Source: an uncultured Chromatium sp. (lineage in GTDB: Bacteria; Pseudomonadota; Gammaproteobacteria; Chromatiales; Chromatiaceae). Taken from it: 40,553 nucleotides of DNA. The notes under the pieces were generated by a model. The model was not told where the DNA came from and did not search any database. It saw only the letters and a list, made by a program, of their open reading frames with translations. The stretch lies in contig CAIUAY010000112.1 of NCBI GenBank assembly GCA_903897335.1, positions 1 through 40,553 on the forward strand. The letters run 5' to 3'. Shown in pieces: positions 1 through 40,553 of the stretch; position 1 is the stretch's first letter; each line of letters opens with the position of its first letter. The position numbers and the translations under genes are program-made.

Positions 1-221
1 TGGGACAATGCTCCGACCGAGAGCGGGTTCAACCGCTTCAAGCACCAGCGGGTTTCGATGAGCACTTCGCCACGCGGGAAGCGATGACGACCATGACCTT
101 CGAGTACATCGAAGTGTTCGACAACCGCAAGCGTTTGCACGCCACTCTCGGCTACACCTCACCGGTTCCGTTCCTGAAAGACTGGATCCGCACTCAGCAG
201 GGAGAAAAACAGGTCGTATGA
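1..221 (+). pseudogene. IS3-family transposase OrfB, C-terminal remnant with frameshift
   Basis: The C-terminal part of an IS3-type DDE transposase (OrfB, rve integrase core) runs in from the left edge. Frame 1 reads WDNAPTESGFNRFKHQRV, the region around the catalytic glutamate, but reaches a stop at about base 85. The expected continuation, including FEYIEVFDNRKRLH and the LGYTSP signature, lies in another frame and ends at a TGA at 219-221. A single frameshift near bases 52-57 therefore breaks the gene. These motifs are typical of the C-terminus of IS3-group transposases. The 5' part lies outside the window, so only the frameshift seen here supports the pseudogene call. Confidence 0.85.
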
Positions 222-260
222 GCACACGCCCTTGGAAGACGAAAAACCGAGGGAACCTCA
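222..260 (+). mobile_element. Probable right end of the IS3 element
   Basis: The bases after the transposase stop, up to about 260, read on the minus strand as a segment starting TGAGGTTCCCTCGG. This resembles the TGA-starting terminal inverted repeats of IS3-family elements. The matching left end and any target-site duplication are outside the window, so the exact boundary is an inference. Confidence 0.35.
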
Positions 261-563
261 ACATTTTTGGCGGTCATGTCAAAAGTCGACCTACTTCCTC
301 TGCCCAGAACTTTCAAAATTCGCTCTGAGACCAGTATGTCTTGCTTTTCTCGCGCCTGAACGCCATGATCAGAAAGTCGCATCAGGGCTCGTCTCACGCG
401 CTTAAGCGTCCAGAGATGCTCACTTCCAGAGACGCCCGTTCTCTGCGATGTCGCAGCGACACGATCAATCTGGGCGCTTCCGCCCTTCCGTTCATCCCAC
501 TCAGCTTTGTCAGAACGCGACCAGAATCGCGGCGTTTGTCTGAGTCTTTGGAGAAAGTCAAGC
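261..563. other. Intergenic stretch, no gene supported
   Basis: About 300 bases between the IS3 remnant and the HPF-like gene. Open frames on both strands run through it, but none has a credible ribosome binding site or a recognisable family. The longest, on the minus strand, runs antisense through the start of the HPF-like gene and back into the IS end, so it is probably fortuitous. No promoter or terminator is clear. Confidence 0.5.
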
Positions 564-923
564 ATGCTCATGAAAATAGGCGGGGATACGCTCGCATTGG
601 ATGCTGATATCCGTCGTCAGATTGAAACCGAGGCTGAAAAATTTGCCGCCCGGTTCCCGGACAGTCAGGTTGATACCCAAGTCACCATACAGGAAGAATT
701 CGATCCATTGCACGGCCACCGCGTACGCTGTGAACTCAGCGCCAGGGTTGGCGCGGGACGCCAGGTCATCGTGCGTGACGCACGTAAAACGGCACAGGAG
801 GCCATTCTGGAAGTCTTTACCGCTGCCCGCCGCAATGTCCGCCGTTCACGCAGCCAAAGTCTTCCAAATATCATCCCGGCATCACGGTTACGCCCGCCGG
901 TGGCGCATGTCATCCCTCGCTGA
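564..923 (+). CDS. HPF/RaiA-like ribosome-associated protein
   Basis: A protein of about 119 residues whose first 95 or so follow the pattern of the HPF/RaiA (S30EA, sigma54-modulation) fold: a short beta strand (KIGGDTLAL), a helix (DADIRRQIETEAEKFAARF), strands containing the acidic IQEEFDPLHGH segment, and a final helix with conserved basic residues (VRDARKTAQEAILEVF). Family members bind the 30S decoding region and inactivate or protect ribosomes in stationary phase. The start at 564 (ATGCTCATGAAA) has a GGAG element about 10 bases upstream; the ATG at 570 is an alternative. The C-terminal tail is rich in Arg, Ser and Pro and is not part of the known fold. The acidic DP loop is unlike classical E. 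coli HPF, so this may be a divergent lineage-specific branch. Function is inferred from the fold pattern only. Confidence 0.65.
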   Translation: MLMKIGGDTLALDADIRRQIETEAEKFAARFPDSQVDTQVTIQEEFDPLHGHRVRCELSARVGAGRQVIVRDARKTAQEAILEVFTAARRNVRRSRSQSLPNIIPASRLRPPVAHVIPR

Positions 924-945
924 ACGTTCCGCTTGCTGCAAGACC

Positions 946-973
946 TTGACTGGCCGTGTTCAGACCCTATGTT
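946..973 (+). promoter_or_regulatory. Candidate sigma70 promoter upstream of the NDUFA9-like gene
   Basis: TTGACT at 946-951 and TATGTT at 968-973 are separated by 16 bases, an acceptable sigma70 spacing. They lie about 100 bases before the ATG at 1075. This is a pattern match only. Confidence 0.35.
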
Positions 974-1074
974 CCCAGATGACTGTATTCTAAAGAGAAG
1001 CGGTGCTGAATGGCATTCTGCGTCTGACGGAATCCGGCATTTGATCAATCCAGACAACGGTTCAGGAGTGCGTC

Positions 1075-2007
1075 ATGAAAGTTGCGGTCATCGGCGGTAG
1101 CGGTTTCGTTGGTCTCCATCTTGTGCGTCGTCTGATTGCTGACGGGCACGTTCCTCGGCTGTTGGTACGTCCGGGGAGCGATGGCAAGGTTGAATATCGT
1201 GAGATCTGCGAGATTGTTCACGGTGAGGTCGGGAATCGCGCCGGTCTTGCGCAGTGTCTCGATGGCTGCGATGCGGTGATCTATCTCATCGGCATTCTGC
1301 GTGAGTTTCCGGCTCAGGGCATCACCTTCGAAGCACTGCAATATCAGGGCGTGGTGGATACCATTGCCGCTGCGCAGAAGACAGGCGTGGAGCGCTTCCT
1401 GCTGATGAGCGCCAACGGCATCCGCGCCGACGGCACTGCCTACCAGCGCACCAAATATCATGCTGAACAGGCGCTCAAGTCGTCCGGTCTGCGCTGGACG
1501 ATCTTCCGCCCATCAGTGATCTTCGGTGATCCACAGGGGCGCATGGAATTCTGCTCACAGCTCAAAAAGGACATCATCGACAGCCCCATGCCCGCGCCAT
1601 TGTTCTTCAAGGGGCTGCTACCAGCGGGAGCTGGCGGTTTCGAGCTGGCACCGGTGAACGTGGGCGATGTCGCCGATGCCTTTGTGCTGGCATTGACTGA
1701 AGCGCGCACCGAATCTCAGACCTATAGCCTCTGCGGTCCACAGCGTTACTCCTGGAAGGCGATCCTCACTACTATTGCCGCTGCATCCGGCAAATCAAAA
1801 CCCATGATTCCTGCCCCGGCACTAGCAATTCAGCTCTTGGCCAGCGTCTTTGATCGCTACGCATGGTTTCCCATTTCCCGCGACCAGATCCAGATGCTCA
1901 TGGAAGGCAATGTCTGTCACGAAAACGACAGCTTTGCACGGCTGGGTCTGGTGCCCAAACCGTTCGGGATTGACCAGTTAGGCTATCTGGGCACAACAGA
2001 TAACTGA
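1075..2007 (+). CDS. Complex I NDUFA9-type atypical short-chain dehydrogenase
   Basis: A 310-residue NAD(P)-binding protein of the atypical extended SDR group, close to bacterial proteins named complex I NDUFA9 subunit family. The glycine-rich nucleotide motif GGSGFVG is at residues 7-13. A YxxxK pair (Tyr123, Lys127) is in the usual place, followed by the FRPSVIFGDP segment common in NDUFA9-like and NmrA-like proteins. In mitochondria NDUFA9 is an accessory subunit of NADH:quinone oxidoreductase. The bacterial proteins are stand-alone, and their substrate is generally unknown. The ATG at 1075 has an AGGAG about 9 bases upstream. The gene is convergent with the mrp operon, with only 7 bases between the two stops. 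A sugar-nucleotide or quinone-related oxidoreductase role is possible but not shown here. Confidence 0.85.
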   Translation: MKVAVIGGSGFVGLHLVRRLIADGHVPRLLVRPGSDGKVEYREICEIVHGEVGNRAGLAQCLDGCDAVIYLIGILREFPAQGITFEALQYQGVVDTIAAAQKTGVERFLLMSANGIRADGTAYQRTKYHAEQALKSSGLRWTIFRPSVIFGDPQGRMEFCSQLKKDIIDSPMPAPLFFKGLLPAGAGGFELAPVNVGDVADAFVLALTEARTESQTYSLCGPQRYSWKAILTTIAAASGKSKPMIPAPALAIQLLASVFDRYAWFPISRDQIQMLMEGNVCHENDSFARLGLVPKPFGIDQLGYLGTTDN

Positions 2008-2014
2008 CAACTGT

Positions 2015-2350
2015 CTACTTCTCAGTCTCAGCCGTATTGATCAGCGGTGGCAGCGGTGCCCGCGATCTGAGCTGTCTGTGCAGTGCAGCCTTGGAAAGCA
2101 GGTGGGCACTGACCGGGGCGGTGATGAAGAGAAAGAGCGTGATGAGAATCTCATGAACGCTGATGCCATTGCCCTGGAGGCTGAAATGGATCATGGATGC
2201 AATCAGCAGACTGCCAACGCCGAGCGTGGTGGCCTTGGTTGGGCCGTGCAGACGGGTGTAAAAATCATCCAGCCGCACCAAGCCGAGCGAGCCGATGAAG
2301 ATGAAGACCGCACCGGTCAGAATCAGCAGGGATAGTAGGATGTCCAGCAT
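2015..2350 (-). CDS. mnhG: Mrp-type Na+/H+ antiporter subunit G
   Basis: A 111-residue membrane protein with three predicted membrane segments. It matches the MnhG/PhaG family: an N-terminal hydrophobic helix, then GSLGLVRLDDFYTRLHGPTKATTLG, which is the family signature, and a conserved FLFITAPVSAHLL helix. It is the last subunit of the multi-subunit cation/proton antiporter complex in the inner membrane. It begins 11 bases after the subunit F stop and closes the minus-strand operon. There is no obvious terminator before the convergent gene at 2007. Confidence 0.93.
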   Translation of the reverse strand: MLDILLSLLILTGAVFIFIGSLGLVRLDDFYTRLHGPTKATTLGVGSLLIASMIHFSLQGNGISVHEILITLFLFITAPVSAHLLSKAALHRQLRSRAPLPPLINTAETEK

Positions 2351-2361
2351 GGCGTCAGACC

Positions 2362-2631
2362 TTATTCAATGATGTCGCCGCGCAGCAGAAACTTGCAGAG
2401 CGCGACCGTTCCCACGAAACCCAGCAGTGCAATCAGCAGTGCCGCCTCGAAATAGAGTGCTGAATTCAGATGGATGCCAAATAGCACCAAGAGGGCGATG
2501 ACGTTCACAGAAAGCGTGTCGAGTGCCAGGATGCGATCCGGTGGCGAAGGCCCGCGCACCAGTCGCCAGAGGGTCAGCACCGCAGCGGCTGACACCAAGG
2601 CCAGCGCGATCATCAGGGCAAAATTCAGCAT
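2362..2631 (-). CDS. mnhF: Mrp-type Na+/H+ antiporter subunit F
   Basis: An 89-residue protein with three hydrophobic segments and the MnhF/PhaF hallmark RGPSPPDRILALDTL in the first cytoplasmic loop. It is a small structural subunit of the Mrp antiporter. The start overlaps the end of subunit E by 7 bases, which indicates translational coupling, and subunit G follows after 11 bases. Length is normal for the family. Confidence 0.93.
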   Translation of the reverse strand: MLNFALMIALALVSAAAVLTLWRLVRGPSPPDRILALDTLSVNVIALLVLFGIHLNSALYFEAALLIALLGFVGTVALCKFLLRGDIIE

Positions 2632-3113
2632 GGTTCAAAGACCTTTAGCAGTGGTATTTCATAGCGGCGTTTGAGGGTGGCGACCAGTGCATCCGGGTTG
2701 CGGACATGGAGACCGTGTACCACCAGACTGCGCCGGTCAGGACTCAGCCAGGATGAGACGGTGCCAGGGGTCAGCGAAACGGCACCGGCGAACGCACTGA
2801 TTCCCAGATCCGAGCGCAGATCAAGAGGCACCACCACGAATGCCGGGGTGAGCTGTCGCGGCTCGCGCAGAATGAGCCAGGCAACGTTCAGATTGGCGAT
2901 CAGGATGTCATGGAACAGCAGCGCCACGAAACGCAGCAGAACCAGCGGTGCATGGATGTGGATGCGATCCGGCGAGAAACGCTGGGTGAATCGTGGAATC
3001 AGCCATCCCAGCAGGACACCCAGCAGCACCTGTCCGGGTGCCAGACTGTTGGCGAGGAGCAGCCAGACCAGCGCAAGGCTCAGGGTCAGGACTGGATGTG
3101 GCAAACGTGTCAT
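2625..3113 (-). CDS. mnhE: Mrp-type Na+/H+ antiporter subunit E
   Basis: A 162-residue MnhE/PhaE subunit. It has two N-terminal hydrophobic helices (LTLSLALVWLLLANS and the following GQVLLGVLLGWLIP) and a soluble C-terminal domain with the conserved LTPGTVSSWLSPDRRSLVVH segment seen in this family. It belongs to the membrane antiporter complex. Its ATG overlaps the subunit D stop by 4 bases, and its own stop overlaps the subunit F start by 7 bases. Confidence 0.92.
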   Translation of the reverse strand: MTRLPHPVLTLSLALVWLLLANSLAPGQVLLGVLLGWLIPRFTQRFSPDRIHIHAPLVLLRFVALLFHDILIANLNVAWLILREPRQLTPAFVVVPLDLRSDLGISAFAGAVSLTPGTVSSWLSPDRRSLVVHGLHVRNPDALVATLKRRYEIPLLKVFEPC

Positions 3114-4621
3114 CGGTTTTCAGCCTCAACTGTCGCACCAAGCACGGCCTGGACATACGCCTGTGGCCGCAGTAACTGATTAGCGGCGGCCTTGGTGAGA
3201 GCGAGGATGGGAGCCGCCCAGATGGTCATGGCCAGACAGAGTGTCAGCAGTCCAATGACTGGCGTCAATTCACCAATGCCCGCCGCTGCCGCGTCAGAGA
3301 TTCCTTCGGTACGCCAGAACAGCAGACTGCCGGAGCGGGTGAGCGCGATCAGTGTCAGTAATCCCGAGATCAGGACAATGCCCATCACCCACGGCCACAG
3401 TGGATTGACGAACGCGGCGCGTAGCACCAGGAATTTTCCGAGAAAACCGGAGAATGGCGGAAGTCCGGCGACCAGCATCGCCGTGATGAAGAACAGCCTG
3501 CCAATCAAACCGGAGCGGGGAATCAGCACGCCTGAAACCAGCCGATCCAGAGACGCGCCACGCCTGCTGGCAATGGTTTCAGACAGCAGGAACAAGGCCG
3601 CCGTGGCAAAGGTGGCATGGGCGAGATAATAGAGTCCGGCGCTGATCGCGTCCGGCGTTCCGAGCCCGAAGGCGGCCAGCAGCAGTCCCACTGACACCAC
3701 CACCAGATAGGCCGCCTGATGGCGCAGTTCGCTGGCCGACAGCACCCCGAACGCACCGATGATCAGTGTCGCCAGCGCCAGTGGCAGCAACCAGTTGGCG
3801 TAGAGATTCGCCATCGCTCCAGCATCCTCCCCAAAGATCAGAGTTCCGATCCGCAGCAGACAGTAGGCACCGACCTTGGTCATGATGGCGAAGAGCGCGG
3901 CGACTGGCGCGGCAGCGGCTGAATAGGCAGACGGCAGCCAGAGATGCAGCGGCATCAAGGCGGCCTTAAGTGCAAAGACACCAAACAGCAACAGCCCGGC
4001 AGTCCGTGCCAGCCCGAGGTTTTCGGGCGGCGTGGCAGCTATTTTTACCGATAGATCAGCCATGTTCAGCGTTCCCAGCGTGCCATAGATCAGCCCTGCC
4101 GCGAACAGAAAGAGTGTCGAGCCAAGTAGATTCAGCGCGACGACATGCAGTCCAGCGCGGGTACGCCTTGCCCCGCCGCCATGCAGCAGGAGTCCGTAGG
4201 ATGCCAGCAGCAAAATCTCAAAGAAGACGAACAGGTTGAAGAGATCGCCGGTCAGAAAGGCACCATTGAGACCAAACATTTGGAGCTGAAAGAGCAGGTG
4301 AAAGTGGCGTCCATCCTGATCGCTACCACGCATGGCAGACAGCAGCGCAAACAGTGCGAGGATAGCAGTGATCAGCAGCATCCAGACGGCCAGACGATCC
4401 GCGACCAGCACGATGCCAGAGGGCGCAGGCCAGTTGCCGAGTGCGTAGACCAGAATCTCGTGGTCGCTGACGAGCAGGATGACCGCGAACAGGATCTGCG
4501 CGACAACAGCGGTCAGGTTCAGTTGGCGCTGAATCCTGAATGATACGGTATCACGCAACAGCAGGAGCAGCGTCCCTGTCAGCAGCGGCAGCAACAGCGG
4601 GGCGATGACCAGTTGGTTCAC
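3110..4621 (-). CDS. mnhD: Mrp-type Na+/H+ antiporter subunit D
   Basis: A 503-residue polytopic protein homologous to the proton-pumping antiporter-like subunits of complex I (NuoM/NuoN type). It carries the Proton_antipo_M core with about 14 hydrophobic helices. Conserved features include the FFEILLLASYGLLLHGG segment and the lysine-containing ALKAALMPLHLWLPSAYSAAAAPVAAL helix pair. MrpD is one of the two ion-translocating subunits. The start is a GTG that overlaps the subunit C TGA by 4 bases. The downstream gene also overlaps by 4 bases, so C, D and E are tightly coupled. Confidence 0.94.
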   Translation of the reverse strand: MNQLVIAPLLLPLLTGTLLLLLRDTVSFRIQRQLNLTAVVAQILFAVILLVSDHEILVYALGNWPAPSGIVLVADRLAVWMLLITAILALFALLSAMRGSDQDGRHFHLLFQLQMFGLNGAFLTGDLFNLFVFFEILLLASYGLLLHGGGARRTRAGLHVVALNLLGSTLFLFAAGLIYGTLGTLNMADLSVKIAATPPENLGLARTAGLLLFGVFALKAALMPLHLWLPSAYSAAAAPVAALFAIMTKVGAYCLLRIGTLIFGEDAGAMANLYANWLLPLALATLIIGAFGVLSASELRHQAAYLVVVSVGLLLAAFGLGTPDAISAGLYYLAHATFATAALFLLSETIASRRGASLDRLVSGVLIPRSGLIGRLFFITAMLVAGLPPFSGFLGKFLVLRAAFVNPLWPWVMGIVLISGLLTLIALTRSGSLLFWRTEGISDAAAAGIGELTPVIGLLTLCLAMTIWAAPILALTKAAANQLLRPQAYVQAVLGATVEAENR

Positions 4622-4959
4622 GACCGCTCCCCGGTGTCCGAACGACCATCCACATGGTCGTTACCCAGTTCGGCACGCGCCTTGAGTGCCAAGATGATGA
4701 GAAAGGCAGTCATGGCGAAGCCGATGACAATGGCCGTGAGCACCAGCGCCTGAGGCAGTGGATCGGCATAACCGCTGGCCTGATCAGTGATGATTGGTGG
4801 CTTCCCGATTACCAGCCGTCCGCTGGCAAAGAGAAAAAGATTCACGGCATAGGACAGGAAGATCAGCCCCAGCACCAGTTCAAAGGTGCGACTACGCAGG
4901 ATCAGATAGACGCCGCAGGCGGTCAGGATGCCGACGGTCAGACTCACCAGTGCGTCCAT
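4618..4959 (-). CDS. mnhC: Mrp-type Na+/H+ antiporter subunit C
   Basis: A 113-residue NuoK-like subunit with three membrane helices: VGILTACGVYLILRS, then ELVLGLIFLSYAVNLFLF, then a long third helix containing DPLPQALVLTAIVIGFA, the recognised MnhC/MrpC motif. It lies 14 bases after the fused A-B subunit stop, and its own stop overlaps the start of subunit D. Homology to NuoK suggests it helps form the proton channel part of the complex. Confidence 0.94.
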   Translation of the reverse strand: MDALVSLTVGILTACGVYLILRSRTFELVLGLIFLSYAVNLFLFASGRLVIGKPPIITDQASGYADPLPQALVLTAIVIGFAMTAFLIILALKARAELGNDHVDGRSDTGERS

Positions 4960-4973
4960 TCAGCGTGACTCCA

Positions 4974-7742
4974 TCAGGTTTGAGATATCGCTGATCCAGT
5001 CCGGCCAAGCTGGATCAGGATCAGTAGGGTTGCACCCACGACGGTCAGATAAACGCCCAGGTCGAAGAGCATCGCGGAGGCAAGTTCAAGGTCGCCGATC
5101 ACGGGTAGATGGACATGCACGAACGTGGATGTCAGAAATGGATCGCCCAAAATCATGCTCGCCAGTCCGGTCAGCAAGCCGGCCAGCAGACCGGCACCGA
5201 TGACCAGGTGCAGGTTGACCGGGAACCGGCTGTGCGTCCATGCCACGCCATTGCCCAGATATTGCATAATCAGGCCAATGGCGGTAATCAGTCCGGCAAT
5301 GAAACCACCGCCCGGCAGGTGATGGCCGCGCAGCAGGATAAAGACCGCGATCAGCAGCACGAACGGCAGCAGCAAGCGCGTCAGGGTGGCCAGAATCATG
5401 GGGTGCCTATCCCAATTCCAGCGTCGGCCATCCGCATCCTGCGCTAAACCTTGCAGACGCAGATCACGGAGCATGGCATCAATTCCAAGCGCGGCCAGTG
5501 CCAGAACCGTGATCTCACCGAGTGTGTCAAAGCCGCGAAAATCGACCAGGATCACGTTGACCGCATTGGCGCCGCCGCCACCGGGAACGCTGTTAGCGAG
5601 AAAATACGCCGAGATGCTCGCAAAGGGTCGCGTTAGCATCGCCCAAGTCAGTGCCGCCGTGCCAGCACCCGCCAGGATGGCGACCAGCAAATCGCGGCGG
5701 ATGGATTCGACCGGACTGCGCGGTGTCAGAAAATGGAGTGCCAGCAGTAGCAGGATGATCGTCACCACTTCAACCGCAAGCTGAGTCAGCGCCAGATCTG
5801 GCGCCGAAAACTGGACGAACAGCAGCGCGATCAGCAGACCCGGCACGCCCATGATGATCAGTGCCGTCAGACGCTGGCGGTGCATGGCCAGAATCGCGAT
5901 GGCGACAGTTAGCATCCCCAGAGCGACGAGGACAATGACGACATTGGCCGCAAGCGGTGTGCGGGTGCCAGTCAGTGGCGAACCGATGAAACCCAATGTT
6001 CCCAGTGTCAGCGCGGACAGGATCAGAATCAGCAGCATTCGCTGCAACGATCCGCTGTCCAGATGTCGGGTGATCTCAGCGGCGAGTTCCTGCATGCGTG
6101 TCAGCGTCCAGTTGTAGAACCGGCGTGCATCCAGCCAACCTTCCCAGCGAGCGGCTCGCGCAAAGAGCGGCTTCCGAGCCGCATAGACGATCAGTCCGCC
6201 AGCGAGTGCGGTCAGACTCATCAGAAACGGCAGATTGACGCCATGCCAGATTGCAAGAGTGTGAACCGGAGGCGTGATCTGGAGTACTGCCGCGACCGCC
6301 ACTGTCAGAATGGGTTCGACCGTGAACGTCGGCGCAATGCCTACCAGCAGACAGATCACCACCAGCACTCCGACGGGAACCAGCATCCAGAACGGCGGTT
6401 CATGCGGTGTGCGCGGAAGGTCGATTGGGTCGCCATTGAAAAAGACATCGTGGATGAATCGCAGCGAATAGGCGACAGCCAGGATGCTGGCAATCACCAC
6501 GGCCAGCGGCAGCAGCCAACCCCAGGCGTGTTCGGTGAAAAAGGTTGCGGTCTCGGCAAAAAACATCTCCTTGGACAGAAAGCCATTGAAGAGCGGGACA
6601 CCGGCAATGGATGCCGCAGCAACCATCGCCAGGGTGGCGGTATAGGGCATCACGTTCCACAGTCCATTGATACGGCGCATGTCGCGGGTTCCGCACTCGT
6701 GATCAATGATCCCCGCCGCCATGAACAGCGACGCCTTGAAGGTGGCGTGATTGATGATATGAAAGACTCCGGCCATGGCAGCCAGCGGCGTGCCGATCCC
6801 GAACAGGAGCGTGATCAGCCCCAGATGACTGATCGTGGAATAGGCGAGGAGTCCCTTGAGATCATGCTTGTAGAGTGCGAACCAGGCGCCGGTTAGCAAG
6901 GTTGTTAGCCCCACGCCACCAACCAGCCAGAACCAGACCGAGGTTCCCGACAACACGGGAAACAGACGCGCCAGCAGGAAGACGCCGACCTTGACCAGCG
7001 TAGCCGAATGCAGATAGGCCGACACTGGCGTGGGCGCGGCCATCGCATGTGGCAGCCAGAAATGCCAGGGAAACTGCGCCGATTTAGTGAAGGCTCCGAG
7101 CAGAATCAGGAGCAGCATTGGGAGATAGAGCGGATGGGCGCGAATCAGGTCGCCTGCCGCCAGGATTACCGACAGCTCATCACTCCCCGCCATCTCGCCC
7201 AGCAGCAGAAAGCCCCCGAGCAGCGCTAGTCCACCCATTCCGGTGATGGTGAGCGCCATGCGGGCACCCTGACGAGCGTCCTGACGCTCGCGCCAGAAAC
7301 CGATCAGCAGGAACGATGACAGACTGGTTAGTTCCCAAAACATCAGCAGCAGAATCAGATTCTCCGACAGCACGATGCCCAGCATCGCGCCCATGAAGAT
7401 CAGCAAATAGACATAGAGTCGGCTCAAACTGTCCCGTTTGGAGAGATAATAACGGGCATAGAGGATGACCAGCAGACCAATCCCGAGGATCATCAGTGCA
7501 AACAGGAGTCCCAGCCCGTCCAGCCGCAAAGCCAGATCCAGTCCGCTGTCTGGAATCCACGACCAGCGCTGCACGATGGTCTCGCCGAGGAACGCTGCCC
7601 GCACTGATGGAATCAGACAGATCAGCGCCGCGAGCGTCACGCCTCCGGCTGTCCACGCGGATGCTGTTCGCCCAAAGCGCGACATCCAGGCGGTGAGGGC
7701 TGCACCCAGAACAGGGATGAGTACGACGAAGAGCAGGTTCAT
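4974..7742 (-). CDS. mnhA: Mrp/Pha-type Na+/H+ antiporter fused subunits A and B
   Basis: A 922-residue membrane protein that begins the operon. The N-terminal 500 or so residues are NuoL-like (Proton_antipo_N and M regions with [20 protein letters not shown] and the [24 protein letters not shown] channel segment). A middle part with [13 protein letters not shown]-like and [12 protein letters not shown] motifs corresponds to the MbhD/MbhE-like tail of MrpA. The last 140 or so residues form a complete MnhB domain with the diagnostic [10 protein letters not shown] motif. A-B fusion is typical of the PhaAB type in proteobacteria, which explains the absence of a separate mnhB. The ATG has GGAG 7 bases upstream. 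The operon exports Na+ or K+ in exchange for protons. The upstream region contains an IS200/IS605 relic. Confidence 0.95.
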
Positions 7743-7758
7743 CCAGATTCTCCACGAG

Positions 7759-7787
7759 AACCCCCGGATTTCAGGCTGGGGGATGGA
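7759..7787. repeat. Hairpin repeat, decayed copy A (IS200/IS605 end-like)
   Basis: The segment has CCCCCGG at 7761-7767 and CTGGGGG at 7776-7782, forming a seven-pair stem with one G-T wobble. The flanking bases AA before and ATGG after match those of the perfect hairpin at 8175-8193. It sits 17 bases upstream of the mrp start codon and so falls in that operon's 5' leader or promoter area. Confidence 0.55.
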
Positions 7788-7867
7788 TAGGCGCAGGCGT
7801 TCTACCCGCCGCGCTGCCCATCAGCGTTGATGCAGCCACGTCTCGCAACATGACCCGCTCCAAACGC

Positions 7868-8110
7868 GACAGGTGGAACCGTTTGTCGTGCGATCCGCCA
7901 CCTTTTTGATGGTAAGTGGTGGAGTTCATCAAGGGGAGGAGCGCCATGCATATTACGCAAATCTCAATGGTGAGCAGAAGCGCAATTTCACGAGCCAGCA
8001 TTTATGGGCGCGAGGGTATTTTGTTTCCACGGTATGAATCCGTGATCCGCCAGTCTCGCCATCAGTGGCGGTAAGATCAACGCTTGGAGCAACTCAACTT
8101 CTGGGGTTGA
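7868..8110 (+). pseudogene. IS200/IS605 TnpA (Y1 HUH transposase) remnant
   Basis: The C-terminal half of a TnpA-type transposase can be read in pieces across frames. One piece reads VVEFIKGRSAMHIT, a second NGEQKRNFTSQHLWARGYFVSTV in another frame, and a third ESVIRQSRHQWR, then after a stop DQRLEQLNFWG, ending at the TGA at 8108-8110. This order matches the typical IKGKSA, HLWARGYFVSTVG, VIRxYI and RLEQL succession of IS200/IS605 TnpA. Upstream of VVEF two stop codons interrupt the segment following a PP pair. The N-terminal half with the HUH histidines is gone. The gene is clearly inactive, with at least two frameshifts and several in-frame stops. Confidence 0.75.
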
Positions 8111-8174
8111 TTTGCCATCACAGTGGATCTGCGTTAACGACCCTTTACCGCTTTGAACGGCTCACGAATTCAAA

Positions 8175-8193
8175 CCCCCGGCTCTGCCGGGGG
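8175..8193. repeat. Perfect hairpin, probable right-end structure of the IS200/IS605 relic
   Basis: CCCCCGGC at 8175-8182 and GCCGGGGG at 8186-8193 form a perfect eight-pair stem with a TCT loop. It lies 64 bases after the TnpA relic stop, where IS200/IS605 elements carry their subterminal right-end hairpin, recognised as single-stranded DNA by TnpA. The flanking AA and ATGG match the decayed hairpin at 7761-7782. Confidence 0.6.
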
Positions 8194-8338
8194 ATGGTTA
8201 CTAAAGCGCATTGTGATGGATGCTGCTCGTGCACGCAGAGGGTTGAATTGAATTCAGAACCCATAAACGTTGCAATTGAGTCAGGCATCGTTGCGATGGC
8301 GTCTCATCCAAAAGCAATGTGCCTAAATCCAAAACTAA
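8194..8338. other. AT-richer spacer without a gene
   Basis: About 145 bases between the IS relic hairpin and the 3' end of the small secreted-protein gene. Composition is AT-richer than the chromosome average, like the neighbouring small gene. No open frame or terminator is convincing. Confidence 0.4.
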
Positions 8339-8566
8339 TCAGTAATACACTTTCCGGCAACTACGGTACAACACACCATAACGCCAGTATTTTCGACAGA
8401 CGATGCGGTATTGGTGAACTTTATTGCAGGTGCGTTTGACTACATGCCCATTAACGATTTTTTCATAACAACGTGTCGCGGCAACCGCGTCGTCAACCTG
8501 AGTCAGAAATAGCCCCAAGAAACACGCCATCACCACGGAGATCACCCTAATTTTCATTTTTATCAT
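8339..8566 (-). CDS. Small secreted cysteine-rich basic protein with internal duplication
   Basis: A 75-residue protein that I do not recognise. It has a clear Sec signal peptide: basic MIKMKIR, a hydrophobic core VISVVMACFLGLFL, and an AVAA cleavage region near residues 28-30. That leaves a mature peptide of about 45 residues, rich in Lys, Arg and Tyr, with four cysteines at 33, 47, 57 and 70. The mature part looks like two tandem copies, each C-(12 or 13 residues)-C followed by a K-V pair, with a central Gly and an R-T/S-C-x-K-V ending. The ATG has AGAGG about 8 bases upstream; the ATG at codon 4 is an alternative. The gene is AT-richer than its surroundings and lies in an IS-scarred island, which suggests acquisition by transfer. 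A periplasmic or exported disulfide-bonded peptide is likely. Its function is unknown. Confidence 0.6.
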   Translation of the reverse strand: MIKMKIRVISVVMACFLGLFLTQVDDAVAATRCYEKIVNGHVVKRTCNKVHQYRIVCRKYWRYGVLYRSCRKVYY

Positions 8567-8800
8567 GGTTTCAGCCTCTTTATCAGAAACAACTCGGAGT
8601 GTCGCGCCCTCTCAGGATGCGCTGCGGGACTCCCAGTCGCCCCAGCGCCCTCGGGATCGCGACAACCTTTTCGGCTCCGGTTCGCACCGGCCCTGCGACG
8701 AATGGCTTGACGGCGTCTCGTGCGCCGACGCCTACTAGGGACGACCGGCCATCGCTTCGCTCTCCGTGGCCGGTAGCGATGGAAGTTTAGCTGACGCAAA
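8567..8800 (-). other. GC-rich, hairpin-dense segment upstream of the small secreted protein
   Basis: A block of about 200 bases with several perfect inverted repeats and no credible gene. They are CCGGT/ACCGG at 8677-8690 with a TCGC loop, GGCGTC/GACGCC at 8712-8732, ACCGGCCA/TGGCCGGT at 8744-8774, and CCATCGCT/AGCGATGG at 8749-8782. The last two share bases 8749-8751 and cannot form together. Arg-rich open frames across the block are composition artefacts. It could be a structured RNA leader of the downstream small gene, or a relic of a transposon end such as the guide-RNA region of a TnpB-type element. The sequence alone does not decide this. Confidence 0.4.
8744..8782 (-). repeat. Two overlapping, mutually exclusive inverted repeats
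   Basis: Arm pair 1 is 8744-8751 with 8767-8774 (ACCGGCCA/TGGCCGGT). Arm pair 2 is 8749-8756 with 8775-8782 (CCATCGCT/AGCGATGG). Both are perfect over eight bases and they compete for 8749-8751, giving alternative hairpins. Confidence 0.5.
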
Positions 8801-9036
8801 TTTTCGCTGTTTGACTTTCTCTAACGCAACCTTATCACCTATCAGTAACCCATGGTCTGTGAAAGCGAGCAAAGGCACATCATTTTGAAGACATCGCTTC
8901 AGACTGCGGGTGAACCACGAGACCACGCTGCGATAGCATAGCGTTTCCTGAAGCGCCAATGCACAGGGTCGCTGTGTGCTTGGATTTTTTCGAGTGGAGT
9001 CGGATCGTTCAGTGCCTCGTTTCGAGTCCATGGCCA
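8801..9036. other. Decayed accessory DNA, no gene recognised
   Basis: Between the hairpin block and the IS3 OrfA relic there is a minus-strand open frame of about 100 codons whose sequence resembles no family I know. It starts inside sequence that should belong to the OrfA relic, and its end lies in the hairpin block. I treat it as degenerate mobile-element DNA rather than a gene. Confidence 0.35.
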
Positions 9037-9168
9037 CATTGTGCAGCCGATCTTTGTGGCTATGGAACAGATCGCCGCCCAGTGCGATTCAGGCTCGCCT
9101 TGATGCGCCCGCATCATGCGAACCGCCCACTCTCTGACTTCGGGTGAAAAATGTGTTGATGTCTTCAT
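9037..9168 (-). pseudogene. IS3-family OrfA (helix-turn-helix) N-terminal remnant
   Basis: The minus strand encodes SPEVREWAVRMMRAHQGEPE and then SHWAAICSIATKIGCT. This is the N-terminal helix-turn-helix of an IS3-family OrfA (consensus SPEVRERAVRMV...SQWAAI.SIA.KIGCT). The similarity stops abruptly after about 43 residues, where the expected WVRQAERD continuation is missing, so the element was truncated. OrfB is absent. Confidence 0.75.
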
Positions 9169-9218
9169 GGCGCCATTCTCTCAAAGGTTGGAGCCACTGC
9201 GAAACCCGAAGCAGTTCA
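9169..9218 (-). mobile_element. Left terminal region of the IS3 relic
   Basis: Upstream of the OrfA start the minus strand begins TGAACTGCTTCGGGTTTC at 9218. This resembles IS3-family left ends (TGAACCGCCCCGGG type), located about 50 bases before orfA as usual. The partner right end was not found in this window. Confidence 0.5.
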
Positions 9219-9219
9219 T

Positions 9220-9241
9220 GTTTCCCGCTTTGACGGGAAAC
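9220..9241. repeat. Inverted repeat next to the IS3 left end
   Basis: GTTTCCCG at 9220-9227 and CGGGAAAC at 9234-9241 form a perfect eight-base stem with a six-base loop. It lies about 100 bases downstream of the TraR/DksA gene. There is no adjacent T-run, so a terminator role is only possible. Confidence 0.4.
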
Positions 9242-9342
9242 GCAAAACGGAGAAATTGCCTGACAGCGTTCTGTGTCAACCCGCCTGAAACCAAAAACTC
9301 GAAAATCGCGTGATCTGGACGCACCAAAACCAGCGACAGTGA

Positions 9343-9585
9343 TCAGGCCGCGCAGCGTCTGGCGGGCAGCGCATGACTGCGCTCATGATCGGACTGACAG
9401 GTCGCGCAGCGTGTGGCGTTCGGGACGTGCTGGCGACGGCTGGCCGGGATCAGATCGCTACAGTCGATGCAGAATTCACGGCTACATCCCTGCTGGACAT
9501 GACGTAAAATCGCGGCAACCCGCCACTGCACTTCACATTCGGTGTGAGCTTGGGCAAGATCGAGCACATCAGCAAATTTTTCCAT
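9343..9585 (-). CDS. TraR/DksA-family C4 zinc-finger protein
   Basis: An 80-residue protein with the TraR/DksA zinc finger. Cysteines 39 and 42 (CIDC) and 60 and 63 (CATC) are separated by the conserved DLIPASRRQHVPNATRC stretch, which matches the family pattern IPxxRRxAxPxxxxC. A short N-terminal helix precedes it. This is the compact TraR-like architecture rather than full DksA with its long coiled coil. TraR proteins bind in the RNA polymerase secondary channel and modulate promoters without ppGpp. Such short members are often encoded by plasmids or phages, in line with the adjacent IS relics. The gene is divergent from smc. The ATG at 9585 has only a weak AGG upstream, so the exact start is uncertain. 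Confidence 0.75.
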   Translation of the reverse strand: MEKFADVLDLAQAHTECEVQWRVAAILRHVQQGCSREFCIDCSDLIPASRRQHVPNATRCATCQSDHERSHALPARRCAA

Positions 9586-9760
9586 CGGGTTTCTGACCTG
9601 TGCGTGGGCAGTGAAACCTGAGTATGTTCCCGCTTCATGATCCTGGAATGAGCGTTTGATGTCGTTGTGATGACGCGCCTGCTCCGGTTGCCGTTTGCGC
9701 GAACAGGTGTCGAATCGAAAAAATACACTCAGGATTCAGGATGAGAGACCAGATTGATCC

Positions 9761-12700
9761 ATGAAGCTCGAAAAAATCAGACTCGCCGGGTTCAAGTCAT
9801 TCGTTGACCCCACGACCGTCGCCTTTCCCAGTAACCTGGTCGGCGTCATTGGCCCCAATGGCTGCGGCAAATCCAATGTGATCGATGCCGTGCGCTGGGT
9901 AATGGGCGAGTCCTCGGCCAAGATGCTGCGCGGCGAATCGATGACTGATGTCATCTTCAACGGCAGCACCGGACGCAAGCCGGTGGGCGTAGCCAGCATC
10001 GAGCTGGTGTTCGATAACAGCGATGGCGGCGTCGGCGGTGAATATGCCGCGTTCAATCAGATCGCGGTCAAGCGCCAAGTCTCGCGTGATGGCCAGTCCG
10101 GCTATTTTCTCAACGGCTCGCGCTGCCGTCGCCGCGACATCCAGGATCTCTTTCTCGGCACCGGGCTTGGGCCGCGTTCCTATTCGATCATCGAACAGGG
10201 CATGATCTCGCGCATCATTGAGGCGCGTCCCGATGATTTGCGGCTGTTTCTGGAGGAAGCGGCGGGCATCTCAAAATACAAGGAGCGTCGCCGCGAGACT
10301 GAAAACCGCATCCGCCACACCCGCGAGAATCTGGAACGTCTGGACGATCTGCGCGATGAAGTCAGCAAACAGCTTCAGCATCTGGAGCGTCAGGCCGCGA
10401 CCGCTGAAAAATACGCTCAGTTAAGGGCTGACGAGCAGCGTCTGGATCTGGAACTGAAGGCACTGCGCTGGTCGGCGCTGGATGCCGAGATTCAGCAGCA
10501 GGAACGCCGCCTGGGCGAGATGCAGAACACCACCAATGCCGAATTTGCCAGACAGCGCCATCTGGAGGCAGACATCGAGTTACGCCGTACCGATCACAGC
10601 GCGGCCTCCGATCACTTTAACGCGGTGCAGGGACGTTTTTATGCCGTGGGCGCTGAGATCGCCCGCGCCGAGCAGTCGATCCAGTTCGCAAACGAGGCAC
10701 GTGTCCGGCGCGAAGGCGAACTGGTCAGACTGGAACAGGAACTGTACGAAGCTGAACATCATCTGAAGCGTGACCAGACCCGTCTGGCCGAGATTGCACA
10801 GTCACTGGCACGGGATGAACCGGACTGGGAGACTGCCGGACAGACGCTGAATGAGGCCATTGGCGTCTTGATGACGGCTGAAGACCGGCTGAATACCTGG
10901 CAGGCCGACTGGGATCATTTCATGCAGGCCGCTCACCGGCCAACCGAACAGGCACAGCTCGAACGTGCCAGCATCAATGCGCTGGAGCAGCAGATCGGGC
11001 GTGACCGCGAGCGTTTACGCCGAATCGGGGAAGAATCGGCACGTCTGGAAACCGGCGATGTCCGTGCGCGGATTGACACTCTGACCGAGCGTGACATGGG
11101 GCTGGAAGAGCAGATCGGCGAGATTGAATCACAGCAGCAGTTTTGCGCCGAGGATCTGGAATGCCGTGCTGTCAGACTGCGTGAACTGGCCGACTCGCTC
11201 GACCGTCTGCGTACCGAACTTCAGGAAGCGAAAGGGCGTCTCGCATCGCTGACCGCTTTACAGGATGCCGCGCTTGCGGATCGGGATGGCGAACGCACGG
11301 CATGGCTTGCCTGTCATGGACTGCTGGACGCGCCTTGCCTGATCGATCAGATCGAGGTCGATGCAGGCTGGGAAACGGCGGTTGAGACCCTATTAGGCGA
11401 CGCCTTGCGAGCGATTGGAACGCACGGCCTGGACTGGTCTGACGCCGATGCGCTGCTGCCGGGTCTGGTGCTGCTCGATATCCGGTCTGATCGAGGCGAA
11501 GAGGAACCGGGCAGATTGCTGACATCACCAACTGACATGCTGGCGGCGCGTGTGCGTTCGTCCTGGCCGCTGGCCAGCCTGTTTGGCGAGGCGCGGATTG
11601 CGGATGATCTGGCGCAGGCGCTCGTCCAGCGTGAAACGCTGAATCCAGACGAGCGCCTGATCACCCGCGACGGGGTGCAGGTCGGTCGTCACTGGCTGCG
11701 TACCCCGGCGGTCGCTGACGGTGGCGGGGTGCTGGCACGGGCGGACGCCATCAAGACACTCAAGGCCGACATCGCCGATTTGCTGGCGCGTGAAGCGGTG
11801 CTCATGGCTCAGAGACAAGATCAGCAAGCCGCCCGCGATGAGGCGGATCAGTCGCGTCTTGCCGTCGATCAGCAGCGTGCGACACTGGAGCGCGAGCTGT
11901 CCACGCTGCGCGCTGAACTCAGCAGCTTGCGCACCCGCCAGGAGCATCAGCAGGAACGTGTGCAGGCGCTGGCCGATGAACAGGCCGAACTTGACGACCA
12001 GATTGCGACGGCACTCACCGAGATGGAAGAGACCCACGAACGGCTTTACGACTGTCTGGCTGATGTGAACGCACTGGCTGAACGGCGCGAGTCGATGGTG
12101 CAGGAGCGCGACCAACTGCGGGCGGCGGTCACTGAGGGGCGTGAGCGTGAGCGTCAGTGCCGCGAACACACCCAGAGTCTGCGAGTCAGCGTCGAATCCA
12201 ACCGAGCCGCACAGGCCGCAACGCAGCAGAGTCTGGCGCGTGCCGAGGAACAGCAGACCCAACTGCGCGAGCGGCGCGACGAATTACAGGATGCGCTGGA
12301 GGAGGGTGTCGAGCCACTGATCGAGCAACGCGAGCGGCTCGATGAACATCTGGCATTACGGGTCGAGGTCGAGCAGGCGCTGACCGATGCCCGCAACCGG
12401 CGCGAGTCGCTGGAGACGGCAGTGCGCGAACTGGAGCAGGAGCGTCTGCGGGCAGAGCAGGGGGTTCATGCCAGCCAGCGTGATCTGGAGCGTCTGCGGT
12501 TGGAACATCAGGAGCGTCTGGTGCGTCGCGCCACGCTGGAAGAACAGCTTGCCGAAGTGGAGACCAATCCGGCAGCGGTGCTGGAGTCGATCGAGCCGGA
12601 CAGCCGCATGGCCAAGGGCGCGGAAGCCATCTGGCAGGATGAACTGGCCAAAGTCGGGGCGCGCATCCAGCGTTTGGGCGCCATCAATCTGGCGGCCATC

Positions 12701-13291
12701 GACGAATTCAGGGAACAGTCACAGCGCAAGACGTATCTGGATGCCCAGCACGCCGACATCACCAGTTCGCTGGAAACGCTGGAACAGGCCATCCGCAAGA
12801 TTGACCGCGAGACACGCCATCGCTTCAAGGACACCTACGACAAGGTCAATGACGCATTCCAGCAGCTTTTTCCGCGTCTGTTTGGCGGCGGTCAGGCGTC
12901 TCTGGAACTGACCGGCGAGGATCTGCTGGAGACCGGCGTTAGCGTCATGGCGCGTCCGCCGGGCAAGCGCAATGCCACCATCCATTTGCTCTCCGGCGGC
13001 GAGAAAGCACTGACTGCCGTGGCGCTGGTGTTTGCAATCTTTCAGCTCAATCCAGCGCCCTTCTGTATGCTCGATGAGGTGGACGCGCCGCTCGACGATG
13101 CCAATGTGGTGCGTTTCTGCGAACTGGTGCGCTCGATGTCGGAACGGGTGCAGTTCATCTTCATCAGTCACAACAAGGTGACGATGGAACTTGCCGAACA
13201 TCTGCATGGCGTCACCATGCACGAACCGGGCGTCTCGCGTCTGGTGTCGGTGGATGTCGATGAAGCGGTGCGGCTGACGGCGGCATCCTGA
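9761..13291 (+). CDS. smc: Chromosome segregation protein SMC
   Basis: A 1176-residue SMC ATPase, normal length for the family. It has an N-terminal Walker A GPNGCGKS at residues 31-38, then a long coiled coil. The hinge lies around residues 510-670 (LDAPCLIDQIEVDAGWETAVETLLGDAL). A second coiled coil follows, and then the C-terminal head with the LLSGGEKALTAVAL signature and the CMLDEVDAPLDDANV Walker B and D-loop. SMC forms a ring dimer that compacts and segregates the chromosome, normally with ScpA and ScpB. The gene starts a plus-strand run with zipA and ligA, an arrangement common in gammaproteobacteria that use SMC rather than MukB. No strong Shine-Dalgarno sequence is visible before the ATG at 9761. 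Confidence 0.97.
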   Translation: MKLEKIRLAGFKSFVDPTTVAFPSNLVGVIGPNGCGKSNVIDAVRWVMGESSAKMLRGESMTDVIFNGSTGRKPVGVASIELVFDNSDGGVGGEYAAFNQIAVKRQVSRDGQSGYFLNGSRCRRRDIQDLFLGTGLGPRSYSIIEQGMISRIIEARPDDLRLFLEEAAGISKYKERRRETENRIRHTRENLERLDDLRDEVSKQLQHLERQAATAEKYAQLRADEQRLDLELKALRWSALDAEIQQQERRLGEMQNTTNAEFARQRHLEADIELRRTDHSAASDHFNAVQGRFYAVGAEIARAEQSIQFANEARVRREGELVRLEQELYEAEHHLKRDQTRLAEIAQSLARDEPDWETAGQTLNEAIGVLMTAEDRLNTWQADWDHFMQAAHRPTEQAQLERASINALEQQIGRDRERLRRIGEESARLETGDVRARIDTLTERDMGLEEQIGEIESQQQFCAEDLECRAVRLRELADSLDRLRTELQEAKGRLASLTALQDAALADRDGERTAWLACHGLLDAPCLIDQIEVDAGWETAVETLLGDALRAIGTHGLDWSDADALLPGLVLLDIRSDRGEEEPGRLLTSPTDMLAARVRSSWPLASLFGEARIADDLAQALVQRETLNPDERLITRDGVQVGRHWLRTPAVADGGGVLARADAIKTLKADIADLLAREAVLMAQRQDQQAARDEADQSRLAVDQQRATLERELSTLRAELSSLRTRQEHQQERVQALADEQAELDDQIATALTEMEETHERLYDCLADVNALAERRESMVQERDQLRAAVTEGRERERQCREHTQSLRVSVESNRAAQAATQQSLARAEEQQTQLRERRDELQDALEEGVEPLIEQRERLDEHLALRVEVEQALTDARNRRESLETAVRELEQERLRAEQGVHASQRDLERLRLEHQERLVRRATLEEQLAEVETNPAAVLESIEPDSRMAKGAEAIWQDELAKVGARIQRLGAINLAAIDEFREQSQRKTYLDAQHADITSSLETLEQAIRKIDRETRHRFKDTYDKVNDAFQQLFPRLFGGGQASLELTGEDLLETGVSVMARPPGKRNATIHLLSGGEKALTAVALVFAIFQLNPAPFCMLDEVDAPLDDANVVRFCELVRSMSERVQFIFISHNKVTMELAEHLHGVTMHEPGVSRLVSVDVDEAVRLTAAS

Positions 13292-13375
13292 CGCGATGTC
13301 AGGACTGCACGTGCGAACCGGCATTGATATACTCTCAAGACCACCTGTCAAATCCATTTCGCAAGCAGAGATTGA

Positions 13376-16131
<2,756 letters not shown>

Positions 16132-16215
16132 GTCGGTAAAAATTGCCGTCGGGAAGTTTTCAGACGCAAGCGGATGACTGTCTGCTTTTTCGCTTCATTT
16201 CAACGGGGATACCGG

Positions 16216-16491
16216 ATGACTGAGCTCACCAAAGAACAAACCATCCTGATTGCAATGCGCAAAACACTGTCAGCAATCGTTCGGGATGTGACGCCGCCGC
16301 CGGGGATGCGCCATCCGTTATCCAATGCCACCATCCAGGATGTGCGGCAATGTCTGGGCTTAATCGCAACCCGCGAGAAGGAACTCGCGGATGAACAAGG
16401 ACGGGGGGGCGAGCGTCCGTATTATGTCGACGAGCCACAGACCGTGTCGGTGGTGCCGGTCAGCCGCATCAAAAAGCCTGGGGAGAGTTGA
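16216..16491 (+). CDS. Small conserved protein of unknown function
   Basis: A 91-residue soluble protein. The start at 16216 is chosen because GGGG lies about 8 bases upstream and the encoded MTELTKEQTILIAMRKTLSAIVRDVTPPPG looks like a natural N-terminus; an upstream in-frame ATG at 16174 has no ribosome site. The sequence shows a helical N-terminus, a VTPPPGMRHPLS segment and a helix IQDVRQCLGLIATREKELA. My recollection is that similar short proteins in purple sulfur bacteria are sometimes labelled segregation and condensation protein A. Nothing visible here supports a kleisin role, although smc is 3 kb upstream. No membrane segment or known catalytic motif is seen. Confidence 0.7.
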   Translation: MTELTKEQTILIAMRKTLSAIVRDVTPPPGMRHPLSNATIQDVRQCLGLIATREKELADEQGRGGERPYYVDEPQTVSVVPVSRIKKPGES

Positions 16492-16498
16492 CGCTCAG

Positions 16499-16524
16499 GA
16501 GCGGGTTTGTGGCAAAACCCGCTC
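16499..16524. terminator. Convergent hairpin terminator
   Basis: GAGCGGGTTT at 16499-16508 and AAACCCGCTC at 16515-16524 form a perfect ten-base stem with a six-base loop. It lies between the stops of two convergent genes (16491 and 16539), so it probably terminates both. A short T-rich tract occurs only further away, around 16539-16550, so strength is uncertain. Confidence 0.7.
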
Positions 16525-16538
16525 TGGTGACAGCGGCT

Positions 16539-17411
16539 TTATTTGTCTTTTGGCGTAGCGTCCTTGGCATCCTTAGGCGTGGTTTTCACGATATTTTCAT
16601 TCAGCTCGACCTTGGCCTTGTTACGCATGTCGTTGATCCGTTCAGCGATCTTCTGACGTTCGACAAGTGCGGACAACTGTGGCTTGGCATCCTCGAACGC
16701 TGGTGGTTCAGCCTTTCGGGTGTCTTGCAGGTTGATGATGTGCCAGCCGAACTGCGTCTGTACCGGAGTCTTGGAATATTCGCCAGGCTTCATGGCCGAG
16801 ACCGCGTCAGCGAAGGCCGGAACCATCTGTTTTGGGTCAAACCATCCGAGATCACCGCCATCCTTGCCAGTGGGACCGGTTGAATTTTTCTTGGCCAGAT
16901 CGGCAAAATCAGCACCCTTGTCAAGCTGCTTGATCAGCTTTTTGGCTTCTGCTTCGTCTTTGACCAGGATATGACGCGCCTTGAACTCAATGCGGCTGGG
17001 CTGTTCTTTGATCTTGTCATAGGCCGCCTTGAGTTCCTCTTCAGTGGGTTTGATCTCCTCGGCCATGGCCGACAAGGCCGCGTTTGACATGACCTTCATG
17101 CGTTCCAGTTGCAGTGCAGCGATGACATTGCGGTCATCGGCGAGTTTCAGCCGTTCACCTTCCTGCGAGGCGACGATCAGCCCCATGAATTCATCAAATG
17201 CCTGCTGCTGAAGCGCCGGGGTGTTCTCGCCCTGATTCTGCTGAACCCGGGTCAGATAGAACATCCGAAACACGTCTAGCGTATAGGGGACGCCGTTAAC
17301 GGTGGCAATCAGTGTGTCCGGCGAGTCCGTGGCGTCTTTTTTGTCTTCGGCAAAACTGGTTCCTGCAGCCAGCAGGGCGCAGAGCAGAAGTGAAATGCGA
17401 GCTGTCTTCAT
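16539..17411 (-). CDS. Periplasmic parvulin-type peptidyl-prolyl isomerase
   Basis: A 290-residue secreted parvulin foldase of the PpiC/SurA/PrsA type. The ATG at 17411 gives a clean Sec signal peptide (MKTARISLLLCALLAAGTSFA, cleavage before EDKK); an ATG five codons upstream is possible but lacks a ribosome site, whereas GGAA precedes 17411 by 9 bases. A SurA-like N-terminal helical region (VNGVPYTLDVFRMFYLTR) precedes the rotamase domain at about 145-240. That domain carries KARHILVKDEAEAKKLI, GGDLGWFDPKQMVPAFADAV and FGWHIINL. The C-terminus is Lys-rich. It probably assists folding of exported proteins. It is last in the run bolA-yciB-yciI-ppiC. Confidence 0.88.
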   Translation of the reverse strand: MKTARISLLLCALLAAGTSFAEDKKDATDSPDTLIATVNGVPYTLDVFRMFYLTRVQQNQGENTPALQQQAFDEFMGLIVASQEGERLKLADDRNVIAALQLERMKVMSNAALSAMAEEIKPTEEELKAAYDKIKEQPSRIEFKARHILVKDEAEAKKLIKQLDKGADFADLAKKNSTGPTGKDGGDLGWFDPKQMVPAFADAVSAMKPGEYSKTPVQTQFGWHIINLQDTRKAEPPAFEDAKPQLSALVERQKIAERINDMRNKAKVELNENIVKTTPKDAKDATPKDK

Positions 17412-17468
17412 AACGGATATTTCCATTGAAAAATAAATAGGATAATGCGTGAACGGAACGTGAGAACT

Positions 17469-17774
17469 TCAGGGAAAAACTTGCCTGAAAGGCTTGACCC
17501 AGACCTGCTGATAGACACCGGCGGTTTGATAGGGATCGGCGGCAGCCCAGGCTTCAGCCGCGCCCAGATCAGCAAATTCCGCTACGATGAGCGACCCCGA
17601 AAAGCCTGCCACGCCGGGTTCCGGGCTGTCGATGGCCGGATGCGGGCCAGCCAGCACCAGCCGCCCGGCGTCGAGCAGATCCGTGAGACGCGCCAAATGT
17701 TCAGGCCGGACGCGCTGACGGTCAGGCAGGCTGTCGGGATGGTCAACTGCGATGATGGCGTAGAGCACGTCCAT
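17469..17774 (-). CDS. yciI: YciI-like protein
   Basis: A 101-residue YciI family protein with a dimeric alpha-beta barrel fold. Family features visible are the N-terminal strand [15 protein letters not shown], the [22 protein letters not shown] core with its conserved His, and the [22 protein letters not shown] segment. The biochemical role is unknown, although homologues have been linked to muconolactone-isomerase-like folds. The ATG overlaps the yciB TAA by one base (TAATG), so the two are coupled, as in many gammaproteobacteria. Confidence 0.9.
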
Positions 17775-18445
17775 TAATCTCCAGTGTCTGGGGCGTCTTC
17801 CGGCAGATGGCGAGCCAGATACAAGCCCTGTGCGATCACGAAGGCGATCGTCAGACCCATCATACCGAAGAGTTTGAAATTCACCCAGATCTCTTCACGC
17901 GCATGGGCGTCATCGCAAAGCGCTAGCAGGTTGCCCTGATAGGTTTTAGCGCATTCAGACAAATCAATCGCAGACTGGCCGGTGGCCTGAATCAGCGTCT
18001 GCTCTGCCTCAAAAAAACCGCTCCAGTGATAGACCACCAGCAGATTAATCGCGCCGAGCAGGATGAAAAATCCTGTCCAGAGCAGGTTCAGGCGCGTCCA
18101 GATGGTCGGCGGGAGCACGACCGCCTGTCCCATCATGCGTTCAATTAGCGGATGTTTTCCGACCACTTGGCTGCCGAGAAAGGCGACCGCAAACAGCCAG
18201 TTGACCAGCGTCGGCTTCCACATGACAAAGATCGGATCATGCAGCGCCAGCGTCAGTCCGCCGAAGACCGCCAGCAGTCCGAGCGTCAGCAGTGGCATGG
18301 TTTCGACCTGGCGGTGACGCTGCCATGACCAGGCGACCTGCAATGCCGAGGCGGCGATGGCGGTACCTGTCGCAACATAGATGCCAGCCAGTTTATAGGC
18401 GATGAAAAAGAGCAGGATGGGAAAGAAGTCGAGCAGGAGCTTCAT
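17774..18445 (-). CDS. yciB: Septation/intracellular septum protein YciB with a C-terminal-half insertion
   Basis: A 223-residue inner-membrane protein of the YciB (IspZ/septation protein A) family, involved in cell-envelope synthesis and division. Conserved parts are [47 protein letters not shown] and, near the end, [18 protein letters not shown]. coli YciB is about 179 residues. The extra length is a segment at residues 141-184, between the fourth hydrophobic helix and IWVNFK, containing two cysteines (165 and 177). The start at 18445 is chosen because AGGAAT precedes it and [11 protein letters not shown] matches the family; a longer frame upstream has no family similarity. Confidence 0.92.
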
Positions 18446-18593
18446 CAGTGATTCCTGGAACTGGGTTCGTTGACGGTAATGATTTCTGACACCACGATCC
18501 GGCAGATGGAACCGCAAAGGACACATGGCAGTGGAATGGTTTGCGGTCTGCCGTATTTTCTTTGCGGTTCGGGATGCCGTGTCTGTCAACGCG

Positions 18594-18911
18594 CTAACCC
18601 GCTGGTGATCCACCTAGGCAGAGCGGTGACTCCGGAGCTCCGCCTTTCGTGCGCCATTCGTCCGGCGTCCAGGTATGCAGCGTCAGTGCATGCAGTCCTG
18701 TCTGGAATTCATCGCCGAGGACGCGATTGATCTGACGGTGACGGTCAATGACTAGGGTGTTCTCAAAGCTGTCGCTGACCACCAACAGCTTGAAATGCGA
18801 TTCGGAGTCAGGCGGGACAGCGTGCATATAGCTTTCATCGACGATATCCAGATGCGTGATCGAACTCAGCGAACCTTTCAGCAGATCCTCGATGCGTTGT
18901 TTGCGACTCAT
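18594..18911 (-). CDS. bolA: BolA family protein
   Basis: A 105-residue BolA-type protein. It contains LDIVDESYMHAVPPDSESHFKLLVVSDSFENTLVIDRHRQINRVLGDEF and then GLHALTLHTWTPDEW, the standard BolA core with the conserved histidine-containing loop. BolA proteins bind monothiol glutaredoxins and [2Fe-2S] clusters and affect stress morphology and transcription. The start at 18911 is chosen for MSRKQRIEDLL with GAGG upstream. The adjacent yciB, yciI and parvulin genes make a conserved cluster. No glutaredoxin gene is in the window. Confidence 0.93.
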   Translation of the reverse strand: MSRKQRIEDLLKGSLSSITHLDIVDESYMHAVPPDSESHFKLLVVSDSFENTLVIDRHRQINRVLGDEFQTGLHALTLHTWTPDEWRTKGGAPESPLCLGGSPAG

Positions 18912-19275
18912 AGTGGAACCTCGCAGTGATGTGGCCAGGCCAACGGGATGCAAATCATACCCGGTTTGAGCCGTCTGCATGTTCAGTCGGGTCAAGCCGT
19001 CTTCATCACCCTGGCCAACTGACTGTTCAGTGAACGTCTGGCGATCAATATCCTTGGTGCGACCTTAGAGGCAGCGATTCAACTGTTCAGTGAGCCGGGA
19101 TCGGCGTGAATTCGGGGGGAACTGCCGAGCAGGTTTAGGCGCGCCATGAACGGTTAGACATGTTGACACATGCGTACAGTGGTTCAGCGCCGAATGCTGA
19201 TAGCCGGAACGCATCACGCCACAAAGGCGCAGGACTTTGAACGTCTCGGCGCCTTTGCGGTTCTGGCCTGCGGCT
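18912..19275. other. Gap between uppP and bolA with short repeats, no gene
   Basis: A 364-base stretch with no credible coding frame. It holds two copies of ACTGTTCAGTGA at 19022-19033 and 19082-19093, exactly 60 bases apart. It also has a nine-base inverted repeat (CAAAGGCGC at 19222-19230, GCGCCTTTG at 19249-19257) just past the uppP stop, which could act as a weak terminator. The bolA promoter should lie near 18920-18990; a TATGAT-like box (minus strand, about 18957) is the only hint. Confidence 0.45.
19222..19257 (-). terminator. Possible terminator hairpin after uppP
   Basis: A nine-base perfect inverted repeat with an 18-base loop starts 18 bases past the uppP stop (minus strand). There is no T-run, so this is a weak candidate. 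Confidence 0.3.
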
Positions 19276-20091
19276 TTACCAGGCAACCCATCCCGTGTAG
19301 GCGGTCACGAGCACCAGCACGCCAAACCCAATGCGATACCAAGCAAAGACCTCGAAACTGTGGTTGGAAACGTAGCGCAGCAGGGTCTTGATACTGATCG
19401 CTGCCGACAGAAAGGCCGCCGTAAAGCCAACGGCAAATACTGGCAAGTCGCTCATGGCGAGCAATTCACGCGCTTTGTACACATCGTACAGGGTTGCGGC
19501 CAGCATCGTTGGAATGGCGAGAAAAAAAGAAAGCTCGGTTGCGGCACGCCGCGACAGACCAAAGATCAACCCACCCATGATGGTGGCGCCGGAGCGCGAG
19601 ACGCCGGGAAACATCGCCAGCGTCTGCGCAAAGCCAACCTTAAGCGCCTCGCGCCAGGTGATGTCCGCGATGGCCTCGAAATTAACCCGGCGCGGGCGGC
19701 GCTCGATATAGAGGATGACGAACCCTCCGACGATCAGCGCACCGGCAACGGTGAGCGGATTAAAAAGATACGTCTTAATGATGTCATGAAAGAGGACGCC
19801 AAGCACCAATGCGGGCAGAAAGGCGATCAGGATATTCAGGGCGAAACGCTGCTCCGGCGCCTGCGTCCACATCCCCAGCACAACCTGCACCAGACGTTTG
19901 CGATAAAACCAACACACCGCGAGGATTGCGGCAAGCTGGATGACGATTTTGAAGACTTTGCTCTGTTCGTCCGTATAGTCGAGCAGACTGCCGACGATGA
20001 TCAGATGCCCGGTCGAGGAGATCGGAAGAAATTCGGTCAGTCCCTCGACGAGACCAAGGATCAGTGCGTTTGAAAGGTGTATCCAGTCCAA
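19276..20091 (-). CDS. uppP: Undecaprenyl-diphosphate phosphatase
   Basis: A 271-residue integral membrane phosphatase (UppP/BacA) that recycles undecaprenyl diphosphate to the monophosphate carrier used for peptidoglycan and surface polysaccharides. Both signature motifs are present: [15 protein letters not shown] at residues 16-30 and [14 protein letters not shown] near residue 170. About eight hydrophobic helices are visible. The start is TTG, supported by AGGAG nine bases upstream and by the [18 protein letters not shown]-terminus typical of the family. Overexpression of family members gives bacitracin resistance. Confidence 0.96.
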
Positions 20092-20176
20092 GCGGCTTGG
20101 CTCCTGAGTAGCGTTGTGAAGTCAGAAAATGATCCTGGATCATCCGGCAAGCGCCGACTGTCGCATCCGGTTAGGA

Positions 20177-20740
20177 TCAGCGATCCGTCTGGAGCAGGCG
20201 CTGTATCTCGGTGAATCCGCCTGCATTTGCCCAGTCTAACGCGGTCTGGCCTTTGAAGTCTTTGAGTGTGCGGTCGGCACGATGGTGCAGAAGGGTTGCA
20301 ACAGTTTTGGCGTGACCCTGTTTGGCGGCCCAGATCAGAGCAGTCCAGCCTTCGGTTGATTCCTGATGGTCGACCATCGCGCCGTGTTTCAGGAGCAGAT
20401 CAACAGCCTCGGCATGATCGTTGGAAGCCGCGAGCATCATCGCCGTATAACCGCCCTTATCAACTGCATCGACCTTGGCGCCGGCAGCGAGCAGACGTTC
20501 GACGACTGCCGTATGCCCATAGAGTGCCGCCTTCATGAGCGGCGTCCACTGGCAACTGTCGCGCACGTCGGGCTGACGATGTTGCGAGAGCATCTGATTG
20601 AGAGCCGACAGATCACCCTGTTCAGCGATGTCAAGCAGGGTTTCGCCGGTCGTGCCTGGCAGTGGATTGGGATCTGATTGACTGCATGCGGCGAGTCCAG
20701 TCAGGGTGATGGCAAGCGTGATAATGTGTGTGCATTTCAT
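20177..20740 (-). CDS. Ankyrin-repeat lipoprotein
   Basis: A 187-residue protein beginning with a lipoprotein signal peptide (MKCTHIITLAITLTGLAAC, lipobox LAAC with Cys at 19). About four ankyrin repeats follow (TPLMKAALYGHTAVVERLLAAGAKVD, then GYTAMMLAASNDHAEAV, GWTALIWAAKQGHAKTV and GQTALDWANAGGF). It is presumably anchored to a membrane in the periplasm and mediates protein contacts; the partner is unknown. It sits upstream of uppP on the same strand with an 85-base gap. Small periplasmic ankyrin proteins in other bacteria are linked to oxidative stress, but nothing here identifies that function. Confidence 0.85.
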   Translation of the reverse strand: MKCTHIITLAITLTGLAACSQSDPNPLPGTTGETLLDIAEQGDLSALNQMLSQHRQPDVRDSCQWTPLMKAALYGHTAVVERLLAAGAKVDAVDKGGYTAMMLAASNDHAEAVDLLLKHGAMVDHQESTEGWTALIWAAKQGHAKTVATLLHHRADRTLKDFKGQTALDWANAGGFTEIQRLLQTDR

Positions 20741-20815
20741 GCGGCGGCATTGTTAGCAGACTGTGCCGAACTGCCAATGAGATTACGCAACGGCTTGACC
20801 TGCCATGACTCGGTT

Positions 20816-21247
20816 TTAGTCGCCCGCGTCCGTCTTTTCAGGCGGATTATCAGGCAGCAGGGTCAGATCACGGACATTTTTCTGCACCGCGACGGCAGCA
20901 AACAGGCTGAGGATGAAGGACATCGCGTAAAAACCCTTTTCACTGGCAGCCAGCGTGGCATTCCATAGACCAACCGCCAGCAGCAGGATCGAAAGTCCGA
21001 GCGAAAGCCAGCACAGACCAAAATAGAGTCCGGTGACGGGAATCCCTTCGAGCCGGTCACGCACCGATTTCTGAAGGGAGACGGCAGAGAACAGGCCATA
21101 CATCAGCAGCGTGAAATAATAGCCTTTCTCGTTGAGCGGCATCCCGGCGTTCCACAAACCCACGAGATAGGTCATGGCACCGATAAACAGCGCCGCCCAG
21201 GATGCCCCGATGAATGCGCCAGTTGGTTGTTGAACGTGTGGTGTCAT
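20816..21247 (-). CDS. YiaA/YiaB-family inner membrane protein
   Basis: A 143-residue protein with four hydrophobic helices arranged as two repeats of the YiaA/YiaB domain. One repeat has [53 protein letters not shown]. The other has [48 protein letters not shown]. The repeated signature GLWNA...EKG(Y/F)Y...QK(S/N)VRD shows an internal duplication. The function of the family is unknown. The ATG at 21247 has GGAA six bases upstream. Confidence 0.85.
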
Positions 21248-21310
21248 GGTGGTTCCAAGTGTGCTCGATGGTTCTGGATTGCCGTGCCATCTGATGCGCA
21301 GCGCAATCGC

Positions 21311-21616
21311 TCAAACAGCCGCCTTGATCGGCGTGACAGGCGCTCTAACGGGCGATGGTGCAGCAGGCCTGTCCAGTTCGAGCGGCTTGCCCTTCAGGAT
21401 GCGCTCGACATGCTGTGCATTGCGGGCGAGATAGATGGTCAGTTCTTCCATGTCGGCGTCGGCCAAAGTCGGCAACACCCTGTCGGCGCGGAGCATCTGC
21501 GCCAGACGTTCGGCATGTTCCAGCGCCCGGTCATAGGCGTCAGCCGTTTTTTTGTCGGCGGTGCGCAGACGTTCGGTTCCGTGGCTGTCTTTCACGATAT
21601 ATTCAATCTCGATCAT
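21311..21616 (-). CDS. YebG-family protein
   Basis: A 101-residue protein resembling E. coli YebG: IEIEYIVKDSHGTE corresponds to VEVKYVVIREGEE, TADKKTADAYDRALEHAERLAQML to the SKKEADAYDKMLDLADLL region, and MEELTIYLARNAQHVERILKG to the C-terminal helix. E. coli YebG is SOS-induced with unknown function. No CTGT-N8-ACAG LexA box is visible before this start, so the same regulation cannot be assumed. The C-terminal tail is Pro- and Ala-rich. It lies between a NERD protein and a YiaA-like protein on the same strand. Confidence 0.75.
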   Translation of the reverse strand: MIEIEYIVKDSHGTERLRTADKKTADAYDRALEHAERLAQMLRADRVLPTLADADMEELTIYLARNAQHVERILKGKPLELDRPAAPSPVRAPVTPIKAAV

Positions 21617-21641
21617 TGTTTGATATTCCCGCGTTGCTCAG

Positions 21642-22427
21642 TCAGCGACGCAGTATAGCCGCGCCAGCCTGCATTGCTGAGTGGATTTGGATCGCGGCAC
21701 TCGTCAGCGAAAATCGCTGATGCCACGCCAACCCGCCGGTACAGATCACCGCCAGCATGAGCAGCGTGAGTGCATGGCGGGCACGCGAGTCCAGTCCAAA
21801 ACGGGCGCGCAGTCCGCGCCGGTGCGCCCGTCTTGCAGCGCGGTCGGTACGGGCATGAGTCAGGAGTATCTTCCAGGCACGGACAATTGCGGCGGGAACC
21901 CGTCCGCGCCGCAGGTTCGCCAGATCATCGCGCAGCGTGTGAACCTGCGATACACCCTCTGGCAATCCTTTGGGAAAACTGGCCGCATTGGTAAAGACGA
22001 CACGTCCCAGAACCGGGATACCCAAGCCAATGGCTTGCAGTGCTTTCAGGTGGGCATGATTCTGTCGCAGCGGATTCTGAAGGGCATGGCGTTTCCCGCC
22101 CAGAACCTGCGTCCAGGTCGCCTCATCAGCCTGACCAAAAATCGCGCCGCGATAGTTTTTGGTTTCGACCACCAGCAGACCCGCCGGGGTCAGCACCAGA
22201 TGATCAATTTGGGTCAGGCCACCGCGACCATCGGGCAGGATCAGATCGTGGCGAACCTTGCGGAAAAGCCGCTCCAGAACCTGCCCGACCTGGAACTCAC
22301 CCTCGGCACCCCGGCGTTGCGTCAGACGGATGCGCCTGAAGAACCTGAGCGCAGCCAGCAGCAGAATCAGCGGAATCAGCCACGGCAACACAGGTAGCGC
22401 CAACATCAGATCATCAAATGACATCAT
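21642..22427 (-). CDS. NERD-domain (nuclease-related) membrane protein
   Basis: A 261-residue protein with an N-terminal membrane helix (residues 10-30). A NERD domain follows at about 38-155: RGAEGEFQVGQVLERLF, then LTQIDHLVLTPAGLLVVETKNYRGAIFG. The D...E-x-K arrangement (IDH, VETKN) is the nuclease-like core of the PD-(D/E)xK superfamily. A basic region and a second hydrophobic helix near residues 213-232 follow. NERD proteins are thought to act in DNA processing, but no activity is established for this type. A single base pair step (ATGATG) gives two possible starts. I see no restriction or defence partners nearby. Confidence 0.82.
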   Translation of the reverse strand: MMSFDDLMLALPVLPWLIPLILLLAALRFFRRIRLTQRRGAEGEFQVGQVLERLFRKVRHDLILPDGRGGLTQIDHLVLTPAGLLVVETKNYRGAIFGQADEATWTQVLGGKRHALQNPLRQNHAHLKALQAIGLGIPVLGRVVFTNAASFPKGLPEGVSQVHTLRDDLANLRRGRVPAAIVRAWKILLTHARTDRAARRAHRRGLRARFGLDSRARHALTLLMLAVICTGGLAWHQRFSLTSAAIQIHSAMQAGAAILRR

Positions 22428-22508
22428 TGTTGGGTAGCGATCTCATCAAAAGTGGATCCCGAAAACCGGACAGTCATTGAGCGTCAGTTCTGGTTGTTAT
22501 TTAGGCCA

Positions 22509-23201
22509 CTAAATCAGCGACTCCCAATAGGTTCCGAACAGCAGCACGGCGGAGGCGGATACCGTGATCAGGATATTGTCGTCGATCAAGCCAAATTCAT
22601 AGCGTTCGAACACAGTTGCCACGATTGCTGAGAACAACCCCCAGACCGGAATCGCCGGGTCAGCTTGTCCGCCGATGAACCAGCCCAGCGGCGCGCAGAT
22701 CAGTAGCATGAAAACATTGCCAATGGGATGCTTGGAACGTTTGCGGATCACCGCATTGCGCACGATGCCAGTCACCCCGTCGCCAAAGGCCATATAGAGC
22801 GATGGCAGGATCGCAAGCCAGGGATTGCCCAGCACCCACCACAGCAGCGACACTGAACTCGCCCACATCAGCGCAAACTTCACGTCATTGCGGTTATCGC
22901 CAGTCTGAAACCAATAGAAGCGCATCCCGCTGACGTGTGCGACATAGAGCAGGAGTGTCAGCAGCAGCCCGCTGACCAGCGGATACCAGGGATCGGTGAA
23001 GACCAGCGGCACCATCACTGAGCCGATACCTCCGGCCAGCATGTGAACGAGCTTGCGGTTGTAGTAAACGGCTCGGATTGGCTCCATCCCGTGCGCCACC
23101 ATCCGCTGATAGGGAAGGCGGGTCAGAAAGAGGATGGCCAGCACATAGATGCTCAGGCCAAAAGCCCAGTTGAATTGGGTTGAGACAGCGAATGTCAGCA
23201 T
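22509..23201 (-). CDS. Polyprenol/dolichol kinase-like membrane protein
   Basis: A 230-residue polytopic protein with about seven hydrophobic helices. It shows the pattern of CTP-dependent lipid kinases (SEC59/DGK1, phytol kinase type): an early NRKLVHMLAGG motif, YMAFGDGVTGIVRN in the middle, and a basic K-H-P-I-G-N step followed by a helix. Family members phosphorylate polyprenols, phytol or diacylglycerol using CTP. The substrate here cannot be read from sequence. It lies 60 bases after the PLP decarboxylase gene on the same strand, so they may be co-transcribed. A distant CDP-diglyceride synthetase relationship is an alternative. Confidence 0.7.
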   Translation of the reverse strand: MLTFAVSTQFNWAFGLSIYVLAILFLTRLPYQRMVAHGMEPIRAVYYNRKLVHMLAGGIGSVMVPLVFTDPWYPLVSGLLLTLLLYVAHVSGMRFYWFQTGDNRNDVKFALMWASSVSLLWWVLGNPWLAILPSLYMAFGDGVTGIVRNAVIRKRSKHPIGNVFMLLICAPLGWFIGGQADPAIPVWGLFSAIVATVFERYEFGLIDDNILITVSASAVLLFGTYWESLI

Positions 23202-23261
23202 CTGCGAGCCTACTAAACGACAAAATGGTGAGATGATTCAAGTGTCTGGTGGTTTTTCAGG

Positions 23262-24494
23262 TCAGACGAGAATCTCAGTCGGTGTCGGATGGCCTAAAAA
23301 ATCGACTGGACTGGCGGTCAATCCATACGCGCCAGACTGCAACACAGCGATCAAATCGCCTTCTTGTGCATGACCAAGCGGCATCTTGTCAGCCAGCACA
23401 TCAAGCGGCGTACACAGCGGCCCAACGACCGACGCGGTTACTGGCTCGCCATCCGCGCTGACGCGATTGGCAACGACGACCGGATAATTTTTGCGGATCA
23501 CCTGCCCGAAGTTGCCGGATGCGGCGAGATGCTGATGCAGTCCGCCGTCTGTCACCAAAAATACCTGTCCCCGCGACAGCTTGCGATCCACCACCCGACA
23601 GAGATAAACGCCTGCCTCGCCGACGATAAAACGCCCCAGCTCGATGATGAATTCAGCCGTCGGCAGCTCACGGCGGGCAGCGGGCAGCAATTCGGCGAGG
23701 CGTTCGCCCACGGCGACCAAATCGAGCGGCTGCTCGCCGGGGAAATAGGGAATCCCAAACCCGCCGCCAAGATTGAGCGACCGCACCGGCGCTGGCGCGT
23801 CGTGCGCCAGCCGTGCGGCTAGCGCCAGCGTCTTTTCCTGAGCCTCGGAAATCGCCTCCGCCCGCAGATTCTGCGACCCCGAAAAGATGTGAAAGCCGAC
23901 GAAATCCAAATCCAGGGTCTTGATTGCAGCCAACACCGCAGGCACTCGTTCGGCGTCGATACCAAACTGTTTCGCGCCGCCGCTCATCTTCATCCCAGAT
24001 GATTTCAATTCAAAATCAGGATTCACGCGCACCGCGATCCGGGGCTGGATACCGAGCGCCACGCCGATCTCCGTCACCGCCCGCAGCTCGCGCTCTGATT
24101 CCAGATTGATGACGATTCCCGCTGCAATCGCCTGCCGCAATTCGGTCAGACTTTTAGCGGGGCCGGCAAAACTGATCTGATCCGGCGGCATCGGCGTATC
24201 GAGCACGGTCTTCAGTTCGCCTCCGGAGGCAACATCGAAGCCGTCCACCAGTCCGGCCAAATGTTGCACCACGGCAGGCATTGGATTCGCTTTGATCGCG
24301 TAATGCAGTTGGATCTCTGGCGGCAACGCGGCGCGAAGTTGCGCAATGCGGGCGCTGACGAGGTTGCGATCATAGGCATAAAACGGTGTCCGGCCAACCC
24401 GTTCAGCCAGTCGCGACGCTAAAAAGCCGCCGATCATCAATTGGTTGTTACTGATTGGAAACGCCAGCGGCGCGGTATGACGGATGGTGGTCAT
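23262..24494 (-). CDS. PLP-dependent decarboxylase, exosortase A-associated type
   Basis: A 410-residue fold-type III PLP enzyme of the ornithine/DAP decarboxylase 2 superfamily. The Schiff-base lysine is in HYAIKANPMPAVV (near residue 69). FDVASGGELK, the GFHIFSGSQ segment, the phosphate-binding GGGFGIPYFPGEQPL and the C-terminal GPLCTPLD and SGAYGLTASP motifs are intact. The combination of KSSGMKMSGG, NLGGGFGIPYFPGE and VTDGGLHQHLAASGNFGQ is characteristic of the subfamily named pyridoxal-dependent decarboxylase, exosortase A system-associated. The ATG overlaps the stop of the upstream acyl ligase by four bases. No exosortase, ACP or PEP-CTERM gene occurs here. Confidence 0.88.
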   Translation of the reverse strand: MTTIRHTAPLAFPISNNQLMIGGFLASRLAERVGRTPFYAYDRNLVSARIAQLRAALPPEIQLHYAIKANPMPAVVQHLAGLVDGFDVASGGELKTVLDTPMPPDQISFAGPAKSLTELRQAIAAGIVINLESERELRAVTEIGVALGIQPRIAVRVNPDFELKSSGMKMSGGAKQFGIDAERVPAVLAAIKTLDLDFVGFHIFSGSQNLRAEAISEAQEKTLALAARLAHDAPAPVRSLNLGGGFGIPYFPGEQPLDLVAVGERLAELLPAARRELPTAEFIIELGRFIVGEAGVYLCRVVDRKLSRGQVFLVTDGGLHQHLAASGNFGQVIRKNYPVVVANRVSADGEPVTASVVGPLCTPLDVLADKMPLGHAQEGDLIAVLQSGAYGLTASPVDFLGHPTPTEILV

Positions 24495-26080
24495 CGAGCA
24501 GCGTCCTCGAATAAATCAGCCAGTTCGAGCGCGAGGCGTTTACGGTCGATCTTGCCGTTCGGGTTGCGCGGCAGCGGTTCCTGTCGGGCGATGATCCGGG
24601 CGGGCAGCATGAACATGGGCAGTTGCGCCTGACACGCCGCCAGCAACGCCGCACTGATCGCCTCGCCGTTGTCCAGCGCGAACGTGACGAGGACGACGGC
24701 TTGACCGATTACCGGATGCGTCACGCCAAGCGCGGCGACTTCGGCCACCTGACCGGTCGCATAAACGACTTCCTCGACTTCAGTTGGGCTGACCCGATAA
24801 CCGGAGGTTTTAATCATTTCGTCGCGGCGACCGACGAAATAGAGATAACCGTCGGCATCCAGTGTCACCGTGTCGCCCGACCACACCGCGATTTCCGGGA
24901 TCGGCAACCCAGCGGGCTGACCCGGCGCAGGTTTGAAGCGTTCGGCGGTTTTCTCAACATCGTTCCAATAACCGAGCGCAACGTGGACACCGCGATGCAC
25001 CAATTCACCCGGCTCGCCCGGCGCACAGGGTGAACCGTCCTCGCGCACCACCAGAATCTCCGCGTTTGGGATCGCCTTGCCCATCGAGCCGGGACGGCGG
25101 TCGATATCTTCCGGCGGCAAATAGGTCGAACGAAACGCCTCGGTCAATCCGTACATTAAAAACGGTTTGGTTTGCGGCAACTTAGCGCGGAGATTAGCCA
25201 GCGTCGCGCCCGGCATCGCGCCGCCGGAATTGGTGAGATAACGCAGATGTTCGCCGACCGTTTCCGGCCAATCCAGTTCAGCGAGTTGAATCCACAGCGG
25301 CGGCACGGCGGCCAGTCCGGTGATGCGTTCGCGCGCCACGGTGCGAATCACGTCACGCGGCAGCAGATAATTCATGAGCACCGTGCAGGCACCGACTCGA
25401 AATGCGGTGGTGAGCTGGCTCAGGCCATAATCAAAACTCAACGGCAGCACCGACAGAATCCGGTCATCTGGCTGGTTATCGAGATAACTGGCCACGCTGA
25501 CCGCGCCGCCGACCAGATTGCGATGCGACAGGACAACGCCTTTCGGTCGCCCGGTGCTGCCGGAGGTGTAGAGAATCGCTGCCACATCGCCGTCAATCAC
25601 CTGATGCGGTTTGAACGCGGTGATTGGTATTGGCGCATCCCAGCCGATGACCGGGATTGCGTTAGGGATCGCCTCGTCTGCCAGCTTGCCGACGATCAGA
25701 ATCGTCTGTAAATCAGGACAGTGCGGCAAAACTGGACGCAGCAGCGCCAGCCGGTCAGCGGAGGTGACGAGGATGCGCACGTTGCAATCGCCGAGGATAT
25801 GCGCGACCTGTTCGGCCTTGAGCAGCGGATTAACTGGCACGAATACGCCGCCCGCCGCCGCTGCGCCGAACAGCGCGATCACCGTTTCCGGGCGCTTGTC
25901 GAGATAAACCGCGACGCGATCACCCCGCGCCAAACCCAGATCCAGATAATGCGCGGCGGCGGATTGCACCGCATCAGCCAACGTCTGATACGACCATTCA
26001 GCACCGCCCGAACGCAGCGCAGGATTGGTCGGCGTCCGCTGAGCCTGGCGAATCAGAAGATCGTGAATCAGTTCAGTCAT
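24491..26080 (-). CDS. AMP-forming acyl-CoA ligase, exosortase A-associated type
   Basis: A 529-residue ANL-superfamily adenylating enzyme. Key motifs are the P-loop ILYTSGSTGRPKGVVLSHRN, the MYGLTEAFRSTYL core (A5), the SGDTVTLDADGYLYFVGRRDEMIKTSGYRVSP hinge (A7-A8) and C-terminal PRNPNGKIDRK with the catalytic lysine. It activates a carboxylic acid as acyl-AMP for transfer to CoA or a carrier protein. The strict pairing with the decarboxylase next door matches the gene pair described in exosortase A systems. The start at 26080 is chosen for MTELIHDLLIRQAQ, with AGGTGG about 12 bases upstream; a longer frame reaching 26137 lacks similarity. No acyl carrier protein is adjacent. Confidence 0.88.
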   Translation of the reverse strand: MTELIHDLLIRQAQRTPTNPALRSGGAEWSYQTLADAVQSAAAHYLDLGLARGDRVAVYLDKRPETVIALFGAAAAGGVFVPVNPLLKAEQVAHILGDCNVRILVTSADRLALLRPVLPHCPDLQTILIVGKLADEAIPNAIPVIGWDAPIPITAFKPHQVIDGDVAAILYTSGSTGRPKGVVLSHRNLVGGAVSVASYLDNQPDDRILSVLPLSFDYGLSQLTTAFRVGACTVLMNYLLPRDVIRTVARERITGLAAVPPLWIQLAELDWPETVGEHLRYLTNSGGAMPGATLANLRAKLPQTKPFLMYGLTEAFRSTYLPPEDIDRRPGSMGKAIPNAEILVVREDGSPCAPGEPGELVHRGVHVALGYWNDVEKTAERFKPAPGQPAGLPIPEIAVWSGDTVTLDADGYLYFVGRRDEMIKTSGYRVSPTEVEEVVYATGQVAEVAALGVTHPVIGQAVVLVTFALDNGEAISAALLAACQAQLPMFMLPARIIARQEPLPRNPNGKIDRKRLALELADLFEDAAR

Positions 26081-26200
26081 GGGCGTGAGCGTCCACCTAA
26101 ATTGAGTCTTCCAGTGGTGATGCAGGCGGTCTGTCACGCTGGAAGCGACGGTGCAGAAGACCAGACTGCGGCGACAGTGATCAAAACGCAGCGATTGCGC

Positions 26201-28489
26201 TTAGTCTGGTGGATCGAGCGGCTGGCGATAACCGCATTCCTTCTGCGGGCACGCTTTAGCCACGCTTCCACTCTTTTTGGTGATCTTGATGGTCAGCGCC
26301 CCCCAGCCGCATTTGGGGCAGGGCTCGGCGATGGGCTCGTCCCAGACCGCATAGTCACAAGCGGGATAGGTCGAGCAGGAATAAAATAGCTTGCCGCGCC
26401 GCGATTTCTTTTTCTGCAACGTGCCCTGATGGCACTGCGGGCAGGTGACGCCAGTATCCTCCGGTTTTTCAAGCGGCTCGATGTGTTTGCATTTTGGATA
26501 GGCGCTGCACCCGATGAACCTGCCGTAGCGTCCGCGCTTGATCTCAAGCGGTGAGTTACAGGCGGGACAGGCGCGTCCTTCGACGATCTCCGGGATGGCT
26601 GGGGCTGAATTGTCGGTGTTAAGATCGCGGGTGTAGTCGCAGTCAGGATAGTGTGTGCAGCCGATGAAACGCCCATTGCGCCCAAGCCGGATCGATAGCG
26701 GATTGCCGCATTTGGGACAAAGCTCGTCAAGTTTTTCCTGAGTCACGTCGCTGCGCTTGACATGTTCCTGGGTGTGATCAACCAGATCCTTAAATGGTTT
26801 CCAGAAGTTTTCGAGGAGCGGAATCCAGTCTTCTTCGCCGCGTGACACCGCATCCAGTTCATCTTCCAGACGTGCCGTAAAGTCGTAATCGACATAGGCG
26901 GTGAAATATTCGGTGAGGAATCGGTTGACCACCCGCCCGACATCGGTCGGTGAAAAGCGTTTCTTGTCGAGTGTGACGTATTCGCGATCCTGCAAAGTGG
27001 AGATGATCGAGGCATAGGTGGACGGTCGCCCGATGCCAAACTCTTCCAGCGCCTTGACCAGCGATGCCTCGGAATAGCGCGGCGGCGGCTCGGTGAAATG
27101 CTGTTCGGCGCGGATGGCGAATAGCTCAACACGATCTCCGACCGCCATCTCCGGGAGCATCCGTTCCTCGTCATCATCGGCGCTCTTGGCGTCATCACGT
27201 CCTTCGAGATAGACACGCATGAAACCGGGTTCAGCGATGATCGATCCAGTTGAACGCAGCAGATTGCCAGCACCGGCGCTCAGATCGACGGCGACCTGAT
27301 TAATCAGCGCATGTGCCATCTGGCAGGCGAGGGTGCGCTTCCAGATGAGTTCGTAAAGCCTGAACTGCTCGTGGCTCAGATGGGTTTTGACGGTCGTTGG
27401 TTCGCGCAGGATCGAGGTTGGGCGGATTGCTTCATGCGCTTCCTGTGCGTTCTTGGACTTGGTCTTGAACAGCCGGGGTTGTTCAGGCAGATCGGCGTTG
27501 CCATAGCGATCCGCGACATAGGCGCGAATCTCATCAATGGCTTCCTGCGCCAGATTCACCGAATCAGTGCGCATGTAGGTGATCAGCCCGACCGCCTCGC
27601 CACCAACATCGACGCCTTCGTAGATCTGCTGGGCGACCCGCATGGTGCGCTGCGCGGTGAAACCGAGCTTGCGGGCGGCTTCCTGCTGGAGCGTGGAGGT
27701 GATGAATGGCGGCGCGGGATGGCGCTTGCGCTGTTTGCGCTCGACCTGTTCCACCTGCAACATTCCGGCGGCGGCCTGCTCAAGCTGGCGCCAAACAGCG
27801 TTAGCGCGGTCTGCATCGGTGATGCTGAACTGTTCCACCTTGTCGCCGCCGAAGGTCGTCAGCTTGGCGCTGAAGGGTTTGGCGTCCTTGGCGGCATCGG
27901 CCTCGATCGTCCAGTATTCCTGCTGGATGAAGGCTTCGATTTCATTCTCGCGCTCGCAGATCAGACGCAGCGCCGGACTCTGAACCCGCCCGGCAGAGAG
28001 TCCACGGCGGATTTTCTTCCACAACAGCGGCGAGAGATTGAAGCCGACCAGATAATCCAGCGCCCGCCGCGCCTGCTGCGCATTCACCAGGTCATAAGAC
28101 AGCTCGCGGGGATTGGCGACCGCTTCCTGTACCGCCCGTTTGGTGATCTCGTTGAAGACCACACGATGCACCGGACGATCGCCGAGCTGCTTGCGTCCCT
28201 TGAGCAGTTCGTAGAGATGCCAGGAAATCGCCTCGCCTTCACGATCCGGGTCGGTTGCGAGATAAAGCGTGTCGGCCTCTTTCAGCTTTTTGGCGATGGC
28301 CTGGACGTGCTTTTCGTTACGGTCGATGATCTGGTACTTCATCGCAAAGCCGTTCGCAGGATCGACAGCGCCTTCCTTGGGCACCAGATCACGCACATGA
28401 CCGTAGGAGGCGATGACCTCGAAGTCCGAACCGAGATATTTCTTGATAGTCTTGGCCTTGGCGGGCGATTCGACGATAACCAGATTCAT
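26201..28489 (-). CDS. topA: DNA topoisomerase I
   Basis: A 762-residue type IA topoisomerase that relaxes negative supercoils. The TOPRIM domain starts at the N-terminus (NLVIVESPAKAKTIKKYLG) with the TDPDREGEAISWHL acidic cluster. The active-site tyrosine is in LITYMRTDSVNL. The C-terminus carries four C4 zinc ribbons (CPKCGNPLSIRLGRNGRFIGC, CPACNSPLEIKRGRYGRFIGC, CPQCHQG...FYSC, CPKCGWG...KACPQKEC), the usual number being three or more in gammaproteobacteria. It follows smg and dprA in a conserved block. Confidence 0.97.
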   Translation of the reverse strand: MNLVIVESPAKAKTIKKYLGSDFEVIASYGHVRDLVPKEGAVDPANGFAMKYQIIDRNEKHVQAIAKKLKEADTLYLATDPDREGEAISWHLYELLKGRKQLGDRPVHRVVFNEITKRAVQEAVANPRELSYDLVNAQQARRALDYLVGFNLSPLLWKKIRRGLSAGRVQSPALRLICERENEIEAFIQQEYWTIEADAAKDAKPFSAKLTTFGGDKVEQFSITDADRANAVWRQLEQAAAGMLQVEQVERKQRKRHPAPPFITSTLQQEAARKLGFTAQRTMRVAQQIYEGVDVGGEAVGLITYMRTDSVNLAQEAIDEIRAYVADRYGNADLPEQPRLFKTKSKNAQEAHEAIRPTSILREPTTVKTHLSHEQFRLYELIWKRTLACQMAHALINQVAVDLSAGAGNLLRSTGSIIAEPGFMRVYLEGRDDAKSADDDEERMLPEMAVGDRVELFAIRAEQHFTEPPPRYSEASLVKALEEFGIGRPSTYASIISTLQDREYVTLDKKRFSPTDVGRVVNRFLTEYFTAYVDYDFTARLEDELDAVSRGEEDWIPLLENFWKPFKDLVDHTQEHVKRSDVTQEKLDELCPKCGNPLSIRLGRNGRFIGCTHYPDCDYTRDLNTDNSAPAIPEIVEGRACPACNSPLEIKRGRYGRFIGCSAYPKCKHIEPLEKPEDTGVTCPQCHQGTLQKKKSRRGKLFYSCSTYPACDYAVWDEPIAEPCPKCGWGALTIKITKKSGSVAKACPQKECGYRQPLDPPD

Positions 28490-28552
28490 GATGTCTCAAA
28501 GCGGGTCAACTGCCGCTGAAATGTTGCTTTTCGCCATAACACTGCACGGGAT

Positions 28553-29029
28553 CTAATGCAGGGACTGTGGTGCTTCGTGATAGAGCATGTCTTCCATCTG
28601 GGTGAAGGCATCTTCGCGGCCAGGGCGGTTCATCAGCACCAGCAGCACCACCCATTTCACCTCATCTACTGCCACCAGCGTATGCTCGAAGGCGAGCAGA
28701 CGTTCGATCACCAGCTCGCGGCTCGTCGGATCGAGGATGCCCTGCTGTTCCAGGGACAGCAGCAGGCCACGCGCCTCCGTGTCCAGTTTGGCGCACTCGT
28801 CTCCGGCATAGATCCGCATCGAACCGGTCGCGTGGTCGTGCGACGGCGAGGCATCGACCCTGTGCGCCAGTTCATCCAACCAGCGCAGCGCCTTGCCAAC
28901 CTCGGCGGCGCTGAATCCGGCCTCGACCAGCTCATTTTCCAGATCACTCTGATCGACCGGGGATTGACTCTCGCCATCCATATAGTTTTCGTACAGGTAG
29001 ATCAACACATCGACCATATTTTCGTACAT
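28553..29029 (-). CDS. smg: Smg family protein (DUF494)
   Basis: A 158-residue Smg/DUF494 protein between dprA and topA, its usual position. Conserved signature stretches are ENMVDVLIYLYENYM at the N-terminus, a helical middle with AGFSAAEVGKALRWLDEL, and the C-terminal VDEVKWVVLLVLMNRPG. The biochemical function is unknown. The ATG at 29029 is favoured over the TTG one codon upstream because GAGG lies seven bases before it. Confidence 0.93.
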   Translation of the reverse strand: MYENMVDVLIYLYENYMDGESQSPVDQSDLENELVEAGFSAAEVGKALRWLDELAHRVDASPSHDHATGSMRIYAGDECAKLDTEARGLLLSLEQQGILDPTSRELVIERLLAFEHTLVAVDEVKWVVLLVLMNRPGREDAFTQMEDMLYHEAPQSLH

Positions 29030-29095
29030 CAATCAACCTCGTCAGCGAGGTCAGCCCGCAGGCTGACAGAAACCGGCGTCAACGCGCACCTGGAT

Positions 29096-30238
29096 TCATG
29101 CACAGTGCACACGGCAGTAGCGACCACCCGGAACCGATGATACATGACCACCCAATTCCAGGATCAATAACATGGCAGTTACCCGTTGCGCCAACCAGCC
29201 AGTGCGTCCGACCAGCTCGTCCGGGGCGACCGGATCAAACCCCATGACCATCAGTAACTGCTGCGCATCGGCATCGAGTAACGTTGCCGTGGCGGTCTTG
29301 TCTGTCACTTCGGTTGACGCCATCGCCGAGGTCGCGAGCGCATCACGCAGCATTGGTGCCAATGACGCTAGAATCTCGGCAGCAGTTTCAACTAGGGTCG
29401 CGCCATCGCGGATCAGTGCATGACAGCCGCGAGCCAGTGGGTTATGGATCGAACCCGGCACGGCAAACACCTCGCGACCCTGTTCAAGTGCAGCGCGGGC
29501 GGTGATCAGCGAGCCGCTCTTCAGTGCCGCTTCGGTTACGAGCACACCCAGACTCAGCCCACTGATCACCCGGTTGCGACGCGGAAAATTCTGAGCCAGC
29601 GGCTCCTGACCCGGAGTGAATTCACTGACCAGTGCGCCTGATTCGGCGATCCGTCTGGCCAGGTCACGATGACTGGCTGGATAGACGCGGTCAGGGCCGG
29701 TTCCCAGCACTGCAATCGTGCGCCCGTCGCACTCCAACGCTGCGGCATGTGCCACGCCATCGACGCCAACCGCCAGACCACTGGTGATCACCAGTCCGAA
29801 GGCACTCAGTTGTCTGGTGAACTCCCGCGTGACCTCGCGTCCGCCCGGTGTTGGATTACGGCTACCGACGATGGCGATCTGCGGTTCGGCAAGCAGACTG
29901 ACATCGCCACGGACATAGAGCAGCGGCGGTGCGTCAGGGATTGCAGCGAGCTGCGAGGGATAACGCGGGTCATCGAGCGTCAGGATGTGCGCGTCAGGCC
30001 GTTTCGACCATGCCAGAACGGTTTCCAGAAGCTCAGTGTCGGGTTGCCTGAGTGCCGCGATGCTTTCCGGTTTTAACCCCGCTGCGGCCAGTCGTGCCGT
30101 GCCTGCACATTGGATCGCCGTCGGCGACCCAAAATGCGCGATCAGACGCGCCACCGTACGCGGCCCGATCCTGGGAGCATGAACCAGCGCCAGCCATGCC
30201 ACCAGTGGGTCATCGAGCAATCGGGATTCGGGAGTCAA
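29096..30238 (-). CDS. dprA: DNA-processing protein DprA
   Basis: A 380-residue DprA/Smf protein that loads RecA on incoming single-stranded DNA during natural transformation. It has an N-terminal helix-hairpin-helix-like region (VHAPRIGPRTVARLIAHFGSP) and a Rossmann core with VGSRNPTPGGREV, SGLAVGVDGVAHAAAL, VLGTGPDRVYPASH and FPRRNRVISGLS. A C-terminal winged-helix segment (LLDADAQQLLMVMGFDPVAPDELVGRTGW) completes it. The start appears to be a TTG at 30238 or the TTG six codons on; neither has a strong ribosome site. It follows the LysM gene by 15 bases. Confidence 0.95.
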   Translation of the reverse strand: MTPESRLLDDPLVAWLALVHAPRIGPRTVARLIAHFGSPTAIQCAGTARLAAAGLKPESIAALRQPDTELLETVLAWSKRPDAHILTLDDPRYPSQLAAIPDAPPLLYVRGDVSLLAEPQIAIVGSRNPTPGGREVTREFTRQLSAFGLVITSGLAVGVDGVAHAAALECDGRTIAVLGTGPDRVYPASHRDLARRIAESGALVSEFTPGQEPLAQNFPRRNRVISGLSLGVLVTEAALKSGSLITARAALEQGREVFAVPGSIHNPLARGCHALIRDGATLVETAAEILASLAPMLRDALATSAMASTEVTDKTATATLLDADAQQLLMVMGFDPVAPDELVGRTGWLAQRVTAMLLILELGGHVSSVPGGRYCRVHCA

Positions 30239-30253
30239 GGCGGAGCGGGAAAA

Positions 30254-31453
30254 TCAGGAGCGTGGGGCGGCAACCTGATCACCGACCCGAAAGGCACGCT
30301 GGGCACTCATCACCAGGGCAAAACTGACCCGCTCAAAGACGCGGAACACCATCAACGTCGCGGCGCGCTCGAAAGGCCGAATATATTGGGTATTTTTTCG
30401 CCGGAAATCGGCGCTGATCGGAAACGGGTCATCATGCCGCCAGCCTTTGTTCTCGAACTCGTGGCCAACCCATAAGCCGCTTGACAGCGGACCTTCGTTG
30501 CGCCAGCCGGAATCGAGCGTCTCGCTACGAACCTGATCGCGTTCTTTTCCGCCGCCGACAAACGCCTCGAAGACCTGGCCTGGCTCGATGCGATCGCGGG
30601 TGCCACGATTCAGGACGACCACGTCGAACTGACCGATCTGCGACACGCCATTGAGAACCGACAGGATCTGGCCACGGGTTCCAGGCGGTGCCGGTCGCGG
30701 ATAAAAGTTTTCCAGCGGACGATCATTGCCGGCTGGGATGACGCGATCACCAATGGCGACTTCGCGTTCTGATCGCGTGACCCGCAGTCTGGCCGGGTCG
30801 CCAGGACGCTCCAACTCGGCATTGGCGACAAAGACCGCTTCATAGCCCAGGGTTTCATTGGTTTCAGGGTCGCGCAGTGCCTCGCCAGGACGCAGAATCT
30901 GGAAATTCAGTTGCTGTCTGGAATCGATACGGCGCACATAGATGGAATCATGCAACCCGACGACCAGATGTTCTTCAGGAAAACCCACGACATAAAATGC
31001 GCGTTTGATTTGGTCAGAATCTGCGACGTAAGGCTGGGTTAAAAACGGTTCGATGGCACCGATCTTGATCGTCGGTACTGCCGTGGTGAGTGATGATTCG
31101 CGCACTTTAGGCGACAGGCGTACCACGCGCATCCCATCATGTCCGGCGGGAGCTGAACCGCTGCGCAGGATGCTGACACGCGGTTTGCCAGCGACCAGGC
31201 TGGATTGCAACACGTCGCCTGGATAAATGAGATTCGGATCATCTCCTGCCCTGGCCTGCCAGACTTCCGACCAGCGCCAGGGTTCAGTAATGAACATCTC
31301 GGCAATCTTCCAGAGTGTATCCCCCTGACGCACGGTGTAGGTTTGAGGCGCATCGGGCGCAAGCTCGACAGCCCATGCGAGGGACGCCAGCAGCAGACTG
31401 ATGGCAAGAAATCCGGTCATGGCAAACCTGGTGACAACAACGTGGCTAGTCAT
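30254..31453 (-). CDS. LysM-domain secreted protein
   Basis: A 399-residue exported protein with a Sec signal (TGFLAISLLLASLAWA). One N-terminal LysM domain follows (QTYTVRQGDTLWKIAEMFITEPWRWSEVW...NPLIYPGDVL-type, here NLIYPGDVLQSS) that binds peptidoglycan. A long C-terminal region has repeated conserved stretches (VGLHDSIYVRR, ATNETLGYEAVFV-like NETLGYEAVFVANAE, GDRVIPAG) typical of the LysM proteins encoded upstream of dprA in gammaproteobacteria. The start at 31453 has GGAGG 12 bases upstream, and an internal ATG at 31420 is possible. It is divergent from def over 140 bases. Confidence 0.85.
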   Translation of the reverse strand: MTSHVVVTRFAMTGFLAISLLLASLAWAVELAPDAPQTYTVRQGDTLWKIAEMFITEPWRWSEVWQARAGDDPNLIYPGDVLQSSLVAGKPRVSILRSGSAPAGHDGMRVVRLSPKVRESSLTTAVPTIKIGAIEPFLTQPYVADSDQIKRAFYVVGFPEEHLVVGLHDSIYVRRIDSRQQLNFQILRPGEALRDPETNETLGYEAVFVANAELERPGDPARLRVTRSEREVAIGDRVIPAGNDRPLENFYPRPAPPGTRGQILSVLNGVSQIGQFDVVVLNRGTRDRIEPGQVFEAFVGGGKERDQVRSETLDSGWRNEGPLSSGLWVGHEFENKGWRHDDPFPISADFRRKNTQYIRPFERAATLMVFRVFERVSFALVMSAQRAFRVGDQVAAPRS

Positions 31454-31593
31454 GGCGTGCTGAACCCTCCAGGAGGATCGAAATGGACTTCGACACACCC
31501 ATCTCGACCGGTGGTGTAGTATTCTTTGAATAAATTCGCTGATTGTTGGCGCAACTCTAGTTCATTCCACTCGCTGACCGCAAACTTGCAACG

Positions 31594-32118
31594 ATGGCAA
31601 AGCTCGATATTCTCACCTTTCCTGAACCTCGGTTGCGCAACACAGCGCGACCCATTGAGCGGGTCGACGAATCCATTCATCGTCTGGTCGACGACATGCT
31701 GGAGACCATGTATGCCGCGCCCGGCATCGGGCTGGCGGCGATCCAGGTCAATGTCCCGCTGCGACTGGTGGTTATCGACACCTCCGAACGCCATGACACG
31801 CCGCTGTGCCTGATCAATCCACAGATTCTGTCACTCGAAGGCACCGAACAGATGGATGAAGGCTGTCTCTCGGTGCCTGGATTTTATGAGACCGTGACCC
31901 GCGCTGAACGGGTCAGCGTCACGGCGCTCGACCGTGGTGGCAATCCCTTCACACTCGATGCCGACGGCCTGCTCGCAGTCTGCATCCAGCATGAAATCGA
32001 TCACCTGAACGGCAAGCTGTTCGTCGATCATATCTCCATGCTCAAGCGCCAGCGCATCCGCCGCAAACTCGAAAAAGACCGTCGACAGTCTGCCGAAGCG
32101 CAGCGGGGGGCGGCCTGA
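31594..32118 (+). CDS. def: Peptide deformylase
   Basis: A 174-residue peptide deformylase that removes the formyl group from initiator methionine. The three motifs are intact: [10 protein letters not shown] (motif 1, GxGLAAxQ), EGCLSVPG (motif 2, metal-binding Cys) and [12 protein letters not shown] (motif 3, HExxH). The ATG at 31594 opens with [15 protein letters not shown]. It leads the fmt-rsmB operon and is divergent from the LysM gene. Confidence 0.97.
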
Positions 32119-32185
32119 TGCGGATCGATCTACGCCTGCTGCGATCCTGGATGCCTGGTTTGGATAGCGACGGTTGGGCTGCGCC

Positions 32186-33124
32186 ATGAGCGCCAGAATC
32201 ATCTTTGCGGGAACGCCTGAATTTGCGGTTCCCAGTCTTGCCGCCCTGATTAATCAAAGACTTCAGATCGTCGCCGTCTACACTCAGCCGGATCGTCCTG
32301 CCGGACGTGGTCAGAAGCTCCAGATGAGCCCGGTCAAGCGTCTGGCGCTGGATCACGCCCTGCCGGTTTTCCAGCCAGAGAGCCTGAAAAAAGAGGCTGG
32401 AGCGGTTGCCGAACTGTGCGCACTGAAGGCCGACCTCATGATCGTGGTCGCCTATGGCCTGCTGCTCCCGGTCGCAGTGCTGGAGGCTCCCCGCCTGGGC
32501 TGCGTCAACGTTCATGCCTCGCTGCTGCCGCGCTGGCGCGGTGCCGCGCCGATCCAGCGAGCGGTGCTGGCGGGTGATTCACACAGCGGCGTGTGCATCA
32601 TGGGGATGGAGGCTGGTCTGGATACCGGGCCGGTCTATCATCGTGTCGAGACCCCGATTGCGCCGCATGAAACCGGCGGAACCCTGCATGACCGTCTGGC
32701 AACCCTGGGCGCACAGGCATTGTGTACGGCGCTGCCAGGCATTTTCGATAGTTCGACCGTTCCCCAGCCACAGGATGACGCACTGGCAACCTATGCCCGC
32801 AAGCTCACCAAAGAGGAAGCGCTGATCGACTGGAGTCTGCCTGCCGACACCATCGAGCGCCAGATCCGCGCCTTCAATCCCTGGCCGGTTGCCTACACCC
32901 ACCTCGACGGCGCGGTGCTGCGGATCTGGGATGCCGAGGCCGATCTGCAAACCCTGGCCTCATCAACGCCCGGCACCGTCATGACTACCGGCAGGACGGC
33001 CATCACCGTTGCCACGGGGCAGGGAACGCTGCGAATCACCCGTCTTCAGCCGTCTGGGAAAAAGCTCATGACTGCCGGCGACTATCTCAATGCCCGCCAC
33101 CTTCAGGGTGCGCAGCTTGCCTGA
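32186..33124 (+). CDS. fmt: Methionyl-tRNA formyltransferase
   Basis: A 312-residue Fmt that formylates Met-tRNAfMet. Characteristic segments are IIFAGTPEFAVPSLAAL at the N-terminus, the HASLLPRWRGAAPIQRAV active-site motif and GMEAGLDTGPVY. The C-terminal OB-like domain follows. The start at 32186 (MSARIIFAGTPEF) is chosen over an upstream in-frame ATG at 32174 because it gives the family N-terminus. It lies 67 bases after def and overlaps the start of rsmB. Confidence 0.96.
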   Translation: MSARIIFAGTPEFAVPSLAALINQRLQIVAVYTQPDRPAGRGQKLQMSPVKRLALDHALPVFQPESLKKEAGAVAELCALKADLMIVVAYGLLLPVAVLEAPRLGCVNVHASLLPRWRGAAPIQRAVLAGDSHSGVCIMGMEAGLDTGPVYHRVETPIAPHETGGTLHDRLATLGAQALCTALPGIFDSSTVPQPQDDALATYARKLTKEEALIDWSLPADTIERQIRAFNPWPVAYTHLDGAVLRIWDAEADLQTLASSTPGTVMTTGRTAITVATGQGTLRITRLQPSGKKLMTAGDYLNARHLQGAQLA

Positions 33125-34445
33125 GCACCATTCATCCGCCGGTGTGGCGGCGCGTGTCGCGGCGGCTCGCGCACTGTATCAGATCCGCTATCAAGGGCAG
33201 TCACTGACACGCAGTCTGCCCCGATACCAGACCGCGCTCACGCCTGCCGATCAGGCGCTGATGCAGGAAATGGTCTATGGCGCACTACGTCTGTTGCCAC
33301 GCCTAGAGGCGCTGGCCAGACGTTTGCTCAAACGTCCACTAAAACAGGCTGACCGGGATCTGGAGTCACTGATCCTGATCGGGCTTTATCAACTCCTCGC
33401 CATGAACACGCCAACCCATGCCGCCGTGTCCGTCACTGTCGAGGCCAGCCGTGCGCTGGGCAAACCAGCAATGGCCGCGCTCGTCAATGCACTGTTACGG
33501 CGGTTCCTGCGTGAGCGCGATGACCTGCTGGCCGAGGTTGAACAGGAACCAGAAGCCCGCTGGCTGTTTCCCGACTGGCTACTCGCAAGTCTGCGCCACG
33601 ACTGGCCGACAGACTGGGACGCGATCATCGACGCCAGCAATGCGCGTGCGCCGATGGCGCTGCGGGTCAACGGAACCCGTATCAGTCCAAGCGATTATGC
33701 TGCCCGGCTTGCGAGCGCTGGAATCGCGGCAAACCAGATTCCAGGCACTCATTCCGGCCTGCTGCTCGACCAGCCACGCCCGACCCGAGACCTGCCAGGG
33801 TTTGCCGAAGGTCTGGTTTCGATTCAGGATAGCGGTGCGCAACTCGCGGCCAAGCTGCTTGACGCCGCACCCGGACAGCGGGTGCTGGATGCTTGTGCCG
33901 CACCTGGTGGCAAGACCGCCGCAATCCTGGAACAGGCGGGCAATGCGCTGAATCTGATCGCTATCGACAGCGATGACTCGCGTCTGACCACAGTGTGCGC
34001 GACGCTTGAGCGCCTCGGTCTGTCAGCAGAAGTCCTGCCAGGCGATGCCACGTCACCCGCAGGCGACTGGAGCGACCTGCTATTTGATCGCATCCTGCTG
34101 GATGTGCCCTGCTCGGCGACCGGCGTGATCCGGCGTCACCCGGACATCAAATGGCTGCGCCGCGCCAGCGACATCACAACCCTCGTTGCGATCCAGGCAC
34201 AGATGCTCGATGCCATCTGGCCACGGCTTGCGCCGGGCGGACGTCTGCTCTACGCAACCTGTTCGCTGCTGGCCGCTGAAAATGAGTCACAGATTGCAGT
34301 TTTTCTATCGCGTCAACCACAGGCTCGTGAGATGTCGCTGGCGACAGACTGGGGGCAAGCGCGTCAGCATGGGCGGCAACTGCTGCCAACCCAAGGCGGT
34401 CACGATGGGTTTTACTACGCGCTCATCGAGCGTCTCCCTGCATGA
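33090..34445 (+). CDS. rsmB: 16S rRNA m5C967 methyltransferase RsmB
   Basis: About 451 residues. An N-terminal NusB-like RNA-binding domain (LYQIRYQGQSLTRSLPRYQ to about residue 160) precedes a Rossmann methyltransferase domain. That domain has SAM motif LDACAAPGGKTAAIL, the PCSATGVIRRHPDIKWLR motif with the first cysteine, and catalytic Cys in YATCSLL. It methylates C967 of 16S rRNA. The ATG at 33090 overlaps fmt by 35 bases and has no ribosome site. A TTG at 33117 with AGGG eight bases upstream is an alternative start. The stop overlaps the DUF4390 start by four bases. Confidence 0.94.
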   Translation: MPATFRVRSLPEHHSSAGVAARVAAARALYQIRYQGQSLTRSLPRYQTALTPADQALMQEMVYGALRLLPRLEALARRLLKRPLKQADRDLESLILIGLYQLLAMNTPTHAAVSVTVEASRALGKPAMAALVNALLRRFLRERDDLLAEVEQEPEARWLFPDWLLASLRHDWPTDWDAIIDASNARAPMALRVNGTRISPSDYAARLASAGIAANQIPGTHSGLLLDQPRPTRDLPGFAEGLVSIQDSGAQLAAKLLDAAPGQRVLDACAAPGGKTAAILEQAGNALNLIAIDSDDSRLTTVCATLERLGLSAEVLPGDATSPAGDWSDLLFDRILLDVPCSATGVIRRHPDIKWLRRASDITTLVAIQAQMLDAIWPRLAPGGRLLYATCSLLAAENESQIAVFLSRQPQAREMSLATDWGQARQHGRQLLPTQGGHDGFYYALIERLPA

Positions 34446-35026
34446 GCGCACGGTTAACCAGGCCACACCTGCCACGGGTACTGAGTCTGCTGCTTGCGCT
34501 CCTGACACAGCTCGTCGCCATCCCGGCCACTGCACGGGATGATTTCAACGTACGCGATGTGCACACCCATTTGGAAAATGGGGTCTATTTACTCAACGCC
34601 ACCATTGATGCGAAGTTCAGCGCAGAGGCGCTGGAGGCGCTCGAAAACGGCGTCCCGCTGACCATCGTGATTCATTTCCAGGTGCGTTGCGTCAAGGCAT
34701 GGCTCTGGGAAGACAGCCTACTGGATCAGCAGAGACGCTATGTCATCCGTTATAAACCGCTCGCTGACGGCTATGAGGTTTACCCGCTTCCGGGCGAACA
34801 CGGACGCCGTTTCGTCACCCGTGAGGCGGCGCTCCGTGCATTCGGCGAGCTGACCGATCTGGCGCTTATCAACCAGGATCGACTCCAGCCGGACACCGAC
34901 TACGAGGTTCAGATCAAGGTCTTTCTGGACATTGAGGCACTGCCACTGCCATTACGCCCCATCGCTTATCTCAAGCCCTCCTGGCAGCTTGCTAGCCGCT
35001 GGAGCAAATGGCCGCTCAACCGCTGA
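34442..35026 (+). CDS. DUF4390 protein
   Basis: A 194-residue protein with an N-terminal signal peptide or anchor (RVLSLLLALLTQLVAIPATA) and a DUF4390 domain. Features include YLLNATIDAKFSAEALEALENGVPLTIVIHF and the basic-rich YVIRYKPLADGYEVYPLPGE section. Family members are usually encoded next to NtrY-like kinases, as here, and no activity is established. Its ATG overlaps the rsmB TGA (ATGA). Its own TGA is part of a TGATG with a candidate ntrY start. A periplasmic role linked to the kinase is an inference from position. Confidence 0.85.
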   Translation: MSARLTRPHLPRVLSLLLALLTQLVAIPATARDDFNVRDVHTHLENGVYLLNATIDAKFSAEALEALENGVPLTIVIHFQVRCVKAWLWEDSLLDQQRRYVIRYKPLADGYEVYPLPGEHGRRFVTREAALRAFGELTDLALINQDRLQPDTDYEVQIKVFLDIEALPLPLRPIAYLKPSWQLASRWSKWPLNR

Positions 35027-37191
35027 TGCGACTGCGCGAGCTCGGTATTCTGCCGGTGGCGGCGCTGATCGGCGGGCTGTTCGTGGTGCTGGTGCTGATG
35101 CGCGATGCCGTGGAAAACTCGGAGGCGCTGAGCCGCGCTTTCGTGCCGCTGCTGTTCGTAGTGCTGGTTGGACTGCTGCTGCTGGCGGTGCTGGTAGTGG
35201 TTAATGTCGTCAAGCTGGTGCGCCGTCATCGCCGTCAGGCTGCTGGTTCGCGTCTGACCGCCCGCATCGTGATCCTCTTTGCCGTGATCTCGCTGTTGCC
35301 AGTTGGCGTGGTGTATTATTTTTCGCTCGGCTTTCTGCTGCGCGGGATCGATAGCTGGTTCGATGTCAAGATCGGCCGTGCCATGCAGGATGCCCTGCTG
35401 CTCAATCAGGCATCGTTGGATCTGAATCAGCGGGTTCTTGGCAAATACACCGAACAACTGCTTGCGGGTATCAAGGATCGCTCATCAACCGCCATCGCGC
35501 TGAGCCTGAACAATCTCCGCCGTCAGGCCGGCGCCATCGAGCTGACAGTTTATGGTTCCGGCGGTCAGGTGCTGGGCACGGCGAATGAAGACCCGACCCA
35601 ACTGGTGCCTAACCGTCCCGAACGCGAGATTCAGCAGAATGTCCGCAGTGGAACCAATTATGTTGGACTGGAAACCGGCGTCACGAATGAACTGGTGGTG
35701 CGCGCGCTGGTGCAAGACCCCGATGGCCGTGACATGCAGATGCAGGCGATCTTTCCGACCTCGGCGCGGATCAGCGAACTCTCTACTCGTCTGGAGGATG
35801 CGTATAACCGCTATACCGAACTGGCCTATCTGCGGCAGTCGCTGAAATTCAGCTTTTCGCTGACCCTGTCGCTAGTGCTGCTGTTCGGGCTGATGGCCGC
35901 GCTGATCGCTGCTTTTCATACCGCTCGGCGACTGGTCGCGCCCATCGCCGACATCGCCCGTGGAACCCGCGCCATCGCTGAAGGCGATTACGAACAGCAG
36001 ATTGCCCTGCCCAAACACGACGATGAACTCACCTTTCTAGTCGCCTCATTCAACGCCATGTCACGGCGCATCGCCCGTGCGCGTGATGACGCCGCCCGCA
36101 GCAAGCAGGCGGTCGAGACCCAGCGTAACTATCTGGAAACCGTGCTGGGTCGTCTCTCTTCGGGAGTGGTCGCTTTCGATGACAGCCAGTGTCTGCGCAC
36201 CGCCAACCCGGCGGCACGCAATATTCTAACGCTGGCTTTTGCAGACGACGCTAGCCACAGTCTGGAACAGATCGAGCGCGAGCAGCCTGATCTCAGCCCC
36301 TGGACTGAAGCGGTTCGACACCATCTGGCCGCCGGTCAGGCGTGGCGCACCGAAGTGACGCTCCAGCGCGGTGAAGGCAGCCAGACGCTCCTGTGCCGTG
36401 GGAGTCCGCTGCCGCTGCCTGATTCCGAGCAGCGTGGTCATGTCGTGGTGTTCGATGACATCACCTCGCTCATCACTGCCCAGCGCAATGCCGCTTGGGG
36501 CGAGGTGGCGCGACGCCTGGCGCATGAAATCAAAAATCCACTGACCCCAATCCAGCTCTCCGCCGAACGGCTGCGTCACAAGCTGCTGTCCAAGGCGGAT
36601 GACGCCGATGCCCGGATCATCGAACGCGCCACCAGCACCATCATCGCGCAGGTCGAGGCGATGAAATCCATGGTCAACGATTTTTCGGACTATGCCCGGG
36701 CGCCACGCATCCAGCCAGAGCCACTGGTTCTCGACCAGCTCATCCAGGAGGTTCTGGATCTCTACCGCAGTGCCGGAATCCCCGCATTACAGATCCATCT
36801 GGATGCGGCAGGGATGCTGGTACGTGGCGACCCACTGCGACTGCGCCAGCTCCTCCATAATCTCATCAAGAATGCGCAGGAGGCGCTGGAAGGTCATGCT
36901 GATGGCCGGATCACAGTGACAACGACATGGATCACGCAGACAGAGATGGAATCCGGCGCGGCTGTTGAGTTAAGCATCACTGATAACGGCCCTGGTTTCG
37001 ATGCGCGTCTGCTGGAGCGGTTGTTTGAACCCTATGTCACCACTAAAGCAAAAGGAACCGGTTTGGGGCTCGCCATCGTCAAGAAGATTATTGAGGAACA
37101 CAGCGGTATGATCATGGTCGAGAACACCAGCGAGGGTGCCTTGATCAGAATCCGGCTGCCGGTCTGTCAGGTCGCTGCGTCACCAGCCTAA
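35026..37191 (+). CDS. ntrY: NtrY-like sensor histidine kinase
   Basis: About 721 residues. The start is put at 35026, where TGATG couples it to the DUF4390 stop; an ATG six codons upstream (35008) has GGAG only three bases away. Three membrane helices lie in the first 105 or so residues. A periplasmic stretch of about 170 residues and another helix (FSFSLTLSLVLLFGLMAALIAAF) follow. A HAMP domain (VAPIADIARGTRAIAEGDYEQQI), a PAS region and HisKA with the phospho-His motif LAHEIKNPLTPIQLSAERLR come next. HATPase_c carries LIKNAQEAL, DNGPGF and GTGLGLAIVKK. All kinase motifs are intact. It phosphorylates the NtrX-like protein encoded 17 bases downstream. Confidence 0.94.
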   Translation: MRLRELGILPVAALIGGLFVVLVLMRDAVENSEALSRAFVPLLFVVLVGLLLLAVLVVVNVVKLVRRHRRQAAGSRLTARIVILFAVISLLPVGVVYYFSLGFLLRGIDSWFDVKIGRAMQDALLLNQASLDLNQRVLGKYTEQLLAGIKDRSSTAIALSLNNLRRQAGAIELTVYGSGGQVLGTANEDPTQLVPNRPEREIQQNVRSGTNYVGLETGVTNELVVRALVQDPDGRDMQMQAIFPTSARISELSTRLEDAYNRYTELAYLRQSLKFSFSLTLSLVLLFGLMAALIAAFHTARRLVAPIADIARGTRAIAEGDYEQQIALPKHDDELTFLVASFNAMSRRIARARDDAARSKQAVETQRNYLETVLGRLSSGVVAFDDSQCLRTANPAARNILTLAFADDASHSLEQIEREQPDLSPWTEAVRHHLAAGQAWRTEVTLQRGEGSQTLLCRGSPLPLPDSEQRGHVVVFDDITSLITAQRNAAWGEVARRLAHEIKNPLTPIQLSAERLRHKLLSKADDADARIIERATSTIIAQVEAMKSMVNDFSDYARAPRIQPEPLVLDQLIQEVLDLYRSAGIPALQIHLDAAGMLVRGDPLRLRQLLHNLIKNAQEALEGHADGRITVTTTWITQTEMESGAAVELSITDNGPGFDARLLERLFEPYVTTKAKGTGLGLAIVKKIIEEHSGMIMVENTSEGALIRIRLPVCQVAASPA

Positions 37192-37208
37192 GGTTTAAAA
37201 ACACACAC

Positions 37209-38576
37209 ATGAGCGCAACACATATTCTGGTCGTCGACGATGAACCGGACATCCGTGGTCTGGTTCAGGAAATTCTGGAGGATGAGGGCTATGTCATCGC
37301 CATCGCCAAAAACGGCGAAACCGCACGTCTTGCACTGCGCGAGCGGCGCCCGGATCTGATCCTGCTCGACATCTGGATGCCGGATATCGACGGCATCACG
37401 CTGCTGAAAGAATGGGTGGAAGACGACGCATTGCCCTGTCCAGTGATCATGATGTCCGGGCATGGAACGGTGGAAACGGCCGTCGAAGCGACTCGGCTCG
37501 GTGCCTATGACTTTCTCGAAAAGCCGCTCTCGATGGCCAAGCTGCTACTGACCGTCGAGCGGGCACTGCAAGCGGACAAACTCCAGCAGGAAAACCTCGG
37601 TCTGAAGCGCCGCACCCCGCAGGTGCATGAGCCCATCGGGCGCAGCGCGACCATGCAGCGACTGCGTGAACAGGTTAAACGCATCGCCCAGCATGACACC
37701 TGGGTACTGATCATGGGCGAAGCCGGCAGTGGCCGCGAGACCTTTGCCCGCTATCTGCACTCGCAGAGCGCACGGCGTGAGCGGCCGTTCGTGGATCTCA
37801 GCGTCTCCTCGCTGTCAGGCGACAACGCGTCACGCGAACTCTTCGGCACTGAAGAAAACGGACATGCCCATTATGGCAGTCTGGAAAAAGCGGCGGGTGG
37901 CACGCTGCTACTGGATGAAGTGGCCGACATGGAACTCGATGCCCAGCTCAAACTCCTGGGCGCACTCGACAGCGGCTCATTCCTGCGCGTGGGCGGCAAC
38001 GAGCCGGTGCGGATCGACGTGCGCATCGTGGCCGTGACTCAACGCAATCTGGAAGACGAAGTGCGGGCAGGCCGCTTCCGCGAGGATCTGTTCTATCACC
38101 TCAATGTCGTCCCGCTGAACGTGCCGTCGCTACAGGAACATGCCGAAGACGTGCCGGATCTGCTGAATTTCTATCTGGATTATTTTGCGACCCACGAAAA
38201 ACTCCCCTACCGCCGTTTTAATGTTGGTGCCCAGAATTTTCTGCGCAACTATGCCTGGCCGGGCAATGTGCGCGAACTCAAAAACCTGGTGCAGCGGGTG
38301 TTGATCCTGGGGATGGGCGACGAGATCGGCCTGAAAGAGGTCGAGAGCGCACTCGGTGCGCCGCCGCCGCTCCAGATCCAGGCGTTAGAGGGGATGGTCT
38401 CGTTCGATCAACCATTACGCACGGCGCGTGAACAGTTTGAAAAAGCGTATCTGGATTACCAGCTCGAAAAACATGCCGGCAACGTCAGCAAAATGGCCAA
38501 GGAAGCCGGCATGGAACGCACCCATCTCTATCGCAAGCTGCGCTCGCTAGGGATCGAGATCAAGGAACGCCGATGA
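37209..38576 (+). CDS. ntrX: NtrX-like response regulator with degenerate sigma54-activator domain
   Basis: A 455-residue regulator. The receiver domain (1-120) has the acidic pair Asp10-Asp11, phospho-acceptor Asp54 (LLDIWMPDIDG) and Lys105 (FLEKPLS). The AAA+ domain (about 142-375) carries a Walker A-like GEAGSGRE with Arg176 where other family members have Lys. Walker B LLLDEV is intact, and so is the GRFREDLFYHLNVVPL segment. The GAFTGA sigma54-contact loop is missing: after ELFG comes TEENGHAHYGSLEKAAGG. The C-terminal Fis-type HTH is intact (GNVSKMAKEAGMERTHLYRKL). It therefore likely acts without classical sigma54 activation, and ATP use may be impaired. It follows ntrY by 17 bases and ends 11 bases before the convergent mobB. 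Confidence 0.93.
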   Translation: MSATHILVVDDEPDIRGLVQEILEDEGYVIAIAKNGETARLALRERRPDLILLDIWMPDIDGITLLKEWVEDDALPCPVIMMSGHGTVETAVEATRLGAYDFLEKPLSMAKLLLTVERALQADKLQQENLGLKRRTPQVHEPIGRSATMQRLREQVKRIAQHDTWVLIMGEAGSGRETFARYLHSQSARRERPFVDLSVSSLSGDNASRELFGTEENGHAHYGSLEKAAGGTLLLDEVADMELDAQLKLLGALDSGSFLRVGGNEPVRIDVRIVAVTQRNLEDEVRAGRFREDLFYHLNVVPLNVPSLQEHAEDVPDLLNFYLDYFATHEKLPYRRFNVGAQNFLRNYAWPGNVRELKNLVQRVLILGMGDEIGLKEVESALGAPPPLQIQALEGMVSFDQPLRTAREQFEKAYLDYQLEKHAGNVSKMAKEAGMERTHLYRKLRSLGIEIKERR

Positions 38577-38587
38577 GCGGGAAGCTA

Positions 38588-39118
38588 TCAGCGAATGGCG
38601 AGCTGAGACAGGATGAAGTCAGCGATGGCCTGTGCGTCATCGAGCGGCAGGACGACTGGATGCAAGGGAGCAGGCAGTGGATCAGCGGTTGCCACCGCGA
38701 TAATGTCAGCGTCATCAGGATAGAGCGGTGCCTGACCGAGCGCTGCGCGGTAGACCTCGATCTTAGGATAACAGGCATGTTTGAAGCCCTCGACCAGAAT
38801 CAGGTCGAGACGTTCTGACTCAAAGCGGGACAGCATCGCGTGTAGATCGGGGTCGATGCCTCTGGATGGATTTTCAACCTGTAACGCCCAGCGTTCACGC
38901 GAAGCAAGCAGGGTCTGGGAGGCACCGGCGGCGCGGATCTCAAAGCTGTCCTTGCCTGACACGTCCAGGTCGAATGTATGGTGCGCGTGTTTGAGATAGC
39001 CAACCCGCAACCCCTGACCATGCAGCACCGCGACGAGTCGGCGCAGCAGGGTCGTCTTGCCGCTGCCGCTGGGCGCGACGACGCCGAACACCGGAATGGA
39101 ATCACCCTGGATCGTCAT
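38588..39118 (-). CDS. mobB: Molybdopterin-guanine dinucleotide biosynthesis protein MobB
   Basis: A 176-residue P-loop GTPase of the MobB family. The Walker A region is VAPSGSGKTTLLRRLVA (residues 14-30), followed by LKHAHHTFDLDVSGKDSFEIRAAGA and LILVEGFKHACYPKIEVYR, which are characteristic of MobB. It assists MobA in attaching GMP to molybdopterin. The ATG overlaps the HDOD gene stop by four bases (ATGA), an unexpected pairing. No mobA gene is in the window. Confidence 0.93.
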   Translation of the reverse strand: MTIQGDSIPVFGVVAPSGSGKTTLLRRLVAVLHGQGLRVGYLKHAHHTFDLDVSGKDSFEIRAAGASQTLLASRERWALQVENPSRGIDPDLHAMLSRFESERLDLILVEGFKHACYPKIEVYRAALGQAPLYPDDADIIAVATADPLPAPLHPVVLPLDDAQAIADFILSQLAIR

Positions 39119-40353
39119 TCTTTCGTGCCTTTGAGCATTTCTGTCACTGCTGCAAGCTGCTCGCCCGCTTCAGCGATCACATCGACTGCGCCTTGCGCTT
39201 CAGAAAGTCCCAGACCCAGTTTGAGATAGGCGGGCACGTTATCATAATGAGGCAGTGGGCCTTCCGCGTCTGACTGGTTGAGTCGATAGAGACGGGCGAC
39301 CAGAACGATATCGCAGACATCCGGCTGGTCGCCACGGTCGCGGTACCACTGATCTGATTCCCGCACCACGTCCACCAGATCAGACTCCAGACCCCAGTAG
39401 CGCACCACCATCTCGCCGATCATCACCCGCAGCTTGAGAATCGCAGCATCCAGTTCAGCGTCGTCGATCTCACGGTAATAGCGACTGACATGATCCAGGA
39501 TCGGGATCACGCCGACATCATGCAGCAGCCCTGCCAGTAGGGCATGTTCCGGCTGACAGCCACCGCCATGACGGGCGATCACGAAGCTTAACGCGGAAAT
39601 ATGCACACTACGGTTCCAGAGATCCTTGATTCGCTGCTTCATCAGCGGTGATTTAGTCTTGAACACCTTCTGCATGGCCATGCCGAGCACGACTGAGCGG
39701 GTCATGTTGAAACCGAGCCGAATGATCGCATCGCGGACATCCGTGGTGGGTCGGGCACCACGATAAACCGGGCTGTTGGCAAGCCGGATCAGCCCACCGG
39801 TCACGGCAGGATCGATCTGCACGATGCGAGCCAGTTGCATCGACGTGACCGCTGGATTATTCATGGCATCCTGGATGGCTCGCGCGACCTTTGGCAGCGA
39901 TGGCAGTTCCAGACTGCCCTGCTTGCAGGCTTGATAGAAGCGGATGAGCATGGCGCTTTCGACAATGCTGAGATCCATCTCGTCAAACGAGTCGCCAACT
40001 GGCTGGCGATCACCAGTCAGGCTTTCGTAAAGCTGACGATCAAGGCGCAGCAACTGCACTTCGGTCAGAGCCACGGCAGAATCCCGCAGACGCCCCGACT
40101 CGAATACGGGCTGACAGGCGCGCAGCGAACCCGACTCGATGATTTCCTTGCTGGCATCCCGCAGCAGACAGAGCTTGCCGGTCAGCACATAATCCAGCCA
40201 GGGTGCGTCATGGACTGCGGTCAGCTTTTTGCCGGTCGGGAGACTGGCAATAATCCCGCTTTGCGCAAGACGCGCACGCTGCTCACGGCTCAGGCGATGA
40301 ACCGGCGTCAGATCCTGCAAGGTTTCTGCAGACAGTTCGTGCGTGGCATTCAC
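39115..40353 (-). CDS. HDOD-domain protein with cNMP-like N-terminal region
   Basis: A 412-residue cytoplasmic protein starting at a GTG. That start is chosen because GGAG lies eight bases upstream. The longer frame beginning TTG at 40389 has no ribosome site and starts within the IS end. The first 130 or so residues resemble a cyclic-nucleotide-binding-like region (LSREQRARLAQSG...VLTGKLCLLRDAS). The HDOD domain follows at about 140-345, with LPSLPKVARAIQDAMNNPAVTSMQLARIVQIDPAVTGGLIRLANSP and HALLAGLLHDVGVIPIL. HDOD proteins act in signalling and c-di-GMP-linked regulation; no EAL or GGDEF domain is attached. Confidence 0.87.
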   Translation of the reverse strand: MNATHELSAETLQDLTPVHRLSREQRARLAQSGIIASLPTGKKLTAVHDAPWLDYVLTGKLCLLRDASKEIIESGSLRACQPVFESGRLRDSAVALTEVQLLRLDRQLYESLTGDRQPVGDSFDEMDLSIVESAMLIRFYQACKQGSLELPSLPKVARAIQDAMNNPAVTSMQLARIVQIDPAVTGGLIRLANSPVYRGARPTTDVRDAIIRLGFNMTRSVVLGMAMQKVFKTKSPLMKQRIKDLWNRSVHISALSFVIARHGGGCQPEHALLAGLLHDVGVIPILDHVSRYYREIDDAELDAAILKLRVMIGEMVVRYWGLESDLVDVVRESDQWYRDRGDQPDVCDIVLVARLYRLNQSDAEGPLPHYDNVPAYLKLGLGLSEAQGAVDVIAEAGEQLAAVTEMLKGTKE

Positions 40354-40378
40354 GCCATTCTCTCCATTTGACTGTAAC

Positions 40379-40553
40379 CTACATGTCAAGTCCCGTTAGA
40401 TTATAGACCAGCTTTTTGAAGCGTTCGGGGCATGTTTGTTGCCAGTCTTTGAGAGCTTGAATCGGCGCGATGTGTCCCAGCGCCTTTTGCGGGATCTGGT
40501 GATTGTATAACCTCACATAGCCGGTGAGGGTGTCCGCCAGGTTCTGTGCGGAA
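40379..40553 (-). pseudogene. IS481-family transposase C-terminus (partial)
   Basis: The minus strand from the right edge reads YVRLYNHQIPQKALGH, then IAPIQALKDWQQTCPERFKK, and ends LVYNLTGLDM with stop TAG at 40381-40379. This is the C-terminus of IS481-family DDE transposases (family pattern YNH..PQ.ALG...P..A...W....P..F.K). The 5' part lies beyond the window, so I cannot tell whether the rest is intact; the type is set to pseudogene only because it is partial here. The stop lies outside the inferred element end at 40384. Confidence 0.75.
40384..40553 (-). mobile_element. IS481-family element, right end
   Basis: Read on the plus strand, the element would begin TGTCAAGTCCCGTTAG at 40384, matching the TGT...ACA termini typical of IS481 elements. 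Its end is 31 bases upstream of the HDOD start codon. The other terminus is outside the window. Confidence 0.5.

Follow-up and report, generated by a model that had tools for sequence, protein, structure and literature searches.

The NtrX protein encoded in the window (the whole stretch of 40,553 nucleotides that was analysed) probably works as a phosphorylation-driven, sigma-54-independent DNA-binding switch that carries its AAA+ domain as a non-hydrolysing scaffold. A probability of about 0.75 is given to this reading. The protein itself is genuine and conserved, and most likely functional as a regulator. Its gene, ntrX, occupies positions 37,209 to 38,576 of the forward strand and is one frame of 455 amino acids in the list of open reading frames, uninterrupted as the initial annotation had stated. 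The product was recognized as a response regulator from this frame and from Pfam and NCBIfam matches; the Pfam models matched were those of a receiver, the Sigma-54 interaction domain, its lid and a Fis helix-turn-helix (HTH).

The initial annotation had also reported that an arginine replaces the Walker A lysine and that GAFTGA is missing after ELFG, and the translation and alignment agree with both. Walker A reads GEAGSGRE (residues 170 to 177; 37,716 to 37,739, forward strand), with Arg176 encoded by CGC at 37,734 to 37,736. ELFG (residues 210 to 213) is followed by TEENGHAHYG (37,848 to 37,877), a shortened loop at the place of L1 with its GAFTGA. The end first assigned to this segment, 37,875, falls within residue 223, which is counted here as the last residue of the replaced loop. 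From ELFG to the conserved GG (residues 210 to 231), the window NtrX and all 69 aligned clade sequences span 22 residues, against 27 in each of six other activators encoded in the same genome, so that the window loop is five residues shorter. Walker B (LLLDE, residues 233 to 237; 37,905 to 37,919), the GRFRED stretch with the first arginine finger, Arg291 (38,070 to 38,087), the sensor II residue Arg355 (38,271 to 38,273) and the Fis-type HTH (PF02954, residues 407 to 445; 38,427 to 38,543) are kept. An account that lists Walker B, GRFRED and the HTH as retained, as the earlier one did, is thus correct but incomplete. The second arginine finger, present in all six control activators of the genome, is replaced by His297 (38,097 to 38,099), and the switch asparagine, present in five of the six, by Ser198 (37,800 to 37,802); the names of these catalytic sites are taken to follow PspF. 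Without GAFTGA in L1, the Walker A lysine and two arginine fingers, the window NtrX lies outside the definition of a sigma-54 activator (bacterial enhancer-binding protein, bEBP). Its AAA+ domain is most likely unable to hydrolyse ATP, because the lysine is changed to arginine and both the second arginine finger and the switch asparagine are lost.

The receiver domain (residues 6 to 116; 37,224 to 37,556) retains D11, D54, S83 and K105 in the alignment, and the earlier claim of intact phosphorylation residues was thereby confirmed. The same four letters were found in all 292 aligned NtrX-type sequences. Across NtrX-type sequences, catalysis decays and receiver input does not. A receiver, an AAA+ domain and a Fis HTH in one protein adjoining ntrY place the window protein in the NtrX family, and its best NCBIfam match is NF051870 (NtrX). 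The score of 486.3 bits is below the curated cut-off of that model (600 bits), a threshold exceeded in 37 of 150 genomes and, of the controls, in Caulobacter. Because the cut-off is read as that of an alpha-centred model, the name NtrX was kept, with this caveat.

The substitution is shared throughout the window's clade. The sample of the order comprised 70 proteins, the window included, made up of the closest ones and others picked for spread over genera; Arg176 was present in all 70 and in all 19 named clade relatives, although the named and the other sets may include the same species twice. Among relatives with a species name, the closest include Thiorhodococcus drewsii (92%), Chromatium weissei (91%) and Thiocapsa roseopersicina (89%), and these put the window within or close to the Chromatiaceae. 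The arginine is encoded by four different codons (CGC, CGG, CGT and CGA in 35, 11, 3 and 1 of 50 sequences). Among the order sequences, the Walker B Asp was found in 68 and the Glu in all 70, Arg291 in 69 and Arg355 in 66. Of the 147 genomes sampled in the order, 143 gave an NtrX match (E up to 1e-80), and at this threshold four had none. A comparison of 12 close relatives gave dN/dS values of about 0.040 for the AAA+ core (57 of 66 pairs), 0.037 for the receiver (58 of 66) and 0.020 for the HTH (44 of 66), uncorrectable pairs having been dropped; dS was about 1, near saturation. The AAA+ domain is under purifying selection.

The source genome is a 3.29-Mb draft in 277 contigs, which lends some initial weight to a sequencing or assembly error or to a decaying pseudogene. 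Close homologues carrying both GAFTGA and the Walker A lysine had been named as the sign of such an error; neither a GAFTGA-like motif nor the lysine occurs in any of 89 clade sequences, which favours the original observation. Since all 89 sequences share Arg176 and lack the motif, the arginine is written in four codons, dN/dS is about 0.04 and the frame is intact, error and decay are ruled out, with a negligible probability left to them. The absence of sigma-54 as the cause of the motif loss was rejected as well. An rpoN match is present in the window's genome and in all 147 sampled genomes of the order, and the six other activators of the host keep the Walker A lysine together with GAFTGA (five) or GSFTGA (one); the loss is therefore not due to missing sigma-54. 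The same rpoN and canonical activators would allow NtrX to activate sigma-54 through another surface or in mixed oligomers with one of these proteins, but a loop five residues short of the canonical length, without GAFTGA, and the loss of the Walker A lysine and second arginine finger make this very improbable, and GAFTGA is called essential in the portions of published work consulted.

The gene row leading to ntrX is fmt, rsmB, a DUF4390 gene, ntrY and ntrX. On the forward strand, rsmB (33,090 to 34,445) is the upstream neighbour of the DUF4390 gene (34,442 to 35,026; PF14334, E 4.9e-48), whose product is a PlrP homologue by domain and which overlaps ntrY (35,008 to 37,191). The ntrY product is a sensor kinase with HAMP, weak PAS, HisKA and HATPase_c matches and the motif LAHEIKNPL. 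It was named from its frame and position, its HAMP-HisKA-HATPase domains and its homologues, the NtrY_N match being below the Pfam cut-off. The DUF4390 gene stands directly before the sensor kinase gene, as in NtrYX systems of the PlrP type. In Bordetella, PlrSR/PlrP, a member of the NtrYX family, has the same order of rsmB, DUF4390 gene, sensor and regulator as the window, and PlrP was proposed there as a third component restraining the phosphatase activity of the sensor; in the accessible text of that source, the genetic demonstration of PlrP control is confined to Bordetella (PMC13001219). By homology, the window NtrY may be under control of the PlrP type.

DUF4390 was found in 181 of 274 genomes of the sampled class. 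Eighty DUF4390 loci were fetched, one per family and best scores first, among the matches listed. All 80 contain ntrY, and in 77 the next gene is ntrX in the same orientation, with a spacing that ranges from an overlap of 8 bp to a gap of 113 bp. In one of the three exceptions (L185), the contig ends before ntrX could show; in L189 (genome G386) and L221 (genome G337), DUF4390 and ntrY are followed by other genes, and a full-length NtrX is encoded elsewhere in both genomes. The genes after ntrY in L221 are presumably a comM-like gene on the opposite strand and then glnK- and amtB-like genes. In G197, of the same genus as G337, NtrX lies on the DUF4390 contig, several kilobases away. Behind some homologues trkA/trkH are described (PMC13001219, as far as its available text goes); the window instead continues with mobB and a gene for an HDOD-domain protein, both on the reverse strand (38,588 to 40,389). 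GCAN9TGC, given as a putative NtrX site in the consulted part of PMC7240162, was found 23 times in the window against 28.06 expected by chance. Because these matches do not exceed chance, no NtrX target was identified in the window.

Beyond the window's clade, NtrX-type sequences were compared by group; the labels alpha, beta and Zetaproteobacteria (family f182) are inferred assignments. Adding the beta-like proteins to the existing alignment misaligned the AAA+ region, so that alignment was discarded and everything was realigned. The six own-genome activators, which served as controls, were dropped before counting, as was L181, which has no AAA+ domain, from the later realignment on. Rows L176 and L224, cut by contig ends, were kept, and L224 was counted as noncanonical because of the cut. 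Only 5 of 268 NtrX-type sequences have GAFxGA with any fourth letter, and 2 match the stricter GAFTGA expression. The five carriers are L268 and four proteins of f182 (L262, L263, L264 and L279). These f182 proteins keep the long loop, with GAFTGA, GAFSGA or GAFPGA, and the full catalytic set, and may represent the ancestral state.

The full set of catalytic residues (K, DE, R, R and R) was found in 10 of the 15 sequences that come from f182 and from further families belonging to neither alpha nor gamma, in 33 of 35 alpha-like sequences and in 11 of 148 other gamma sequences; it was complete in none of the 69 sequences of the window's clade and in none of 25 long beta-like ones. The 11 other gamma proteins keep the set without GAFTGA, so loss of the loop need not be followed by loss of catalysis. 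Five proteins (L265, L266, L267, L271 and L278) have DA or DS in Walker B, the Glu being gone while the lysine and both arginine fingers are kept, and perhaps took a different route to losing hydrolysis. Fifteen of the 40 NtrX fetched from the beta-like order (L280 to L293 and L295) are only 212 to 273 amino acids long. The Pfam receiver model matched all 15 of these and the Fis HTH model 14; no Sigma-54 or AAA+ Pfam model matched any of them. The other 25, of 415 to 432 amino acids, have a degenerate AAA+ remnant. Of the best matches in the beta-like order, 15 of 59 are shorter than 310 amino acids, a share that may be biased because the query was itself a short NtrX. Beta NtrX is stated to lack the AAA+ domain in the consulted text of PMC13001219; the window NtrX has one, and the remnants in 25 of 40 beta-like proteins also differ from this statement. 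The receiver-HTH module can evidently do without the ATPase, since the short beta-like forms have no AAA+ match and the catalytic set is complete in none of the 25 long forms.

The decay between groups thus looks graded, with the loop lost first, then catalytic residues and, in one group, the whole domain. The loss of GAFTGA is widespread in NtrX and much older than the change from lysine to arginine; Brucella NtrX has a shortened loop yet keeps the lysine, which places the loss of the loop early and the arginine later. The suggestion in the initial annotation that the protein was repurposed as a DNA-binding switch therefore fits the comparative evidence in its main point, loss of sigma-54 contact with intact phosphorylation input, but the loss of GAFTGA is not peculiar to this protein.

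For the tree (FastTree, 225 rows, trait columns left out) and the pocket test, rows more than 88% identical were dropped. The 29 rows of the window's clade stand together with no foreign row among them (support 89), all 29 with arginine, and the window NtrX is placed among DUF4390-linked NtrX. Parsimony gave 10 losses and 2 regains of the lysine, which are confined to gamma and beta-like rows; the alpha-like and outgroup rows show neither. Six of the 10 losses lie in neither the window's clade nor beta and led to arginine in one to four rows each. Because arginine arose in these few other gamma lineages, the substitution is not unique to the window's clade; what is unique is its fixation. For DE in Walker B, parsimony called for 15 "gains" against 9 "losses", and since such reversals prevent an ordering of single losses inside gamma, and 72 of the 222 inner branches are weak (starred), the tree is used for the one arginine event in the window's clade and for the group-level pattern only.

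Whether the AAA+ domain still handles nucleotide was approached through eight pocket sites (G170, G173, G175, R176, D236, E237, R291 and R355). In the 29 dereplicated rows of the window's clade, their conservation was 0.987 against a domain mean of 0.808, and 10 of 10,000 random sets of AAA+ positions were as high; when the test was restricted to the five catalytic sites, 121 of 10,000 were. In the alpha-like set, the corresponding numbers were 0 of 10,000 for the eight sites and 10 of 10,000 for the five. The five sites were no better than random in other gamma NtrX (3,342 of 10,000) and worse than random in beta-like NtrX (8,387 of 10,000). Because the pocket of the clade is more conserved than random AAA+ positions, some nucleotide chemistry could survive there. 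In other P-loop proteins, a Walker A lysine-to-arginine change can leave binding intact and stop hydrolysis.

Two forms of the scaffold are thus to be considered. The domain may bind ATP tightly as a cofactor that is not hydrolysed, the arginine locking the bound state, so that bound nucleotide and not phosphorylation alone would set the dimer geometry or report energy status. The conserved pocket, contrasted with its lack of conservation in other gamma NtrX, speaks for this, as do the closest structures, which are those of NtrX, two of the three entries being titled with ATP or ADP; folding alone, though, can conserve the Walker A glycines, and the second arginine finger and switch asparagine are lost. 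Alternatively, the domain may be a dead scaffold whose only role is to keep receiver and HTH aligned within the dimer, consistent with catalytic sites that differ between lineages of gamma NtrX and with the AAA+ domain not being found in part of the beta-like order, but at odds with a pocket whose conservation in the window's clade exceeds that of the remaining domain. Because the clade swapped the lysine but kept most other pocket sites, both forms were weighted equally, each at somewhat under an even chance.

Under the preferred reading, that of a sigma-54-independent switch with a non-hydrolysing scaffold, the gene would be a true ntrX, of the kind found in beta and gamma with the gene order rsmB-plrP-ntrY-ntrX. 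The phosphorylation of Asp54 would be set by NtrY, itself probably adjusted by the PlrP-like DUF4390 protein of the periplasm, and this phosphorylation in turn would control DNA binding through the Fis HTH. NtrX would then activate or repress promoters without sigma-54 contact, possibly those served by sigma-70. The AAA+ domain would keep its fold and most of the nucleotide pocket and perform no sigma-54 remodelling; it would act as a folded or nucleotide-bound dimer scaffold. A bolder extension, considered rather doubtful, is that the single lysine-to-arginine change made the AAA+ domain of the clade an ATP-locked, non-hydrolysing switch under selection that reads both phosphorylation and bound nucleotide, and that the phylum-wide series of losses (loop, catalysis, domain) records the passage from a sigma-54 activator to an ordinary transcription factor.

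Databases label such proteins as sigma-54 activators, as in the Pfam name Sigma-54 interaction domain, and for purple sulfur bacteria such labels would lead to wrong predictions of regulons. The graded states of NtrX also open to study the order in which sigma-54 contact, catalysis and the domain itself disappear from an AAA+ activator.

The AlphaFold2 model of the window NtrX (mean pLDDT 84.3, pTM 0.69) has two short strands (residues 213 to 216 and 219 to 222) at the position of the activators' L1 loop. Its six best structure matches are chains of Brucella NtrX entries, titled with ATP (5M7N), with ADP (5M7P) or with no ligand named (5M7O). The whole-chain rmsd of 15.9 to 16.7 Å against the best matches is large because the domain arrangement differs or is unsure; when the comparison is confined to the AAA+ domain, many activators agree to about 2 Å. 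By sequence, the best match among solved structures is likewise Brucella abortus NtrX (E 6.7e-108). It resembles the window NtrX in having three domains, no GAFTGA and a likewise shortened loop, and differs in keeping the Walker A lysine (GPSGAGKE) and the second-finger arginine, where the window NtrX has Arg176 and His297. The 2017 structure paper by Fernandez on Brucella NtrX reportedly describes bound ATP, no ATPase activity and the lack of GAFTGA.

NtrX without GAFTGA is already known, and the window's clade carries a decay that has been described before one stage further. A literature search of open-licence papers found no report of arginine in the Walker A of NtrX, and a fixed lysine-to-arginine change in an otherwise conserved pocket is new as far as the literature searches show. 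Thioalkalivibrio thiocyanoxidans NtrX, which resembles the window NtrX in having no GAFTGA, is tabulated among putative enhancer-binding proteins without this motif in the consulted part of PMC5744179. The NtrX of Thioalkalivibrio sulfidiphilus keeps the Walker A lysine, unlike the window NtrX. In the available portion of PMC10274813, both NtrC and NtrX of Caulobacter are described as lacking GAFTGA, some NtrC-type proteins are named as working at sigma-70 promoters, and Rhodobacter capsulatus NtrC is said to require ATP binding; other NtrC-type proteins of that kind are listed in the corresponding portion of PMC3162934. Crystal entries for VpsR mention binding of c-di-GMP. According to the same two sources, Caulobacter NtrC, R. 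capsulatus NtrC, HupR, TyrR and VpsR have no working GAFTGA and act, or probably act, without sigma-54; these proteins belong to other subfamilies than the window NtrX.
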